Assembly: GCF_030580955.1 (NCBI RefSeq)
Contig: NZ_JAUQON010000004.1
Span: 124,001 to 188,000, forward strand
From: Hymenobacter convexus
GTDB lineage: Bacteria > Bacteroidota > Bacteroidia > Cytophagales > Hymenobacteraceae
Length of the DNA: 64,000 nt
Direction of reading: 5' to 3'
Under the pieces are notes generated by a model. That model searched no databases, had not been told where the DNA came from, and saw nothing but the letters and a program-made list of their open reading frames with translations. Below, in pieces: positions 1 through 64,000 of this stretch. Position 1 is the stretch's first letter; every line of letters begins with the position of its first letter. Made by a program: the position numbers and the translations under genes.

Positions 1-909
1 CCCTTGGCGCTTTTGGTAGCGGGCATCGGCGCGAAGCAAGGGTGGCAGCATTTTCCGACACAGACGGCTCAGCACAAGGTCGTCGCTGGTAATGGGCGGG
101 ATTTTTTCGGCTTCGCGCAACACCTCAATGGCGCGGCGGCGGCGACCCTGGTACCGGCACATACGGGCCAGGTCGTAGCAAAACTGCAGGTTTTGGGGCG
201 CCATTCGATGGGCCTTTTCCAGGTCGTCCATGGCCTCACGGCTATCGCCGCCATCGGGCACATCGCCAAGCACGAGTTTACTATAGACGCGTTCGAGCAG
301 GTTGTAGTGGGCCACGCGGTATTGCCAGCGGCCCAGCAGCTGCCAGGTTTCGGGCAGGTCGGGCCGGCGCTCGGTGGCGAGGTACACGTGCGAGCGCAAG
401 TCGCGGAAAGCGGCCAGCCGGGCGCCGGCACTGTAGAGCGTGGCTTGGTTGAACAGGGCCAAGGCGACGGCGTAGTTACTTTCGCCGCCTTCGGGCCGCA
501 GCAGCAGGGCGCGGTCGGCGTAATCGCGGGCGGCATTGAAGTAGGCCGATTTGCGGGTTTCATCGGAGTAGCGCCCACCGATGCGCACACTGAGCACCGC
601 CGACTGCCACAGCGCCAGATAATGGGTGGGCGCTAGGCCCAATACTTCCTGGTACACCGCCAGGGCTTCGGAATCTTTGAACTGATTGGCCAGGCTGGCC
701 GCCTGAAATAGCTTGACGCGCACCGCCGGCGGGTCGGCGGGCAACGCCGGGACCAGCGGCCGGGCCGTTACAGTGGCCGGCTTGTGTAGCTTGGTCTTGA
801 ACTGCGCCCGGGCCGGCACGGCGGCCAGTGTTCCAAGCCCGAGCAACAGCCCGACCCGACACAATCGGGCCAAACGCAGCAGAAACAGGAAAAAGCGCAA
901 TCCGGGCAT
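1..909 (-). CDS. Secreted TPR-like protein, C-terminus cut by window edge
   Basis: The reading frame is open from the ATG to the left window edge, giving 303 residues with no stop reached. It begins with a signal peptide: a basic start, then a hydrophobic stretch (LLLGLGTLAAVPARAQ) ending in a typical Ala-x-Ala cleavage site near residue 36. The rest is alpha-helical and Ala/Leu/Arg/Tyr-rich with TPR-like spacing, for example LANQFKDSEALAVYQEVLGL and ALLLRPEG, so a periplasmic TPR or 'regulator of microtubule dynamics'-like fold is likely. No catalytic motif is visible. It is downstream of parC on the same strand, but a strong hairpin terminator separates them. I chose the ATG whose frame carries the signal peptide; another ATG 19 bases upstream is out of frame. 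The TPR assignment is by pattern only. Confidence 0.7.
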   Translation of the reverse strand, partial: MPGLRFFLFLLRLARLCRVGLLLGLGTLAAVPARAQFKTKLHKPATVTARPLVPALPADPPAVRVKLFQAASLANQFKDSEALAVYQEVLGLAPTHYLALWQSAVLSVRIGGRYSDETRKSAYFNAARDYADRALLLRPEGGESNYAVALALFNQATLYSAGARLAAFRDLRSHVYLATERRPDLPETWQLLGRWQYRVAHYNLLERVYSKLVLGDVPDGGDSREAMDDLEKAHRMAPQNLQFCYDLARMCRYQGRRRRAIEVLREAEKIPPITSDDLVLSRLCRKMLPPLLRADARYQKRQG

Positions 910-955
910 AAACGCAAAGAAACGGCATGGCGCCTTGCTCTTAGCGTAAAATGTA

Positions 956-996
956 GATGGGCGCCGTTCCCGCTTACAACGAGAACGGCGCCCATC
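956..996 (-). terminator. Hairpin terminator after parC
   Basis: A perfect 14-bp GC-rich stem with a 13-nt loop lies just after the parC stop codon. Read on the minus strand it is followed by a short T-rich stretch (TACATTTT). It most likely ends parC transcription before the TPR gene. Confidence 0.75.
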
Positions 997-1021
997 TTAT
1001 TCCACGGATTATTTCCGCGCC

Positions 1022-3997
1022 TTAAAACAGCCCCAGCTGCGCCTTAGGCCGCTTGAGCAGCTCGCGGGCCTGGGCCACTTCCTCGGCCGTCACGTCGACA
1101 GGACCGGTAGGCTCCGGGCGGGGGGCATCGGGCGTTTCGGCGCCGGTGTCGTTGGGCTTGGGCAGGGCGCGCTTTTTAGCTTGCTCGCGGCGCTGAGGCT
1201 CGGGGCCCTCGTCGGTGAGCAGCGTGAGGGCGTGGATTTTGTAGAAGTTGAGCTTGTTGCCCATTGCCTTCCAGCCCTTCACATCGATGAAGTCGTGCAG
1301 GCCTATTTTCTCGGTTTCCTTGTCGGCCTTTTTGTCCTTTTGCACTTTCAGCTCCACCAGCGGCTCGGGGTTGGCCGTCACAGCCAGCAGCTTCGAGCCT
1401 TTGGTTTCGGAAATGAAAGTGAAGCGCTTGCTCAGCGTGCTGGTTTCAATCTTGAACCGCTTGACGTAGTGGATTTTGGTTTCGCCGTCCATGTACACCG
1501 TCGATAAAACGGTATCTGGCTCAAACTTGCGCAGTATTAAAATATTGGGCACGTCAAAGTGAATGGCCGTATCCGGCGGCGTCAACTCGTAGCTGCCGTC
1601 CTTGAACACCACTAGGATGGTGTCGTCGGTATCGAAGGCGCCCAGGTAGCGGCCGTGGGCCGAGGTGGTGAGGCGGCCCACCACGCTGTCGAAGAACATC
1701 TCGCGCCCGCCCAGCGTGGAATCGCCCAACGACTTCTGGGTGATTTTTTTGATGGGCTGCTTGGTCACGATATTCCCCATCGAGCCCTTGCCCTTGATGG
1801 CGAGGTCGGCAAAATCGAAGTCGAACTGTTTCACCCGCGCCGGGGCCTTGTCGCTGAGCTGAATGCTCACGATTTCCGACTCCGAATTGGGATTGGCCGT
1901 GAGATACAGCGTCTTGGTGCCTTTGGTGCCCTTGGTGAGGTCGTACACCTTGTCGCGCGTGATGCCCGATACCAGGAAGCGCTTGGCGAACGAGATGCCC
2001 GAAGTGCCGTCGAGGTACACCATGTTGTACACCAGCCGGTCGTCGTTCTTATTATAGACGCCCACGTGCAGAATATCCTTGCCAACGAAGGTCTTTTCCG
2101 CGATTTTGCTCACCGTGAAGGTACCATCGCGCCGGATGGCGATGATGTCGTCCAGGTCGGAGCAGTCGCAGATGGTCACGGCGTTTTCGTCCTTTTTCAG
2201 GCCGTAGCCCACGAAGCCGTCGGCGTAGTTCACATACAGCTTCTGGTTGGCCACGGCCACTTTCTGGGCCGTCACCACGTCGAAAGTGCGCAGCTGGGTG
2301 TGTCGCTCGCGGCCCACGCCGTATTTCTTCAGCAGGCCCTCGAAGTAGCGAATGGCGTAGCGCGTGAGGTTAGCCAGGTGGTCGGCCACTTCAGCCAGCT
2401 CGGCTTCGAGGCGCTGCAGGTATTCGTCGGCCTTGAAGCCGTCGAATTTCGAAATGCGCTTGATGCGGATTTCGGTCAGGCGCGTGAGGTCGTCTTCGGT
2501 AATAGCGCGGCGCAGCACGATGCGGGCGTCGTCGGCGCGGGCCTTCTCCCCTTCCACGCGCACAAATTTTTTCAAGCCCTTGTCAATCGTTTCGAGGATT
2601 TCCTCCCAGGTTTCGCACTCCTCAATCTTGCGGTAGATGCGGTTTTCGATGAAAATCTTCTCCAGCGAGGCGTTGTGCCACTTCTCCCACAGCTCGTCCT
2701 GGCGGATTTCGAGCTCGCGCTCCAGCAGGCGTACCGTGGCTTTGGTGCTCTGGCGCAGCACGTCCTCCACGCCCACGAAGCGGGGCTTCTCGTCGATGAT
2801 GACACAGGTGTTGGGCGAGATGCTGATTTCGCAGTCGGTGAAGGCGTACAGCGCGTCCATGGTCAGGTCGGGGCTCACGCCGGTGGGCAGCTGCACCTGG
2901 ATTTCTACGTCGGCCGCCGTGTTGTCGACCACCTTCTTAATCTTGATTTTGTTGGCCTCGCTCGCCTTCACGATGCTCTCCATCAGCGCCGTGGTGGTGG
3001 AACCGTAGGGAATGTCGCGGATGACGAGCAACGTCTTGTCGACCTTCTCGATGGTGGCGCGCAGGCGAATCTTGCTGCCGCGCATGCCCGAGTTGTAGTT
3101 GCTCACGTCGCACAGGCCGCCGGTCGAAAAGTCCGGAAACAGCTGCACCTCCCGCCCTTTCAGCACATCGATACTGGCCCGGCACAGCTCCTGAAAGTTG
3201 TGGGGCATAATCTTGGTGCTCAACCCCACGGCAATGCCCTCCACGCCCTGCGCCAGCAGCAGCGGGAATTTTACGGGCAGCGTGGTGGGCTCGCGCTTGC
3301 GGCCGTCGTAGCTAAGTTGCCACTCAGTGGTGTCGGGGTTGAACACCACATCCAGGGCAAACTTCGAGAGGCGCGCCTCAATGTAGCGGGGCGCGGCGGC
3401 GCCGTCGCCGGTGCGCACGTCGCCCCAGTTGCCCTGGGTTTCAATGAGCAGGTCTTTCTGGCCCAGGTTCACCATGGCGTCGCCGATGCTGGCGTCGCCG
3501 TGCGGATGGTACTGCATGGTCTGACCGATGACGTTGGCCACTTTGTTGAAGCGGCCGTCGTCCATCTCCTTCATGGCGTGCAGAATGCGCCGCTGCACGG
3601 GCTTGAGGCCGTCCTCAATGGCCGGCACGGCCCGCTCCAAAATGACGTAAGAGGCGTAGTCCAGAAACCAGTTCTGGTACATGCCGCGCACCGTGGCCAC
3701 GTCGTGAATGGTTTCGCCTGGGGCGAATTTGGGCTCCTCCTCGGTTTCGGGCTCGGTCACTGGCGGGGCTTCCACTTCTGCCGCCAGGTGGCCAAATAAG
3801 TCGGCCGCCGGGGCCGTTTCATCGGTTCCCTCGTCAGCCACTTCGCCCTCGGCGGGGGCGACCGGAATTTCCGTTAGTTCGGCCGCATCGGCGGCTGCGG
3901 CGGGCGAGAACGCGCCCAGGTCAAAATCCACCGAATCGCCGGGTTGCAAAAAATCCTGGTCGGGAGCGTCGGAAGCGGGAGTATCGAGAGTAGCCAC
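1022..3997 (-). CDS. parC: DNA topoisomerase IV subunit A (ParC/GyrA family)
   Basis: This is the DNA breakage-reunion subunit of a type IIA topoisomerase that decatenates and relaxes chromosomal DNA with ParE. The 991-residue protein has the winged-helix core from about residue 103 (GMYQNWFLDYASYVI), the QRDR helix HPHGDASIGDAMV (164-176) and the catalytic tyrosine Y205 in AAPRYIEARL. A beta-propeller-like C-terminal domain follows. About 100 acidic, Ala/Glu/Pro-rich residues precede the core; they are not part of the usual domain and are probably disordered. At the place of quinolone-contact Ser83 of E. coli GyrA there is Ala, and at Asp87 the Asp is kept. The parE gene lies upstream on the same strand, separated by about 540 bp with its own terminator, so the two are probably not one simple operon. 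The DASIGD form and the pairing with a 645-residue ParE argue for topoisomerase IV rather than gyrase. Confidence 0.93.
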   Translation of the reverse strand: MATLDTPASDAPDQDFLQPGDSVDFDLGAFSPAAAADAAELTEIPVAPAEGEVADEGTDETAPAADLFGHLAAEVEAPPVTEPETEEEPKFAPGETIHDVATVRGMYQNWFLDYASYVILERAVPAIEDGLKPVQRRILHAMKEMDDGRFNKVANVIGQTMQYHPHGDASIGDAMVNLGQKDLLIETQGNWGDVRTGDGAAAPRYIEARLSKFALDVVFNPDTTEWQLSYDGRKREPTTLPVKFPLLLAQGVEGIAVGLSTKIMPHNFQELCRASIDVLKGREVQLFPDFSTGGLCDVSNYNSGMRGSKIRLRATIEKVDKTLLVIRDIPYGSTTTALMESIVKASEANKIKIKKVVDNTAADVEIQVQLPTGVSPDLTMDALYAFTDCEISISPNTCVIIDEKPRFVGVEDVLRQSTKATVRLLERELEIRQDELWEKWHNASLEKIFIENRIYRKIEECETWEEILETIDKGLKKFVRVEGEKARADDARIVLRRAITEDDLTRLTEIRIKRISKFDGFKADEYLQRLEAELAEVADHLANLTRYAIRYFEGLLKKYGVGRERHTQLRTFDVVTAQKVAVANQKLYVNYADGFVGYGLKKDENAVTICDCSDLDDIIAIRRDGTFTVSKIAEKTFVGKDILHVGVYNKNDDRLVYNMVYLDGTSGISFAKRFLVSGITRDKVYDLTKGTKGTKTLYLTANPNSESEIVSIQLSDKAPARVKQFDFDFADLAIKGKGSMGNIVTKQPIKKITQKSLGDSTLGGREMFFDSVVGRLTTSAHGRYLGAFDTDDTILVVFKDGSYELTPPDTAIHFDVPNILILRKFEPDTVLSTVYMDGETKIHYVKRFKIETSTLSKRFTFISETKGSKLLAVTANPEPLVELKVQKDKKADKETEKIGLHDFIDVKGWKAMGNKLNFYKIHALTLLTDEGPEPQRREQAKKRALPKPNDTGAETPDAPRPEPTGPVDVTAEEVAQARELLKRPKAQLGLF

Positions 3998-4093
3998 GAG
4001 GGAAACGAATGAGGTCGGCGTAGTGCCGTCAAAAATACCGGAATCAGCGCGGAGCGCAACAAATTACAATTCCGGCACAGGCCGGAAAGTTCC

Positions 4094-4101
4094 CAAAATT
4101 A
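4094..4101 (-). promoter_or_regulatory. Possible parC promoter -7 box
   Basis: On the minus strand this reads TAATTTTG, an exact match to the Bacteroidota TAnnTTTG box, about 100 bp upstream of the parC start. No clear TTTG element is seen at -33, so this is tentative. Confidence 0.35.
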
Positions 4102-4261
4102 TTAGTGACACCCTAATTCATCGCACCGCCGCCAGCGGATGCAATAATGGGTATACGCTCCAAATTTCGGCATTTTTTAGCTGCAAAGCAAGCTAAATAA
4201 AATAGCTAACAGATTAAGCCGCCAGCTCGAAGAAGCTCAGCATTTCTGAGTAAAAATCAAT

Positions 4262-4303
4262 CCACGAAAAAAGCCCGAACCAAAGGCTCGGGCTTTTCCG
4301 TGG
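4262..4303 (-). terminator. Two-part hairpin in the parE-parC spacer
   Basis: An inner stem AGCCCGA/TCGGGCT flanked by A and T runs is enclosed by an outer CCACG/CGTGG stem. It is the likely terminator of parE on the minus strand. The spacer between parE and parC (about 540 bp) otherwise shows no gene. Confidence 0.65.
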
Positions 4304-4308
4304 AATTT

Positions 4309-4333
4309 GTCGACCAGTCTACCCCTGGCCGAC
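4309..4333 (-). repeat. Short hairpin beside the parE terminator
   Basis: A 9-bp inverted repeat with one G-U pair when read on the minus strand (GTCGGCCAG / CTGGTCGAC) sits directly upstream of the terminator hairpin. It may be the 3' end of the parE transcript or of a small RNA. Its function is unknown. Confidence 0.35.
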
Positions 4334-4540
4334 GATTCAAACCTACACATAAAATTGATAATTCCCAAAAGTCAAGCATGAATTGGGAGACAATTTCTTG
4401 TTCAGTTGTTTGCGTTGGCCCCTTTTTTCTATGAATGGGAATACGAGCCGTTCAATTTATATATATAATTACTAATCCTTTATCAAGCGCTCAGGCGACG
4501 GAAAACCCTGGTCCCCCGCGGCCTGAATGGCTAAAAAAAT

Positions 4541-6478
4541 TTAATCTGCTTCCACCACTTCCGCGGCTGGCAGGACGTCGGAGGTAATCAGGTCTTTTTC
4601 CAAGCGCAGGTTGTCGATGATGAATTCCTGACGGGCGGGCGTGTTCTTGCCCATGTAGTAGGTGAGCACCTGCTGAATGCTGCGGTCAGACTGCAAAATC
4701 ACGGGCTCAAGCTTGATGTTCTCGCCGATGAACTTGCCGAATTCGTCGGGCGAAATCTCGCCCAGACCTTTGAAGCGGGTGATTTCGGGGTTTTTGCCCA
4801 GCTTGCGCATGGCATTCTGCTTTTCCTGCTCGTTGTAGCAGTAGATGGTTTCCTTCTTGTTGCGCACGCGGAATAGCGGCGTTTCGAGGATGAACACGTG
4901 ACCGTTGCGCACCAAATCGGGGAAGAACTGCAGGAAGAAGGTGAGCAGCAGCAGGCGGATGTGCATGCCGTCGACGTCGGCATCGGTGGCTACCACCACA
5001 CGGTTATAGCGTAGGTGCTCAATGCCTTCCTCGATGTTGAGGGCGTGCTGCAGGAGGTTCAGTTCCTCGTTCTCGTACACGATTTTCTTTTTCAGGCCGA
5101 AGCAGTTCAGCGGCTTGCCGCGCAGGCTGAACACGGCCTCCAGCTCCACGTTGCGGCTTTTGGTGATGCTGCCGCTGGCCGAGTCGCCCTCGGTGATGAA
5201 GAGCGTGGTGAGCAATTCCTTTTCGGCGCCGTCCTTAGCGTTTTCGCCCAGGTGGAAGCGGCAGTCGCGCAGCTTGCGGTTGTGCAGGTTGGCTTTTTTG
5301 GCGCGCTGGTTGGCCAGCTTTTTCACGCCGGCCATGTCCTTGCGCTCCCGCTCGCTCTGCTCAATGCGCTTGCGCAGGGCCTCGGCCACGGCGGGGTTCT
5401 TGTGCAGGTAATTGTCGAGGTTATCCTTGACAAAATCGACGATGAAGCCGCGGACGGTGGGGCCGTCCTCGCCCATGTTCACCGAGCCGAGCTTGGTTTT
5501 GGTCTGGCTTTCAAACACTGGCTCCTGCACGCGCACCGAAATGGCGGCAATGATGCTGGCCCGGATGTCGGAAGCGTCGTAGTCCTTTTTATAAAACTCA
5601 CGCACGGCCTTCACCACGGCCTCGCGGAAGGCGGCCAGGTGCGTGCCACCCTGCGTGGTGTACTGGCCGTTGACAAAGGAATAATACTCCTCGCCGTAGT
5701 CGTTGCCGTGTGTCATGGCCATCTCAATATCCGGGGCTTTGAGGTGGATAATGGGGTAGCGCATGCTTTCCTCATCGGCCTTGCGGGCCAGCAAGTCGCG
5801 CAAGCCGTTTTCGGAGTAATACTTCTGGCCGTTGAAGTTGATGGTCAGGCCCGCGTTCAGGTAGACATAGTTCCAGATTTGGTTTTCGAGGTACTCCGGA
5901 ATGAAGCGGTAGTTCTTGAAAATCGTATCGTCGGGCTGGAACGTGACGAGCGTGCCGTTGCGCTGGCTGGTTTTCTGGGGCTTGGGGTCGCTCACGAGCT
6001 TGCCCTGGGCAAACTCGGCGGCTTTCATAATGCCTTCGCGCACGCTTTGCACCAGAAAGTAGCCGCTCAGGGCGTTCACGGCCTTGGTACCCACGCCGTT
6101 GAGGCCCACCGACTTCTGGAACACTTTGCTGTCGTATTTGCCGCCGGTGTTGATTTTGCTCACCACGTCCACCACTTTGCCCAACGGAATGCCGCGGCCG
6201 TAGTCGCGCACCTGCACCCGAGAATCGGAAATTTTGATGTCGATGGTGCGGCCGTGACCCATCACGTGCTCGTCGATGCAGTTATCGACGACTTCCTTCA
6301 CCAGTACATAAATGCCGTCGTCGTAAGCAGAACCGTCGCCTAGCTTGCCGATGTACATGCCGGGCCGCAGGCGGATGTGCTCGCGCCAGTCGAGCGAGCG
6401 TATGCTGTCTTCGTTGTAGCCGTGGTCGGGGGTTTTGGTGGGGGCTTCCGGGGCGTCGGTTGTGAAATCGTCGTTCAT
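4541..6478 (-). CDS. parE: DNA topoisomerase IV subunit B (ParE/GyrB family)
   Basis: This is the ATPase subunit that drives strand passage by ParC. The 645-residue protein has the GHKL ATP-binding motifs RLRPGMYIG (36-44), EVVDNCIDE (62-70), DYGRGIP (92-98) and [14 protein letters not shown] (125-138). The transducer domain follows, then the TOPRIM metal-binding motifs EGDSASG (430-436) and DADVDG (499-504), and the C-terminal PEGRF-like segment [13 protein letters not shown]. Its length fits ParE rather than the longer GyrB. The first Met gives a 20-residue hydrophilic leader before the conserved domain; no better start is seen. It is transcribed alone or with a read-through into parC. Confidence 0.95.
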
Positions 6479-6671
6479 GGGGCAACTGTAGTCCAGTATA
6501 TCGGGTAAAATAACGCAGAAATCGGCGGGAGGCCAAGAAATAGTGCCAGCACTTTTAGTATCACCCCGCTAATTCAGTTAGTTTTCAACACGGTTTCGCT
6601 GGCGGTGGTTCACCCCGGCGGGCGCTTCCTTGGGCAGCAGGCGGCCTTTCGTCGGCATTTTTCCACTTTCT

Positions 6672-7877
6672 ATGTTTCCTCCGCTAATCAGCCGCGGCAC
6701 GCCCCGCCCCCACCCCACGCAGCAAACGGCCGCGCCCACGCCGGCCAAGCTGGCGCCGGTGGTGCACTACACTTTTTTGCTGATTGGCTTCTCGCTGCTG
6801 GTGTTTGTGCTGCACAAGCTCGACGGGATTTTGCTGCCACTGTTTTTCTCGGCCCTGCTCTCCACGCTGCTGCTGCCGCTGGTGGTGCGCCTCGAAAATC
6901 GGCGCTGGCCGCGGGTGCTGGCCATTCTGGTGGCTATTCTGCTGCTGGTGGGTGGTATTGTGGGACTCATTATCCTGTTCGGCACCCAGATTATGGATTT
7001 AAAGGCCGAGCTGCCGCTCATTCAGCAGAAGCTGGTGGTGATGTTTGACCAGGGCCAGCAGTGGCTGCACGACCGGTTCGGGATGCGCGTGATGAGCCGG
7101 GACGAATTCATCGACTCGTCGCTGAGTTCGGCCAAGAAGTCGGCGGGCGGGTTTCTGGGTACCACGCTCAGCACCACGGCCGGCGTGCTGAGCGTGCTCA
7201 CGCTGGTGCCCATCTACATTTTCTGCTTTCTGTATTACCGCGACCACATGCGGCAATTCATGTTCCGGTTTGTGGCGCCCGACAAGCGCACCGGCGTGTT
7301 GCACACCATGGACAACATCCAGACCGTGGTGCAGGCCTACATTCAGGGCTTGCTGACGGTGATTGTGATTGTGGCCGTGCTCAATGCCATCGGGCTGCTG
7401 CTGCTGGGGGTGAAATTTGCCATCTTCTTCGCCATTTTTGCTTCCGTGCTGGCCGTTATTCCCTATATCGGCATCATGGTGGGCGCCACCATTCCGGCCC
7501 TGATTACGCTGGTCGAAACGGGCTCGACGGGCAAGGCGGCGGCCGTGGTGGGCGTATTTGTGTTTGTGCAATTTCTGGAAGGCAACTTCATTACGCCCAT
7601 GATTACGGGCTCGAAGGTGAGCATCAACCCCATGGCGGCCATTATTGCGCTTATCCTGGGCGGCGAGCTGTGGGGCACGCCAGGCATGATTCTGAGCATT
7701 CCGCTGGTGGCCGTGCTTAAGGTAGTGTTCGATGCCAACAAAACCACCGAGCCCTGGGGATTCCTCCTAGGCGACGTGACGGAGGGCGAAGACACCGTTA
7801 AAGACAAATCGGACGACAAGCCCAACGGCTTGCGCAAGGCCTGGGGCACGTTCTGGCACATGGTGAAGCGGATGTAA
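6672..7877 (+). CDS. AI-2E family transporter (PerM-like membrane protein)
   Basis: The 401-residue integral membrane protein belongs to the AI-2E/PerM family (once called UPF0118). Known members export autoinducer-2 or act as Na+(Li+)/H+ antiporters; the substrate here cannot be told. Two hydrophobic hairpins near the N-terminus (FLLIGFSLLVFVL and LAILVAILLLVGGIVGLIILF) are followed by a soluble amphipathic region and then more membrane segments. The last of these contain the family-typical FVQFLEGNFITPMITGSKV. The C-terminus is charged and cytoplasmic. I start at the ATG giving MFPPLISRG; 14 more residues are possible upstream. The gene stands alone, divergent from parE, and is followed by a palindromic repeat. 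Confidence 0.85.
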   Translation: MFPPLISRGTPRPHPTQQTAAPTPAKLAPVVHYTFLLIGFSLLVFVLHKLDGILLPLFFSALLSTLLLPLVVRLENRRWPRVLAILVAILLLVGGIVGLIILFGTQIMDLKAELPLIQQKLVVMFDQGQQWLHDRFGMRVMSRDEFIDSSLSSAKKSAGGFLGTTLSTTAGVLSVLTLVPIYIFCFLYYRDHMRQFMFRFVAPDKRTGVLHTMDNIQTVVQAYIQGLLTVIVIVAVLNAIGLLLLGVKFAIFFAIFASVLAVIPYIGIMVGATIPALITLVETGSTGKAAAVVGVFVFVQFLEGNFITPMITGSKVSINPMAAIIALILGGELWGTPGMILSIPLVAVLKVVFDANKTTEPWGFLLGDVTEGEDTVKDKSDDKPNGLRKAWGTFWHMVKRM

Positions 7878-7890
7878 CGCGTGGTTCGCA

Positions 7891-7997
7891 GGAACGTCAT
7901 GCAGCGCGCCGCGAAGCATCTTTACCTCGATGCTAATTCAATCAGAAGGGTTTACTACTGCGGTAAAGATGCTTCGCGGCGCGCTGCATGACGTTCC
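7891..7997. repeat. Family 1 palindromic element, copy 1
   Basis: Two perfect 36-nt inverted arms (7891-7926 and 7962-7997) surround a 35-nt AT-richer centre. The arms carry the family core CGTCATGC...GAAGCATC but have the variant AGCGCGCCGCG in the middle; both arms share this variant exactly. Confidence 0.9.
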
Positions 7998-8080
7998 CGT
8001 TGAGCGGCTACTCATTTCTCTGCAACCTTCTGCGGGGCTAAGTTTGTTAGCTTTCCTACCGACCACTTTCCCGCGCGCCC

Positions 8081-9565
8081 TTGTACGCCATCATCGACCT
8101 TGAAACCACCGGCGGGCAGCCCACCCAGGACCGCATCACCGAAATAGCCATTTACATTCACGACGGCGAGAAAATCGTGGACGAGTACGCTACGCTGCTC
8201 AATCCCGGGCGCAGCATTCCGCCGTTCATCACCCAGCTCACGGGCATCACCAACGACATGGTGAGCGACGCGCCCAAGTTCCACGAGGTGGCCCGCAAGG
8301 TGGTGGAAATGACCGAGGGATGTGTGTTCGTGGCCCACAACGTGCGCTTCGACTACTCGTTTCTGAAGAAGGAGTTTGCCGACCTGGGGTACAACTACTC
8401 GCGCAAAACGCTGTGCACCGTGCGCCTCTCGCGCAGCCTCATTCCGGGCCAGCCGAGCTACAGCCTGGGCAAGCTGTGCCAGAACATCGGCATCCCGCTC
8501 GAAGGCCGGCACCGCGCCGCCGGCGATGCCCACGCCACGGCCCTGCTCTTCGGCAAGCTGCTAAAGATTACCACCGAAAACGAGGACCTGCCCCACGGCA
8601 CCGACACCAGCCACACCCTGGCCCGCGTAGACGCCCTGGCCCCGGCCGGCCGCCGGCCCGACGGCACCAAAACGCCCTCGCCCAAGCGCGTGGCCGCCGT
8701 GCAAACCGCTATTCGGGAAGCGCTGATGCCGCCGCTGCTGCCGGCCTCGGTGGTGGCCAATCTGCCGCAGGCCACGGGCGTGTACTACTTCCACAACGAG
8801 GCGGGCGAGGTGATTTACGTGGGCAAGTCCATCAACATCTACAAGCGCATCCAGCAGCACTTCGCCATTGATGTGAAGTCGCGCAAGAGCCTGGAATTCA
8901 AAAATTCCATTGCCGATATCACCTGGGAGCTGACCGGCTCGGAGCTGGTGGCGCTGCTGTATGAGTCGCACTTAATCAAGCAGATGAAGCCGGCCTATAA
9001 TCGCGCCCAGCGGCGCTCGGTGTTTCCGGCGGGCATCTATTTGCGCATCGATGAGCAGGGCTACAAGCGCCTGGCCTATGGCCGTGCCGATGCCAGAAAC
9101 GCCGAAATCCCCATCATCGCGCTGGGAAACCAGTACAAGGCCCAAGGGTTTCTGTACCACAAAGTGGCCAAATACAACCTCTGCCAGAAGCTGTGCGGGC
9201 TGTATAAAACGCAGGGTCCGTGCTTCGACTACCAGGTGCACCGCTGCCAGGGCGCCTGCGTGGGCGAGGAATCGCCGGAGACCTACAACCTGCGGGTGGA
9301 CGAGGCCATCGACAGCATCAGCTACGAGCATGAGTCGTTTGTGGTCATCGGGCCCGGCCGCACGGAGCTGGAAAAGAGCATTGTGCTGGTGGAAAACGGG
9401 CGCTACCGGGGCTTCGGCTACGTGGATGAAACGTTTTCGGCGCGCAAGCTGGCTGATTTTCGGGAGGTCATCAAGGAGTATACTGACAACAAGGACATTC
9501 AGCAGATTATCCGTAACCATTTGCGCATCAAGCGCAAGGGCGAGAAAGTGAAGGTATTTGGGTGA
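8081..9565 (+). CDS. DnaQ-type 3'-5' exonuclease fused to GIY-YIG nuclease (UvrC/Cho-like)
   Basis: The N-terminal half is a DEDDh exonuclease: D6 and E8 in MYAIIDLETTGG, HNVRFD (86-91), and H144/D149 in HRAAGDAH. The second half begins with a GIY-YIG endonuclease domain (GVYYF 233-237, IYVGKS 245-250, R256), as in UvrC and Cho. It ends in a UvrC-like cysteine cluster (C368, C372, C381, C389, C393). Such fusions are thought to act in DNA repair, with the nuclease incising and the exonuclease trimming, but the substrate is not established. The start is a TTG: this gives exactly the conserved beginning of the exonuclease fold, and no in-frame ATG upstream suits. It converges on acs, with a shared terminator between them. 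Confidence 0.88.
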   Translation: MYAIIDLETTGGQPTQDRITEIAIYIHDGEKIVDEYATLLNPGRSIPPFITQLTGITNDMVSDAPKFHEVARKVVEMTEGCVFVAHNVRFDYSFLKKEFADLGYNYSRKTLCTVRLSRSLIPGQPSYSLGKLCQNIGIPLEGRHRAAGDAHATALLFGKLLKITTENEDLPHGTDTSHTLARVDALAPAGRRPDGTKTPSPKRVAAVQTAIREALMPPLLPASVVANLPQATGVYYFHNEAGEVIYVGKSINIYKRIQQHFAIDVKSRKSLEFKNSIADITWELTGSELVALLYESHLIKQMKPAYNRAQRRSVFPAGIYLRIDEQGYKRLAYGRADARNAEIPIIALGNQYKAQGFLYHKVAKYNLCQKLCGLYKTQGPCFDYQVHRCQGACVGEESPETYNLRVDEAIDSISYEHESFVVIGPGRTELEKSIVLVENGRYRGFGYVDETFSARKLADFREVIKEYTDNKDIQQIIRNHLRIKRKGEKVKVFG

Positions 9566-9580
9566 TTTCGCGTTGTTTTA

Positions 9581-9628
9581 TACCACAAAAAGGCGCCGCT
9601 GATAATTCAGCAGCGCCTTTTTTGTGGT
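9581..9628. terminator. Bidirectional terminator between the exonuclease gene and acs
   Basis: A long, nearly perfect stem (ACCACAAAAAGGCGC... with its complement) is flanked by A and T runs on both strands and sits between two convergent stop codons. Confidence 0.8.
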
Positions 9629-9646
9629 GCCATATTACATAAGTGT

Positions 9647-11560
9647 TTACTTCTTGCCCGCCAGAATCTCGTCTACCACGGCGGGGTCGAGTAGCGTCGT
9701 TACGTCGCCCAGGTTCGAGGTTTCGCCCTCGGCTACTTTGCGCAGGATGCGGCGCATGATTTTGCCGGAGCGGGTTTTGGGCAGCCCCGAGACGAGCTGA
9801 ATTTTGTCGGGCTTGGCGATTTTGCCGATTTCGGCCACCACGGTTTCAATGATGCTGGCCTCCCACTGCTTGGCCTCGGCGGCATTTTTGGGCGGGCCGC
9901 CCTGGCAGATGACGTAGGCGTAGATGCCCTGGCCTTTCACGTCGTGCGGGTAGCCCACCACGGCAGATTCTACCACGTGCTCGTTCTGGTTGATGGCGTT
10001 TTCGATTTCGGCCGTGCCGAAGCGGTGGCCCGAAACGTTGATGACGTCATCGACGCGGCCGATAATGCGGTAGAGGCCGTTTTCGTCGCGGCGGGCGCCG
10101 TCGCCGGTGAAGTAGTAGCCGGGATAGGGCTGGAAATAGGTTTGCTGGGCGCGCTCGTGGTCGCCCCAGGTCGTGCGAAGCACGGCCGGCCAGCTGGCCT
10201 TGATGGCGAGGTAGCCTTCCTGGTCGTTGCCTTCGAGCTCGGTGCCGTCCTGGCTCAGCAATACGGGCTGCACGCCGGGCAGCGGCAAGCCGGCGCGGGC
10301 CGGCACGCTGGGCGTGATATCGGCCAGGGCCGAAAGCATGATGCCGCCGGTTTCGGTTTGCCACCAGGTGTCGACGATGGGGCAGCGGCCCTTGCCAATG
10401 TGCGTGTGGTACCAGTGCCAGGCCTCCTCATTGATGGGCTCGCCCACCGAACCCAGCACGCGCAGGCTGCTGAGCGAGTAGCTGAGCACATTGTCCAGCG
10501 GCGTGGCCATGAGGCTGCGGATGGCCGTGGGCGCGGTGTAGAAAATGGTGACGTTGTGCTTGTCAATCACCTCCCAGAAGCGGCCGGCGTCGGGGTAGGT
10601 GGGCACGCCTTCGAACTGCAGCGAGGTGCTGCCGGCCAGCAGCGGGCCGTAGAGCAGATACGTATGGCCCGTGACCCAGCCGATGTCGGCGGTGCACCAG
10701 TACACGTCGTTTTCTTCCACCTGAAACACGTTGCGGAAGGTGTAGTCGGCCCACACCATGTAGCCGGCGGTGGTGTGCACCACGCCCTTGGGCTTGCCGG
10801 TGCTGCCGCTGGTGTAGAGGATGAACAGCGGGTCTTCGGCCTTCATTTCCTCGGCCGGGCAGGTCAGGGGCACGCCTTGCGCTTCTTCGTGAAACCACAC
10901 GTCGCGGCCGAGCTGCATGTGCACGGGCCAGCCCAGGTGCTCCACCACGATGACGCGGCGCACGCCGGGGCAATGCAGCAAGGCCTCATCGACCACCGAT
11001 TTGACCGGAATCTGCTTGGGGCCGCGGTTCAGGCCGTCGGCGGTGAGCACGAAGTGGGCGTCAGCATCGTTCACGCGGTCGGCAATGGCGGTGGCCGAGA
11101 AGCCCGCAAACACCACCGAATGCACCGCCCCGATGCGGGCGCAGGCCAGCACGGCAATAGCCAGCTGCGGAATCATGGGCAGGTAGATGATAACCCGGTC
11201 GCCTTTTTCGACGCCATTCGCGTGCAGCACGTTGGCAAACTGGCAGACTTGCTGGTACAGCTCGCGATAAGTCAGGCGCAGGTGGCGGGTTTTGGGGTCG
11301 TTGGGCTCGAAGATGAGGGCCAGCTTGTTGCCGCGCTGGGCCAGGTGGCGGTCGAGGCAGTTCTCGGTGATGTTGAGGCGGGCCCCGTCAAACCACTTGC
11401 TCTCGCCGGCGGGCGAAAACTCGCCGCTGCGCACGGTGTCCCACTTTTTGCGCCAGGTGAAGGGCTCGGCTACTTCGGCCCAAAAGCCGTCGGGGTCCTC
11501 CACGGACTTTTGGTAGGCGGCATGGTATTCTTCGAGGGTGCGAATGCGGGAGGTGGACAT
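9647..11560 (-). CDS. acs: Acetyl-coenzyme A synthetase
   Basis: This enzyme converts acetate, ATP and CoA to acetyl-CoA through an acetyl-adenylate. The 637-residue protein is full length for AcsA. It shows the adenylate-forming signature YTSGSTGKPKG (249-259), the hinge/ATP motif YYFTGDGARRDENG, the GHRFGTAEIE motif, and the C-terminal KTRSGKIMRR. The Lys in SGK (residue 600) is the one acetylated to switch off homologues. Upstream on the same strand lie an MHS-family symporter and a porin, so the set may import and activate acetate or another short carboxylate. Family 1 repeats interrupt the spacing between the three genes. Confidence 0.95.
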   Translation of the reverse strand: MSTSRIRTLEEYHAAYQKSVEDPDGFWAEVAEPFTWRKKWDTVRSGEFSPAGESKWFDGARLNITENCLDRHLAQRGNKLALIFEPNDPKTRHLRLTYRELYQQVCQFANVLHANGVEKGDRVIIYLPMIPQLAIAVLACARIGAVHSVVFAGFSATAIADRVNDADAHFVLTADGLNRGPKQIPVKSVVDEALLHCPGVRRVIVVEHLGWPVHMQLGRDVWFHEEAQGVPLTCPAEEMKAEDPLFILYTSGSTGKPKGVVHTTAGYMVWADYTFRNVFQVEENDVYWCTADIGWVTGHTYLLYGPLLAGSTSLQFEGVPTYPDAGRFWEVIDKHNVTIFYTAPTAIRSLMATPLDNVLSYSLSSLRVLGSVGEPINEEAWHWYHTHIGKGRCPIVDTWWQTETGGIMLSALADITPSVPARAGLPLPGVQPVLLSQDGTELEGNDQEGYLAIKASWPAVLRTTWGDHERAQQTYFQPYPGYYFTGDGARRDENGLYRIIGRVDDVINVSGHRFGTAEIENAINQNEHVVESAVVGYPHDVKGQGIYAYVICQGGPPKNAAEAKQWEASIIETVVAEIGKIAKPDKIQLVSGLPKTRSGKIMRRILRKVAEGETSNLGDVTTLLDPAVVDEILAGKK

Positions 11561-11700
11561 AGAGTAGGGATTAGCGAGACAGGAAGTAGGCTTCTAAGTG
11601 ACAAATAGAAGCCTTTTTACTCGAAAAAGCGCCCTCTCCGAAAGATTTGAGAGGATTACGGCAAAGATTGAGAGGATTGCGGGCTTGGAGCCTTGGCTAG

Positions 11701-11800
11701 TAGAACGTCATGCTGAGCGAAGTCGAAGCATCTCTACCGAGCAAGTAAATAATTACCATTGCAGTAGAGATGCTTCGACTTCGCTCAGCATGACGTTCTA
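11701..11800. repeat. Family 1 palindromic element, copy 2
   Basis: Perfect 37-nt inverted arms (11701-11737 and 11764-11800) around a 26-nt centre. The middle variant is GAGCGAAGTCGA, matched exactly in both arms. It lies between the acs start and the MHS transporter stop. Confidence 0.9.
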
Positions 11801-11820
11801 TGTAGAAAAGCACAATCAGC

Positions 11821-13290
11821 CTAATCCATAATCCGCACATCACGGGTATCCTTCATCATCGCTGAACCAATAAACCAGCACACGGCCGCCACCACCACCG
11901 GGTAAACCAGGCCGGTGAGCGTGGCGTGCTCGTGGGCAAAGGAGCCGGCCGGCTGGCCTTTGGCCCACACCGCAATCCAGGTGGCCACGAGCGGTACGAA
12001 GCCGCCGAAGATGCCATTGCCGATGTGGTAGGGCACGGAGAGCGAGGTGTAGCGCACTTTGGTGGGGAACAGCTCGACGAGGTAGGCGGCAATGGGGCCA
12101 TACACCATCGTGACGAACAGCACCAGGAAAAAGGTGAGCAGCGTCATCATGGGCAGGTTGGGCGCGAGGGCTTTTTGCACGGCGGCCACAGCCTGGCCCG
12201 CCGCATCCACGGTGGCGGGCGTCACCTCCGTGAGCGGGCCGGCGTAGGCCTGCAGGCCGTAGAAGAGTGGGATGGTGAAGAGCGCGGCGCACAGCATGCC
12301 GGCCATGATGATGCGCTTGCGCCCGATGCGGTCGGAGAGCGAGCCGAAGTAGACGAACAGCGGCGTGGCCACGAGCATGCTCACCACGAGCACGATGCTG
12401 GCATCGACCAAATCCAGCTTCAGCGTGTTTTGCATGAAGGAATAGGCGTAGAACTGGCTGGTGTAGAACACCACGCCCTGACCCATGGTGGCTCCAAACA
12501 GGGCAATGAGCACTAAGCGACGGTTAACGGGGTTGCCGAAGGTTTCGGCGATGGGGTTGCGGCTGGTTTTGCCCTCGGCCTTGGCTTTGGCGAAGAGCGG
12601 CGACTCGTGCAGCTGCTTGCGGATGTAGTAGGAGGCAATGATGAGCACGCCCGAGAGCAGGAACGGAATGCGCCAGCCCCAGTCCTTGAAGTCGGCGTCG
12701 GGCATGGATTTCTTGGTGAGCACAATCACCAGAATGCTCAGGATGAGGCCAGCGGTGGCCGTAATCTGGATGTAGCTGGTGAAGTAGCCGCGCCGCTTGT
12801 CGGGGGCATATTCGGCCACGTAGGTGGCAGCCCCGCCGTATTCGCCGCCCAGCGCGAGGCCCTGCAGCAGGCGCAACACCAGCACGATGCTGGGGGCCAG
12901 AATGCCGATTTTGTCGTAGCTCGGCACCAGGCCGGTGGCGACGGTGGCGCCGCCCATCATCAGCAGCGTGAGCAGGAAGGTGTATTTGCGGCCCACCATG
13001 TCGCCGATGCGCCCGAACACCAGCGCCCCGAACGGCCGCACCACAAAGCCGGCCCCAAACACGGCCAGGGCGCCCAGCAGCGTGTCTTCGGGCTTGCCCT
13101 TCGAGCCGAATAATACCGGCCCGATGATGGCCGCCAGGGAGCCGAAAATGTAGAAGTCGTACCACTCGATGACCGTGCCCACCGACGAGGCGGTTATCAC
13201 TTTCCAGATTTGGCCGGTGGTCGTGGTGTTGTTGTCGTGCGCGGGCGGCGCGTCCGTTGCTTCAATAGTGCGCGGTAAACCTTGTTCCAT
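11821..13290 (-). CDS. MFS transporter, metabolite:H+ symporter (MHS) family
   Basis: The 489-residue inner-membrane symporter has 12 predicted helices. The MHS signature is near the N-terminus (GTVIEWYDFYIFGSLAAIIG), with the MFS loop 2-3 motif GRIGDMVGRKYTF, the mid motif LLQGLALGGEYGGA and the second-half loop GSLSDRIGRKRI. Relatives carry shikimate, proline/betaine, citrate, alpha-ketoglutarate or short carboxylates. Its place between acs and a porin suggests acetate or a related acid (inference). I start at the ATG giving MEQGLPRTIEA; an upstream ATG would add 39 residues that look unlike an MHS N-terminus. Confidence 0.88.
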   Translation of the reverse strand: MEQGLPRTIEATDAPPAHDNNTTTTGQIWKVITASSVGTVIEWYDFYIFGSLAAIIGPVLFGSKGKPEDTLLGALAVFGAGFVVRPFGALVFGRIGDMVGRKYTFLLTLLMMGGATVATGLVPSYDKIGILAPSIVLVLRLLQGLALGGEYGGAATYVAEYAPDKRRGYFTSYIQITATAGLILSILVIVLTKKSMPDADFKDWGWRIPFLLSGVLIIASYYIRKQLHESPLFAKAKAEGKTSRNPIAETFGNPVNRRLVLIALFGATMGQGVVFYTSQFYAYSFMQNTLKLDLVDASIVLVVSMLVATPLFVYFGSLSDRIGRKRIIMAGMLCAALFTIPLFYGLQAYAGPLTEVTPATVDAAGQAVAAVQKALAPNLPMMTLLTFFLVLFVTMVYGPIAAYLVELFPTKVRYTSLSVPYHIGNGIFGGFVPLVATWIAVWAKGQPAGSFAHEHATLTGLVYPVVVAAVCWFIGSAMMKDTRDVRIMD

Positions 13291-13400
13291 GTAATGCTCA
13301 GCGTAAATGGGGGTTGATGACGAAACCGAATGGCAACATACAACCCAATGGCGGGCGGAAGGAGATGGATAGGTGCGAACGGACCAAGAATAAACAAAAA

Positions 13401-13492
13401 CGGTCATGCAGAGCGCCGCGAAGCATCTTTACCGCAGTAGTAAATCGAATTACTTCCGAGGTAAAGATGCTTCGCGGCGCTCTGCATGACCG
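13401..13492. repeat. Family 1 palindromic element, copy 3
   Basis: Perfect 33-nt inverted arms (13401-13433 and 13460-13492). The middle variant is GAGCGCCGCG, shared exactly by both arms. It lies between the porin stop and the MHS transporter start. Confidence 0.9.
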
Positions 13493-13516
13493 CCTTACGA
13501 GTAATACCGAAAGGCC

Positions 13517-15079
13517 TTACAAAAACACCTGCGTTTGCAGCGTGATTTCCGGGCGGTATTTCACATCATTCACCAGCGCGCCGCCTTCGGGTAGGGGCGC
13601 TTGATTGGTGAAATCGGGCCGGGCGCGGTAATTAAGCGTGACTTTGGCGTTGTGGCCGTCGAGCAGCACGTTCACGCCGGCGTCGTACACGTTCACGCCG
13701 CGGCGGTTGCCGGCGGTATTTTGGAGGCCCTCGTAGCTGCAGTGCAGGTAGTCGACGTAGGGCTGCAGGCGGGCTTTGGGGCCGAGCAGGTTTTTGGGGA
13801 GCAGAAAGCCGCCCTGCAGGTACACCGAATTGCCGGTGCCGGCCTGGGGCACGGCGTTGCCGCGCAGGGCAGCGGCGCCGTAGCCGGGGTTTTCGGTGCC
13901 CACGTAGCGCACGTAGTTCGGGCCGAAGTCGAAGTTGTAGTACACGCCGTAGAGCGTGAGGGCCGTGCCTTTGGCGGTATCGAGCGGCACATCATAGAAC
14001 ACGTCGGCGCCCAGGAGCGTGATGTCGTGCTTGGTGGTGGGCACGGCGGCAAACAGGTCGGTGCCGGGCGTGAGGCTGCTCAGGGCCACCGTGCTGCTGG
14101 CCGAGCGCGAGAACGTGCCATCCTTGTTGTAGAAGAAGCCCGCGCCGATGCTAAATACGCGCTTCGTGCCCAGGTAAGAGCCCTGCATGTAGGGCAGCAG
14201 GTTGGCCTCGGGCTCCAGAAAATTATAGCTGAAATAGCCCTGGTACACGTGGTTGACGTCCTGCGGGTTGTATTGCGCCGTGTTGGTGCCTGTATTGATG
14301 CCCGTGGCCGCATTGGTACTGCCCAGGCCGAGCGGGTTGCCGGTTTGCACGGCGCCCACCACGTAGTTGGGGCTACCAGGCAGGTTGGTCAGAAACGGGT
14401 CGGACACCGACACGCGGTAATCGAATTTGCCCACCCGGCCCTTGGCGTACACGCCCATCCAGCGAATGAACTGGTCGAGCAAATCTATGGTCGGGAAGTT
14501 GGTTTGGGGCAAATCGACGCCCAAGATGCTGGTGGTACTGGCGTTGCTCAGCCGCGAGATGCCGTTGTAGTAGTGCAGGCCGGCGCCCAGGTTGAGGTAC
14601 TTGTTCACCTTGTACTCCGTCACGGCCTCGTGGATGAAAAACTGCGGCTTTTTGCCGTCCACGGTGGGGCTCACGCCGCCGCTCACCGCGTTCTGGTTAT
14701 TAATTCCCAGGTGCGTGTAGATGAGGAAACGCGGGTTGAGCTGGGCAATGATGACCATGCGCGAGCGCCGGATGCCGAAATCGACCTGGCTGGCCTTGGG
14801 CAGGTTGGGCGCCCGCAGGGTGCCGGTGTTGTTTTCGTTGTAGCGCGTAAAAACCTGCGTCCAGAGCATGAAGCGCAGGTATTTGGAGCCATCGGGCGAC
14901 AAATTCACCTTCATGCCGGGGCCGTAGGCGGTCGATTTGGCGGGGGCGGCCGGCGCGGGCGTCGGCGCAGGCTCGGCCGGCGGCGGGGCCGTGCCGGTGG
15001 CGGGCGGTATCACCTGGCCGAACGTGGGGCCAGCGAGCAGCAGGCTGCTGAAGGCAAGTGCGTAGCGCGTTTTTAGCAT
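13517..15079 (-). CDS. Outer-membrane porin (beta-barrel)
   Basis: The 520-residue protein has a clear signal peptide (LAFSSLLLAGPTFGQ) and a Pro/Ala-rich linker of about 25 residues. The rest is alternating beta strands rich in Tyr/Phe/Asn, ending in Phe-Leu in a terminal strand (RPEITLQTQVFL), as in outer-membrane barrels. It resembles phosphate-selective-porin-like or generic 'porin' proteins of Bacteroidota. The solute is not known. It is the first gene of the porin - MHS symporter - acs series, and the likely role is passive outer-membrane entry of a small organic acid. The gap to the next gene holds a Family 1 element, so co-transcription is possible but unproven. Confidence 0.8.
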   Translation of the reverse strand: MLKTRYALAFSSLLLAGPTFGQVIPPATGTAPPPAEPAPTPAPAAPAKSTAYGPGMKVNLSPDGSKYLRFMLWTQVFTRYNENNTGTLRAPNLPKASQVDFGIRRSRMVIIAQLNPRFLIYTHLGINNQNAVSGGVSPTVDGKKPQFFIHEAVTEYKVNKYLNLGAGLHYYNGISRLSNASTTSILGVDLPQTNFPTIDLLDQFIRWMGVYAKGRVGKFDYRVSVSDPFLTNLPGSPNYVVGAVQTGNPLGLGSTNAATGINTGTNTAQYNPQDVNHVYQGYFSYNFLEPEANLLPYMQGSYLGTKRVFSIGAGFFYNKDGTFSRSASSTVALSSLTPGTDLFAAVPTTKHDITLLGADVFYDVPLDTAKGTALTLYGVYYNFDFGPNYVRYVGTENPGYGAAALRGNAVPQAGTGNSVYLQGGFLLPKNLLGPKARLQPYVDYLHCSYEGLQNTAGNRRGVNVYDAGVNVLLDGHNAKVTLNYRARPDFTNQAPLPEGGALVNDVKYRPEITLQTQVFL

Positions 15080-15201
15080 ATCGGGTTGGGGGAAAAGACG
15101 TGGATAGTCTCATCCAACTCAATACGGGCGCGCTAGGTTTTGTTGAGTTTCGCGCCGACGTGCCAACAAACCCCACTTAACCCCAGAATCTCAACTCGCC
15201 A

Positions 15202-16134
15202 TCAATTCCCGCCGGCCAGCACCGTCGCCAGCAGCGCATCCACGGCCAGCCCCAGCCGGCGCATATCGAGCCGGGCCAGGGTATCGGTGGTTTCATGGTA
15301 GCTCCGGTTGCGGTAAAAGGCGGTATCGGTAAGGAGCACGGCCGGGAAGCCGAATTTCCAGTAGTTGAGGTGGTCGGAAAAGTCGATGCCCGGCAGCCAG
15401 GCCGGCGCCTTGAAGCGCTTCACCGGCAGGCGTGCCACCTGCCAGTACTGCCGCGCAAAACGGCGCCCGAACCGCCCGTTGCCGAATTTCTGCGCCACCG
15501 TCACGTAGTTGCCCCGGCTGCCATAAATAAATTTCAGCGGGGCAATGGGATAATGCTGCGTACCCCGGCGGTCGTCGTAGTAGCCCAGCATTTCGAGGGC
15601 CACCATGCCGCGCACGGGCACACCGGCGGCCTTTAGCGCCGCCGCGTGTACGTAGCTGCCCATGTTGGTGGTCCGAAAAAAAGGTGGCTCCTCCAGCGTG
15701 TAGGCCACCAAGTCGATGCGGTAGGGCAACGCCGGCTGTTGACCCAGCAGGCGGGCCAGTTCCAGCAGGGCGGCCACGCCGGTGCCGTTGTCGTCGGCGC
15801 CGGGCTGCTCGCCGCACACGTCGTAGTGCGCCCCAATTATCAGGCGCGGCCCGTCGGCGGGGCCGAAGGAGGCCAGCACGTTGCGGTAGGTCTGGCCGCG
15901 CACTGCGTAGGACTGCTCGCCGATGTCATGCGCGCCGGTCGCCCGTAGCTGGCGGCTCAGGTAGGCGGCCACCGAATCGAGCACGGCCGGGTGCTGGTAG
16001 TTTCTCGGCTGCGGGGTGCCTGTGAGAACCTGCAGGTGCTGGCGCAGCCGGGCGGTATCGGCGGGTGGGTGTGCGATGGTGGCTTTCGCTTGGCTCCCCA
16101 GCAGACATAGCAGCAGCGCCATCATTATTTTCAT
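15202..16134 (-). CDS. Secreted M28 family zinc metallopeptidase
   Basis: The 310-residue protein has a short signal peptide (MMALLLCLLGSQAKA). The M28 di-zinc ligands are in order: HYDV (about residue 103), the bridging Asp in PGADDNGTG, the catalytic-base and ligand pair in YTLEEPPFF, a later Asp in PGIDFSDHLNYW, and the final His in SYHETTDT. M28 enzymes are aminopeptidases or glutaminyl cyclases; the second is possible in Bacteroidota but the sequence does not decide. It stands alone after a degenerate repeat. Confidence 0.85.
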   Translation of the reverse strand: MKIMMALLLCLLGSQAKATIAHPPADTARLRQHLQVLTGTPQPRNYQHPAVLDSVAAYLSRQLRATGAHDIGEQSYAVRGQTYRNVLASFGPADGPRLIIGAHYDVCGEQPGADDNGTGVAALLELARLLGQQPALPYRIDLVAYTLEEPPFFRTTNMGSYVHAAALKAAGVPVRGMVALEMLGYYDDRRGTQHYPIAPLKFIYGSRGNYVTVAQKFGNGRFGRRFARQYWQVARLPVKRFKAPAWLPGIDFSDHLNYWKFGFPAVLLTDTAFYRNRSYHETTDTLARLDMRRLGLAVDALLATVLAGGN

Positions 16135-16170
16135 GCAGTTTTTCTGGGTTGATAAATGAAAGTGTCATGC

Positions 16171-16205
16171 AGTAGAGACGCAAGAGTTGGAGTCTCTCCC
16201 CTACT
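16171..16205. repeat. Degenerate palindrome resembling Family 2
   Basis: AGTAGAGAC and GTCTCT...CTACT form an imperfect inverted repeat between the M28 and MFS genes. Its outer end (GTAGAGACGC) resembles the Family 2 copy at 44258. It could be a decayed copy. Confidence 0.35.
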
Positions 16206-16220
16206 CAAATGACCTTGCGT

Positions 16221-17492
16221 TCAGACCTCCTCCACGTAGTCCAGCTCCTTGCCATACGTCTCAGGCAAGGTGCTGGCGCTGAAAATGGCTAAGCTGAGCA
16301 GCACCGCGCCCAGCAGCGCGGCTGCGCCCACCATGCCCAGAGCCGGCACTTCCTTCAGGCCTTTGAATAACAACGAGACAAGCACCAGCGAGCCCCGGGC
16401 AAAATTGGGGGCCGTGGTAGCCACCGTAGCCCGGATGTTGGTGCCAAACGATTCGGCCGCCACCGTCACGAACAGTGTCCAGAAGCCGCCGGCCATGCCC
16501 ACCAGAAAGCACGCGAAATAAAACGCCGCCACGCTGGCCCCGTTCAGCCCAAACAAAAACCACGCAACCGCCACCGCGCTGGCCACGAAAAAGTAGCGCA
16601 GCACTCGCAGCCGGCTGCGCAAAAGCTGTCCCAGCGCCCCGCTGGTAAAATCACCCAGCGTGCACCCCAGGTAGCACCAGGCAATGCTGGCGCCGCCCGT
16701 CACGGCCCCTTGCAGGTGGAAGGCCCGGCCAAATTCGGGGGCCAGCGTAATGAGAATACCGGCCATGAACCAGAACGGCACGCCTAGCAGCAGGCAGCGC
16801 AGGTATTTCGAGGCCCGGAAGCGGTTGGCGAACAAGCTCAGGAAATTGCCCCGCGCCACGCTGGCTTGCCGGGTGTGCTCAAACATGCCCGATTCGAACA
16901 CGCCCGCCCGCAGGGCCAGCAACGCCAAGCCCAGCCCGCCGCCCATAAAATAGGCGTTGCGCCAGCCAAAATGCTCGCCCACCCAGTACGCCAGCAGCGC
17001 ACCCGGCACCCCTACCGACGTGACTAGCATGGTACCATAGCCGCGCTTTTCTTTCGGCAGGGTTTCGGCCACCAGCGTGACACCCGCGCCCAGCTCGCCG
17101 GCCAGCCCGATGCCGGCAATCAGCCGCAACCAGGCGTACTGGTCCACCGTCTGCACGAAGCCGTTGGCGATGTTGGCCAGCGAATACAGCAGAATCGAGC
17201 CAAACAGCACCGAGAGCCGGCCGCGCTTGTCGCCCAGCATGCCCCAAAACAAGCCCCCGAGCAGCATGCCGCCCATCTGCATGTTCATCAGATAGAGGCC
17301 CCTGCTCGTCACCTCCGCCGGGTCGCTGATGCCAAGGTCGTGCAGGCTCTGCACGCGCACAATGCCAAAGAGCACCAGGTCGTAGAGGTCGACGAAATTG
17401 CCCAGCGACGCCACCAGCACAATGGCGCTGAAGACGCCTACAGCGGGACGGACGGTAGCAGGCGGAGTGAGTAGCGGTTGATTCACGGGCAA
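16221..17492 (-). CDS. MFS transporter
   Basis: The 423-residue inner-membrane protein has 12 hydrophobic segments. It has an N-terminal NFVDLYDLVLFGIV, like the MHS/SHS signature, a loop 2-3 motif GMLGDKRGRLSV and a mid motif LRLIAGIGLAGELGAGV. Sugar-acid or carboxylate symport is the likely class; the substrate cannot be read from the sequence. It is divergent from the flavin reductase-like gene, with a Family 2 palindrome in the shared upstream region. Confidence 0.82.
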   Translation of the reverse strand: MPVNQPLLTPPATVRPAVGVFSAIVLVASLGNFVDLYDLVLFGIVRVQSLHDLGISDPAEVTSRGLYLMNMQMGGMLLGGLFWGMLGDKRGRLSVLFGSILLYSLANIANGFVQTVDQYAWLRLIAGIGLAGELGAGVTLVAETLPKEKRGYGTMLVTSVGVPGALLAYWVGEHFGWRNAYFMGGGLGLALLALRAGVFESGMFEHTRQASVARGNFLSLFANRFRASKYLRCLLLGVPFWFMAGILITLAPEFGRAFHLQGAVTGGASIAWCYLGCTLGDFTSGALGQLLRSRLRVLRYFFVASAVAVAWFLFGLNGASVAAFYFACFLVGMAGGFWTLFVTVAAESFGTNIRATVATTAPNFARGSLVLVSLLFKGLKEVPALGMVGAAALLGAVLLSLAIFSASTLPETYGKELDYVEEV

Positions 17493-17515
17493 CTGAGAAG
17501 GATTGAATCCGCAAA

Positions 17516-17604
17516 GTAGCGCGGACTTTTAGTCCGCGAGGCGCAACTGAAAACCACTTGGCTGCACATCGGCTTGAAAAGCGCGGGCTAAAAGCCCGCG
17601 CTAC
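17516..17604. repeat. Family 2 palindromic element, intergenic copy with compensated arms
   Basis: The left arm (17516-17538) and right arm (17582-17604) are inverted copies that differ at two positions. In each arm the two differing bases pair with each other (CGCGGACT/AGTCCGCG versus CGCGGGCT/AGCCCGCG), so each arm keeps its own hairpin. It lies between the divergent MFS and flavin reductase genes. Confidence 0.85.
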
Positions 17605-17631
17605 GGCTGCCTACCGTTTCTTTGCAGCCCT

Positions 17632-18540
17632 ATGGCCGATTTCCACTCCCTCACCCCCGCCGACCTCACGCCCGCTCAGTGGCACCCGTTTCTGGTGGGC
17701 GCCGTGGCTCCGCGCCCCGTCGCCTTCGCCAGCACCGTCGATGCCGAAGGCCGCGTGAACCTGAGCCCCTACAGCTTCTTCAACGCCTTCAGCTCCAACC
17801 CGCCCATTCTCGTGTTTTCGCCCGCCAACCGCGTGCGCGACAACACCCAGAAACACACCCTGCAAAACGTGCGCGAAGTGCCCGAAGTCGTCATCAACAT
17901 CTGCGACTTCGCGCTGGTCGAGCAGATGTCGCTGGCCAGCACCGAGTACGGCAAGGGCGTCAACGAATTCACCAAAGCCGGCCTCACAGAGCTGGCCTCC
18001 GAGCAGGTGCGCCCGCCCCGCGTGGCCGAGGCCCCGGCGGCTTTCGAGTGCGTGGTAGAACAGATTATCGAACTGGGCCAGAACAACGGCGCGGGCAACC
18101 TCATCATCTGCCGCGTGGTGCGCGCCCACTTCCGCGAGGATATCCTCCTGCCCAACGCCACCGGCATCGACCCCTTCAAGCTCGACGCCGTGGCCCGCCT
18201 CGGCGGCGATTGGTATTGCCGGGCCAGCAGCGCCAGCCTCTTCGAAGTACCCAAGCCTAACCGCCACATCGGCATCGGCTTAGACCAGCTACCCGAGCAC
18301 CTGCGCAACTCCAACGTCCTCACCGGCAACGAGCTGGGCCGCCTCGCCAACATCGAGCGCGACGCCCTGCCCACATCGGCGCAAGTGGAGGAATTTAAAT
18401 CCGAGCCAATGGTGGCTTATCTAATTAATAAATACCGCGACGACGCACCGGAGCTCCAGAAACAATTACTGCAACTGGGGCGACAGTTTCTAGCCGAAGG
18501 GCGGCTGGTGGAGGCGTGGAAGGTATTGCTATTGTATTAG
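17632..18540 (+). CDS. Flavin reductase-like, FMN-binding split-barrel protein
   Basis: The 302-residue cytoplasmic protein has the flavin reductase-like split-barrel fold: VGAVAPRPVAFASTVDAEGRVNLSPYSFF is the typical beginning (given here only as a start near residue 22), then SSNPPILVFSP and NICDFALVEQM. The C-terminal third, beyond the fold, is helical. Such proteins bind FMN and reduce it with NAD(P)H or serve as partner of a monooxygenase; no partner oxygenase is nearby, so the role is open. It converges on the MCE lipoprotein gene. Confidence 0.83.
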   Translation: MADFHSLTPADLTPAQWHPFLVGAVAPRPVAFASTVDAEGRVNLSPYSFFNAFSSNPPILVFSPANRVRDNTQKHTLQNVREVPEVVINICDFALVEQMSLASTEYGKGVNEFTKAGLTELASEQVRPPRVAEAPAAFECVVEQIIELGQNNGAGNLIICRVVRAHFREDILLPNATGIDPFKLDAVARLGGDWYCRASSASLFEVPKPNRHIGIGLDQLPEHLRNSNVLTGNELGRLANIERDALPTSAQVEEFKSEPMVAYLINKYRDDAPELQKQLLQLGRQFLAEGRLVEAWKVLLLY

Positions 18541-18578
18541 CCTTTAATTGCTATGAGAGCAATTAATCTAAAAAGGCT
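18539..18578. terminator. Terminator between convergent genes
   Basis: AGCCTTTAATTGCT and AGCAATT...AAAAGGCT form a two-part stem overlapping both stop codons. A/T runs on both sides suggest it ends transcription in both directions. Confidence 0.6.
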
Positions 18579-19047
18579 TGTTTGATTCTTTGACGCTACT
18601 CATCGAATCTGTATCGGCTGCATGAAGCACTTCTGATAAGCCTTGTATAATTTTCTGTACTCCCGCCTGCATTTTGCGCTGTTTTACAGAATCTATGACA
18701 GGCTCTTTGTATGAGACGCCCATTACTGTATCCATATTGGAGATAAATGCAGTTTCATGGGATGGCTTAATTATTATGCAAGTCGAACCTAATAATGATT
18801 TATTGACAACAAATTGTGAGTTCAAAGGAATTTTAACCCCTTGTTCCATAGACAAATCAATAAATACCTTTTTAGGAACAAAATGAAATTTGGAGACTTC
18901 CCCAACTGCAATACCCTCTAATAAAACCTTGTCTCCCTCCTGTAAATTTCCACCATCCTCATAACTCACCGATATAATTGACTTGTTATTCTGGCATGCT
19001 GACAAAAAAGTCACGGCTGCAAAAACAAAAATCTTATTGGCGGCCAT
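18568..19047 (-). CDS. MCE/MlaD-domain lipoprotein
   Basis: The 159-residue protein has a lipoprotein signal peptide with lipobox LSAC (Cys18). One MlaD/MCE domain follows: GGNLQEGDKVLLEGIAVGEV is the typical start, then KVFIDLSMEQGVKIP and SLLGSTCIIIKP. MCE proteins bind and carry lipids between membranes. This one lacks the permease and ATPase genes beside it and has no N-terminal transmembrane anchor, so it may work with a distant system. It is AT-richer than its neighbours, a possible sign of transfer. Its stop lies inside the shared terminator. Confidence 0.78.
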   Translation of the reverse strand: MAANKIFVFAAVTFLSACQNNKSIISVSYEDGGNLQEGDKVLLEGIAVGEVSKFHFVPKKVFIDLSMEQGVKIPLNSQFVVNKSLLGSTCIIIKPSHETAFISNMDTVMGVSYKEPVIDSVKQRKMQAGVQKIIQGLSEVLHAADTDSMSSVKESNKPF

Positions 19048-19080
19048 ATCTATTTCATTAATCAGGCAATTCCAGCAGTA

Positions 19081-20307
19081 TCAATTCCGCACCGCAATCA
19101 ACAGCCCCAACTCTTTATACCGCAAATTAAATTTCTTCGCAATCATTGAATTCGTAAGCGAGCCGCGGTAGATGTAGACGCCGCTGCGGAAATGCTCATT
19201 CGTGAACAGCACTTCGTTGATGCCGCCGTGCTGGCTGATTTCCTGCAGGATGGGCGTGAAGATGTTGCTCAGCGCGTTGGTGGCGGTGCGGGGCACGCGC
19301 GAGGCGATGTTGGGTACGCAGTAGTGGATGACGTCGTATTTGCGGAAAACCGGGTTGCTGTGGCTGGTCATCTCGCTGGTTTCGAAGCAGCCGCCCTGGT
19401 CGATACTCACGTCGATAACGATGGAGCCGGGCGACATGCTGGCCACCATTTCCTCGGGCACCATGAAGGGAATGCGGCCGTCTTCCACCGCCAGCGCGCC
19501 GATGACGACATCGGCCCGGCGGATTTGCTGGCTGAGCGCGAACGTATCCAACGTACTGGTGTAGAGCTGCATGCCCAGGTTGTGCTTGAGGCGGCGCAGC
19601 TTGTAGAGGTGGTTGTCAAACACCTTCACCTCGGCGCCGAGGCCGGTGGCGGCGCGGGCGGCGTACTCGGCCACCGTGCCGGCCCCGAGGATGACCACCT
19701 GCGACGGCGGCACCCCTGTAATGCCGCCCAGGATAATGCCTTTGCCTTCGTTGGAGCGGGCCAGGTACTCGGCCGCAATCAGCATCACCGTTGAGCCGGC
19801 AATTTCGCTCATGGCGCGCACCACGGGGCGGGCGCCGCTGGGGTCTTTCATCAGCTCGAAGCCGATGGCGTTGATTTTTTTGCGGGCGAGCGCCGCAATG
19901 TATTCCGGCGTCATCGAGCCCATTTGCAGGGCCGAAATCAGCGTTTGGCCGGCGTGCAACATTTCAATTTCCTCCAGCGTAGGCGGGGCCACCTTCAGCA
20001 GAATATCAGCCTTGAATACCTCCTCGGTGGAGTAGGCAATCTGAGCGCCGGCTTCGGAATAGGCGTGGTCGGCGTATTTGCTGGGCTCGCCCGCGCCGGC
20101 TTCCATCACCACCTCGTGGCCCGCCGATACGAGGTGCTGCACGGCTTCGGGCGTGAGGCCCAAGCGGTTTTCCTGGAGCGAGGTTTCGCGCGGCAGCCCG
20201 ATGAACAGCTTGCGCTTACGCGTTTCCACGGCCAGCATCGATTCCTGGGTGAAATAGGCACGGCTCGTGGCCAGGGACTCAAAACCGGAAGGTAGCTGCT
20301 CGGGCAT
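19081..20307 (-). CDS. ald: Alanine dehydrogenase
   Basis: The enzyme interconverts L-alanine and pyruvate plus ammonia using NAD. The 408-residue protein matches the alanine dehydrogenase/transhydrogenase-alpha family: GLPRETSLQENRLGLTPEAV near residue 37, KVAPPTLEEI, the Rossmann loop VVILGAGTVAEYAARAA, and DVSIDQGGCFETSE. It is longer at the N-terminus than bacterial Ald by some 30 residues, as in Bacteroidota homologues. The tsaE gene is upstream on the same strand; tsaE-ald pairing is common in the phylum. A Family 1 element lies between them. Confidence 0.9.
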   Translation of the reverse strand: MPEQLPSGFESLATSRAYFTQESMLAVETRKRKLFIGLPRETSLQENRLGLTPEAVQHLVSAGHEVVMEAGAGEPSKYADHAYSEAGAQIAYSTEEVFKADILLKVAPPTLEEIEMLHAGQTLISALQMGSMTPEYIAALARKKINAIGFELMKDPSGARPVVRAMSEIAGSTVMLIAAEYLARSNEGKGIILGGITGVPPSQVVILGAGTVAEYAARAATGLGAEVKVFDNHLYKLRRLKHNLGMQLYTSTLDTFALSQQIRRADVVIGALAVEDGRIPFMVPEEMVASMSPGSIVIDVSIDQGGCFETSEMTSHSNPVFRKYDVIHYCVPNIASRVPRTATNALSNIFTPILQEISQHGGINEVLFTNEHFRSGVYIYRGSLTNSMIAKKFNLRYKELGLLIAVRN

Positions 20308-20372
20308 TTTTGGTGAATGATAAATTATGAATTACTAATTATAAAATTATAAATTACTCACTTGTTGATAAG

Positions 20373-20482
20373 AGAACGTCATGTTGAGCGCAGCCGAAGC
20401 ATCTCTACCGCGCAACTCTAATCCCGACGATTGGATTACTTGCGCGGTAGAGACGTTTCGGCTGCGCTCAACATGACGTTCT
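20373..20482. repeat. Family 1 palindromic element, copy 4
   Basis: 43-nt inverted arms (20373-20415 and 20440-20482) with two mismatches. The variant is TGTTGAGCGCAGCCGAA in both arms. It lies between tsaE and ald. An AT-rich run of about 50 bp precedes it. Confidence 0.9.
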
Positions 20483-20507
20483 GTGGTTATAAGAAATCAC
20501 TCGCTCT

Positions 20508-20945
20508 CTAATTAATAACTTCTGTTTCAATTTCCCGGCTCTGGTCGTCGAGCACTGCTAGCCGCACTTCAAGCCGGGGCGTGGGCAATAAAACGGCCAC
20601 GCGGGCCGGCCATTCCACCAAGCAAAGATACCCCGAATCGAGGTACTCTGCGGCGCCCATTTGTTCAGCTTCTGCCACGGAATTGATGCGGTAGAAATCG
20701 AAATGGTACACGGGCTGCTGGCGGCCGTCGCGGTACTCGTTCACGAGGGCGAAGGTGGGGCTGCTCACGTCGTCCTGCACCCCGAGGGTGGCCGCCAGGG
20801 CCCGGATGAGCGTGGTTTTGCCCGCGCCCATCTCGCCTTCGAAGGCCACCACGGTACAGCCGGATTCGGCGATGGCAGCGTGGAGCGCCTGGGCGGCAAT
20901 GGGCAATTCGGCCAGCGTGGGCACGGCAATGGTTTGGGGTAGCAT
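20508..20945 (-). CDS. tsaE: tRNA threonylcarbamoyladenosine biosynthesis ATPase TsaE
   Basis: TsaE is the ATPase of the TsaB-TsaD-TsaE complex that makes t6A at position 37 of ANN-decoding tRNAs. The 145-residue protein has the Walker A motif GEMGAGKTT (37-45), the family motif SSPTFALVNEY, the HFDFYRI strand, and CLVEWPARV near the end. Length and motif order are typical. A TAnnTTTG box ends only 4 bp before the ATG, suggesting a very short leader or a downstream translation start. Confidence 0.95.
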   Translation of the reverse strand: MLPQTIAVPTLAELPIAAQALHAAIAESGCTVVAFEGEMGAGKTTLIRALAATLGVQDDVSSPTFALVNEYRDGRQQPVYHFDFYRINSVAEAEQMGAAEYLDSGYLCLVEWPARVAVLLPTPRLEVRLAVLDDQSREIETEVIN

Positions 20946-20949
20946 GGCG

Positions 20950-20957
20950 CAAATTTA
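20950..20957 (-). promoter_or_regulatory. Possible tsaE promoter -7 box
   Basis: Read on the minus strand this is TAAATTTG, an exact TAnnTTTG match directly before the tsaE ATG. No -33 element is clear. Confidence 0.4.
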
Positions 20958-21124
20958 CCGGCGTCAGCGCGGAAGCCACCTCTTCTGCTTGGATAATCGG
21001 CCCGAAAGCCACATCTTTACACTTTACAGCCCGGCTTAAAGTGGTCAGCTAAAAGGGGGTAGCACTTCTTTTTCTCCCTTTAACCAACCCCGGTTTCCTT
21101 CCTGATTCTACCCAATACCTGCGA

Positions 21125-23587
21125 ATGCCCTCCCCTTTTCCAGCGTGGCTGCAACTTGTGTCTACTGCACCTAGCCGCTGGGTGGTTTGTGGAATAATGG
21201 TGTTAGCGGCTACAAAGTTGCTTTCGGCCCAAAGTTTGTCGGCAGTGAGCGGCACGGTGCTGGCGCCCGCGGGCCTCCCACTTGAGTTTGCAACCGTGAC
21301 GCTGCACCGGGAGGCCGATTCGGTGGTGGTGAAAACGGAGTTTAGTGATGAAAAAGGGGCCTTTCGCCTCGAAGCAGCGGGCGGCCGGCGCTACCTGGTA
21401 TCGGTGAGCCAGGTGGGTTTTGTGCGGCACTGGGGCGCGGTGTTCGAGCTTTCGGGTGCCGGGGTTGCGCTGCCGCCTATCACCTTGGCGGCCAGCCGGG
21501 CCACGGCCCTCCAAGAAGTGACCGTGACGGCCCGCAAGCCCCTGTTTGAGCATCTGCCCGACCGCACGGTAATGAACGTGGCCGACAGCCCCCTCTCGGC
21601 CGGGGCCACCACGCTGGAGGTGCTGGGCCGGGCCCCCGGCGTGACCCTCGACGCCAGCAACAATTTGGGCCTGCGCGGCCGCCAGGGCTTGCTGCTGCTG
21701 GTGGACGGCAAACGGGTACCCCTCACGGGCGAGGAACTGGCCGGCTACCTGCGTGCCCTGCCCGCCGGGCAGCTGCAGAGCATTGAGCTCATTACCAACC
21801 CTTCGGCGCAGTTTGATGCGCAGGGCAGCGCGGGCGTCATCGCCCTCAACCTCAAGAAAGACCAGCGCCTGGGCACCAACGGCAGCGCCAACCTCAGCTA
21901 CGGCCGGGGCGAATACGGCAAGCTCACCTCCGGCCTTTCCCTGAACCACCGCCGCAAAAACGCCAATTTCTACGGCACCTATACCTACGCCAACCGGCGC
22001 GATTTTGCCCGTCAGGAGTTCGACCGGCAGTTTGCGGCCGATGGCGTACTGCCGGCCCTGACCGGCACCATCTCAGGCAAGCGGGTGCTGGATTTGGCAT
22101 CGCACAGCGCCAGGCTCGGCACCGACATTAACCTGACAAAATCGTCGGTACTGGGTTTGTCGCTAACCAGTCTGCTCAGCCAGACCAATACCGTTAACAC
22201 CAGCCAAACCCAGTTCTTTGATGCCGGAGGGGGCCTGAATAGCCGCAACAGCTCCAGCACGGTGCAGGACATCTGGAGGCCCAGCGGCAGCGCCAACGTC
22301 AATTTTCGCCACATGTTTGCCGATTCGGCCACGGCGGCGGCCCTGACGGCCGATGCGGACTTTGCCCGCTACAACACCACCCGCGAACTGGCTCTGAACA
22401 CTTTTTACCAATATCCGGCGGTGGGCTCGCCCCTGCTGTCGGGCGACCAGCTCAGCGAGTTGAGGATTGGGGCCGTGAAAGTTGATTTCAGTCAGCCCCT
22501 GCCCCGCCGCGCCCGCTTTGAAGCGGGCGCGAAAGCCACGTCGGTGATGTCGCTCAACAACGTGGCCTTTCTGAATAACGGGACCTATAATCCTTCGATT
22601 TCCAGCAATTTCAATTACTTCGAGAAGGTTTCGGCCGCGTATGCCAACCTGCGCGGCACGGCCTCGAAAACCACTTTCCAGGTAGGGCTGCGGGCCGAGG
22701 AGGCCAATATTCGCACCGAGCAGGGCGGTGAGCTGTTGCGTGAGCGGAATTACCTGCAGCTGTTTCCGTCGGGGCTGGTGCAGCGCACGTTCAATGCGCA
22801 GCACAGCCTGGCGCTGGCAATCAGTCGCCGCATTGACCGGCCCAACTACGGGCAGATGAACCCGTTGCGGTCGTATTTCGATGCCACTTCCTACCGTTCC
22901 GGCAACCCCGACCTGGTGGCCCAGACGAGCTACAACGTTGAGGTGACGCACACTTTCCGGCAGAAATTTAGCACGGCCCTAAGCTACGCCCAAACCGATA
23001 GGCCCATCGTGACGGTAGTGCAGCCCGCCCCCGACGGCGGACGCTTGGTGGTTAACCGCGACGTGAACCTGACCACCCAGGACTACTATGCCCTGACCCT
23101 CACGGCCCCGCTGGAGCCGGCCAAATGGTGGACGCTGTACACCAACGGGGTGTTTTACTACTCCCGGTTTCGGGGCAATCTGGCCGGTACGGCGCTCGAC
23201 CGCAGTCAGCCGGCCTGCCTCCTCACGGCTAGCAACACGTTCAGTTTGCCCCACGGCTGGTCGGGCGAGCTGAACGGGACTTTTCAGTCGGGCGAAATCT
23301 GGGGGTTTGAGCGCGGGCAGCCGCGGGGCCAGCTGCTGGTGGGCCTGCAGCGGAGTTTCTGGGCCAAGCAAGGCACCCTGCGCCTGAGCGTGGCCGACGC
23401 GCTCTACACCGCCACCATCCGCTCCAGCTCCACCTACGACAGTTTCACGGAAAGCTTCCGGCTGCGTCAGGATACGCGGGTGGCCACGGCGGCTTTCACC
23501 TACCGCTTCGGCAACAGCAAGGTAGCCGCCGCCCGCAAACGGGCAGCCGGGGCCGAAGATGAGCTGCGCCGCGCCAACGGACAGTGA
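21125..23587 (+). CDS. Outer-membrane beta-barrel receptor with carboxypeptidase-like N-domain
   Basis: The 820-residue protein has a hydrophobic signal (VVCGIMVLAATKLLSAQ), then a CarboxypepD_reg-like beta-sandwich (SGTVLAPAGLPLEFATVTLH, LVSVSQVGFV). A TonB-receptor plug follows (EVTVTARKPLFEHLPDRTVMN given here as its start near residue 130; VLGRAPGVTLD; GLLLLVDGKRVPL; SIELITNPSAQFDAQGSAGV). The rest is a long 'outer membrane protein beta-barrel family' domain. Such receptors take up ligands with TonB energy, but the ligand is unknown and no SusD partner is adjacent. The last residues are charged and extend past the barrel. Confidence 0.87.
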   Translation: MPSPFPAWLQLVSTAPSRWVVCGIMVLAATKLLSAQSLSAVSGTVLAPAGLPLEFATVTLHREADSVVVKTEFSDEKGAFRLEAAGGRRYLVSVSQVGFVRHWGAVFELSGAGVALPPITLAASRATALQEVTVTARKPLFEHLPDRTVMNVADSPLSAGATTLEVLGRAPGVTLDASNNLGLRGRQGLLLLVDGKRVPLTGEELAGYLRALPAGQLQSIELITNPSAQFDAQGSAGVIALNLKKDQRLGTNGSANLSYGRGEYGKLTSGLSLNHRRKNANFYGTYTYANRRDFARQEFDRQFAADGVLPALTGTISGKRVLDLASHSARLGTDINLTKSSVLGLSLTSLLSQTNTVNTSQTQFFDAGGGLNSRNSSSTVQDIWRPSGSANVNFRHMFADSATAAALTADADFARYNTTRELALNTFYQYPAVGSPLLSGDQLSELRIGAVKVDFSQPLPRRARFEAGAKATSVMSLNNVAFLNNGTYNPSISSNFNYFEKVSAAYANLRGTASKTTFQVGLRAEEANIRTEQGGELLRERNYLQLFPSGLVQRTFNAQHSLALAISRRIDRPNYGQMNPLRSYFDATSYRSGNPDLVAQTSYNVEVTHTFRQKFSTALSYAQTDRPIVTVVQPAPDGGRLVVNRDVNLTTQDYYALTLTAPLEPAKWWTLYTNGVFYYSRFRGNLAGTALDRSQPACLLTASNTFSLPHGWSGELNGTFQSGEIWGFERGQPRGQLLVGLQRSFWAKQGTLRLSVADALYTATIRSSSTYDSFTESFRLRQDTRVATAAFTYRFGNSKVAAARKRAAGAEDELRRANGQ

Positions 23588-23617
23588 CGTTTGCGGCGCA
23601 ATGAGGAATGAGGAAAA

Positions 23618-23752
23618 GAACGTCATGCTGAGCGCAGCCGAAGCATCTCTACCGCTTCGTCAGGCTCCCCTCTCTTTTGGATAGGGGCCGGGGGTGAAGT
23701 TCCGACGGCCGAATGAGGCACGCGGGATGTCTCGGCTGCGCTCGACATGACC
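23618..23752. repeat. Family 1 palindromic element, copy 5 (imperfect)
   Basis: The left arm matches the family (AACGTCATGCTGAGCGCAG), while the right arm is the diverged form GGGATGTCTCGGCTGCGCTC with several mismatches and a long GC-rich centre. It is an older or recombined copy. Confidence 0.7.
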
Positions 23753-23848
23753 TCCGGTGGACTCGGCAGCTCCTTCTTCATTCCCCATTAAGCGCAGCGT
23801 AGGCTACCTTCGCGGGCCGTTGTGGCCTTACGTTTCCCGTTTTTCCTC

Positions 23849-25105
23849 ATGCAAGTATCCAAGATGGCAGCCGGACTTATCGGCTCCGAAATCATTCGAA
23901 TCGGCAACCAGGTAAGCGAGCAGGTGCGCCAGGGCGCCAATATCTGCAACCTGACCATTGGCGATTTCGACTCCAAAATCTTCCCGATTCCGGCCGGCCT
24001 CACCGCTGGCATTATCGAAGCCTACCAGGAAGGGCAAACCAACTACCCGCCCGCTGCGGGCATGGGCGAGCTGCGCAATAGCGTGTCGGCCTTCCTGAAA
24101 GACCGCCAGGGCCTGGATTACAACCCCAACGATATTCTGATTGCCGGCGGCTCGCGCCCGCTCATCTACGCCACCTACCGGGCCCTGCTCGACGAAGGCG
24201 ACCGCGCCATTTTCCCGCTGCCCAGTTGGAACAACAACCACTACTGCCACCTGGTGGGCGCCACGCCGGTGGCCGTGCCCACGCGGGCCGACAATAACTT
24301 CATGCCCACCGCCGCCGACCTGGCCCCGCACGTAGCGGGCGCCCACCTGCTGGCTTTGTGCTCGCCGCTGAACCCGACAGGAACGGTATTCACCAAGGAA
24401 GGACTAGAGGAAATCTGCGACTTGGTGATTGCCGAAAACAAGCGCCGCGGCCCCGACGAAAAGCCGCTCTACGTGCTGTACGACCAGATTTACTGGCTGC
24501 TGACCTTCGGCGAGGCCCGGCACTACGACCCTGTGAGCCTGCGCCCCGAGCTGCGCGACTACGTAATTTACATCGACGGCACGTCGAAGTGCTTTGCCGC
24601 CACCGGCGTGCGCGTAGGCTACGGCTTCGGCCCGACGGGCATCATCGACAAGATGAAGGCCATTCTGGGCCACGTGGGGGCCTGGGCCCCCAAGGCGGAG
24701 CAGGTGGCCACCGGCAAATTCTTGCCCCAAACCGCCGCCGTTGATGAGTTTCTGACCAGCATCAAGGGCCGCCTGCAAAGCTCGCTCACCGCTCTTTTTG
24801 ATGGGCTGAAAGGCTTAAAAGCAGAAAGCTACCCCGTCGATGCGGTTGCCCCGGCCGGCGCCATCTACCTCACCGCCAAAATCGACGTGCTGGGCCGCAC
24901 CGCCCCCGATGGCACCGTCCTCAGCACCACCGCCGAACTCACCTCTTACCTGATTTCGGAGGCCCAGCTGGCGCTGGTGCCCTTCTCCGCCTTCGGCTCG
25001 CCGGCCACGGAGCCGTGGTTCCGCGCCTCGGTGGGCGCCGAAACGGTGGAGTCCATTCTGGCTTCCCTACCGCGCTTGAAAGCCGCGCTGGATAAGCTAA
25101 AGTAA
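23849..25105 (+). CDS. PLP-dependent aminotransferase, class I/II
   Basis: The 418-residue cytoplasmic enzyme is a fold-type I aminotransferase. Visible motifs are LTIGDFDSKIFPIP near the start, the cofactor-phosphate region AGGSRPLIYATYRALL, the CSPLNPTGTVF motif with the conserved Asn, the YVLYDQIYW strand with the ring-contacting Asp, and the Schiff-base lysine in IDGTSKCFAATGVRVGY. The amino donor cannot be told; aspartate- or alanine-type enzymes are the closest in form. I start at the ATG giving MQVSKMAAG; an upstream GTG is possible. Confidence 0.85.
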   Translation: MQVSKMAAGLIGSEIIRIGNQVSEQVRQGANICNLTIGDFDSKIFPIPAGLTAGIIEAYQEGQTNYPPAAGMGELRNSVSAFLKDRQGLDYNPNDILIAGGSRPLIYATYRALLDEGDRAIFPLPSWNNNHYCHLVGATPVAVPTRADNNFMPTAADLAPHVAGAHLLALCSPLNPTGTVFTKEGLEEICDLVIAENKRRGPDEKPLYVLYDQIYWLLTFGEARHYDPVSLRPELRDYVIYIDGTSKCFAATGVRVGYGFGPTGIIDKMKAILGHVGAWAPKAEQVATGKFLPQTAAVDEFLTSIKGRLQSSLTALFDGLKGLKAESYPVDAVAPAGAIYLTAKIDVLGRTAPDGTVLSTTAELTSYLISEAQLALVPFSAFGSPATEPWFRASVGAETVESILASLPRLKAALDKLK

Positions 25106-25123
25106 GCTTGCGTCACCATTGAA

Positions 25124-25175
25124 AACGGCTGCCTGGCCGGTACTGCTTGCCAGCAGCGCCGGCCGGGCAGCCGTT
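25124..25175 (+). terminator. Hairpin after the aminotransferase gene
   Basis: AACGGCTGCC-GGCCGG and its complement form a 16-17 bp stem with one mismatch and an 18-nt loop. It has no clear T run but is placed as a terminator. Confidence 0.55.
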
Positions 25176-25303
25176 CGCATTTGTGGAAACACTCCGCGCA
25201 ATCCAGCTTTGTGAAGGGAATAAACCGGGGATTGGCAGAAAAGAATGCCCAGCGCAGCAGGCCGGCGGTAATTTCGCCCTTCCAAACAACTGCGCTCAGA
25301 ATT

Positions 25304-27646
25304 ATGCACCTACGTTTCTCTCTGCTGGGCTTGTGCCTGCTACTGCTCCTGGCGAGCGGGCCGGCCCGGGCCCAAAGCCGCGTCACGCTCAGCGGGACTG
25401 TGAAGGACGCTTCGTCGGGCGAAAACCTGAGCGGCGCCACCATTCGCATAGTGGAGCTTTCCGGCGTGGGCACCGGGGCCAATGCCTACGGTTTTTTTAC
25501 GCTTACGGTGCCGGCGGGAGCCTACACGGTGGAAGTCAGCTTCGTGGGCTTTGCCACCCAGCAGCGCAGCGTGACGGCCTCGGCCAGCCAGCGGCTCGAT
25601 TTCAAGCTGGCGCCCGGCGGCAGCGAACTGACCGAAGTGGTAGTGACGGCCCGCAGCACCGACGCCGGCATCAGCAAAGCCCAGATGGGCGTCGAAACCA
25701 TTGACCTGAAGCAGATTGCCAAGGTGCCGGTGCTGTTTGGCGAGAAGGACGTTATTAAAACGTTGACATTGCTGCCGGGCATCAAGAGCGCCGGCGAGGG
25801 CAGCAGCGGCTTCACGGTGCGCGGCGGCGCGGTAGACCAGAACCTGATTCTGCTGGACGAAGCGCCGGTGTACAACGCCTCGCACCTACTGGGCTTTTTC
25901 TCCACGTTTAACTCCGACGCCATCAAGGACCTGACCGTGTACAAGGGCGGGATGCCGGCGCAGTACGGCGGGCGGCTGTCGTCGGTGGTCGATATCAAGA
26001 TGAAGGACGGCAACAACCAGCAGCTGCACGGCAGCGGCGGCATCGGGCTCATTGCCTCGCGCCTGGCGCTGGAAGGGCCCATCACGAAGGACAAGGGCTC
26101 GTTCCTCGTCACGGCCCGGCGCACCTACGCCGACATCTTTCTCAAGCTCTCCTCCAACCCCACCACGCGCAGCTCCAGCCTCTATTTCTACGACCTCAAC
26201 GCCAAGGCCAACTACGTGCTGAACGAGCGCAACCGCGTGTTTTTCTCGGGCTACCTGGGGCGCGATGCGCTGGGTTTCAGCAACACCTTCGGGCAGAGCT
26301 ACGGCAACCAGACCGGCACGTTGCGCTGGAACCACCTTTTCTCCGACCGCATTTTCTCGAACACTTCGCTGATTTTCAGCAAGTACGATTACCAGATTAA
26401 GATTTCCTCGAACGACCGAAATTTCACCATCGATTCGAAAATTCAGGATTGGAATCTGAAGCAGGATTTCGAGTTTTACCCCAGCTCGACGCAGACGCTG
26501 CGCTTTGGCGGGCAGGCCATCTACCACACCATCACGCCGGGCCACGTCACGGCCGATGCCTCGTCGGGCATCAACGCCACGGCCGATAAGACGAATTATT
26601 CGCTGGAAACGGCCGCTTACGTGTCGCACGATTGGCAGGCGGCCCCGCGGTTGAATTTTACCACCGGCCTGCGGCTGTCGGCTTTTAGCCTGCTGGGGCC
26701 GGGCACCTATTCAAGCTACGACGCGGCCGGCAACGTGCTGGCCGCCACCGACTACGCCCGCAATAAATTTCTGAAAACCTACGTGAAGCTGGAGCCGCGC
26801 TTCGCCGCCAGCCTGCAGCTGAACGAGGCCAGCTCGGTGAAGGCCAGCTACGCCCGCAACGTGCAGAACCTGCACCTGCTCAGCAACGCCAACGCCTCCT
26901 CGCCCACCGACCTCTACATCCCCACCAGCTTCAACGTGAAGCCCGAGGTGGCCGACCAAGTGTCGGCCGGCTACTACCGCACGCTGGGCCCGAAAAAGTC
27001 GTATTCGCTGACCGTGGAAACCTACTACAAGGCCCTGCAAAACCAGCTCGACTACCGCGACGGCACCCAGCTACAGGGCAATTTCGACGTGGAAGCCAGC
27101 CTGCTCTACGGCACCGGCCGGGCCTACGGCATCGAGTTTCTGATGCGCAAGGACGTGGGCCGCCTCACCGGCTGGCTGGGCTACACGCTGAGCCGCTCGG
27201 AGCGCAAATTCACTGAAATCAACCAGGGCGCCTACTTCCCCTCGCGCCAAGACCGCACCCACGACCTCTCGGTAGTGGCCATCTACCAGCTTAATCCGAA
27301 GTGGAGCTTTTCGGGCACCTTCGTGACGAGCACTGGCAACGCCGTCACCTTCCCCGTGGGCAAATACCAGATTGGCGGCCAGATAGTGAGCTACTTCGGC
27401 CTGCGCAATGCCGACCGCATGCCCTTCTACCAGCGTCTCGACCTGGGCGCCACCTACGAGAAGCCACATCAGGAAGGCCACCGCTTCCACAGCAGCTGGA
27501 CCTTCTCGGTATACAACGCCCTGGGCCGCGAAAACGCCTACAGCATCCGCTTCGAGGCCGACCCCAACGACCCCAGCCGCACCCGCGCCGTGCAAACGGC
27601 CCTGTTCAAATTCATCCCCTCGGCCACCTACAATTTCAACTTCTAA
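25304..27646 (+). CDS. TonB-dependent receptor
   Basis: The 780-residue outer-membrane receptor has a strong signal peptide (LLGLCLLLLLASGPARAQ), a CarboxypepD_reg-like domain (LSGTVKDASSGENLSGATI) and a plug with EVVVTARSTDAG, LTLLPGIKSAGEGSSGF, VRGGAVDQNLILLDEAPVYN and VYKGGMPAQYGGRLSS. A 22-strand-type barrel follows, ending ATYNFNF with the terminal aromatic residue. The next gene starts 3 bp after the stop and is a DUF4249 lipoprotein, the usual partner of this receptor type. The ligand is unknown. I start at the ATG that begins the signal peptide; the frame stays open 41 residues upstream. Confidence 0.92.
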   Translation: MHLRFSLLGLCLLLLLASGPARAQSRVTLSGTVKDASSGENLSGATIRIVELSGVGTGANAYGFFTLTVPAGAYTVEVSFVGFATQQRSVTASASQRLDFKLAPGGSELTEVVVTARSTDAGISKAQMGVETIDLKQIAKVPVLFGEKDVIKTLTLLPGIKSAGEGSSGFTVRGGAVDQNLILLDEAPVYNASHLLGFFSTFNSDAIKDLTVYKGGMPAQYGGRLSSVVDIKMKDGNNQQLHGSGGIGLIASRLALEGPITKDKGSFLVTARRTYADIFLKLSSNPTTRSSSLYFYDLNAKANYVLNERNRVFFSGYLGRDALGFSNTFGQSYGNQTGTLRWNHLFSDRIFSNTSLIFSKYDYQIKISSNDRNFTIDSKIQDWNLKQDFEFYPSSTQTLRFGGQAIYHTITPGHVTADASSGINATADKTNYSLETAAYVSHDWQAAPRLNFTTGLRLSAFSLLGPGTYSSYDAAGNVLAATDYARNKFLKTYVKLEPRFAASLQLNEASSVKASYARNVQNLHLLSNANASSPTDLYIPTSFNVKPEVADQVSAGYYRTLGPKKSYSLTVETYYKALQNQLDYRDGTQLQGNFDVEASLLYGTGRAYGIEFLMRKDVGRLTGWLGYTLSRSERKFTEINQGAYFPSRQDRTHDLSVVAIYQLNPKWSFSGTFVTSTGNAVTFPVGKYQIGGQIVSYFGLRNADRMPFYQRLDLGATYEKPHQEGHRFHSSWTFSVYNALGRENAYSIRFEADPNDPSRTRAVQTALFKFIPSATYNFNF

Positions 27647-27649
27647 GCC

Positions 27650-28471
27650 ATGCCGCGCCTCAATACACAGTTGCTTTTGGCCGCTGCCGCCGTCCTGCTC
27701 GCTGGCACCGGCTGCGAGAAAACCATTGACCTGAAGCTGAACACGTCCGATTCGCAACTCGTAATCGAGGGCAACCTGGCCGACGACGGCCAGCCCTGCC
27801 AGGTCAGCCTTAACCGCTCCCTTAATTACGCCGAAACCAACAATTTCCCGGCCGTGAGCGGCGCCACCGTCACCCTCACCGACGACACCGGCGCCCGCGA
27901 AACCCTGCGCGAAGCCAGCCCCGGCCAGTACCGCGGCACCACCATCCGCGGGGTAGCGGGCCACGCCTACACCCTGCGCGTGGAAACCGGCGGCACGGCC
28001 TATGTGGCTGTTTCGACGCTGCCTGTAGTGGTGCCATTTGACGCGCTGCGCACCGCACCGGGCATATTCGACACCAAATCCATTCAGGCTGTGGTCGAAT
28101 ACACCGACCCTATTGGCGAAGGCAACAGCTACCTGTTCCGGCAGTACCGCAACGGCCGGCTCAACAAAACCTTCTTCATTCAAAACGACAAGTTCACCGA
28201 CGGCAAGCGCGTGAGCCAGTCGCTGCGCAACATGGGCGGCGGCGGCACCGCCGACGACCTCGATAAGCTGGCCTCCGGCGACAGCCTGCGCGTGGAAATG
28301 CAGAACATTGACCCCAACGTGTACGAGTACTTCCGCACCCTGAACCAGATTCTGCAGAACAACCCCGCCTTCAGCACCACACCGGCCAACCCGAAATCAA
28401 ACTTCTCGGGCGGCGCGCTGGGGTATTTCAGCGCGCACTCCAGCCGGGTGCGGCGATTGCGCATCCCCTGA
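27650..28471 (+). CDS. DUF4249 lipoprotein, partner of the TonB receptor
   Basis: The 273-residue lipoprotein has lipobox LAGTGC (Cys22) and then the DUF4249 pattern: QLVIEGNLADDGQPCQVSLN, a beta-sandwich with GATVTLTDDTG and GHAYTLRVETGG, and a helical end. DUF4249 proteins are surface-exposed partners of TonB receptors in Bacteroidota, comparable in place to SusD, with no known reaction. The 3-bp spacing shows one transcript with the receptor. A long inverted repeat begins at its stop codon. Confidence 0.87.
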   Translation: MPRLNTQLLLAAAAVLLAGTGCEKTIDLKLNTSDSQLVIEGNLADDGQPCQVSLNRSLNYAETNNFPAVSGATVTLTDDTGARETLREASPGQYRGTTIRGVAGHAYTLRVETGGTAYVAVSTLPVVVPFDALRTAPGIFDTKSIQAVVEYTDPIGEGNSYLFRQYRNGRLNKTFFIQNDKFTDGKRVSQSLRNMGGGGTADDLDKLASGDSLRVEMQNIDPNVYEYFRTLNQILQNNPAFSTTPANPKSNFSGGALGYFSAHSSRVRRLRIP

Positions 28472-28563
28472 GCGCAAAGTTTCGCAAAGTGAAAAGAGGT
28501 TTCGCAAGGCCGACAGAACGTCAAACCTTGCGAAACCTCTTTTCACTTTGCGAAACTTTGCGC
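28472..28563. repeat. Perfect 38-bp inverted repeat filling a convergent junction
   Basis: Arms 28472-28509 and 28526-28563 are perfectly complementary with a 16-nt loop. The sequence is built from the word TTTCGCAAAG/GTTTCGCAAGG. It starts the base after one stop codon and ends one base before the other. It could act as a bidirectional terminator. Confidence 0.85.
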
Positions 28564-28564
28564 G

Positions 28565-30133
28565 CTAGCCTTTTGCCGTCAGCGTCACATAAGGGATAAT
28601 GCACTCTTCCAGCGAGATACCGCCGTGCTGGAACGTATCCTTGTAGTAGTTCACGTAGTAGTTGTAGTTGTTCGGGTAAGCGAAGAAGTAGTCGCCAATG
28701 GTGAAGACATACGCCGTGCTCACGTTCTCGCGCGGCAGGAAAATGCTTTCCGGCTTGCGCACCACGTACACGTCGCGCGAGTCGTCGAAGCCCAGGTTTT
28801 TGCCGTGCTTGTAGCGCAGGTTGGTATTGGTGTTGCGGTCGCCCACAATCTTGTAGGGGCGCTTGCAGCGGATGGTGCCGTGGTCGGTGGTGATGATGAG
28901 CTTGCCTTTTTTCTCGGCAATCTGCTGCATCATCTCATACAGCGGCGAATGTAGGAACCAGGAGCGGGTGATGCTGCGGTAGGCCGATTCGTCGGCGGCC
29001 AGCTCGCGAATCATGGCCATGTCGGTGCGGGCGTGCGAGAGCATGTCCACGAAGTTGTACACGATGACGTTGCACTTGTAGTTGTTGTGCAAGTTGCTCA
29101 TCTTGCCCAGCAAGTCCTTGCCGGCCTGCAGGTTGGTCACCTTGTGGTAGCTATGCTTCACCTTCTGGTTGTTCTTCTGGAAATTTATTTCCATAAACTC
29201 GGCCTCGTGCAAGTTTTTGCCCTCGTCGTCGTCGTCGGTCACCCACAGGTTGGGGTATTTCTTCTGAATTTCCGAGGGCATCATGCCCGAGAAAATCGCG
29301 TTGCGCGCATACGCCGTGGTAGTCGGCAAAATGGCGTAATACATCTCCTCGCTATCCACCGTAAACATCTCGGTGATGATGGGCTCTAGCACCTTCCACT
29401 GGTCGTAGCGCAGGTTGTCAATCAGCACGAAGTACACGGGCGTATCGCCGGTGGCCTTCAGCGTGGGGAACACCCGCTCCTTGAAGAGTTGGTGCGACAT
29501 AAGCGGGGCGTCTTTGTCGTCGCCGTTCACCCAGTCCTCGTAGTTCTCGGTGATGAAGCGGCCGAAATAGGTGTTGGCCTCGTCCTTCTGCATGTTGAAA
29601 ACCTCGGCCATGCTCTTACCCTCGGTTTCGTTGATTTCCAACTCCCAGTACACCAGCTTCTTGTATACTTCGGCCCACTCGCTGGGCGAAAGCCGGTCGG
29701 AAAGCTGCATGCCCAGCTGGCGGAAATCGCGCTGGTAGCCCGAGTTGGTGGCTTCGCTGATAAGGCGCTTGTTGTCGAGCACCTTTTTCACCGACAGCAG
29801 AATCTGGCTCGGATTGACGGGCTTAATCAGGTAATCGGCTATTTTGGCACCAATGGCCGACTCCATGATGTGCTCTTCCTCGCTCTTGGTAATCATCACC
29901 ACGGGCACGGTGGGGCGAATGGCTTTGATTTCGGTAAGGGTTTGCAGGCCGGTGAGGCCGGGCATGTTCTCGTCGAGAAACACGAGGTCGTAACTCTTTT
30001 CCTGGATTTCCTCGATGGCATCGGCACCGCTGTTGACGGGCGTCACGTCGTAGCCTTTCTCCTTGAGAAACAGCAGGTGCGGCTTGAGCAAGTCGATTTC
30101 GTCGTCGGCCCAGAGAATGGTGGTTTGTTGCAT
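28565..30133 (-). CDS. porX: T9SS response regulator PorX (receiver plus PglZ domain)
   Basis: PorX regulates type IX secretion together with the histidine kinase PorY and a sigma factor. The 522-residue protein has a CheY-like receiver with phosphoacceptor D54 in LVFLDENMPG, acidic residues D10-D11 and Lys in MITKSEEE. A long helical linker follows, then a PglZ/alkaline-phosphatase-like domain with metal-binding segments VYFVLIDNLRYDQW, SHARTDMAMI and ITTDHGT. The PglZ domain is known in homologues as a zinc phosphodiesterase. Length and motifs are those of the standard protein. In many Bacteroidota porX, tsaE and ald lie together; here receptors and an aminotransferase separate them. Its upstream region carries a tandem repeat and a palindrome. 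Confidence 0.95.
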   Translation of the reverse strand: MQQTTILWADDEIDLLKPHLLFLKEKGYDVTPVNSGADAIEEIQEKSYDLVFLDENMPGLTGLQTLTEIKAIRPTVPVVMITKSEEEHIMESAIGAKIADYLIKPVNPSQILLSVKKVLDNKRLISEATNSGYQRDFRQLGMQLSDRLSPSEWAEVYKKLVYWELEINETEGKSMAEVFNMQKDEANTYFGRFITENYEDWVNGDDKDAPLMSHQLFKERVFPTLKATGDTPVYFVLIDNLRYDQWKVLEPIITEMFTVDSEEMYYAILPTTTAYARNAIFSGMMPSEIQKKYPNLWVTDDDDEGKNLHEAEFMEINFQKNNQKVKHSYHKVTNLQAGKDLLGKMSNLHNNYKCNVIVYNFVDMLSHARTDMAMIRELAADESAYRSITRSWFLHSPLYEMMQQIAEKKGKLIITTDHGTIRCKRPYKIVGDRNTNTNLRYKHGKNLGFDDSRDVYVVRKPESIFLPRENVSTAYVFTIGDYFFAYPNNYNYYVNYYKDTFQHGGISLEECIIPYVTLTAKG

Positions 30134-30136
30134 AAT

Positions 30137-30168
30137 GGGGACTTGGGGTCTTGGGGACTTAGGGTCTT
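30137..30168 (-). repeat. 16-bp tandem repeat just upstream of porX
   Basis: Two adjacent 16-bp units, GGGGACTTGGGGTCTT and the same with one change, begin 3 bp before the porX start codon. They fall in the 5' leader or spacing region. Confidence 0.7.
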
Positions 30169-30171
30169 GGT

Positions 30172-30188
30172 TTACGTTAGTAACGTAA
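30172..30188. promoter_or_regulatory. Perfect palindrome upstream of porX
   Basis: TTACGTTA-G-TAACGTAA is a perfect 8-bp-arm palindrome about 40 bp before the porX start, the right place for an operator. No regulator is known from this sequence. Confidence 0.4.
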
Positions 30189-30376
30189 GTCGTCCCGAAT
30201 GGATATAGTAAAACGCAATTGCGTTCGGCTACGGAATGCTGAGCTTGCTCAAACGGTGCGCCGTAGTTTCGCGTTCAGTCAGGGACGGGCGGCGGGTGCA
30301 AATGTTGCCTGTCTCGTGGCAGTCTGCCCGCATTTCTGTTTTCTGCCTGCTGCTCCCTCCCCTTTTGGCCGCCTCT

Positions 30377-31606
30377 GTGAATAAGAAAAAAATCTTCAAC
30401 GACCCTGTTTATGGCTTCGTCACCATCCCGACGGAGTTTCTGTTCGACCTGATTGAGCACCGCTACTTCCAGCGGCTGCGACGCATTCAGCAGCTCGGGC
30501 TCACGGGGTTTGTGTACCCGGGGGCGCTGCACACGCGCTTCCACCACGCGCTGGGGGCCATGCACCTGATGTCGCTGGCCCTGCGCACGCTCAAGGACAA
30601 GGGCGTGAAGATTTCGGCCGCTGAGGGCGAGGCGGCGATGGCCGCCATCCTCTTGCACGACGTGGGCCACGGCCCCCTCTCCCACGCCCTGGAAACGGCT
30701 ATTTTCCAGGATGTGCCACACGAGCAGCTCTCGCTGTTCCTCATGCAGCGGCTCAACGCCGAGTTTCACGGCAAGCTGAGTCTGGCTATTTCGATGTTTG
30801 ACGGCAGCTACGGCCGGCCGTTTTTCCACCAGTTGGTGAGCAGCCAGCTCGACATGGACCGGCTCGACTACCTCAACCGCGACTCCTTCTATACCGGCGT
30901 GGAGGAGGGCCGGCCCGGCGCCGACCGCCTCATCAAAATGCTGCGCGTGCACGACGAGCGGCTGGTACTGGAAGAAAAAGCCGTCTATTCGGTCGAGAAT
31001 TTTCTCGTCAGCCGCCGGCTGATGTACTGGCAGGTGTACCTACACAAAACCGTGACCTCGGCCGAGCAAATGGTCATCCGCGTCGTGCAGCGGGCCCGCG
31101 ACCTGGCCCGGCGCGGCGTCGAAGTGCCCGCCAACAGCTGCCTGGGCTATTTCCTGGGCCGCGCCGTGAGCCTGGACGAGTTCGAGAAGGACGACAAAAT
31201 CCTCAATCACTTCGTGGAGCTCGATGATTACGACATCTGGTCGGCCATCAAAGCTTGGGCTGGCCACCCCGACGTAGTGCTCAGCTACCTGGCCAAAAGC
31301 ATTCTGCACCGCAACCTGCTCAAAATCGTGCTGGCGCCCGAGCCGTTCGACGAAGAATTTCGTCTCGGCATCCGCGAGCTTATCGAAGAGAAATTTGGCC
31401 TGCCGCCCGAAGAAGCCGAACTGCTGATGATTCCTGGCCGCCTGAGCAACAGTGCCTACAACGCCGAAAGCCAGGAACCCATCGAAATCCTGACCAAAAA
31501 AGGCGACGTGGTGAACGTGATGGAAGCCTCTGATTTGCCCAATATCCGCGCCCTCAGCCAGCGAGTGGAGAAGTTCTACATCTGCTACCCGAAGGAAATT
31601 GTATAG
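30377..31606 (+). CDS. HD-domain phosphohydrolase (dNTPase-like)
   Basis: The 409-residue protein is an HD superfamily phosphohydrolase of the SAMHD1/YwfO type. It begins VNKKKIFNDPVYGFV, with the metal ligands in HTRFHHALG, LLHDVGHGPLSHALE and, later, QLDMDRLDYLNRDSFY. Relatives cleave dNTPs to nucleoside and triphosphate. I start at GTG because it gives the exact family N-terminus; the frame is open 47 residues further up but that part is unlike any family member. It is upstream of lpxD in the same direction, an arrangement common in Bacteroidota. Confidence 0.87.
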   Translation: MNKKKIFNDPVYGFVTIPTEFLFDLIEHRYFQRLRRIQQLGLTGFVYPGALHTRFHHALGAMHLMSLALRTLKDKGVKISAAEGEAAMAAILLHDVGHGPLSHALETAIFQDVPHEQLSLFLMQRLNAEFHGKLSLAISMFDGSYGRPFFHQLVSSQLDMDRLDYLNRDSFYTGVEEGRPGADRLIKMLRVHDERLVLEEKAVYSVENFLVSRRLMYWQVYLHKTVTSAEQMVIRVVQRARDLARRGVEVPANSCLGYFLGRAVSLDEFEKDDKILNHFVELDDYDIWSAIKAWAGHPDVVLSYLAKSILHRNLLKIVLAPEPFDEEFRLGIRELIEEKFGLPPEEAELLMIPGRLSNSAYNAESQEPIEILTKKGDVVNVMEASDLPNIRALSQRVEKFYICYPKEIV

Positions 31607-31642
31607 GTTTTGGTGGTTCGATGAAATAGGCCAATAAAAAGA

Positions 31643-31783
31643 CCGTCATGCTGAGCGCAGTCGAAGCATCTCTACCGCAATACTAAATCCTGTCGGCTGA
31701 ATTAGTTGAAAGGTAGAGATGCTTCGACTTCGCTCAGAATTAGTTGAAAGATAGAGATGCTTCGACTGCGCTCAGCATGACGT
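31643..31783. repeat. Family 1 palindromic element, copy 6, right arm duplicated
   Basis: The left arm starts at 31643. The right arm occurs twice in tandem as 38-bp units (31700-31737 and 31738-31775) differing at two bases. The distal unit has GACTGCGCT and pairs with the left arm; the proximal one has GACTTCGCT, as in copy 2. Confidence 0.85.
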
Positions 31784-31826
31784 TTGGTCAAAACCCTTCT
31801 CCAAACCAAAAACAGAAACCGCCCCC

Positions 31827-31834
31827 TAATTTTG
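31827..31834 (+). promoter_or_regulatory. Possible lpxD promoter -7 box
   Basis: TAATTTTG matches TAnnTTTG exactly and ends 7 bp before the lpxD ATG, implying a very short leader. No -33 element is evident. Confidence 0.4.
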
Positions 31835-31841
31835 CCTTCCT

Positions 31842-32882
31842 ATGGAATTTACCGTTCAGCAAATTGCCGAGGTGCTTGGCGGCACCGTGGAAGGCGACGC
31901 CACCCAGCGCATTTCCAGCCTGGCCAAGATTGAAGAAGCCCAGGCCGGCTCCCTCACCTTCCTTTCCAACGCCAAATACGAGCCGTTTCTCTATGAAACC
32001 GGCGCGTCTGCCGTCATCGTGAGCCAGACGCTGGAACCCAAACAGGCCGTTCAGCCCGCCCTCATTCGCGTCGAAAACCCTTACACGGCTTTCAGCCAAC
32101 TGCTCGAATTTTATGCCCAGGCCACCCGCACCGGCAAGCGCGGCGTGGAAGAGCCGGCGTTCATCGGCAAGTCGTCCGAAATTGGCGCGGGGCACTACCG
32201 CGGCGCGTTTTCCTACATCGGCGAGCAGTGCAAGCTGGGCGATAACGTACTGGTGTTCCCCCACGCTTACATCGGCGACCGGGTGACCATCGGTGAAGGC
32301 AGCATCATCCACGCCGGCGCCAAGGTTTATCCGGATACGGTGATTGGCAAGTTTTGCGTCATCAAGGCCGGCGCCGTAGTGGGCTCCGATGGTTTCGGTT
32401 TCGCGCCGCAGCCCGATGGTTCTTATAAGGCCATTCCGCAAATCGGCAATGTGGTGCTGGAAGACTACGTGAGCATCGGCGCCAACGCCACCATCGACTG
32501 CGCCACGCTGGGCTCGACCATCGTCCGCACGGGCAGCAAAATCGACAACCTCGTGCAGCTGGCTCACAACGTGGAAATCGGCCGCCACACCGTCATTGCT
32601 TCGCAAACCGGCATCGCGGGCTCGGCCAAAATCGGCGACCATTGCGTGCTGGCGGGACAGGTGGGCATGGCCGGCCACGTCACGCTGGCCAACAAAACCA
32701 CCGTCACGGCGCAATCGGGCGTGGGCAAGAACGTGAAGCAGGAAGGCACCATCCTGCAAGGCTCCACCGCCTTCGATTTCAAGCAGAACCAGCGCGCCCA
32801 AATCGTGTTCCGCCGCTTGCCCGAGCTCGAACAGCGCGTGGCGCAGCTGGAGAAGGCAAAAAACGCGACGGAAAAGCCCTAG
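31842..32882 (+). CDS. lpxD: UDP-3-O-(3-hydroxyacyl)glucosamine N-acyltransferase LpxD
   Basis: LpxD adds the second (N-linked) hydroxyacyl chain in lipid A synthesis, using acyl-ACP in the cytoplasm. The 346-residue protein has the uridine-binding N-domain (LGGTVEGDATQRISSLAKIE, LTFLSNAKY) and then a left-handed beta-helix of hexapeptide repeats from about residue 110 (IGAGHYRGAFSYIGEQCKLG, VGSDGFGFAPQPDG). The catalytic His is in LVQLAHNVEIG. A helical trimer tail ends it (LPELEQRVAQLEKAK). It heads the lpxD - lpxC/fabZ - lpxA row. Confidence 0.96.
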   Translation: MEFTVQQIAEVLGGTVEGDATQRISSLAKIEEAQAGSLTFLSNAKYEPFLYETGASAVIVSQTLEPKQAVQPALIRVENPYTAFSQLLEFYAQATRTGKRGVEEPAFIGKSSEIGAGHYRGAFSYIGEQCKLGDNVLVFPHAYIGDRVTIGEGSIIHAGAKVYPDTVIGKFCVIKAGAVVGSDGFGFAPQPDGSYKAIPQIGNVVLEDYVSIGANATIDCATLGSTIVRTGSKIDNLVQLAHNVEIGRHTVIASQTGIAGSAKIGDHCVLAGQVGMAGHVTLANKTTVTAQSGVGKNVKQEGTILQGSTAFDFKQNQRAQIVFRRLPELEQRVAQLEKAKNATEKP

Positions 32883-32897
32883 CTTTGCACCCGGTTG

Positions 32898-32980
32898 AGC
32901 TGTTAGCCACTAGCTTTTAGCTGTTAGCATCTCGACGGGACTTTGTGAAGCTAACAGCTAAAAGCTAGTGGCTAACAGCT
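32898..32980. repeat. Perfect 31-bp inverted repeat between lpxD and lpxC-fabZ
   Basis: Arms 32898-32928 and 32950-32980 are perfectly complementary, built from the word AGCTGTTAGC / GCTAACAGCT. It fills most of the spacer, 6 bp before the next start codon. Confidence 0.85.
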
Positions 32981-32986
32981 AATTAA

Positions 32987-34381
32987 ATGAACGACAAGCA
33001 ACACACCATTCAGGCGCCCGTGACGGTGCGCGGCATCGGACTGCACACCGGCGTGGAAGCCACCATGACGTTTTGCCCCGCCCCGGTGGGCCACGGCTAC
33101 AAGTTTCAGCGGGTCGACATGCCCGGCCAGCCCATCGTCGATGCCGACGTGGACAATGTGGTCGATTTGAGCCGCGGCACCACCATCGAGCAAAACGGCG
33201 CCCGCGTCAACACCGTGGAGCACACCCTGGCCGCCCTTGTAGGCTTACAGCTTGATAATGTGCTCATTCAGCTCTCCGGCCCCGAGCCGCCCATCATGGA
33301 CGGGTCGTCGGCGGAGTTCATCAAGGCCATCGAAACCGTGGGCCTGCAGGAGCAAAATGCGCTGCGCAACTACTACGAAATCCCGGAGAGCATCCGCTAC
33401 GTCGACAACGCCCGCGGCGTCGAAATCGCGGCCCTGCCCCTGTCCGACTACCGCCTCACGGTGATGGTGGACTACAACTCGCCGGTGCTGGGCTCGCAGC
33501 ACGCCACGCTGACGGACATCGGCCTGTTTGGCGAAGAAATTGCTTCCTCGCGCACCTTCTGCTTTTTGCACGAGCTGGAAATGCTCTACAAAAACAACCT
33601 CATTAGAGGCGGCGATTTGAGTAATGCCATCGTGGTGGTCGACCGCGTGGTGAGCGACGACGAGCTGACGGACCTGGCCAAAATGCTGGGCAAGCCCCGC
33701 GTGTCGGTGAAGAAAGAAGGCATTTTGAACAACGTGGACCTGCGCCACAAAAACGAGCCCGCCCGCCATAAGCTGCTCGACCTCGTGGGCGACCTCGCCC
33801 TGGTGGGCCGCCCGCTGAAGGGCCAGATTCTGGCTGCCCGCCCCGGCCACGCCGCCAACGTGGCCTTCGCCAAGAAAATCAAGAAGAAGATGCTGGAGGC
33901 CCGGAGCAACCCGGTGCCCGTGTACGATGCTAGCCGCGAGCCGGTGATGGACATCAACCGCATCATGCAGGTGCTGCCCCACCGCTACCCGTTTATGATG
34001 ATTGACAAAGTCATTCACCTTGACGACCAGGTGGTGACGGCCGTGAAAAACGTGTCCATCAACGAGCCCTTTTTCCAAGGTCATTTTCCCGGCAACCCGG
34101 TGATGCCCGGCGTGCTGCAGATTGAGGGCCTGGCCCAGACCGGCGGTATTCTGGTGATGAACACCGTGCCCGACCCCGAAAACTACTGGCAGTATTTCCT
34201 AGGCATCGAAAATGCCCGCTTTCGCAAGAAGGTGCTGCCCGGCGATACCATTGTGTATCATTGCCAGCTGCTAGCGCCCATTAAGCGGGGCATTGCCAAA
34301 ATGCGCGGCCAGGCCTTTGTGAACGGCAAGGTGGTGTGCGAAGCCGAAATGAGTGCCGCCATTGTCCGCAAGGACGCTTAG
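32987..34381 (+). CDS. lpxC-fabZ: Bifunctional UDP-3-O-acyl-GlcNAc deacetylase / 3-hydroxyacyl-ACP dehydratase
   Basis: The N-terminal LpxC domain (about residues 1-300) removes acetate from UDP-3-O-acyl-GlcNAc, the committed step of lipid A synthesis. Its zinc ligands are His79 in NTVEHTLAAL and the later pair in RHKLLDLVGDLAL. The C-terminal FabZ domain (from about 320) dehydrates 3-hydroxyacyl-ACP; it has VLPHRYPFMMIDKV with the catalytic His and QGHFPGNPVMPGV, then QIEGLAQ with the catalytic Glu. This fusion is standard in Bacteroidota and balances lipid A against fatty acid supply. Confidence 0.97.
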   Translation: MNDKQHTIQAPVTVRGIGLHTGVEATMTFCPAPVGHGYKFQRVDMPGQPIVDADVDNVVDLSRGTTIEQNGARVNTVEHTLAALVGLQLDNVLIQLSGPEPPIMDGSSAEFIKAIETVGLQEQNALRNYYEIPESIRYVDNARGVEIAALPLSDYRLTVMVDYNSPVLGSQHATLTDIGLFGEEIASSRTFCFLHELEMLYKNNLIRGGDLSNAIVVVDRVVSDDELTDLAKMLGKPRVSVKKEGILNNVDLRHKNEPARHKLLDLVGDLALVGRPLKGQILAARPGHAANVAFAKKIKKKMLEARSNPVPVYDASREPVMDINRIMQVLPHRYPFMMIDKVIHLDDQVVTAVKNVSINEPFFQGHFPGNPVMPGVLQIEGLAQTGGILVMNTVPDPENYWQYFLGIENARFRKKVLPGDTIVYHCQLLAPIKRGIAKMRGQAFVNGKVVCEAEMSAAIVRKDA

Positions 34382-34386
34382 TTGCA

Positions 34387-34477
34387 GTGAACAGTTATCA
34401 GTGAACAGTGAGCAGTTCTATTTGGCGCTTCACCTTCACTCAATAACTATAAACTGCTAACTACTAACTGTTAACTG
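34387..34477. repeat. Imperfect inverted repeat between lpxC-fabZ and lpxA
   Basis: Words of the type CAGTTATCAGTGAACAGTG face AACTGCTAACTACTAACTG. The match is partial, so it is an older or less tight version of the junction repeats on either side. Confidence 0.55.
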
Positions 34478-34482
34478 TATTT

Positions 34483-35289
34483 ATGCTTTCCCCCCTCGCC
34501 TATATTCACCCCGATGCCCGCCTGGCGGAGGGCGTCACCGTTGACCCGTTTACGACCATCGCGGCGGATGTGGAAATCGGGGAAGGCACTTGGATTGGGC
34601 CCAACGTTACCATCATGAACGGGGCGCGCATCGGGGCGCACTGCCAGATATTTCCGGGCGCCGTGGTGGCGGGTATTCCGCAGGATTTGAAATTTGCCGG
34701 CGAGAAAACCACGGCCCATATAGGCGACTATACCGTGGTGCGGGAGTACGTGACCGTGAACCGCGGCACCGTGGACCGCGGCGAAACCCGCGTGGGCGCC
34801 CATTGCCTGCTCCAGGCCTACGTGCACGTGGCCCACGACTGCACCATCGGCGACCACTGCGTGATTTCGGGCGCTACCCAGATTGCCGGGCACGTCACCA
34901 TCGGCGACTGGGCCATTGTGGGCGGTGGCACCCTGGTGCAGCAGTTCGTGAGCATTGGGGCGCACGCCTTCGTGGGCGGCGGCTCGCTGGTGCGCAAAGA
35001 CGTGCCGCCCTACGTGAAGGCCGCCCGCGAACCCCTTACCTACGCCGGCATCAACTCGGTGGGCCTGCGCCGCCGCGGCTACGACGACGAGCAGGTGAAC
35101 ACCATTCAGCACCTCTACCGCGTGCTGTACCTCGGCGGGCTGAACACCCAGGAAGCCCTGGTCCGCATTGTTACGGAAGTTCCGGTTTCGGCCGAGCGTG
35201 ACTTTGCTGTCGATTTCATCCGGGCGGCGTCGCGCGGCATCATCAAAGGCCCCAGCAAGCGCAAGCGCGACGAGGAGGAAGGCGAATAA
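34483..35289 (+). CDS. lpxA: Acyl-ACP-UDP-N-acetylglucosamine O-acyltransferase LpxA
   Basis: LpxA makes the first step of lipid A synthesis by adding a 3-hydroxyacyl chain to UDP-GlcNAc. The 268-residue protein is typical in length. It has the hexapeptide beta-helix (IHPDARLAEGVTVDPF, IGEGTWIGPNVTIM), the IPQDLKF segment, the catalytic His in YVHVAHDCTIGDHC, and the C-terminal helical domain (SVGLRRRGYDDEQ). It follows lpxC-fabZ in one direction, with repeats in each spacer. Confidence 0.96.
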   Translation: MLSPLAYIHPDARLAEGVTVDPFTTIAADVEIGEGTWIGPNVTIMNGARIGAHCQIFPGAVVAGIPQDLKFAGEKTTAHIGDYTVVREYVTVNRGTVDRGETRVGAHCLLQAYVHVAHDCTIGDHCVISGATQIAGHVTIGDWAIVGGGTLVQQFVSIGAHAFVGGGSLVRKDVPPYVKAAREPLTYAGINSVGLRRRGYDDEQVNTIQHLYRVLYLGGLNTQEALVRIVTEVPVSAERDFAVDFIRAASRGIIKGPSKRKRDEEEGE

Positions 35290-35290
35290 C

Positions 35291-35372
35291 TTCAATGGGC
35301 AATGGTCAATGAGCAATCAGGTTTTGACTGCTCATTGACCATTGCTCATTGTTCATTGCTCATTGCCCATTG
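35291..35372. repeat. Inverted repeat between lpxA and the ABC ATPase gene
   Basis: An inner perfect 16-bp pair (35300-35315 and 35329-35344) and an outer 12-bp pair (35293-35304 and 35361-35372) are built from the words CAATGAGCAATG and CAATGGGCAATG. The right side holds extra units. It reaches into the probable start codon of the next gene. Confidence 0.75.
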
Positions 35373-35993
35373 TTAATTGAAGCCAACGGCCTGGGAAAGC
35401 GCTTTCAGCGCGACTGGATTTTTCGGGAGCTCACGCGGGTGTTCCGGCCGGGCAGCGCCACGGCTGTGCTCGGGCCCAACGGCGCCGGCAAAAGCACGCT
35501 GCTTAATACTATTTCGGGCCAGCTGCTACCCACCGAGGGCACGCTAAGCTATGCGCTGGCCGGCCGGCCGGTGGCCGTGGAAGACGTGCCCCAACACCTG
35601 GCCTACGCCGCGCCTTACCTAGAGCTGCTGGAGGAACTGACGCTGCTGGAGCTGCTGCAATTTCACACCCGGTTCAAGCCGCTGCAAGCCGGCGTATCGC
35701 TCGACAAGCTCATTGCGATAATGTACCTCGAAAAGGGCCGCCACCAGCTGGTGCGCGAGTTTTCGTCGGGTATGAAGCAGCGCCTGAAGCTAGGCCTGGC
35801 TCTGTACGCCGAGGCCCCCCTGCTCCTGCTCGACGAGCCCACCACCAACCTCGACGCCACCGGCGTAGCCTGGTACCAGGAGCACGTGCAGGCCACCCGC
35901 GCGGGCCGCACGCTGCTACTCAGTTCCAACGTGCCGGCTGAATACGGCTTTTGCGACGAGCAATTGCTAGTGACGGATTTTCAGAAGCGGTAG
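35370..35993 (+). CDS. ABC transporter ATP-binding protein
   Basis: The 207-residue ATPase has Walker A GPNGAGKST, a Q-loop region, the signature FSSGMKQRLKLGLAL, and Walker B LLLLDEPTTNLD. It is a bare nucleotide-binding domain without membrane part; the permease is not next to it. I choose the TTG that gives MLIEANGLGKRF, a natural beginning for the fold. This start is inside the inverted repeat; an upstream TTG would add 7 repeat-encoded residues. It converges on the ADP-ribosylglycohydrolase gene. Confidence 0.83.
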   Translation: MLIEANGLGKRFQRDWIFRELTRVFRPGSATAVLGPNGAGKSTLLNTISGQLLPTEGTLSYALAGRPVAVEDVPQHLAYAAPYLELLEELTLLELLQFHTRFKPLQAGVSLDKLIAIMYLEKGRHQLVREFSSGMKQRLKLGLALYAEAPLLLLDEPTTNLDATGVAWYQEHVQATRAGRTLLLSSNVPAEYGFCDEQLLVTDFQKR

Positions 35994-36002
35994 AGTCAAA
36001 AA

Positions 36003-36033
36003 GAGTACTCCAAAGCTGTGCTTCGGGGTACTC
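36003..36033. terminator. Hairpin between the convergent ABC and ADP-ribosylglycohydrolase genes
   Basis: GAGTACTCC and GGGGTACTC form a 9-bp stem with one G-U pair, in the short space between two convergent stops. Confidence 0.5.
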
Positions 36034-36061
36034 GTTCGGTCGGCGCAGCTAACCGCTTAGC

Positions 36062-37042
36062 TTAGCTTGGCTGCGCCAGCCGCGCGGCCAGGTCCTCAAC
36101 ATCGGCCCGACGGGCCAGCACGGCCAGCCACTCGGCCGGAATAGCGGCTTCGCCATACGCCAACCCGGCCAAACCGCCGGCTACGGCGCCGGTAGTATCG
36201 GTATCGTCGCCCAGGTTCACGGCGGCTAGCACTGTAGCGGCGTAGGTATCGTGCCGGAGCAGGCACCACAGGGCCGCCTCCAGGGTGTCGACAACGTAGC
36301 CGGAGGAGGAGATGGCGCTTTCTGGTCGGTCAGGGAGAGTTCCGTGAAGCACTGCGCCGTATTTGGGCCACTCATAGAAAATCGGTCCTTTTGCGAAAGT
36401 TTGAAGCCAGTTATACCCTTCGGCTCTGGCTTGGTGATAGGCTTCAGCCGGAGCCAAACCGACCAGCAGCCCCCGTGCCACCAGCAGGTATAAAAAGCAG
36501 CCCAGCGTGGAGCGCGGGTGCCCATGCGTGACACTGGCAACGGCTTCCGTAAGCGCCCAGGCAGCACTCAAATCCAGGTTTTCAGCTCGCCAGATTTCAT
36601 GAAAAGCCAAGGGGAGAATGCGCATGAGTGCCCCGTTGCCGTTGTCGGACTCGGAATTTGGGCCGGCTTTAATAGGCTCAATTCCGCGTTGCAGGCGGCC
36701 GATGGCGGTGCGGGTGGCATTGCCAACATCGAAGGTTTCACCAGTGGCGGTCCAGTAGGATTGGTACAACCAATTGATGCTGCGCTGGGCGAAATCAACC
36801 AGGTCAGGCATCCCGTTCCGTCCGCCGGGTTGGGCCAACGTTTCGGCCAGGCAGAAGGTGAGCGAGGAGTCATCGGACCAAGTGCCGGCGGGCTGGCGGT
36901 GCGTGCCATAAGCGCGCATCCCGGTCACGGGGTCTTGGCGGCGAGCGACACGGGACAAAAACTCTACGGGGACGCCGAGGGCGTCGCCCACGGCCAGGCC
37001 CAGCAGGGCGGCGCGGGCAGCGGTAGGAAGGGAGTCGTGCAT
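36062..37042 (-). CDS. ADP-ribosylglycohydrolase family protein
   Basis: The 326-residue cytoplasmic protein has the di-magnesium sites of the DraG/ARH fold: GLAVGDALGVPVEF near the start, TWSDDSSLTFCLAE (about 55-68), SDNGNGALMRILPLA, SVTHGHPRSTLGC, and NLGDDTDTTGAVAGGLAG near the end. These enzymes remove ADP-ribose from proteins or, in some cases, from nucleic acid ends. Relatives are found in RNA repair neighbourhoods, and here two nucleotidyltransferases, Pnkp and Hen1 lie within 11 kb (inference of a link). It is a short gene distance from, and divergent to, the next gene. Confidence 0.9.
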   Translation of the reverse strand: MHDSLPTAARAALLGLAVGDALGVPVEFLSRVARRQDPVTGMRAYGTHRQPAGTWSDDSSLTFCLAETLAQPGGRNGMPDLVDFAQRSINWLYQSYWTATGETFDVGNATRTAIGRLQRGIEPIKAGPNSESDNGNGALMRILPLAFHEIWRAENLDLSAAWALTEAVASVTHGHPRSTLGCFLYLLVARGLLVGLAPAEAYHQARAEGYNWLQTFAKGPIFYEWPKYGAVLHGTLPDRPESAISSSGYVVDTLEAALWCLLRHDTYAATVLAAVNLGDDTDTTGAVAGGLAGLAYGEAAIPAEWLAVLARRADVEDLAARLAQPS

Positions 37043-37129
37043 TGATGCAAATTAGTAGATTTACTCCGGGCCTCGCCTGATTACGGCAGACTTAAACCAA
37101 CACGCATTTTATATCCCCTTTCGTTTTTC

Positions 37130-38113
37130 ATGAAATCACTATTTACTTTCCTGATTATGCTATTTTGCCTGGGCAGCGCTCGGGCACAAACCATCAGCTA
37201 CACCGTTCCCAAAGCGTACAAAACCAGTATCAGTAAAGACGATTACAAGCAAATCGTCGATTTATCGGTTGCTGCCATTGCCAAGGAATATCCTGTGAAG
37301 CAGGTAAAAGATGGAGCGGTAGAACTTCAAGGCAGGAGCCAAGGCACGTTAAACCTCGATAATCTAATCGCCAAGTGTCTCGCCGCTCCCGATAAAAGCC
37401 AGTGGAACAACGTAATACAGGACCATTTCACCAACTTGTTTGCCTCTGTTCATAAGCAGGCCCATCTGAACGTTCAGAATTTCGATACCGCCGCGAAGTA
37501 TTTTAGCTTGCGTATTTATTCTCAGCAAACCGTGGCGCAACGCGGAGGCATCGACAATTTCGTTGCCAAAACCGACCTGGAAGGAACTTACACCATGCTG
37601 ATGCTGGACTTGCCAGGCGCTTTCACGCCCATTTCCAAAGCCCTTTTCAACTCATGGAATAAATCGGCCGCCGAGGTTTTTCAAATTGCCCAGCGAAACG
37701 TTAACAAGCAGCCAATTCAAAAAATCACCAAGTCGTTCGACGTCACCGGCGGCAGCATCGAAATGAGCTTTCTCGGCAACGAAGACTACGCCGGCAGCTA
37801 TGCCCTCGACCTGGCGAATAATTCGCCGGAACTAGTGGGCAAATGGGGAGCCGTGGTGGCAATTCCCAACAAAGGCCTGGTTAATATTTGCCGCATTAGC
37901 CCGGAAAAACCGGTCGATTTTGTGCAGTTTATTCAGCGCACCAAAGCCTTGGTGGAGAAATCGTACGCCGAACATCCGCAGCCAATTTCCAACCGCTTTT
38001 TCTGGTATTACCAGAACCACTTCACCCCCATCACGGTCACCACGGGCCCCAAAGGCGAAGCTATGGTGGTAGCCCCGCTGGGTCTCAGCACCTTGCTGAC
38101 CACTAAGAATTAA
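37130..38113 (+). CDS. Secreted protein, resembles DUF1444
   Basis: The 327-residue protein begins with a clear signal peptide (LFTFLIMLFCLGSARAQ). The body resembles the DUF1444/YtpQ pattern: EYPVKQVKDGAVEL, a middle strand region, and GSYALDLANNSPELV near residue 225. No enzyme motif is visible. It is AT-richer than the flanking genes. It converges on the nucleotidyltransferase pair. Family placement is tentative. Confidence 0.7.
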   Translation: MKSLFTFLIMLFCLGSARAQTISYTVPKAYKTSISKDDYKQIVDLSVAAIAKEYPVKQVKDGAVELQGRSQGTLNLDNLIAKCLAAPDKSQWNNVIQDHFTNLFASVHKQAHLNVQNFDTAAKYFSLRIYSQQTVAQRGGIDNFVAKTDLEGTYTMLMLDLPGAFTPISKALFNSWNKSAAEVFQIAQRNVNKQPIQKITKSFDVTGGSIEMSFLGNEDYAGSYALDLANNSPELVGKWGAVVAIPNKGLVNICRISPEKPVDFVQFIQRTKALVEKSYAEHPQPISNRFFWYYQNHFTPITVTTGPKGEAMVVAPLGLSTLLTTKN

Positions 38114-38132
38114 GCCGGCAGTTGCCGGTTAA

Positions 38133-39209
38133 TCAGGTCGTTTGGTAAAACTGATGCCGTACCCGACGCAACAGCAATTCTGCGGCCGCCCTATCCGGTG
38201 CATCGGGCAAACGGGAATTGGCAAATGCGAGGTCCACCTGTTGCACCAGCTTCTCTGCTTCGGCCACCAGCGCTTCGTATTCAAATTTGCCGCGCCGGAT
38301 TTGCAGTAAAAATTCCCGGTTAGAGCGTCGCACATTTAATTCGCCGCTTGCCGCTATTTCCTCGGCCATTTGCAGGAGGCGAAATACGTGCAGCATGTTT
38401 TTCGCGTCGTAATTTTTACCGTGCTGCACGGTATTCTGGTAGCGTTCGGTGTTGCGTTTGTCCACCCATTCCCAATATTCACGAAATACGCGGCAGTAAG
38501 TGCTGTAGCCATTGCGATTGAACGACAAATACGCCACTGGCTCCTCCCCTTTCGGCACGGCCGATAACTGCACATCCTGCGAGGTTTCGGCGTCGCGTAC
38601 CAGCCCACGGTAGCCGTGCAAACAGTCCGGCGTGGCATCGACAAACAGGGCGTATAAATCGTTGAGGTGCGGCACATTGGCCAGGCCACACTGGGCCATT
38701 TCGTAGCCCCGACGGGCCAGCCAGGCCGCTACTGGCTGAGCGCCCGCCCCCGCCGTCACGTAGCAGAAATCGAGCACCGATTTGCGGGCTGGCGGCTCCG
38801 GGTGGTTAATTTTCTTGTTCAGGCCCTTGGCTTTGCGAATTTGCGCCACGGCGTATTCAGCAAAACTCTGGCGGCAAAGCTTGGAGAGAAAATCAGCGGC
38901 TTGAAACTGCTCGAAGAGCGGGTGTTGGTAAATAACGCAATCGGCCGGCGTACCTAATAATTCTAGTACGGTGGGATTATTTTTCAGCAGCAATTCTACA
39001 AATCGGCGCAGTTCATAGAACACCTCATCATTAGTCTCATTGGCTATTTGCGGAATGTAATCCAGCCCAAAGAATTGGGATTCCGGCAGGATGAAAACGC
39101 CTTTCAGGTCGGTGTCCGAATGGGGCAAATTAGTACCGTAAGCCCGGCTGCCGCTGATGGCTTCGAAAATAATTAGCCCCTGGCTACGCAAGTCCGCAAT
39201 GGTCATCAT
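38133..39209 (-). CDS. Nucleotidyltransferase, DNA polymerase beta superfamily
   Basis: The 358-residue protein begins with the nucleotidyltransferase motif GSRAYGTNLPHSDTDLKG (Gly20-Ser21; metal ligands Asp32 and Asp34). A large helical part follows, with a Lys/Arg-rich segment KGLNKKINHPEPPARKS. It starts 5 bp after the stop of another nucleotidyltransferase gene, so the two form an operon. The nucleotide and target are unknown. Minimal transferases of this superfamily act on tRNA, on antibiotics or as antitoxins of HEPN toxins. Confidence 0.85.
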   Translation of the reverse strand: MMTIADLRSQGLIIFEAISGSRAYGTNLPHSDTDLKGVFILPESQFFGLDYIPQIANETNDEVFYELRRFVELLLKNNPTVLELLGTPADCVIYQHPLFEQFQAADFLSKLCRQSFAEYAVAQIRKAKGLNKKINHPEPPARKSVLDFCYVTAGAGAQPVAAWLARRGYEMAQCGLANVPHLNDLYALFVDATPDCLHGYRGLVRDAETSQDVQLSAVPKGEEPVAYLSFNRNGYSTYCRVFREYWEWVDKRNTERYQNTVQHGKNYDAKNMLHVFRLLQMAEEIAASGELNVRRSNREFLLQIRRGKFEYEALVAEAEKLVQQVDLAFANSRLPDAPDRAAAELLLRRVRHQFYQTT

Positions 39210-39214
39210 TCTAC

Positions 39215-39991
39215 TTATTCGTTTTCAGCAAATGCCTCGCTAATCAGGGCCTGAAAGACCACATCCAACTCGCTGGCCACGTTGCCGGGCCGCAACACCG
39301 GCAACGTTTCGCGGGCCGCCTGGCCGGCCGCCAGCTCGGCTTGTAGAAACGCCACCAGCGCGGTTGGATTAGGCACCTGGGTTTTCTCGTTGGCCGTGGC
39401 TTTGCGGGTCAATAGTTCGTCTACATCGGCCTGCAAAGCAATAGGCAGCAGCTCCCGCAGCGGCGCAAACTCCATGGGCGGCAGGGTGGGCCGTTCCCGA
39501 ATCCAGCGGGCGGCAAGGGCCGAGCGCAGGGCGTAGAACAGGCGTTTCAGGCGGATTTCCTCGCTGGTCAGGTCTTCCTCAACCCCGTGTCGAAGCTGGC
39601 CCAGGTAGTGGTGCAGGCCGGCTTTCCGATTGAAAGCAGAAGGCATAAGCGCCGAAAGCCGCGCCCGAAAACCCAAGGCTTCATGGTAGACAACCGGCGA
39701 TTGCAGCCACTCAAACAGGGCGGCGTTGGAGGCGCGCAACAGGCGCAGAGCTTTGCGCAATTCCCAGCCGGCCAGGTCCAGCTCGTCATCAATGGGAAAG
39801 TTGAGGGTATCGCGCCCCTCGTCAAGCGTGAGGTACCAGGCCGGCGGGTGGCAGTAGATAAAGCGGACGTCAAAATCCGAATTGGGCGAAGCGAAGCCCC
39901 AGGCGCGGCTGCCCGACTCGCAGGCGTAAAGGATGCGGATGCCATGGGTGGCTTCGAGGGATGTGAGTGCGGTTTGGATGCGAGAATGCAT
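39215..39991 (-). CDS. Nucleotidyltransferase, YcgL-like
   Basis: The 258-residue protein has the motif GSRAWGFASPNSDFDVRFIY (27-46) with metal ligands Asp39 and Asp41, then helical regions with RLKRLFYALRSALAARW. This is the YcgL (COG3541) pattern. It is the first gene of a two-gene operon with the longer transferase. I start at the ATG giving MHSRIQTALT; an in-frame ATG 8 codons earlier is possible. Function is unknown; the neighbourhood (Pnkp, Hen1, ADP-ribosylglycohydrolase) suggests RNA work. Confidence 0.85.
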   Translation of the reverse strand: MHSRIQTALTSLEATHGIRILYACESGSRAWGFASPNSDFDVRFIYCHPPAWYLTLDEGRDTLNFPIDDELDLAGWELRKALRLLRASNAALFEWLQSPVVYHEALGFRARLSALMPSAFNRKAGLHHYLGQLRHGVEEDLTSEEIRLKRLFYALRSALAARWIRERPTLPPMEFAPLRELLPIALQADVDELLTRKATANEKTQVPNPTALVAFLQAELAAGQAARETLPVLRPGNVASELDVVFQALISEAFAENE

Positions 39992-40016
39992 GGGAAAGGG
40001 CAGCTGGGATTTCAAA

Positions 40017-40133
40017 AGAACGTCATGCTGAGCGCAGCCGAAGCATCTCGCTAGTGATGCTAATCAAAATTGTAAAACGATTGAATTGGTGGTGGCACGC
40101 GAGATGTTTCGGCTGCGCTCGGCATGACGTTCT
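40017..40133. repeat. Family 1 palindromic element, copy 7
   Basis: 34-nt inverted arms (40017-40050 and 40100-40133) with few mismatches and a 49-nt AT-rich centre. It lies in the divergent space between the nucleotidyltransferase operon and the channel gene. Confidence 0.85.
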
Positions 40134-40216
40134 ACAATGAAGGTAACAAGAGCCACCGCAGGACGCTACTTTAGCGCTTCACCCTTCGCTCTCTGGCGCC
40201 CCGGCGCCTCCCCCGC

Positions 40217-40816
40217 ATGCACAAAGGACGACTCGAAGCTTTCAGCGATGGCGTGCTGGCCATCATTCTCACCATCATGGTGCTGGAAATAAAGGTGCCG
40301 CATGGGGCCGATTTCGCGGCCCTGCGCCCGCTGCTGCCCGTGGCACTCAGCTACTTGTTGAGCTTCGTCTACATCGGTATCTACTGGAACAACCATCATA
40401 TGATGCTGGCCAGCACGAGCAAGGTTTCCGGTGGCATCCTGTGGGCCAACCTGCACCTACTGTTCTGGCTGTCGCTGGTGCCCTTCGCCACGGGCTGGAT
40501 GGGCGAGAACCACTTCGCCCCCGCCACGCTGGCCGTGTATGGCGTGATATTGCTCATGGCCGGCGTGGCCTATTTCGTGCTCCAGAACTGCATCATTGCC
40601 ATCGAAGGGCCGCATTCAACGCTGGCCCGCGCCATTGGGCGCGACTTCAAGGGCCGGTCGTCGCCCCCGCTCTACGTGGCGGGCATCGCAGCCAGCTTCT
40701 GGAACCCGTGGGTGGCGGGCGGCATCTACGTGGCCGTGGCGCTGATGTGGCTCATCCCCGACCGGCGCATTGAGCGCACGCTGGTGGATAAGGGTGAAGG
40801 GAAACGGGTTGAATAG
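40217..40816 (+). CDS. TMEM175-family potassium channel protein (DUF1211)
   Basis: The 199-residue membrane protein has the family signature FSDGVLAIILTIMVLEIKVP at residues 9-28 in the first helix. About six hydrophobic segments follow (LPVALSYLLSFVYIGIYWNN, WANLHLLFWLSLVPF, LAVYGVILLMAGVAYF, and others). Bacterial TMEM175 proteins form K+-leak channels. No link to the neighbouring RNA genes can be stated. Confidence 0.9.
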   Translation: MHKGRLEAFSDGVLAIILTIMVLEIKVPHGADFAALRPLLPVALSYLLSFVYIGIYWNNHHMMLASTSKVSGGILWANLHLLFWLSLVPFATGWMGENHFAPATLAVYGVILLMAGVAYFVLQNCIIAIEGPHSTLARAIGRDFKGRSSPPLYVAGIAASFWNPWVAGGIYVAVALMWLIPDRRIERTLVDKGEGKRVE

Positions 40817-40960
40817 CGGCGTTGGGAAGTTGACGGGAAATGCGGGAGTAGCGACAGGCGCTGAAATGACTTAGTTTCAACGTATGTACCGTATGTTTAT
40901 CGAAGGAACTGGGTAGACACCGTTCACAATAAATCATTCAACTTTTAATTCAGAAATAAA

Positions 40961-42250
40961 ATGGATTTCATTGAGGCCAAGGAACAATTGAAGCAAGGCT
41001 ATATAAAGGCAGGATTAGAGTTAAGTGACGAACATGGAGAGGAGCTTTTCTTTAACTTTCGCTCAGACCCACTTAAGATTAGCAAGGAAGATATTGAGTC
41101 GTATGTTGAATTATCGAATACAAGAAATAGCTTTGAGACAAAACCGTCTGAATGCAGTATAATTAGCAAGAATTATAGAGAACAAATCGTTACTAACATA
41201 CATCCAAGAGCTAGGCTAATGGGGCCGAGATTTTGGGAATTCATGTTTGGGGACGATAAAATATCAGAGGATGGCTCGCAAGAAATATATGTTAAGGTTT
41301 CGCCATGCTCTGACACTTTCATAAACTACTTCAGATTCGAGGATAAGTATCTGGAGATGTGCTTTGATGGCCCTTTAAGACATAGAGGCGGTGTTCGGAG
41401 GCCGGAATCTCATGTAGAGTTGAAAGAATCTCTTTATCGACCACTCACAATAAAAGTTTTCAATTTAAACGAAGACAGTATTAACGCTGCATTACAAAAA
41501 TCAAATCACCTTATTGACAGTTGCATATTCACACTTTCATCGCTAAAGGAAAACCCTATTGAGTTGCTTGAAGAATGGCCTCTCAGGAGAAGAAGAAAAC
41601 GAAAGGAGCCTAGAGATTTTGAATATGGCACCTTTCACAATGGCAGAAATTTGCCCTTGCCTAAATTCAGAGCTAATTCTACACTAGTCAGATTTTATCA
41701 ACAAGCTACTGGCACCGATATTCCTGCGCTTAAATACCTTGCATTCTATCAAATACTAGAATATTTCTACCTGTCTGTATCTGACGAAGTGCTATATAAT
41801 AGTCTAACACGAAAAATCAATGATTTAAAATTTAAGACGAATCCGTCTCATCTTGACAAAATCATTCAGGATGTGGTTAACCACAAAAGGGAAAATGATG
41901 AAACTGAAATGCTGAAGAGCGTTCTGAAAAAATTTATTGATGAAGAGGAAATCATAGACTTTATAAAAGAATATGAGGGCTTCTTAGAAAAAAAGGTTTA
42001 TACAGCAAGTAGAACGGTATTTGGTGTTGAAATAACTGCAACATCTCTCAAGACTAGTCATACAATTGGCAATGTCGCCAAAATAATTAAAGCTATTAGA
42101 AATGCCCTAGTACATTCCTCTGATAGGCACGAAAGGAATGACAGGTATATCCCTTATTCAAAAGAGGGTACGTATTTAATAGAGCTAGAACTTCCATTAA
42201 TCAAGTTTTTGGCAGAAAAAGTTATTGTTGCAAGCTCTTCATCACTGTAA
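40961..42250 (+). CDS. AT-rich protein with a C-terminal HEPN-type RNase motif
   Basis: I do not recognise a full-length family. The 429-residue protein is much richer in A+T than the flanking genes and has Lys/Asn/Ile-rich codon use, a sign of transfer. The N-terminal half is beta-rich with no motif seen. A basic patch RRRRKRKEPR lies near residue 210. The C-terminal half is helical (LKYLAFYQILEYFYLSVSDE, FIDEEEIIDFIKEYEGF) and carries RNALVHS at 380-386. R-x4-H in this setting is the catalytic signature of HEPN ribonucleases, with a layout like ApeA-type defence proteins. Its stop is 2 bp from the stop of pnkp, which runs the other way. The HEPN call is inferred from motif and helix context. 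Confidence 0.65.
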   Translation: MDFIEAKEQLKQGYIKAGLELSDEHGEELFFNFRSDPLKISKEDIESYVELSNTRNSFETKPSECSIISKNYREQIVTNIHPRARLMGPRFWEFMFGDDKISEDGSQEIYVKVSPCSDTFINYFRFEDKYLEMCFDGPLRHRGGVRRPESHVELKESLYRPLTIKVFNLNEDSINAALQKSNHLIDSCIFTLSSLKENPIELLEEWPLRRRRKRKEPRDFEYGTFHNGRNLPLPKFRANSTLVRFYQQATGTDIPALKYLAFYQILEYFYLSVSDEVLYNSLTRKINDLKFKTNPSHLDKIIQDVVNHKRENDETEMLKSVLKKFIDEEEIIDFIKEYEGFLEKKVYTASRTVFGVEITATSLKTSHTIGNVAKIIKAIRNALVHSSDRHERNDRYIPYSKEGTYLIELELPLIKFLAEKVIVASSSSL

Positions 42251-42252
42251 TA

Positions 42253-45048
42253 CTACAGCCGCGGGTCCACCGCCTCGCTTTCCAGCGCTAGGACGCCGAA
42301 GACGCACTGGTGCACGCGGCGCAGGGGCTGGCCGGCCACGAAGCGTTCGAGGCCCTCGACGCCGAGGGCGAACTCGCGCAGGGCGAGGTTGCGCTTGGCT
42401 TTCACGTTGCGCTGGCGGAGCCGGTCGAGGTGGCCGGGCAGCAGGTAATCGGGGCCGTAGATGATGCGCAGGTACTCGCGGCCCCGGCACTTGAGGGCGG
42501 GCTGGAGCAGGCCGCCTTTGCCCTGGGGGATGAAGTCGTAGGGCTTCACCACCATGCCTTCGCCCCCGGCGGCGGTGAGGTCGGTCCACCACTGGATGGC
42601 GGCTTCGACTTCGGCGGGGTTGGTGAGGGGGACGACGCGGTAGGGCGTGGCGCGGAGCAGGCCAGGGTCGGCCAGGGCGAGGGTGCGCAGGGTTTCCATG
42701 TGCCAGGCATGGTCGCGGTCGAAGTAGGTCTTGCCTTCGGTGGCTAGTAGATGGAAGGGCGCCAGCTTGAGGTCGTCGAGGGAGTGCACGGGCCAGCAGT
42801 AGCGGCGGTAGGCGTCGGCGTAATGGGCGGCGGCCTGGTGGCGGGCGGTGGTGCGGGCCAGCAGGGCTTCGGCGCCGTCGAGCTGGCGGGCGGCGGCGTC
42901 GGTGAGGGCGGCTTCGACCTGGGGCAGGGCGGCGAGGGCGGCGGCGGCCACGGCGGCGTACTGGGTTTTGACCAACTCCTGGGCTTTGGCCGACCAGGGC
43001 AGCAGCTCGGCATCGAGGCAAACCCAGTCGGTGTCGAATTTCTCCCAGAAGCCGGCGGTGCTCAGGGCGTCGCGCAGGCGGGCGAGGAAGGCGGTTTCGA
43101 GGGTGGCATCGGTGAAGAAGTTGCGGCCGGTGCGGGTGTAGCACTTGCCGATGCCCTCGCCCACGAGGCCGAGGCGGCGCTGGATGGCGGCTTCGTCGCG
43201 GCCCAGCACCACCACCACGCGGCTGCCCATGTGCTTTTCTTCGCACACCACGCGCTCTATGCCGAGGCGCTGGTAGTAGTCGAAGGCTTCGGCGGGGTGT
43301 TCGAGCAGGTCGGGCAGGGCCGAGGTTTCGGTCGGCGACATGGTGGGCGGCAGGTACAGCAGCCATTTGGGGTGCAGGGCGAAGCGCGACATCACCTCCA
43401 GGGCGGCCACGGCGTTGTCTTCGCGGATGGTGACGCCGCGCATCAGCCGGGTTTCGATGAACTGCTTGCCGGTTACGTCGCGGATGTCGAGCAGGTCGTC
43501 GTTTTCGTGCTGGGCGGACTGTAGCGCGGACTCTGTAGTCCGCGTCTCCGCGCCGTTCTCATCGTTCGGGTTTCCGCCGGGGACGCGGACTACAGAGTCC
43601 GCGCTACTGTCCGCGTTACTGCGGCGGTAGTTGAGCGGCCTGGCCGGTTCACAATAGACCTGCGCGGCGGGCACGGCCACGAGCTCGCGCTCGGGATAGC
43701 GCAGGGCGGTGAGGCGGCCGCCGAACACGCAGCCGGTGTCGAGGTCGATGGTGTTGTTGAGCCATTCGGCCTCGGGCACGGGCGTGTGACCGAAGGCGAC
43801 CATGGCGCGGCCCCTGTACTCGCGGGCCCACTCGTAGCGCACGGGCAGGCCGAATTCGTCAATCTCGCCGGTGCTTTCGCCAAACAGCGCGAAGGCCCGC
43901 ACGGCCCCCGAGCCGCGCCCCTGCATCTCCTCGGTGAGGCCGGCGTGGGCCACGACCAGCTTGCCGCCGTCGAGCACGTAGTGGCTCACTAGGCCGTCGA
44001 GGAAGCGCCGCACTTCGCTCTTGAAAGCTTCGGGCTCGGGTTCGAGCTGGGCCAGGGTTTCGGCCAGGCCGTGGTTGATGGTGACGTTTTTGCCGTTGAG
44101 GTGGCGCAGGAGCTTGATGTCGTGGTTGCCGGGCACGCAGAGGGCGCTGCCGTCGCGCACCATGCTCATCACCAGACGCAGGACCTGCGGGGAGGCGGGC
44201 CCGCGGTCCACGAGGTCGCCGAGGAAGATGGCTTTGCGGTGCGGCCCATCTGCCGTTTGTAGAGACGCGACACTTCGCGTCTCGGCGTCCGCGCCGTCGG
44301 AATCGTTGTTTGGCGAATCGTTCAACGAGGAGACGCGAAGTGTCGCGTCTCTACACACCAACGGTGCCATCACCCGCACGCCCAAATCCCGCACGTCCGT
44401 AATCGGCTCTTCCGTAATCTGATACCCCAGTTTCTCCAGCAGCGCGCGCAGCTCCTCGTAGCAGCCGTGCACGTCGCCGATGATGTCGAAGGGGCCGGTT
44501 TCCTCTTGGCGGTTGTTGTAGAGGCGGTCGCGGGTGATGGACTGGATGGCGTCGATTTCGCCCACGTTGCGCAGGTGGTGAATGTGCCGGAAGCCCTCCT
44601 GCTTGAGGTTGCGCAGGCTGCGGCGCAGCTGCTGGCGGTGGCTGGCGATGACGTGCCGGCCCAGGTGGCGGCGGTCGGGGCGCTGGGCGTTGCGCTCCTG
44701 GGCCACGGCATCGGGCACGTCGAGCACTATCGCCACGGGCAGCACGTGGTATTGGCGGGCCAAGGCCACCAGGGGCTTGCGGCCTTCCTCCTGCACGTTG
44801 GTGGCATCGACCACGGTGAGCAGCCCGCGCTTCAGGCGCTTGGCCACCAGGTAGTGCAGCAGCTCAAACGCGTCTTTGCTGGCCGATTGGTCGTTTTCAT
44901 CGTCGGCCACCAGGCCCCGGCAGGCATCCGACGACACGATTTCCGTGGGCTTGAACAAGCGCCGCGCAAACGTGGACTTGCCCGCGCCCGTGCTGCCAAT
45001 GAGAATAATAAGGGAGAGTTCGGGGACCTTGAGGGTATCTTGGGGCAT
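42253..45048 (-). CDS. pnkp: Polynucleotide kinase-phosphatase-ligase (bacterial Pnkp)
   Basis: Pnkp heals and seals broken RNA: 5' kinase, 2',3' phosphatase and 3'-5' ligase, working with Hen1. The 931-residue protein has a kinase domain with GSTGAGKST (18-26), a metallophosphatase with GDVHGC (191-196), GDLVDRG (277-283), GNHD (307-310) and AHAG (367-370), and an adenylyltransferase with EKHMGSR (604-610; Lys605 is the expected AMP acceptor). Two stretches are foreign: about 232-264 in the phosphatase between GDVHG and GDLVDRG, and about 479-512 between phosphatase and ligase. Both are translated from Family 2 palindromes and together roughly explain why the protein is longer than C. thermocellum Pnkp (about 870). 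I choose the ATG giving MPQDTLKVPE; 17 more residues are possible. It is tail-to-tail with the HEPN gene. Confidence 0.93.
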   Translation of the reverse strand: MPQDTLKVPELSLIILIGSTGAGKSTFARRLFKPTEIVSSDACRGLVADDENDQSASKDAFELLHYLVAKRLKRGLLTVVDATNVQEEGRKPLVALARQYHVLPVAIVLDVPDAVAQERNAQRPDRRHLGRHVIASHRQQLRRSLRNLKQEGFRHIHHLRNVGEIDAIQSITRDRLYNNRQEETGPFDIIGDVHGCYEELRALLEKLGYQITEEPITDVRDLGVRVMAPLVCRDATLRVSSLNDSPNNDSDGADAETRSVASLQTADGPHRKAIFLGDLVDRGPASPQVLRLVMSMVRDGSALCVPGNHDIKLLRHLNGKNVTINHGLAETLAQLEPEPEAFKSEVRRFLDGLVSHYVLDGGKLVVAHAGLTEEMQGRGSGAVRAFALFGESTGEIDEFGLPVRYEWAREYRGRAMVAFGHTPVPEAEWLNNTIDLDTGCVFGGRLTALRYPERELVAVPAAQVYCEPARPLNYRRSNADSSADSVVRVPGGNPNDENGAETRTTESALQSAQHENDDLLDIRDVTGKQFIETRLMRGVTIREDNAVAALEVMSRFALHPKWLLYLPPTMSPTETSALPDLLEHPAEAFDYYQRLGIERVVCEEKHMGSRVVVVLGRDEAAIQRRLGLVGEGIGKCYTRTGRNFFTDATLETAFLARLRDALSTAGFWEKFDTDWVCLDAELLPWSAKAQELVKTQYAAVAAAALAALPQVEAALTDAAARQLDGAEALLARTTARHQAAAHYADAYRRYCWPVHSLDDLKLAPFHLLATEGKTYFDRDHAWHMETLRTLALADPGLLRATPYRVVPLTNPAEVEAAIQWWTDLTAAGGEGMVVKPYDFIPQGKGGLLQPALKCRGREYLRIIYGPDYLLPGHLDRLRQRNVKAKRNLALREFALGVEGLERFVAGQPLRRVHQCVFGVLALESEAVDPRL
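43514..43614. repeat. Family 2 palindromic element inside pnkp (phosphatase-ligase linker)
   Basis: Perfect 26-nt core arms (43521-43546 and 43582-43607) extend by about 7 bp with one mismatch. Each arm is itself a hairpin (GCGGACT...AGTCCGC). It is open in the pnkp frame and encodes ADSSADSVVRV ... ETRTTESALQS. Confidence 0.9.
44258..44355. repeat. Family 2 palindromic element inside pnkp (phosphatase domain)
   Basis: Perfect 26-nt arms (44258-44283 and 44330-44355) around a 46-nt centre; each arm contains AGACGCGA/TCGCGTCT. In the pnkp frame it encodes CRDATLRVS ... ETRSVASLQT, between two metal-binding motifs of the phosphatase. Confidence 0.92.
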
Positions 45049-45108
45049 TGGAAAGGATATTTCAGGCAACATCATGTGAAAATTCACATGGCTTGGCATC
45101 TTGGCAAT

Positions 45109-45690
45109 ATGAAAAATTTGTTAACTGCTTTCTTTTGGGTGTGTATCGGTTTCACATCCTGTAAAACTCAACTATCTGAACGAAAACCATCTATTCAAGC
45201 GGTTCAAACAAAGAATCAGACACTAATTGGAGTAAAAGGGCCGAACTTCAAAGGAGCCATATTTACCAAGGAATACCCTTTCCTACTTTTATTTGTGTCT
45301 GCTATTGACTCAGTCCAAAGATTCACTCCCTCATTGGCAGAGGTGGAAATTGCGGAAAACTTATTGCGCCATCAATTAAAGACTATAAACAAACGGCGAC
45401 CAAACCAGCAGGCTGGCAATCCAGTCCTGCATAGGAATCTGCCAAAGTATTTCAGGCAATATGTTGGCTTTATCGATAAGAATGGTGATAAAATAATTCA
45501 TGTCAACTTCCACTGGAATAGATATAATATTATTGACAGAATAAACAATTATATCTACTTCAACGACAGTAGAATTGATTATGAATCTGATTACTCCATT
45601 GTTATGGATGGTGGCAGCTATTATTGGGGAATAAACGCCAACATTACGCAGAGGAAGCTGACAGATTTGAGTGTTAATGGCTTTGGCTAG
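45109..45690 (+). CDS. AT-rich lipoprotein of unknown function
   Basis: The 193-residue protein starts with a lipoprotein signal peptide and lipobox FTSC (Cys18). The mature part has no family I recognise; it is rich in Ile, Asn and Tyr and has a beta-like C-terminal half (NIIDRINNYIYFNDS, GGSYYWGINAN). Base composition is clearly more AT-rich than hen1 and pnkp, between which it lies on the opposite strand. Its end overlaps the 3' end of hen1 by 17 bp. Insertion of this gene probably split a pnkp-hen1 pair (inference). Confidence 0.75.
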   Translation: MKNLLTAFFWVCIGFTSCKTQLSERKPSIQAVQTKNQTLIGVKGPNFKGAIFTKEYPFLLLFVSAIDSVQRFTPSLAEVEIAENLLRHQLKTINKRRPNQQAGNPVLHRNLPKYFRQYVGFIDKNGDKIIHVNFHWNRYNIIDRINNYIYFNDSRIDYESDYSIVMDGGSYYWGINANITQRKLTDLSVNGFG

Positions 45691-47179
45691 CAAATTGATT
45701 TTGTTCAGATAATCCAAACACCGCCATCTGCGAGGGCGCGCCGACGCCTTCCACCTCCTCTCCCATCCCCACGAGGCGCACCTGATACCCGTGCCGCTCA
45801 GCCACGGCGGTGGCCCAGGCCGCGAACTCGGCGCGGGACCATTCGAAGCGGTGGTCGTCGTGGCGGAATTCGCCGACGTTTAGCTTTTCGAAGAGCTGGT
45901 TGTAATCGGCGTTGGGGGTGGTGACGAAGACGTGCGCCGGGCGGGCCTGGCCGAACACCACGGCTTCGAGCGCGGCGAGGCGGTTGGGGTCGAGGTGCTC
46001 GATGACTTCGACCAGGGCCGCCGCGTCGAAGCCGGCGAGGCGGTCGTCGCGGTAGAGCAGCGAACCCTGGATGAGGTCGAGGCGGGTGCGCTGGCGCGGG
46101 GGCATCTCGTCGAGGTGCAGGCGCTGGGCGGCGCGGGCCAGCGCCTGGTGCGACACGTCCATGCCGAGGATGTACTCGATTTTGGGCTGGCGCAGGAGCA
46201 GCCGCAGCAGTTTGCCTTCGCCGCAGCCTAGGTCGAGTACGCGCTTGGGGGCGAGTTGGTAGATTTCGTGGGCGACTTGCTGGAGGCGCTGGTCGTGGAG
46301 GGACGATTTGGGCTGTAGCGTGGACTCTGCGAGTCCGCGCATTGTATCACTTGGTTGTGCCATTTGCGGCTGCGCAGTTTCTACGGCTCCGCTTGCTTCC
46401 TCATCCATGCGCGGACTCGCAGAGTCCACCCTACTGACCTCTTCCCCCTCCATCAGCCGCTCCAGCGTCGGGTTCACATACGCCGCCAGGTAGCGCAGGT
46501 ACCGCCGCGTGATGAAGCCGCGCTCCGGGTGCTGGGGCAGCCAGTCGCCGCCGCGGTGCAGCAGTTTCTCGGCCTCGTGCTCGCCGATGTAGTAGTGCTT
46601 GTCGTTGTCGAGCACCGGGAGCAGGACGTAAAGGTGCGTGAGCACGTCCTGCAGGCGAAGACCGGCGTGGCGCAGGTGCAGGGTGTAGTAGCGGCTGTCG
46701 CCCCACTCCTGCACGGTGGGGTCGAGCGGGGTGGTTTCGGTTTCGACCTCGTAGCCCAGCGGCTCGAAGAGGCGGCGCGGCCAGTCGGGGCCGGGCGCGG
46801 AGACTACGGCCACTTTCACAGCCAGCGGCAGGGCCTGGGCGGGCAGGTCCGGCTTGTCTTTGCAGGTGCCGTTCATGGCCGTGCCGAAGGCTTTGCTCAG
46901 GGCCGCGCTCAGGAAGGACGAGGCCACGTAGGGCCGGTCGTTCACGTATTGCTCCAGGGCAAAGCCTTCGCCGGATGCGCCGGCCCGGCCGCGCACGAGG
47001 CCGATTGGGTCGAGGTCGAGCAGCAGGGCGGCGGTGCAGCGCTCGGCGGTGGCTTCGGGGTAGAAGACGTGGGCCTGGCCGCCGGCTACTTCGATGCTCT
47101 GCAGGCGTGCGGGATTCTTGTGCAGCAGATAGCCCAGGTCGGTGGCGGGCTGGTAGGTGGTGGAGATGGTGAGGAGCAT
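45674..47179 (-). CDS. hen1: 3'-terminal RNA ribose 2'-O-methyltransferase Hen1
   Basis: Bacterial Hen1 methylates the 2'-OH at the 3' end of cleaved RNA before Pnkp seals it, which protects the mended site. The 501-residue protein has the Hen1 N-terminal domain (MLLTISTTYQPATDLGYLLH), known in homologues to activate Pnkp ligase. A linker of about 41 residues (249-289) follows, then the methyltransferase: SAM motif VLDLGCGEGKLLRLL, metal-binding EVIEHL, and the later His in FRHDDHRFEWSR. The linker is translated from a Family 2 palindrome; without it the length is near 460, usual for the family. I start at the ATG that matches the family N-terminus; the frame is open 39 codons upstream. The last few codons overlap the convergent lipoprotein gene. 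Confidence 0.94.
   Translation of the reverse strand: MLLTISTTYQPATDLGYLLHKNPARLQSIEVAGGQAHVFYPEATAERCTAALLLDLDPIGLVRGRAGASGEGFALEQYVNDRPYVASSFLSAALSKAFGTAMNGTCKDKPDLPAQALPLAVKVAVVSAPGPDWPRRLFEPLGYEVETETTPLDPTVQEWGDSRYYTLHLRHAGLRLQDVLTHLYVLLPVLDNDKHYYIGEHEAEKLLHRGGDWLPQHPERGFITRRYLRYLAAYVNPTLERLMEGEEVSRVDSASPRMDEEASGAVETAQPQMAQPSDTMRGLAESTLQPKSSLHDQRLQQVAHEIYQLAPKRVLDLGCGEGKLLRLLLRQPKIEYILGMDVSHQALARAAQRLHLDEMPPRQRTRLDLIQGSLLYRDDRLAGFDAAALVEVIEHLDPNRLAALEAVVFGQARPAHVFVTTPNADYNQLFEKLNVGEFRHDDHRFEWSRAEFAAWATAVAERHGYQVRLVGMGEEVEGVGAPSQMAVFGLSEQNQFASQSH
46315..46434. repeat. Family 2 palindromic element inside hen1 (interdomain linker)
   Basis: 28-nt arms (46315-46342 and 46407-46434) with one mismatch, each containing GGACT...AGTCC. 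It is in frame with hen1 and encodes SRVDSASPRM ... MRGLAESTLQP, between the Pnkp-activating and methyltransferase domains. Confidence 0.9.
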
Positions 47180-47320
47180 GGGCGAGACGCGAAATTTCAG
47201 GAGGCCGAATGTAGCACGAGGCCGCCCGACGCGGAGCCAAGTTGCGGGCTGCGAAGTAGGTTTGCAGTCTACAAAGCCGCTTTTCCATCGGCTCATCTCC
47301 TCTCACCCGCGCTGTTTTCT

Positions 47321-47953
47321 GTGTCCGATACTATCCCTCCCGCCTCGCCCACCGGCCCGTCCCTCAACGATTTCGCCAGCTTCTACCTCTACGGCCTCAC
47401 CAACCAGCCCTATCGGCAATCCGATGATTTAACGAAGTTTGGCGCGCTGTACAACCTCGTCATCGGCAACCACGGCGGCCTCGGCATTGCCAGCACGTTC
47501 CACCCTTACCAATTAGTAAACCCGGCCGGCCTCACGGTGTGGTACGCGGCCTACGCGCAATTCTACGCCCAGCCCAACCGCCTTGAGCTGTTCGCGGAAA
47601 TGACGGTGGAAAAGGCTTCTTTCGTGACGGTGCCGCCAGCCTCGTTCGCTGAATTCCACATCTGGCCCGATACCCGCCTCACTACCGACGAGAATCCGAT
47701 TTTCGGCCGCTTCATTCCCTTCGTCATTCCGTTTCTGGTGCGCAAAGACCCGGAATTATTGCGCTGGGACGCCGAATTTGCTGCCGCTGGGGGCGACAAA
47801 AGCCGCCTTCGCCTCTACCTCGACGCCGTGAATGCGGCCATCAAATTTGTGCAGCCCATGCCGGCTTTCGTGCTGGGGTTTGGTGAGTTTGACGAGCAGC
47901 AGCCGGAACTACTGATTGAGAAGTTTCTGAGCTGCCGGGATATGCTGCTGTGA
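47321..47953 (+). CDS. Conserved-looking protein of unknown function, divergent from hen1
   Basis: I do not recognise this 210-residue protein. It starts best at a GTG (then SDTIPPASPTGPS), because the upstream continuation is antisense to hen1 and not credible. The body is aromatic and looks globular and cytoplasmic: SFYLYGLTNQPYR, LTVWYAAYAQFYAQ, FIPFVIPFLVRKD. No catalytic motif is seen. It is head-to-head with hen1 with about 140 bp between start codons, so they may share a control region. Its stop directly precedes a Family 2 palindrome. Confidence 0.65.
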   Translation: MSDTIPPASPTGPSLNDFASFYLYGLTNQPYRQSDDLTKFGALYNLVIGNHGGLGIASTFHPYQLVNPAGLTVWYAAYAQFYAQPNRLELFAEMTVEKASFVTVPPASFAEFHIWPDTRLTTDENPIFGRFIPFVIPFLVRKDPELLRWDAEFAAAGGDKSRLRLYLDAVNAAIKFVQPMPAFVLGFGEFDEQQPELLIEKFLSCRDMLL

Positions 47954-48031
47954 TGTAGCGTGGACGCTGCGAGTCCGCGCATAGGCGGATGACGGCCGGA
48001 CGATGCGCGGACTCGCAGCGTCCACGCTACA
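47954..48031. repeat. Family 2 palindromic element at the GH1 stop codon
   Basis: Perfect 29-nt arms (47954-47982 and 48003-48031) around a 20-nt centre. The right arm supplies the TAG stop of the convergent GH1 gene; the left arm begins the base after the stop of the + strand gene. Confidence 0.92.
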
Positions 48032-49484
48032 ATTGCTCCGCTACGGTTCTTTGCTGTGCTGCGGCTACCAAAGCGCCGCCCAGAAACCTCTTGTACCAAC
48101 GCCCCGAATCCTTTAAAATTCGCTCCTGGGTTTCGTAGTCGACGTGGATAAGGCCAAAACGCGGGCCGTAGCCCTCGGCCCATTCGAAATTATCGGTGAG
48201 GCTCCAGGCAAAATAGCCGCCTACATTCACGCCTTCGCGCCTGGCCCGCAGGACTTGGCCGATGGCTGCTTCCAGGTAAGCCCGGCGGGCGGCATCGTGC
48301 ACCCGGCCTTGCGTTGCCACATCTGGGAACGCTGAGCCACTTTCAGTTACCAGCAGTTTTGGCGCATTTGGATAAGCGCCGTACTGTTTCAACATTTGGT
48401 AAATCGACTCGGGATAGACTTCCCAGCCCATGTCGGTGTAGGGTACGTTGCGCAGCTTGGCGGGCACTAGCGCAGCCCATTGCAGCGGCAGCCAGGGCGA
48501 AAATCTTACCACCTCACGGGTGTAATTCTGGATGCCCCAGAAGTCGAAATCAAAGGCCATGCGCTGTTCGTCGCCGGGCTTTTGGTAGCGCTCCAGCAGC
48601 CAGCCCAGGGCCGGCAGTTCGGCCGTGGGGTAGCCCAGGCCGAGGGTAGGCTCCGCAAAAAAGCGGTTCAGCACGGCGTCGGCGCGGCGGGTAGCGGCTT
48701 CGTCGTAGCGGTTGCCGGGGCGGTGCGGCGTAAGGTAGGAACACGAAAACGTGGTACCGATTTCAGCCGAACCAGGCAGCAGGGCGCGCAGGGCCCGGCC
48801 CCCTTCGGCCTGGGCCAGCGTGGCGTGGTGGGCAGCCGCCAGAAACGCCCCCAGGTGCCGCCGCCCCGGCGCGTGAATGCCCAGCAAGTGGCCGGCGCCC
48901 ACAAATACCATCGGCTCGTTTATCACCGCCCAGTGCGGCACCCGGTCGCCAAGGCGGCGGGCCATTAGTTGGGCATAATCAGCGAACCAGCCCACAATGC
49001 TGCGGTTGGTCCAGCCGCCTTTGGCCTGCAGGGCGCTGGGCAGGTCCCAGTGGTAGAGCGTGAGCATGGGCCGCAGGTCGCGCTCCAGGCAGGCGTCTAC
49101 CAGCCGGTCATAGTAGTCAAGGCCGCGGCGGTTTACGGCGCCGGTGCCTTCGGGCAGCACGCGCGCCCAGGCCGTCGAGAAGCGAAAATCGGTCAGGCCC
49201 ATGCCCGCGGCCAGGTCGAGGTCGGTTTCGTAACGGTTGTAAAAATCGGCGGCCACGCGCCCGTGCTCGTTGCGACGGATGGCGCCCTTGCGGCGCGTAA
49301 AATCGTCCCAGATGCTAGGGCCCTTGCCTTGGTGCTGCCAGGCGCCTTCCGTCTGGTAGGCCGCCGCCGAGGCCCCCCACCGAAAATCCGCGCCAAAATC
49401 GGGGCGGGAAAACGGCAGCGGGGCCGAGGCCGGGTAGAAAGCGGCGGGCAGCGGCTCAGAATAGCTGGGTGGTAGTTTAATCAT
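48027..49484 (-). CDS. Glycoside hydrolase family 1 (beta-glucosidase-like)
   Basis: The 485-residue enzyme hydrolyses beta-glycosides. The GH1 N-terminal signature FRWGASAAAYQTEGAW is at 34-49, the acid/base Glu190 in AVINEPMV, and the nucleophile Glu380 in LLVTESGSAF. The usual TENG is TESG here. The sugar-binding WSLTDNFEWAEGY is near the end. No signal peptide is seen. The stop codon comes from a palindromic repeat arm, so the last residues may differ from the ancestral end. It is followed upstream by a glycosyltransferase in the same direction. Confidence 0.93.
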   Translation of the reverse strand: MIKLPPSYSEPLPAAFYPASAPLPFSRPDFGADFRWGASAAAYQTEGAWQHQGKGPSIWDDFTRRKGAIRRNEHGRVAADFYNRYETDLDLAAGMGLTDFRFSTAWARVLPEGTGAVNRRGLDYYDRLVDACLERDLRPMLTLYHWDLPSALQAKGGWTNRSIVGWFADYAQLMARRLGDRVPHWAVINEPMVFVGAGHLLGIHAPGRRHLGAFLAAAHHATLAQAEGGRALRALLPGSAEIGTTFSCSYLTPHRPGNRYDEAATRRADAVLNRFFAEPTLGLGYPTAELPALGWLLERYQKPGDEQRMAFDFDFWGIQNYTREVVRFSPWLPLQWAALVPAKLRNVPYTDMGWEVYPESIYQMLKQYGAYPNAPKLLVTESGSAFPDVATQGRVHDAARRAYLEAAIGQVLRARREGVNVGGYFAWSLTDNFEWAEGYGPRFGLIHVDYETQERILKDSGRWYKRFLGGALVAAAQQRTVAEQL

Positions 49485-49541
49485 GCGCGGGGCACGGAAG
49501 GGGCGTTTCTTAAAAAGGGTTAACGCAGACAGAAGCGTTAG

Positions 49542-50600
49542 TTATACATACGGAACGTCATGCTTATTATTGAACACACTGTTCAATTGTCGTCCTGCGC
49601 CGCCCGGCAGTTGCTCGTGTAGCAGCTTATCCAATACGTTGGCGGTATGGTCGGGGTAATCAACGGATATTATTTCGTCGCGGTGCAGCCACTGGTCCAC
49701 CTTGTCCAGGTTTTTGTCTTTGAAGTTTTTGATGACGGGCACGCCCATTTTGGCCAGCGCGGCGGCGTTGCATTGCTGCTCATATTGCTGCTTCATGGGC
49801 ACCACGAGCAGCTTTTTGCCCAGATAAAGCGCTTCGGCGGGCGTTTCGAATCCGGCGCCGCAGAGCACGCCGGCCGAGCGGGCCAAGCTATCCAGAAACG
49901 CCGGGCCGCTCACCGGCCACACCCGCACGTTGCCGTATTGGGCCGGTACCCGGCTGTGCTTGCTGAATACCTCCCAGCGGACGACGCGGCTTAGGTATTG
50001 CAGGCGCTCCACCAGAATTTTCTCCTCGAACGCCGGCAGGTACACCGTGTAATGCCCATCGTTCGCGGGGCTTAGCTCGCGCACCTGCTGCCGGATGACG
50101 GGCGTGGCAATGCCCGGCGCATAGGCCTGAAAGTGAAAGCCATACTGCGCCGTGCTCGGCGCGTAGTGCTTCAGCACGGCGCGGCCGGCCGGGTCTTCGC
50201 GGGCGGGACGCGGGGCGGCGGGGTGCAGCACGGCGCTTTGGTGGCTGAGGGCCACACAGGGCACCTGGCGCATTTTGCAGGCCCAGCTGCTCACGGGCTC
50301 AAAATCACTGATAACCAAATCATAATCTTCCACCAGCAGGTGGCGCACCTCGTGCACAAACTTCAGCGAGTTGAACTGCGCGAACGTTTTCACGAAGTTG
50401 ATGCCGCCCTTCTTGCCAAACACGAAGCCCATACCCTGGGCCTTGTGCTGCACCTCGAAAGGCAGGGGCAAATCGGCGGGCGGGCCGCTAAGCAGGATAT
50501 CAAGCCGTTCGCAGCGGCTTTGCAGCAGCGGCACCACATCCAGGGCGCGGCTCAGGTGGCCGTTGCCGGTGCCCTGGATGGCATAAAGTATTCGGGACAT
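49542..50600 (-). CDS. Glycosyltransferase, family 28/MJ1255-like
   Basis: The 352-residue cytoplasmic or peripheral protein has the N-terminal fold start RILYAIQGTGNGHLSRA, the middle DYDLVISDFEPVS, and the C-terminal donor-site region LCGAGFETPAEALYLGKKLLVVPM. This is the GT-B pattern shared by MurG-like and diacylglycerol glucosyltransferase-like enzymes. The acceptor is unknown. It lies 57 bp from the GH1 gene on the same strand. Confidence 0.85.
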   Translation of the reverse strand: MSRILYAIQGTGNGHLSRALDVVPLLQSRCERLDILLSGPPADLPLPFEVQHKAQGMGFVFGKKGGINFVKTFAQFNSLKFVHEVRHLLVEDYDLVISDFEPVSSWACKMRQVPCVALSHQSAVLHPAAPRPAREDPAGRAVLKHYAPSTAQYGFHFQAYAPGIATPVIRQQVRELSPANDGHYTVYLPAFEEKILVERLQYLSRVVRWEVFSKHSRVPAQYGNVRVWPVSGPAFLDSLARSAGVLCGAGFETPAEALYLGKKLLVVPMKQQYEQQCNAAALAKMGVPVIKNFKDKNLDKVDQWLHRDEIISVDYPDHTANVLDKLLHEQLPGGAGRQLNSVFNNKHDVPYV

Positions 50601-50618
50601 TGATTTTATGCATTTCCA

Positions 50619-50743
50619 AACGTCCTGCTTATCTGGCGTCCGCGCAGTCGAAGCATCTCTACCGCAGTAGTTTTCCTTTCAATTGGGATTAGTTGCGCAT
50701 TAGAGATGCTTCGGCTGCGCGGACGCCAGATAAGCAGGACGTT
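50619..50743. repeat. Family 1 palindromic element, copy 8, divergent middle
   Basis: 43-nt arms (50619-50661 and 50701-50743) with one mismatch (G-U compatible). Where other copies have ATGCTGAGCG this one has CTGCTTATCTGGCGTCCGCG, in both arms. Confidence 0.88.
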
Positions 50744-50766
50744 CGTTTGTTGTTCAACAGTTGCGT

Positions 50767-51693
50767 TTATGCCCTAATCTTAAACTCGGCCAGCAGCCCT
50801 TCCAGCAAGGCGGCCGGGTTGGCGTCGGCCAGTACTTCGGCCGCATCGGCCGCTTCCGCTTCGGTGCTTAGCTGCATGGCCGGGTCTTCGTTGTAATAGT
50901 ACAGCTGCCAGGCAGCTTCGGGGGTGTATTCCAGCGCGGTCAGGTTTTCGACCCAATCGCCCGAATTTAAGTAAATTACCTCTCCTTTAGGCGTGTGCAG
51001 GGTTTTGATTTCGGGCTGGTGAATGTGCCCGCAGGCCACGTAGCGGTAGCCTTCATCGGCGGCGATGGCGGCAGCCGTCTCCTCAAAGTTGCTCACGGCG
51101 GCCACGGCGGTTTTCACACGCTCTTTCACCAGCTTGCTAAGGGCCACGCGGGGCCGGCCCAGCTTGCTCAGGCCGTAGTTCACGAAACGGTTGATGAGAA
51201 TCAGCAAATCGTAGCCGTGGCCGCCGAGCTTGGCCAGCCAGCGCGAATGGCGCATGGTCACGTCGAACACATCACCGTGAAACAGCCAGGTGCGGCCGTG
51301 CGGCAGGTCGAGCACCACTTTGTTGGCCAGGCGAAAATGGCCCAGCTTCAGGCCCGCAAACTTGCGCAGCAGCTCGTCGTGGTTGCCGGTTAGGTAATGA
51401 ATCCGAACGCCTTTGGCGGCCAGGCCGGCCAGGTAGCGCACCACCCGCATGTGGGCCGGCGGCCAGTAGTTTTTGCTGAACTGCCAGATGTCCACGATGT
51501 CGCCATTCAGCACCAGCACCTGCGGCCGAATGCTCTTGAGGTAGCGCAGCAGTTCGGTGGCGTGGCAGCCGTAGGTGCCCAGGTGCACGTCGCTGATGAC
51601 GGCCACCTGCACCCGGCGCTTGCGGCGGGCTTTGGGCCGGGCCGTCGGGGTTATTTCGCTGATTCCGGCCAATGCCGTGGGGGCCGTCCTCAT
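50767..51693 (-). CDS. UDP-2,3-diacylglucosamine diphosphatase-like metallophosphoesterase
   Basis: The 308-residue protein is a calcineurin-like phosphoesterase: AVISDVHLGTYG, NGDIVDIWQF, TGNHDELL, LFHGDVFD and ACGHIHQPE, in order. This motif set fits the LpxH-type enzymes that split UDP-2,3-diacylglucosamine in lipid A synthesis, which would join it to the lpx genes at 32-35 kb; however, other phosphatase roles are possible. Its ATG overlaps the TGA of the small gene upstream as ATGA. A Glu/Ala-rich tail ends it. Confidence 0.87.
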   Translation of the reverse strand: MRTAPTALAGISEITPTARPKARRKRRVQVAVISDVHLGTYGCHATELLRYLKSIRPQVLVLNGDIVDIWQFSKNYWPPAHMRVVRYLAGLAAKGVRIHYLTGNHDELLRKFAGLKLGHFRLANKVVLDLPHGRTWLFHGDVFDVTMRHSRWLAKLGGHGYDLLILINRFVNYGLSKLGRPRVALSKLVKERVKTAVAAVSNFEETAAAIAADEGYRYVACGHIHQPEIKTLHTPKGEVIYLNSGDWVENLTALEYTPEAAWQLYYYNEDPAMQLSTEAEAADAAEVLADANPAALLEGLLAEFKIRA

Positions 51694-51923
51694 GCGCCCG
51701 CTACTTGTGTGAACCGGCCACCCCGCGCGGGACCGGCGCTGCGGCGCGGCCGAATGGCCGGCCCCGGCCGCCGCCGGCCCAGCCCGCCCCCGCCGCCCAG
51801 CGCCGAGCGCAGGCTGCCCAGCGTGTGCAGCAAAAACGCGCCCCACAGCGCCAGTTGAAACAATTCATACACGAGCCAGCGCCCCAAACGGCGCAGCCCC
51901 GAAATCAAGGCCGGGAAGTACAT
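51690..51923 (-). CDS. Small membrane protein coupled to the LpxH-like gene
   Basis: The 77-residue protein has one hydrophobic segment (WLVYELFQLALWGAFLLHTL) and a Gly/Arg-rich, basic tail. No family is recognised. The ATGA overlap with the phosphoesterase gene argues that it is real and co-translated. It may anchor or regulate the enzyme at the membrane (inference). The 236 bp upstream to the next gene show no gene. Confidence 0.6.
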   Translation of the reverse strand: MYFPALISGLRRLGRWLVYELFQLALWGAFLLHTLGSLRSALGGGGGLGRRRPGPAIRPRRSAGPARGGRFTQVAGA

Positions 51924-52160
51924 AGCAGGCTAATGTTAAAGCGCGTGAAAATCCTGCTCTCAAAGTTCGGCGGGCCTTGTGATGCCTTGATTACGGCCGG
52001 GTTACGCTTGCGTCAAGCATCCGGCCCGCCCCGACGCAGCCGGGAGAGGCCGCCATTGAAATGCCGTATTCTGCGTCGCAACCCGTTTATTTGTTGGTTC
52101 AAATAGCTGGAATTCAGCCCCCATTTTCATTTCCTTATTTCTATTTGCACTTCCACCCTG

Positions 52161-52751
52161 ATGCATCCTTTTTCCTCCGCGATTCGTCGTTTTCTACCCC
52201 TGATTTTTCTGTGCCTGTGCACGGCCGCTGCGGTAGCGCAGCCCACGGGCAAAGCCGCCAAAGGCCGCAAGCGCTACACCTTTGCCCAGCGCGACGCCGT
52301 GTCGCCCTACGTGCAAAACGTGACCAAAAACACCGATGAGGAGCAGGAAGTCGACGGCTCCTTCACCCGCCTCGGCTACCGCTCCTACGCCGACATGCTC
52401 ACCGAAATCGACGCCCTGCGCAAGCTCAAGGACTGGGCCGATACCACCTACCAGCGCCGCCTGGCCGCCATTCCGCCCGGGGGCGCGCTGCTCGTCACCA
52501 TCCACCGCCAGGGCCCGAAAGGCGCCGAGCTGTCCAACCTCACCCTCACCGTCACCGACAAAGCCGGCAAGGAAGTACTGGCCCAAACCCTGGCCCCCGG
52601 CGCCGGCCGCTTCTTCGGCCGCGACCTCTACCAGGCCCAGCGCCTCATTCCCTTCCCCAAAATGGCCCCGCAGGAGCTCAACGTGAGCATCCGCGACGCC
52701 AAGCTCTACCAAACCTTCGACTACACCCTGACGCTGCCGGCCGCGCAGTAA
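52161..52751 (+). CDS. Secreted protein of unknown function
   Basis: The 196-residue protein has a signal peptide (FLPLIFLCLCTAAAVAQ) and a mature part with an amphipathic helix region (YADMLTEIDALRKLKDWADT) and then a beta-sandwich-like half (LVTIHRQGPKGAELSNLTLT, LNVSIRDAKLYQTFDYTLTL). It is probably periplasmic. No family is known to me. A terminator follows. Confidence 0.72.
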   Translation: MHPFSSAIRRFLPLIFLCLCTAAAVAQPTGKAAKGRKRYTFAQRDAVSPYVQNVTKNTDEEQEVDGSFTRLGYRSYADMLTEIDALRKLKDWADTTYQRRLAAIPPGGALLVTIHRQGPKGAELSNLTLTVTDKAGKEVLAQTLAPGAGRFFGRDLYQAQRLIPFPKMAPQELNVSIRDAKLYQTFDYTLTLPAAQ

Positions 52752-52770
52752 CTCATTTGCAGCGTCTCTG

Positions 52771-52812
52771 AAGGGGCGACACTTGCGGCGGCAGGTGTCG
52801 CCCCTTTCTTTT
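52771..52812 (+). terminator. Rho-independent terminator
   Basis: AAGGGGCGACAC pairs with GTGTCGCCCCTT around a GC-rich loop, followed by TTCTTTT. Confidence 0.8.
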
Positions 52813-52861
52813 ATACCCCACTCGCAAACAATAACCGGGCGTTTCTCACGCTTGATGCTCC

Positions 52862-53998
52862 ATGAAGCGCAAAAAGGTATTGATAACGCTACTGTTGCTG
52901 TTGTTGTGGAGCCTATTCAGTTTCCCAGCCTACCGCTACCCGGCCGAATCCAACCTGCGCCGCAAGGCGAATTACCTGGCGCGCATCGTGAGCACCCCTG
53001 AAAGCGAATCCACGGAACTAGCTGCGCTGGGCAACGCCGAATGGTCTTTGTTTTCGATGTCGTACGCGGCCTATGCATTCACTAACATGGCGCAGCTCGA
53101 TAGCAGCTTCCGGCCCGAAGCCGCGCAGTATACCCGGCTGGCCATCGGCCGAATGCTGACGGGCACCATCGCGCAGGCCTTCCGCAACCCTGAATCCGCC
53201 GCCGCTGCCGACTCTGTGACCTCCGTGCTTTATCTCGGCCACCTCAACCTGATGCTGGGCTGCCACCGCCTGCTCGACTCGGCCTCGCCTTACCGGGCGC
53301 TGCACGACTCCCTTTCGGCCACGCTTTGCCGGCGCCTCGCCGCCGCGCCCAACCATTGCCTCGAATCCTACACCGGCGGCGTGTGGGTGCCCGACAACAC
53401 CGTGGCCCTGGCCTCACTACAGCTGCACAGCGACCTGACGGGCAGCCCTTACCGCGCCTTTTGCCGGCAATGGGTGGCCTACGCCCGCCAGCACCTCACC
53501 GATTCGGCCACCGGCCTGCTCCTCTCTAAGCCCCGCACCCGCTTCCACGCCGCCGAGGAGCCGCGTGGCTCCCACCTGGGTTGGAGCATCAGCTTCCTCT
53601 ACCGCTTCGCCCCTGCCTTCGCCGCCGAGCAATACCGGCTTTACCAGCAGCATTTCAGCACCAATTTCGGCGTCATCCGGCTCTACCGTGAGCGCAAAGG
53701 CAGCTACGAAACCAGCGAGGGCGACGTCGACAGCGGCCCCCTGATTCTGGGCTACAGCATCCCGGCCAATGCCTTCGCCTTCGGCAACGCCGTGGCCCTG
53801 CGCGACTGGCGCAACGCCCAGCGCCTGCGCCGCGTCATCCGCTTCGGCAGCCGCGAGCACGAAAACCCGGTGGAACTGCACTACGGCGTGCGCTTCGTGG
53901 ATTTGCCCGTCAGCCCGCTGGCCGAGGCGCTCTTACTGAATGCCGAAACAATGACGCCGTGGCAAAATTTCTCCTCGTCACTTTCAGCCAGAAAATGA
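52862..53998 (+). CDS. Membrane-anchored, alpha-toroid-like protein of unknown function
   Basis: The 378-residue protein begins KRKKVLITLLLLLLWSLFSF, a membrane anchor or signal. The rest has helical pairs with the pattern WVPDNTVALASLQLHSDL and ILGYSIPANAFAFGNAVAL, suggesting an alpha/alpha-toroid fold like some glycosidases and linalool dehydratase-isomerase. I see no decisive catalytic residue. Its TGA overlaps the ATG of the next gene (ATGA), so the two are coupled. Confidence 0.72.
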   Translation: MKRKKVLITLLLLLLWSLFSFPAYRYPAESNLRRKANYLARIVSTPESESTELAALGNAEWSLFSMSYAAYAFTNMAQLDSSFRPEAAQYTRLAIGRMLTGTIAQAFRNPESAAAADSVTSVLYLGHLNLMLGCHRLLDSASPYRALHDSLSATLCRRLAAAPNHCLESYTGGVWVPDNTVALASLQLHSDLTGSPYRAFCRQWVAYARQHLTDSATGLLLSKPRTRFHAAEEPRGSHLGWSISFLYRFAPAFAAEQYRLYQQHFSTNFGVIRLYRERKGSYETSEGDVDSGPLILGYSIPANAFAFGNAVALRDWRNAQRLRRVIRFGSREHENPVELHYGVRFVDLPVSPLAEALLLNAETMTPWQNFSSSLSARK

Positions 53999-54363
53999 AT
54001 TACTTTGGTGTAGAGATATTTGACGGAATTCCCCAGAAAGATTTATGCCTGGAAGAGGGAGTTTCTCTGGAAGACCAATGGTTTCATCTGACACAGGATG
54101 TGACGTGTATAAAGTATTCCATTCACGGAGTACTAGAATTCTATCTCGATGTTGGCTGGTATCCTGACACTGAAATCACGCCGGAATCAGGCTTTAAAAT
54201 CGAGGTCATGGAAGCTCTCATTACAGATGGGGGGATTTTCTATCGGAAAGAAGCTGGAACTGTTGCAGAGATGAAGCAATGCCTGGCCGAAGCCGCTACC
54301 CTGATATACTCTTTTAATGAACTGACAATTAGCAAAATTCTGCAGAAAGCCTGCAACAGTTAG
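53995..54363 (+). CDS. Small AT-richer protein, translationally coupled
   Basis: The 122-residue protein is not recognised. It begins MNYFGVEIFDGIPQKDL and has a beta-rich first half, a middle with WYPDTEITPESGF, and a helical end. It looks cytoplasmic. The ATG overlaps the upstream stop as ATGA; an earlier in-frame GTG inside the upstream gene is less likely. It is AT-richer than the gene it is coupled to, which is unusual for a true operon partner. Confidence 0.62.
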   Translation: MNYFGVEIFDGIPQKDLCLEEGVSLEDQWFHLTQDVTCIKYSIHGVLEFYLDVGWYPDTEITPESGFKIEVMEALITDGGIFYRKEAGTVAEMKQCLAEAATLIYSFNELTISKILQKACNS

Positions 54364-54396
54364 TCTCAGCTACAGTGCATCGGTCTGAGTTCAGAA

Positions 54397-54909
54397 CTAC
54401 CGCCGCAGCCGCACCCACTGCACGGCTATCACCGTCTTGGCGTCGCGCAGGGGCGTAGCCAGCAGCGCTTCCCAGCTGAGCTCTACCATTTCAATGTTTT
54501 CGTTTTCCTCCAATAGCCCGCCCCCGGCGCCAGGGCGGTGGCTCACTTCGGCATAATACACCGTGATTTCCTCCGAGCTGGTGCCCGGCGAGGGCCAGAT
54601 GCACACAATTTCTTCCAGCTTGTCGATTTCGTAGCCCAACTCTTCGTGAATCTCGCGGCGCACGGCCGTTTCGGGCGCTTCGCCCTTGTCAATCATGCCG
54701 GCGGCAATTTCCAGCAGCTCCGCCTCCGGACCGACGCGGAACTGGCGGGTGAGCACGTACACCTGCCGGTCCGTGTCGTAAACCAGCGCGGCTACCGCCT
54801 TGCCGGGCGCAAACTGCTCGCGCCGGAGCCGGTGCTCGCCGTCCTGCACAATGAGTTGATTGACTTTGTAATGGCCGTCGAAAACGCGGCAGCGCTCGAT
54901 AATCTGCAT
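54397..54909 (-). CDS. Nudix hydrolase (ADP-ribose pyrophosphatase-like)
   Basis: The 170-residue protein has a full Nudix box, GMIDKGEAPETAVRREIHEELGYE, which fits GX5EX7REUXEEXGU. It is preceded by LEIAA and followed by a Pro at the position used by ADP-sugar pyrophosphatases (WPSPGTSSE). Such enzymes split ADP-ribose or ADP-sugars to AMP and sugar phosphate. No partner gene is adjacent. Confidence 0.9.
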   Translation of the reverse strand: MQIIERCRVFDGHYKVNQLIVQDGEHRLRREQFAPGKAVAALVYDTDRQVYVLTRQFRVGPEAELLEIAAGMIDKGEAPETAVRREIHEELGYEIDKLEEIVCIWPSPGTSSEEITVYYAEVSHRPGAGGGLLEENENIEMVELSWEALLATPLRDAKTVIAVQWVRLRR

Positions 54910-54964
54910 GATGAAAAGGGGGAGTTGGAAGGGTCTGAGTTGTTTGAATGAGCCGGCGAAAGAA

Positions 54965-55064
54965 CGTCATGTCGGGCTTGCCGAGACATCTCGCGTGCCA
55001 CCACTATTTCTATTTGATTGGATTGCTACTGCACGCGAGATGTCTCGGCAAGCTCGACATGACG
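54965..55064. repeat. Family 1 palindromic element, copy 9
   Basis: 34-nt arms (54965-54998 and 55031-55064) with one mismatch. The variant is CGGGCTTGCCGAGACATCTCG, seen in both arms. Confidence 0.88.
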
Positions 55065-55086
55065 CGCCAGATGGCATCTACTATTT

Positions 55087-55833
55087 CTAGTCCTCGGCAT
55101 CAATGATTTTACGCAATGCGTCCTCCAATGGCTCAAAGGTGCTGATTTCCGCCACGTGAGGCAAGGGCCGCGCCGCCCCCAGCCGGTTGACCCACACCGG
55201 CCGAATGCCCACGGCCAGCGCCCCCAGCACATCGGCCCGCCAGTTGTCGCCCACCAAAACGGTTTCACTGGGGCGGGCGCCCAGACGCTGCATCGCAACC
55301 TCGAAAATTTGCGCGTCGGGCTTGGGCACGCCCACTTCTTCGGAGGTTACGAGGGCATCTACCAAGTCTGTCATGCCCAGGAAGGCCAGTTTCTCCTCCT
55401 GCTCGGCCGTGCGGTTATTCGTCACAATGCCAATGCGATAATCGGGCTTAAGCGCCTGCAGGAGGGCCCGCGCCCCGGTCACAGGCTGGCGCATCAGCGG
55501 GTAGTGAAGTTGATTGGCTCGCACAAAATCGTCGACTTCCCCAGGCGTAGCGGCTGGCCAGTACGGCGTTAGCAGGCGCTCGAAGCGCAGGCGACGGGCC
55601 TCGTCATAGGAGTAGCGGCCTGCCATTAGCAGGGCGTGGTATTCTTCCAGCAATTCGCTGTAGAGTTGATAAAATGGCTCAAAATCGACGGTCTGGAAGA
55701 ACGGCAAGGGGGCTGCGCTGGCCCGCAGCGAGGCCCGTGCCGTGGCAATGTGGTCGAATAGGGTATCGTCCAAATCGAATAAAACCGTCGTTAAACGCGG
55801 AGTCGAAGGCAAAATTTCGATTTTTAGTGACAT
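55087..55833 (-). CDS. HAD-family hydrolase (YjjG-like)
   Basis: The 248-residue cytoplasmic phosphatase has HAD motif I VLFDLDDTLFDH, motif II IVTNN, motif III Lys in VGVPKPDAQIF, and motif IV VGDNWRADVLGA. The cap domain fits YjjG, a nucleotidase that removes non-canonical pyrimidine nucleotides. I start at the ATG giving MSLKIEILPS; 15 more residues are possible. Confidence 0.9.
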   Translation of the reverse strand: MSLKIEILPSTPRLTTVLFDLDDTLFDHIATARASLRASAAPLPFFQTVDFEPFYQLYSELLEEYHALLMAGRYSYDEARRLRFERLLTPYWPAATPGEVDDFVRANQLHYPLMRQPVTGARALLQALKPDYRIGIVTNNRTAEQEEKLAFLGMTDLVDALVTSEEVGVPKPDAQIFEVAMQRLGARPSETVLVGDNWRADVLGALAVGIRPVWVNRLGAARPLPHVAEISTFEPLEDALRKIIDAED

Positions 55834-56270
55834 GATTGTCAGGGGACGCCAGTTGGTAAAAGGTGGTATTCCGGCCAATTATCAGCAAAATTGGCCAGTA
55901 CGCGAGGTTGAGCGGTACTGCAGCCCTTCATTCAATTAGGCCCAAACCGACAAACGGGTTTGTGTGTTGTACCTTTGTTGAAACCAGGGCCGCCGTCGGA
56001 GCAGCCCGCTGCCCGGCCGCGTCGGGCAAAGCCCCGCGCCTCGGCTGTCTCCGCGAAGCAAGCGCACCTCACTCCAATTCCTCTTCATTTTGGGAATCGG
56101 TCGGCCTCCGACGAGCCGCCCACCCTCCCCACGCCCGGCCTTTGCCCGCGTGGCCATGCCCGCCTATGCTACGGCGTAGGCTGAACTACTCACTTTGCAG
56201 GCCATTGCTTGCCACCATTTTATCGCGGCAGCTCTTGCGCTTGCCCGGTACGCCCTACTTACCCCTCAAC
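55834..56270 (+). other. Long leader region of the DEAD-box helicase gene
   Basis: This 437-bp stretch holds no credible gene. An exact TAnnTTTG box occurs in it, implying a leader of roughly 285 nt before the helicase start. The leader is GC-rich with many possible hairpins. Long leaders of this kind often mediate cold or RNA-structure control of helicase genes (inference). Confidence 0.45.
55970..55977 (+). promoter_or_regulatory. Possible helicase promoter -7 box
   Basis: TACCTTTG is an exact match to TAnnTTTG. No well-spaced -33 element is seen. Confidence 0.4.
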
Positions 56271-57791
<1,521 letters not shown>

Positions 57792-57806
57792 GCAACAGGC
57801 TTAATC

Positions 57807-57910
57807 AGGCCGTCATGCTGAGCAAAGTCGAAGCATCTCTACCGTGGGAGTAATCCAGTCGATTCAACGAAGCGGTAGAGATGCTTCGACTTTGCTCAGC
57901 ATGACGGCCT
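57807..57910. repeat. Family 1 palindromic element, copy 10
   Basis: Perfect 38-nt arms (57807-57844 and 57873-57910). The middle variant is GAGCAAAGTCGA, in both arms. It is followed 5 bp later by another long palindrome. Confidence 0.92.
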
Positions 57911-57915
57911 TTTCC

Positions 57916-57991
57916 AAGTAATCAGCCCTAAAAAGCAGCAAGACCCGGAAAACTTTTTCCGGGTCTTGCTGCTTTTTAGGGCTGATTACTT
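57916..57991. terminator. Perfect 37-bp palindrome with a 2-nt centre
   Basis: Arms 57916-57952 and 57955-57991 are perfectly complementary. The core GACCCGGAAAA/TTTTCCGGGTC with A and T runs looks like an intrinsic terminator, but the stem is far longer than needed. It follows the helicase gene and precedes a gene in the same direction. Confidence 0.75.
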
Positions 57992-58021
57992 GCTTTTTCT
58001 GCGAATAATTCCTCCGTTATT

Positions 58022-58510
58022 ATGGCCCAACCCACGCTTCCCGTCATCCAGGCCCTGCGCGACACGGCCCAGCGCCTCGCCACCCAAGCCCCCTACCAGT
58101 GGGGCCACATGGGCAGCTGCAACTGCGGCCACCTGGCTCAAACCATCACGCAGCTCACCAAAGCCGAAATCCACGCCCGGGCCATGCAGCGCTACGGCGA
58201 CTGGGAACGCCAGATAATCGACTACTGCCCCACCAGCGGCCTGCCCATCGACCAGACCATCGACGAAATGCTGGCCCTCGGCTTCAGCCGGCGCGACCTC
58301 ACCCACCTCGAACGCATTTCCGACCCCGCCATCCGGGCCGCCATCCCGTTCGAGCGCCGCGACGCCCTGCGCCACAACCAGCGCGACGACGTAGTGCTCT
58401 ACCTCCGCACCTGGGCCGATTTGCTGGAGCGCGACCTGCTGGCCGGCATCAGCCTGCCCAGCTTCGATGTGGCCCCCGAGCCGCACCCCGTCCTGGCCGT
58501 GGCCCGCTAG
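58022..58510 (+). CDS. Conserved Bacteroidota-type protein of unknown function
   Basis: The 162-residue protein is probably cytoplasmic, helical, and has Cys/His in WGHMGSCNCGHLAQTIT and in DYCPTSGLPID, which could bind a metal. The end has NQRDDVVLYLRTWADLLE. No function is known to me. It starts 30 bp after the long palindrome and is followed by a terminator. Confidence 0.75.
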   Translation: MAQPTLPVIQALRDTAQRLATQAPYQWGHMGSCNCGHLAQTITQLTKAEIHARAMQRYGDWERQIIDYCPTSGLPIDQTIDEMLALGFSRRDLTHLERISDPAIRAAIPFERRDALRHNQRDDVVLYLRTWADLLERDLLAGISLPSFDVAPEPHPVLAVAR

Positions 58511-58550
58511 GCAGCCCCCTTGAGCGAAGGCCCCGCGCCCATAACAAAGA

Positions 58551-58583
58551 AAGCCCCCGCCAAAAATCTGGCGGGGGCTTTTT
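58551..58583 (+). terminator. Rho-independent terminator
   Basis: AAGCCCCCGCCA pairs with TGGCGGGGGCTT and is followed by TTT. It can also serve the convergent lipoprotein gene. Confidence 0.8.
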
Positions 58584-58627
58584 GCTTTATCGAAAGTCAG
58601 CAGCGGAATGGAAGCCGGCTGCGCTTG

Positions 58628-58813
58628 TTAGTTGCGGGTCACGTTGGAGCGTTGGGCTTCGCGGTAGCCTTCGGCCCGGTGGGCGCGCTTATAGGCGGCA
58701 TCGGCGGAAGGGTCTTTTTCAGCCTCGGCGGCATCGGGGGCCTGGGAACAGGAGGCCGTCAGGAGCATGGCCGTAGCGGCGGCCAACCAAAGATTCGTGC
58801 GGGTCAGTTTCAT
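58628..58813 (-). CDS. Small lipoprotein
   Basis: The 61-residue protein has a lipoprotein signal peptide with lipobox LTASC (Cys22) and a short charged mature part (AEAEKDPSADAAYKRAHRAE). It is of unknown role. I start at MKLTRTNLWL; an upstream ATG would add 9 residues that spoil the signal. Confidence 0.6.
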   Translation of the reverse strand: MKLTRTNLWLAAATAMLLTASCSQAPDAAEAEKDPSADAAYKRAHRAEGYREAQRSNVTRN

Positions 58814-59797
58814 GCTGCGAAGGTAACCCAGCGCCGTCAATTGAACAACCGCACCGCCCGCACTCCGCCATTGTCCGCAACGTAGAGCAGCGTTGGTTAA
58901 AAGGAATGCGACAAGGTGCGAAAGCGCAATTATCAGTATGAGGGCCTTGACAGTTTATTTACAATTGACAATTCCGCCAATACACTGCCCCAACCACCAG
59001 CCCGCCTAAGTTATTGCTGCCAGACGCACCATCCTGCTTTTGGTGCCTACACCCGTACTGTGGATGCCCATCTACGGTTGGACAAGCTATATGCTCAGTT
59101 CCTTCAATTCAGGAGAGAAAGTGCGCTCAGCTGCTTAGCAACACGCATTTTCGCCCATTCAGCATACTATCACTTTAAGAACTAAAGGAAGTGTCAAAAT
59201 GCTTAGCACAGTATGCGTTGTGCTTATAACTAAGCATGAAAAACCTCATCTCACAAAATGAGCAGTTCACCATCCAAACAAGAATCAATCTCCCTTTAAA
59301 ATGACCATCTGCACACCTCATTCCACCATTGCGTTAGCTTGCTATATTTTGCTGATTATTAGCAAATTATGAAAAATAAAAACTTATAATTGCAAACCCC
59401 AACGAACCTTCTATAAAAATTAGCAAGCGCAAGAAATCAATATAATAATTCACGATTGCGCAGCAGTGATTCTATCGGGAGAAAATAACGTCCTATTCAC
59501 CACCCTGCCAAATAGCATTACGGCAAGTTATGTGCGTTTGGAGCCACGCAGCAAACGCTCAATGGTTTTCCCGCAATATCTTTCATCAAGCCATCTAAGG
59601 AAGCTGGGCGATGAGCAGAAACAGGCTTGTCCGCATATAGCCCCGATGTATTGACAAGACTCAAAACCGGGCAGGTGCACACCCTATATATTGCTCCTGG
59701 CTGTACAGCTTATTCTACAGAAGCACGCCCCAGGTTGGCCCGGTGAGAATAACCGAACCAACCCGGGGCGTGCCTATACAGTGCTTGGCCGGAGAAT
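58814..59797. other. About 1 kb without a convincing gene
   Basis: This stretch becomes AT-rich from about 59.1 kb. It has short open frames (for example 58916-59185 and 59466-59654), but none has a recognisable start, family or composition. It may be a decayed gene or a regulatory region. The right end holds the terminator of the XRE gene. Confidence 0.5.
59722..59774 (-). terminator. Hairpin after the XRE regulator gene
   Basis: GCACGCCCC-GGTTGG pairs with CCAACC-GGGGCGTGC with one mismatch, about 24 bp beyond the stop on the minus strand. Confidence 0.6.
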
Positions 59798-60463
59798 TTA
59801 TTCGGGCTGAAAGTCGGCAAAAGAGCCGTCCCGATAGAAAATCACAATCCGCCGAATCGGCTTATCTGAACCGGCCAGCAACGCAGCAGCTGGGGTGGGT
59901 TGAACTACGCTGGCTGGTTCAACAGCAACCGGCGAGGCTGGAGCTAGCATAGGGGCAGGCTCGTCGGCTGGGGACGGGGAGCTTGCAGGCGGTACTTCCT
60001 TGTTACCAAGCTCAGAAGCTGGCTTCCTGGAGGTAAAGCGCTTAGGAATGGTTCGACTCGCTGTTACAGCGCCTCCAATCGGCGCACTGACGCTCTGCAA
60101 CGAAGGCTGACGGTTTTTTACGGGCTTTGCGGCAGCGCTTGCCACCAGTTCGGGGGCGATAATTGAGGCAGGTTCCGGCACTTTAGCCGGCTCAACAGGC
60201 TGGGGAACAAGCACTGGGCCACCACCAGATACTGCACTGGTTGCTTCCGCGACAAGCATAGGACCTGTACCATTAAGGAGCCAGGCAATTGATAAGTCTG
60301 GCATAGCCGCCAGTATCCGTTGCACCACCTCCAAGCTGGGCTTATTCCGACCCGACAGAATGTGACTCACAATGGGCCGCGCAATGCCAATGGCATCCGC
60401 GAACTGCGTAGGAGAAAGCTGCCGGGCTTCCAGCAATAACCTGATGCGCTCAACCATTTGCAC
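59798..60463 (-). CDS. XRE-family regulator with a long disordered middle
   Basis: The 221-residue protein has an N-terminal helix-turn-helix (LSPTQFADAIGIARPIVSHILSGRN begins near residue 16; SLEVVQRIL follows). A tail of about 130 residues rich in Pro, Ala, Ser and Val comes next, and a short conserved-looking end IRRIVIFYRDGSFADF. The target is unknown. A TAnnTTTG box lies so close that the leader is very short; the third codon is also ATG. Confidence 0.78.
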   Translation of the reverse strand: MQMVERIRLLLEARQLSPTQFADAIGIARPIVSHILSGRNKPSLEVVQRILAAMPDLSIAWLLNGTGPMLVAEATSAVSGGGPVLVPQPVEPAKVPEPASIIAPELVASAAAKPVKNRQPSLQSVSAPIGGAVTASRTIPKRFTSRKPASELGNKEVPPASSPSPADEPAPMLAPASPVAVEPASVVQPTPAAALLAGSDKPIRRIVIFYRDGSFADFQPE

Positions 60464-60474
60464 GTTTTAAGTTA

Positions 60475-60482
60475 CAAATGTA
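60475..60482 (-). promoter_or_regulatory. Possible promoter -7 box of the XRE gene
   Basis: Read on the minus strand this is TACATTTG, an exact TAnnTTTG match, 11 bp from the start codon. Confidence 0.4.
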
Positions 60483-60667
60483 AGAATGATTACTTCAGAA
60501 GTGAGATGGAGAGTTGAAATCATTAGTTTACATAAATGCACGAATTCAATACCACGCATTACACACAATAGTAAACAGCCCTTTATTTACGGTAGCAGGA
60601 GTCAATACAAATACATTTGTTACCAGGTGATTTTAGATTGGGAAGGCCTGCCAAAGGAAGGCTACAT

Positions 60668-60704
60668 GCAAAAAGCCCGGCCGCCAAAGGCGACCGGGCT
60701 TTGC
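60668..60704 (-). terminator. Terminator of the L,D-transpeptidase gene
   Basis: AGCCCGG-CCGCC pairs with GGCG-CCGGGCT, with a T-run on the minus strand. The 300 bp between the XRE and transpeptidase genes hold nothing else seen. Confidence 0.7.
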
Positions 60705-60765
60705 AAGTGAGGACTAAAGCGTGAGACGTTTCCCCTCTCCAATTGTCAGGAGTGGCCTTGTCTGA

Positions 60766-62508
60766 CTAATCAAAAAATTCCTTAGCCAAGGTTTTATCGT
60801 GGCCATAGATGTCATCCCGGAAGTGAGGGTGGCCGTCAGCGTCGGCCCAGGCGGTGAAATACACCAGGTAAACGGGCAGTTTTTCTTTCAGGGTAACATA
60901 CTTCTCGCGGTGGGTGGCGATGCTATCCAGGATGGTGGCCTGGTCCCAACCGGGCTTGTCGCGCAGCAGGTAGGTAGCCAGTTTGATGGGTTCCTTCACC
61001 CGCACGCAGCCGTGGCTAAAGCTGCGGGCACTCTGCGAAAACAGCGCGTCGTGCGGCGTGTCGTGCAGGTAGATATCGTTCGAGTTGGGGAAGATGAACT
61101 TCACATCGCCCAGGTCGTTGTCGGGGCCGGGGCGGCGGCGCAGGGTGTACTTGAAGGTGGTCTGGGTCACGTTGGCCCAGTCAACGGTGGTTGGGTCGAT
61201 GACTTTGGCCTTGCGTCCGCTGCCCTTCACTACCTCCATATTGAGGCGGTCGAGCGTGCCCACGGGGTCGGCCACGAGCTTGGGCCGCATCTCGTTTTCG
61301 ATGATGCTGAAGGGCACATTCCAGTACGGCGCCAGCACCACGTACTCCATCTTATCGCTAAAAATGGGCGTCTCGTGGAGCACTTTGCCCACGATGACAG
61401 GCATCGAAAACGCCTCCTTGTCATTCTCCACTACGTGCAGCGTGTACTCCGGAATGTTCACCAAAAGGTAGTTCGGCTCGAAGCGTTTGGGAAGCCAGCG
61501 CCAACGTTCCATGTTCAGGATGAGCTGGTCGATGCGGGCGCCGATGGGTACGTTGAGCTGGCGCAGGGTCTCCCCGGCAATCACGCCATCGGGTTTCAGG
61601 CCGGCATCCTGCTGGAATAGCTTGACGGCAGCCACCAGTTCGGGGTCGTAAGTATAGGCCGCCGGGGCCGCGCCAATGCGCGCCGAATCGGCAGGGGGCG
61701 TGCTGGCGGCCTCGCCGCCGGCGCTGTTGAGCAGGCGCTTGCGCAGGGCCGCGACGGCCGGCGAAGACTGCCCGGGCTTCAGCTTTAAACCCGCGGGCAA
61801 AGCAGGCCAGCCGCCCGCTCGCTCTTGGGCGCGGTAGGTAGCCAGCGCCTTTTTCAGCTGGTCGTATTCGGGGTGAAGAGGAGCAAATTCGTAGTAGTTG
61901 TAGCGGCTTTTCCGCTCGCCCAGAAAGGTCATCAAGGCCTTGTTGAGCTTGATTTTATTGGGTTTTACCTGCCAGGTGGTGCTCTTCAGGTCGCGCGGGT
62001 TGGCCGCGCCGCGGTAATAATCCGACGCCCATTTCATATAAGTACCGGTCAGGGCCACGTCAATTTCACGCTCCAGGGCCGTGCGCTTCAACGAATCGGA
62101 CCGGGCCTGGTCTAGTTGATTGAATAAAGCCTTGAAGTCTTTAACCTGATAGTCTTTAGGGTTTAATCCCTCATCTGCTGCTTTAGCAATAATATCCTGC
62201 AAAGACTTGACCTGCGGCACGGGTTGGTGGTCTTTAAACCAGCCGAGGCGAAACTGACGGTCCCGGTAAAACCGACGGGCGGGCAGCAGCTGCGCCTTGA
62301 ACTGCGGCTGGGCGCGCAAGGTGTTGATGACGTAGGTGCTGTCGATGAGAGGCTGGGGACCGAGCTCACGCACGGCCGCGGCGCCGGCAGCGCTGCTGCC
62401 TTCCGCCGACTGGCTGCCGTCGGAGCCGCAAGCCTGCAGGGTGGTGCCGCCCACGAGGGCCGCAAGCAGCACCCAGAGGAGCGAAGAAAAACGAAGGAAT
62501 AATGACAT
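60766..62508 (-). CDS. L,D-transpeptidase (YcbB/LdtD-like) lipoprotein
   Basis: The enzyme crosslinks peptidoglycan with 3-3 bonds or attaches proteins. The 580-residue protein has a lipoprotein signal with lipobox TLQAC (Cys27), a scaffold domain, a peptidoglycan-binding stretch (VKLFQQDAGLKPDGVIAGETLRQLN from about residue 290), and a YkuD catalytic domain with the active site SFSHGCVRV near residue 505. Order and size match YcbB. I start at the ATG of the signal peptide; 39 more codons upstream are open but unlikely. Confidence 0.92.
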   Translation of the reverse strand: MSLFLRFSSLLWVLLAALVGGTTLQACGSDGSQSAEGSSAAGAAAVRELGPQPLIDSTYVINTLRAQPQFKAQLLPARRFYRDRQFRLGWFKDHQPVPQVKSLQDIIAKAADEGLNPKDYQVKDFKALFNQLDQARSDSLKRTALEREIDVALTGTYMKWASDYYRGAANPRDLKSTTWQVKPNKIKLNKALMTFLGERKSRYNYYEFAPLHPEYDQLKKALATYRAQERAGGWPALPAGLKLKPGQSSPAVAALRKRLLNSAGGEAASTPPADSARIGAAPAAYTYDPELVAAVKLFQQDAGLKPDGVIAGETLRQLNVPIGARIDQLILNMERWRWLPKRFEPNYLLVNIPEYTLHVVENDKEAFSMPVIVGKVLHETPIFSDKMEYVVLAPYWNVPFSIIENEMRPKLVADPVGTLDRLNMEVVKGSGRKAKVIDPTTVDWANVTQTTFKYTLRRRPGPDNDLGDVKFIFPNSNDIYLHDTPHDALFSQSARSFSHGCVRVKEPIKLATYLLRDKPGWDQATILDSIATHREKYVTLKEKLPVYLVYFTAWADADGHPHFRDDIYGHDKTLAKEFFD

Positions 62509-62913
62509 TGAAAGGAATGAAGCGAACAAAAAATGGCCCTCGGACAACTGCCGGGGGCTGGGCGTTGTACTGCCAAGCTTATTGGGAAGTTGCGACGGAC
62601 CCGCCCGCTGGCTGTCCGGCCGCAAATTACACCCTGGTGAGGCACAGCCCGCTATTGCAATGCCCGTAATCTTGCCAACTTCGTACCACTACAGGCTGCC
62701 TGAGCCCACTGTCACTGATTTGGACACACTTAATACACTCACTATCAGCAGCATCAACCCAACCTTGTGCCACTCAAATACGGCCAATGCAAATAGTTGC
62801 CGTGCTCGGGTGCTCACATAACCGGGTAAAGTTCTTCTTGTCCTGCTGTCCGAAGCGCCCACTTTCTGAAATCCAGCAATTCCTTGCCTGCCTCTCGGCA
62901 GCAGCCCCCATTT
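62509..62913. other. Divergent intergenic region, 405 bp
   Basis: This is the region between the divergent transpeptidase and aminopeptidase genes. It must hold both promoters, but no exact TAnnTTTG box or clear repeat was found. Confidence 0.4.
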
Positions 62914-64000
62914 ATGGCTTCTCCCTTTTCTCAACCGGAACCCCTGCCCCATGACCCGCACAGCTACGCCAGCCAAAGCCCGGTGCGGGTTCGCCATCTG
63001 GAACTGGACTTGTCCGTCGACTTCGCTACCCGTACGCTGGCTGGCACCGCAACCTGGCAACTGATTGACGCCGCGCAGGCGGCCGCGGTGACTCTCGACA
63101 CCCGGGACCTGACCATTGAGGGCATCGAATGCCTCGACGGGGCAGGAAATGCATCGGCTACGACCTTTACGCTGGGGCCGGCCGATGCGGTGCTAGGTCA
63201 GGCGTTGAGCGTGGCGCTGAAGCCCGAAACCGCGGCCATCCGCATTCGCTACCGGACGGCGGCCACGGCGGCGGCCCTGCAGTGGCTGGAGCCCGCCCAG
63301 ACGGCCGGAACCCAGCCGTTTCTTTTCACGCAGTCGCAGGCCATCCTGGCCCGCACCTGGCTGCCGTGCCAGGACTCGCCCGGCATCCGCTTCACCTATG
63401 CGGCCCGGGTGCAGGTACCCGCGCATCTGCTCGCGCTGATGAGTGCCGGCAACCCGCAGCAGCTCGACCCCAATGGGACGTATCGGTTTGAGATGGCCCA
63501 GCCCATTCCGGCCTACCTCATGGCGCTGGCCGTAGGCGACCTGGCCTTTGCGCCGCTCAGCGGCCGCACCGGGATTTATGCCGAGCCGGCCACTTTGCCT
63601 ACGGCCACTTACGAATTTGCCGACCTCGAAAAAATGGTGGCGGCGGCCGAGCAGCTGTATGGTCCCTATCGGTGGGAGCGGTACGATTTGCTGGTGCTGC
63701 CTCCCTCTTTCCCCTTTGGTGGAATGGAAAACCCGAGATTAACATTTGTTACACCAACCATTCTGGCGGGCGACCGCAGCCTGACCACTCTGGTGGCGCA
63801 CGAGCTGGCGCACTCGTGGTCGGGCAACCTGGTTACAAATGCAACCTGGAATGATTTCTGGTTGAACGAGGGATTTACGGTGTATTTCGAGCGGCGCATC
63901 ATGGAACATTTATATGGCCCCGATTATGCCGACATGCTCCAGGTGCTGGGCCGAGCTGAGTTGCACCACACCATTGAAGACATCGGGGTTTCGAGCCCCG
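62914..64000 (+). CDS. M1 family aminopeptidase (LTA4 hydrolase-like), C-terminus cut by window edge
   Basis: The frame is open from the ATG to the right edge (362 codons). The protein has the M1 N-terminal beta-saddle (LELDLSVDFATRTLAGTATW), an exopeptidase motif GGMEN at about 270-274 and the zinc site HELAHSW with the second Glu 18 residues later in WLNEGFT. The pattern is closest to leukotriene A4 hydrolase-type aminopeptidases. No signal peptide is evident. It removes N-terminal residues from peptides. Confidence 0.92.
   Translation, partial: MASPFSQPEPLPHDPHSYASQSPVRVRHLELDLSVDFATRTLAGTATWQLIDAAQAAAVTLDTRDLTIEGIECLDGAGNASATTFTLGPADAVLGQALSVALKPETAAIRIRYRTAATAAALQWLEPAQTAGTQPFLFTQSQAILARTWLPCQDSPGIRFTYAARVQVPAHLLALMSAGNPQQLDPNGTYRFEMAQPIPAYLMALAVGDLAFAPLSGRTGIYAEPATLPTATYEFADLEKMVAAAEQLYGPYRWERYDLLVLPPSFPFGGMENPRLTFVTPTILAGDRSLTTLVAHELAHSWSGNLVTNATWNDFWLNEGFTVYFERRIMEHLYGPDYADMLQVLGRAELHHTIEDIGVSSP

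Follow-up and report, generated by a model that had tools for sequence, protein, structure and literature searches.

The element at positions 17516-17604 of the window (the whole 64,000-nucleotide stretch of Hymenobacter convexus DNA that was analyzed) is very probably a REPIN, a non-autonomous head-to-head dimer of GTAG-type REPs whose hairpins have been kept through recognition by a RAYT (REP-associated tyrosine transposase), a domesticated transposase. A compensated change distinguishes the two arms of the element, and our best reading of that change is selection for a hairpin that the enzyme recognizes. Each arm, as single-stranded DNA, would be the substrate recognized and cleaved by a RAYT, for example that of a gene at another locus of the genome which has a dimer of this family on either side. 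Copies with unpaired arms would be poor substrates and would not be copied further, and arms that were copied or kept would tend to have either an unchanged stem or a stem in which any change had been compensated. Binding and cleavage of the arm by the RAYT, and mobility of the element, are inferred by analogy with the published biochemistry of other RAYTs.

Anatomy of the element

Direct reading and a repeat search gave two inverted 23-nt units that face each other. The left arm (17516-17538, plus strand) reads GTAG-CGCGGACT-TTT-AGTCCGCG and the right arm (17582-17604, minus strand) reads GTAG-CGCGGGCT-TTT-AGCCCGCG, each forming an 8-bp stem with a TTT loop. Between them is a spacer of 43 bp (17539-17581, no strand assigned). 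The sole difference between the arms is at stem pair 6, which is A-T in the left arm (A17525-T17533) and the compensated G-C in the right arm (G17587 and C17595 on the plus strand). Both hairpins are perfect, which bears out the claim of the initial annotation that the arms differ at two bases that pair within each arm. Its placement of the element between divergent genes was likewise correct. The element is intergenic, with a gene for an MFS transporter (PF07690, 79.9 bits) at 16221-17492 on the minus strand and one for a flavin-reductase-domain protein (PF01613, 71.1 bits) at 17632-18540 on the plus strand. When 17516-17604 was folded as DNA, both arm hairpins were present in the minimum-energy structure (-25.4 kcal/mol) and in the centroid; the z-score of the fold was -4.26, and none of 200 shuffled sequences folded equally well.

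The repeat family across the genome

The family is dispersed and of high copy number. A strict pattern for the arm matched 171 times in the genome, with no match to the reversed pattern used as a control, and the first-listed arms were spread over ten contigs. The arrangement of the arms was surveyed in a sample of 855,318 bases (855 kb) that comprised the window, contig C12 in full, and six stretches selected because they were known to contain arms. This sample contained 98 arms, arranged as 39 head-head pairs, 1 tail-tail pair, 11 head-tail pairs, and 13 double-foot pairs. Since head-head dimers hold 77 of the 98 arms, the dimer is the unit of the family. The median length of 40 sampled dimers was 79.5 bp.

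The GTAG tag was evaluated by a scan of the 855 kb for exact 8-bp hairpins directly behind a given tetranucleotide. There were 73 such hairpins behind GTAG and 0-3 behind each of seven control tags. The stem was CGCGGACT in 43 of the GTAG hairpins and CGCGGGCT in 1, for a total of 44; a further 2 of the 73 had the stem CGTGGACT, and most of the remaining ones belong to a second hairpin family, described below. In a set of 79 sampled arms, the tag was GTAG in 76, GTAA in 2, and GCAG in 1; selection of this set was based on a left half in which the tag is included, and up to 3 mismatches were allowed in each dimer. The loops of these arms all start with T or C, and TTT accounts for 37 of them. 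The stem is 8 bp with a 3-nt loop, except in a TGC-loop subtype in which it is 9 bp.

The repeat search found a second dimer of the REPIN family in the window at 43521-43607 (no strand). A third, at 46315-46434, is of the T·G subtype (CGTGGACTC TGC GAGTCCGCG) and, in its right arm, pair 1 contains an unpaired change. A fourth, also of the T·G subtype, lies at 47955-48030 and has the same uncompensated T-to-G change at pair 8 in both of its arms. Both arms of another dimer (L186, 10862-10934) likewise share an uncompensated change at pair 8. These two cases indicate that a change can affect both arms of a dimer jointly, and in some dimers rare variants are common to both arms.

The RAYT gene and its relatives

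A search of the genome with the Pfam Y1-transposase family listed two proteins. The first is encoded by an open frame (locus L001, 1429-2046) that lies between two dimers, at 1349-1432 and 2034-2119, and touches both. Its score against the NCBIfam REP-associated tyrosine transposase was 81.7 bits, which narrowly passes the cut-off of 80. By sequence, the closest solved structure is TnpA-REP (4er8, E value 3e-6). The same structure was the top match to the predicted fold of a relative from H. siberiensis that is 87% identical to this RAYT, with an aligned rmsd of 7.1, which is a loose overall superposition. The HUH motif (NHVH), FWQ, and the Tyr are conserved. No ATG, GTG, or TTG was found upstream of the conserved YYERNLPH motif, and the first candidate start is a CTG (L001 1989-2046, minus strand). 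Expression of the gene is therefore uncertain, and the frame may have an unusual start or may be impaired. We saw no REPs inside the gene. The second Y1 transposase (locus L002) was set aside, having scored 57.1 bits against the cut-off of 80 and having no arms of the family around it.

The RAYT has 138 relatives in named genomes, of which we took the best 80. Hymenobacter came first among these 80, followed by other Bacteroidota, Chloroflexi, Ignavibacteria, and others. A lenient scan found GTAG hairpins beside 57 of these best 80 of 138 relatives. In an exact test, which required all 8 pairs to be perfect and allowed loops of 2-4, a hairpin directly behind GTAG occurred in the flanks of 48 of the same 80 loci. 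The corresponding number for GTAA was 21 of 80, and every remaining tag was found at 8 loci at most. The position of GTAA as the second tag before perfect hairpins suggests that it is a tolerated variant. Stem letters vary between the RAYT loci while pairing is kept; since these hairpins were chosen as paired, the evidence here is the comparison of tags and not the pairing. The RAYT of one Ignavibacteriales locus (L085), which is 42% identical to that of H. convexus, is flanked by nearly the same REP (GTAGCGCGGACTTTTAGTCTGCG), and all three of the arms listed there have the same G·T wobble.

Within the genus, strict arms were present in 60 of 120 genomes, the source genome included. A RAYT match at 60% identity or higher was present in 23 genomes, and 21 of these had 10 or more arms, versus 26 of the 97 others. 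The latter 26 genomes indicate that the arms need no close RAYT gene today.

History of this copy

The dimer is also present in a congener (G024), where the flanking genes are the same and pair 6 carries the same double change, so the double is probably older than the split between the two genomes. Comparison of the two copies showed no change in 46 arm bases and 5 changes in the 43 bases of the spacer (Fisher 0.023). Over a 210-bp comparison, 32 of the 164 non-arm bases, in the spacer and flanks, had changed versus none of the 46 in the arms (Fisher 2.9e-4).

This conservation would also be expected if the hairpins acted as RNA in the 5' leaders of both divergent genes, for example in transcript stability or translation, and the element does occupy most of the gap between the two starts. 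We nevertheless consider an RNA role highly doubtful. Arms of this kind are also found beside RAYT genes and at many sites unrelated to this one, and two relatives of the locus, L135 and L137, in which an MFS gene of about 76% identity lies upstream of the same flavin-reductase gene, have no arm in the locus.

The right arm could also have come by recombination from another subfamily with GGGCT/AGCCC stems, in which case nothing was compensated at this site. Such arms do exist, with 27 of them in 20 of the 120 genomes. This origin is quite unlikely, however, given that the right arm is the only match to the G-C pair-6 pattern in the source genome. In G024, the G-C arm with a TTT loop is the orthologous copy itself, the remaining two having TC loops.

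At the orthologous site of another genome, G055 (L165), the left flank matches that of H. convexus as far as the base that precedes GTAG, and the match resumes on the right. The REPIN is absent there and a Family 1-like insertion (Family 1 is described below) lies in between, so the G055 site is not a clean empty site, and no other was found. The gap has thus been used by two repeat families, the REPIN in H. convexus and the Family 1-like repeat in G055.

Covariation within the genome

Arms for the covariation analysis were gathered by the likeness of each half to the consensus and never by pairing. One of 80 arms was dropped, and the 79 used gave 632 stem cells, of which 591 are Watson-Crick pairs, 15 are mismatched, and 26 are wobble pairs, 25 of these last belonging to the T·G subtype at pair 3. 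Outside that subtype there are 20 changed cells, 16 of them uncompensated (15 mismatches and 1 wobble) and 4 compensated. The 4 compensated doubles in the 79 arms occur at 3 loci. One is the element at 17516-17604. The second is a dimer (L184, 15212 and 15333) in which a rare change from G-C to T-A is found in both arms, and the third is a G-C to A-T change in an otherwise degenerate arm (L124, 13886). When the right halves were shuffled 20,000 times, the mean number of doubles was 0.13 and the maximum 3, so that no shuffle reached the observed 4.

The initial annotation held that the within-arm hairpin had been preserved, proposed that arm-internal pairs be checked for covariation across copies, and took random differences in most other copies as evidence to the contrary. 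Our results are divided on these points. Doubles do exceed chance, but 16 of the 20 changed cells are uncompensated, and taken literally the random differences are therefore partly what we see, with 4 compensated cells nonetheless. Preservation is favored by the doubles and by the recurrence, in several phyla, of the unit of GTAG and 8-bp stem adjacent to RAYT genes. Since uncompensated changes predominate in the other copies sampled, it is a statistical and not a strict preservation.

The main rival to selection is self-templated (quasi-palindrome) correction, in which a single change in one half of an arm is transferred to the opposite half through template switching at the hairpin during replication. 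The double change would then be a single mutational event for which selection is unneeded. The process is known to act on short perfect palindromes. Such an origin would fit two observations: the pattern of the G-C arm is matched just once in the source genome, and both arms of the L184 dimer share one rare double. A single locus by itself cannot separate it from selection.

Stem pairs 6 and 7 across the genus

Pair 6 was A-T in 1637 arms, G·T in 70, A·C in 42, and G-C in 27 across the 120 genomes. The 27 G-C doubles compare with 3.8 expected from pooled independence (odds ratio 15, nominal Fisher 4e-18) and with 9.8 expected when the expectation is summed per genome. Since the per-genome expectation is 9.8 and not 3.8, part of the excess reflects shared ancestry or subfamilies. 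The p-values for pair 6 are nominal, because arms are not independent of one another, either inside one genome or among related genomes. Chance, in the sense of two neutral changes that arose separately and turned out to be complementary, is almost certainly not the explanation for the double at 17516-17604. Most of the other changes are indeed unpaired singles, as this would predict, but neither the shuffles of the H. convexus arms nor either expectation for the genus yields as many doubles as are observed.

The counts also bear on self-templated correction, since the two intermediates, G·T and A·C, are each commoner than the G-C double. In addition, the share of A·C among A-T and A·C arms was 14/1051 in genomes with a close RAYT versus 28/628 in the rest (0.0003 by permutation of genome labels), and fewer mismatched pair-6 arms in close-RAYT genomes is not something that self-templated correction predicts. 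For G·T there was no clear difference, with 37 beside 1037 A-T arms in close-RAYT genomes versus 33 beside 600 (Fisher 0.078). Both of these comparisons with RAYT are post hoc, having been conceived once the counts were known. Taking the evidence together, we regard self-templated correction as unlikely to be the source of the compensated change, and selection for an enzyme-recognized hairpin as the better reading.

The lower frequency of mismatched pair-6 arms in close-RAYT genomes fits a more specific mechanism, which we offer tentatively and do not favor, in which the copying step passes through the folded arm and the presence of a cognate RAYT is required for stems to be corrected or purged. 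If this is true, genomes that have lost their RAYT should show the decay of hairpins no longer under selection.

The palindrome has its own clean control for strand-specific selection built in, as the neighboring bases are the same on either side of each pair. If the GTAG strand alone were folded, G·T singles should outnumber A·C. This was the case at pair 6 (70 versus 42, binomial p 0.010), and it held after palindromic and same-dimer duplicates had been removed by hand (63 versus 38, p 0.0165). The polarity at pair 7 was opposite, with 23 T·G versus 36 single C·A arms (37 C·A rows, one of which has a second change; some double-foot copies are counted on both sides and were kept in). The bias is therefore not general, and we make no claim of strand-specific selection on a folded GTAG strand.

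Other repeats in the window

The second GTAG hairpin family is represented in the window by a dimer at 44259-44354 (AGACGCGA / TCGCGTCT, with a 4-nt loop). The 855 kb contain 17 exact arms of this family and 6 of a compensated variant, AGACGCAA. It was absent from the repeat lists of both Y1-transposase loci of the genome.

Family 1 is another inverted-repeat family, with copies in the window at 7891-7997, 11701-11800, 20373-20482, 31644-31782, 40017-40133, and 57807-57910. A typical arm has GTAG near one end and CGTC, on the other strand, near the other end. In the 855 kb, 43 arms match one pattern, and the one arm that was folded gave a weak structure on both strands. The likeness of Family 1 to CGTC-tagged REPs is in the tag only.

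There are also two inverted repeats of 38 nt, both perfect and unrelated in sequence, at 28472-28563 and 57915-57992, with gaps of 16 and 2 nt, respectively. Nested short repeats of the CAATGGGCAATGGTCAATG type occur in both orientations at 35290-35382.

Comparison with known systems

REPINs and RAYTs have been best studied in the gammaproteobacteria. The system is now found in a genus in which 60 of 120 genomes are carriers, some of them with many arms but no close RAYT. This makes Hymenobacter a natural experiment on whether the enzyme keeps hairpins intact.

The REPINs described by Bertels and Rainey (2011, PMC3116915) are dispersed inverted-repeat dimers of short palindromes with RAYT genes close by, and compensatory changes in their hairpins were termed common. 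The Hymenobacter element resembles those REPINs in being a dimer of inverted palindromes, in the lower conservation of its spacer relative to its ends, and in the proximity of RAYT genes to copies of the family. It differs from the REPINs described there in host, in stem sequence, and in spacing, given the median dimer length here.

According to Di Nocera et al. (2013, PMC3733652), GTAG REPs have stems mostly of 6-9 bp, and up to 13, with many loops of 2-3 nt. Head-head is the commonest dimer in most of those families, RAYTs are found nearby, and there are subfamilies with alternative complementary stem bases. The Hymenobacter family agrees with this description in its GTAG foot, 8-bp stem, 3-nt loop, head-head dimers, and RAYT. 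The main text of that paper, its figures aside, names the Bacteroidetes once, among the hosts of CGTC REPs, and does not include Hymenobacter.

RAYT subclass 2.4 (group 4), as described in PMC6006769, is known from the Bacteroidetes and is associated with long canonical and double-foot REPs. The Hymenobacter RAYT is similar in its NHVH motif (of the form NH[IFV]H) and its WQ, and the double-foot pairs of the family, 13 in our sample, are a further likeness. It is unlike the subclass as described there in having YVLENP in place of YIxNNP and in the REPs inside the gene, which were not seen here.

The REPtron Sm of Stenotrophomonas maltophilia (PMC8266576) has a 23-nt REP with GTAG, a perfect 8-bp stem, and a 3-nt loop, and this REP is cut by its RAYT. 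The Hymenobacter REP is the same in these four features of its anatomy. In that system the complementary strand is uncut, and a mismatch near the middle of the stem affects cleavage or almost eliminates it. The first base of the loop, a G, is crucial there, whereas 79 of 79 loops here begin with T or C. The RAYT of REPtron Sm belongs to group 3, whereas no test placed the Hymenobacter RAYT in a group.

In the library searched, Hymenobacter was not joined in any paper with REPs or RAYTs under their full names, or with REPINs under that name. For REPINs with RAYTs in the Bacteroidetes, the matching papers are both among those compared above, and for compensatory changes in REPs of that phylum the match was a paper on structured RNAs. 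What looks new here is the host group and the repeat family, compensatory changes in REP stems having already been published for other systems.
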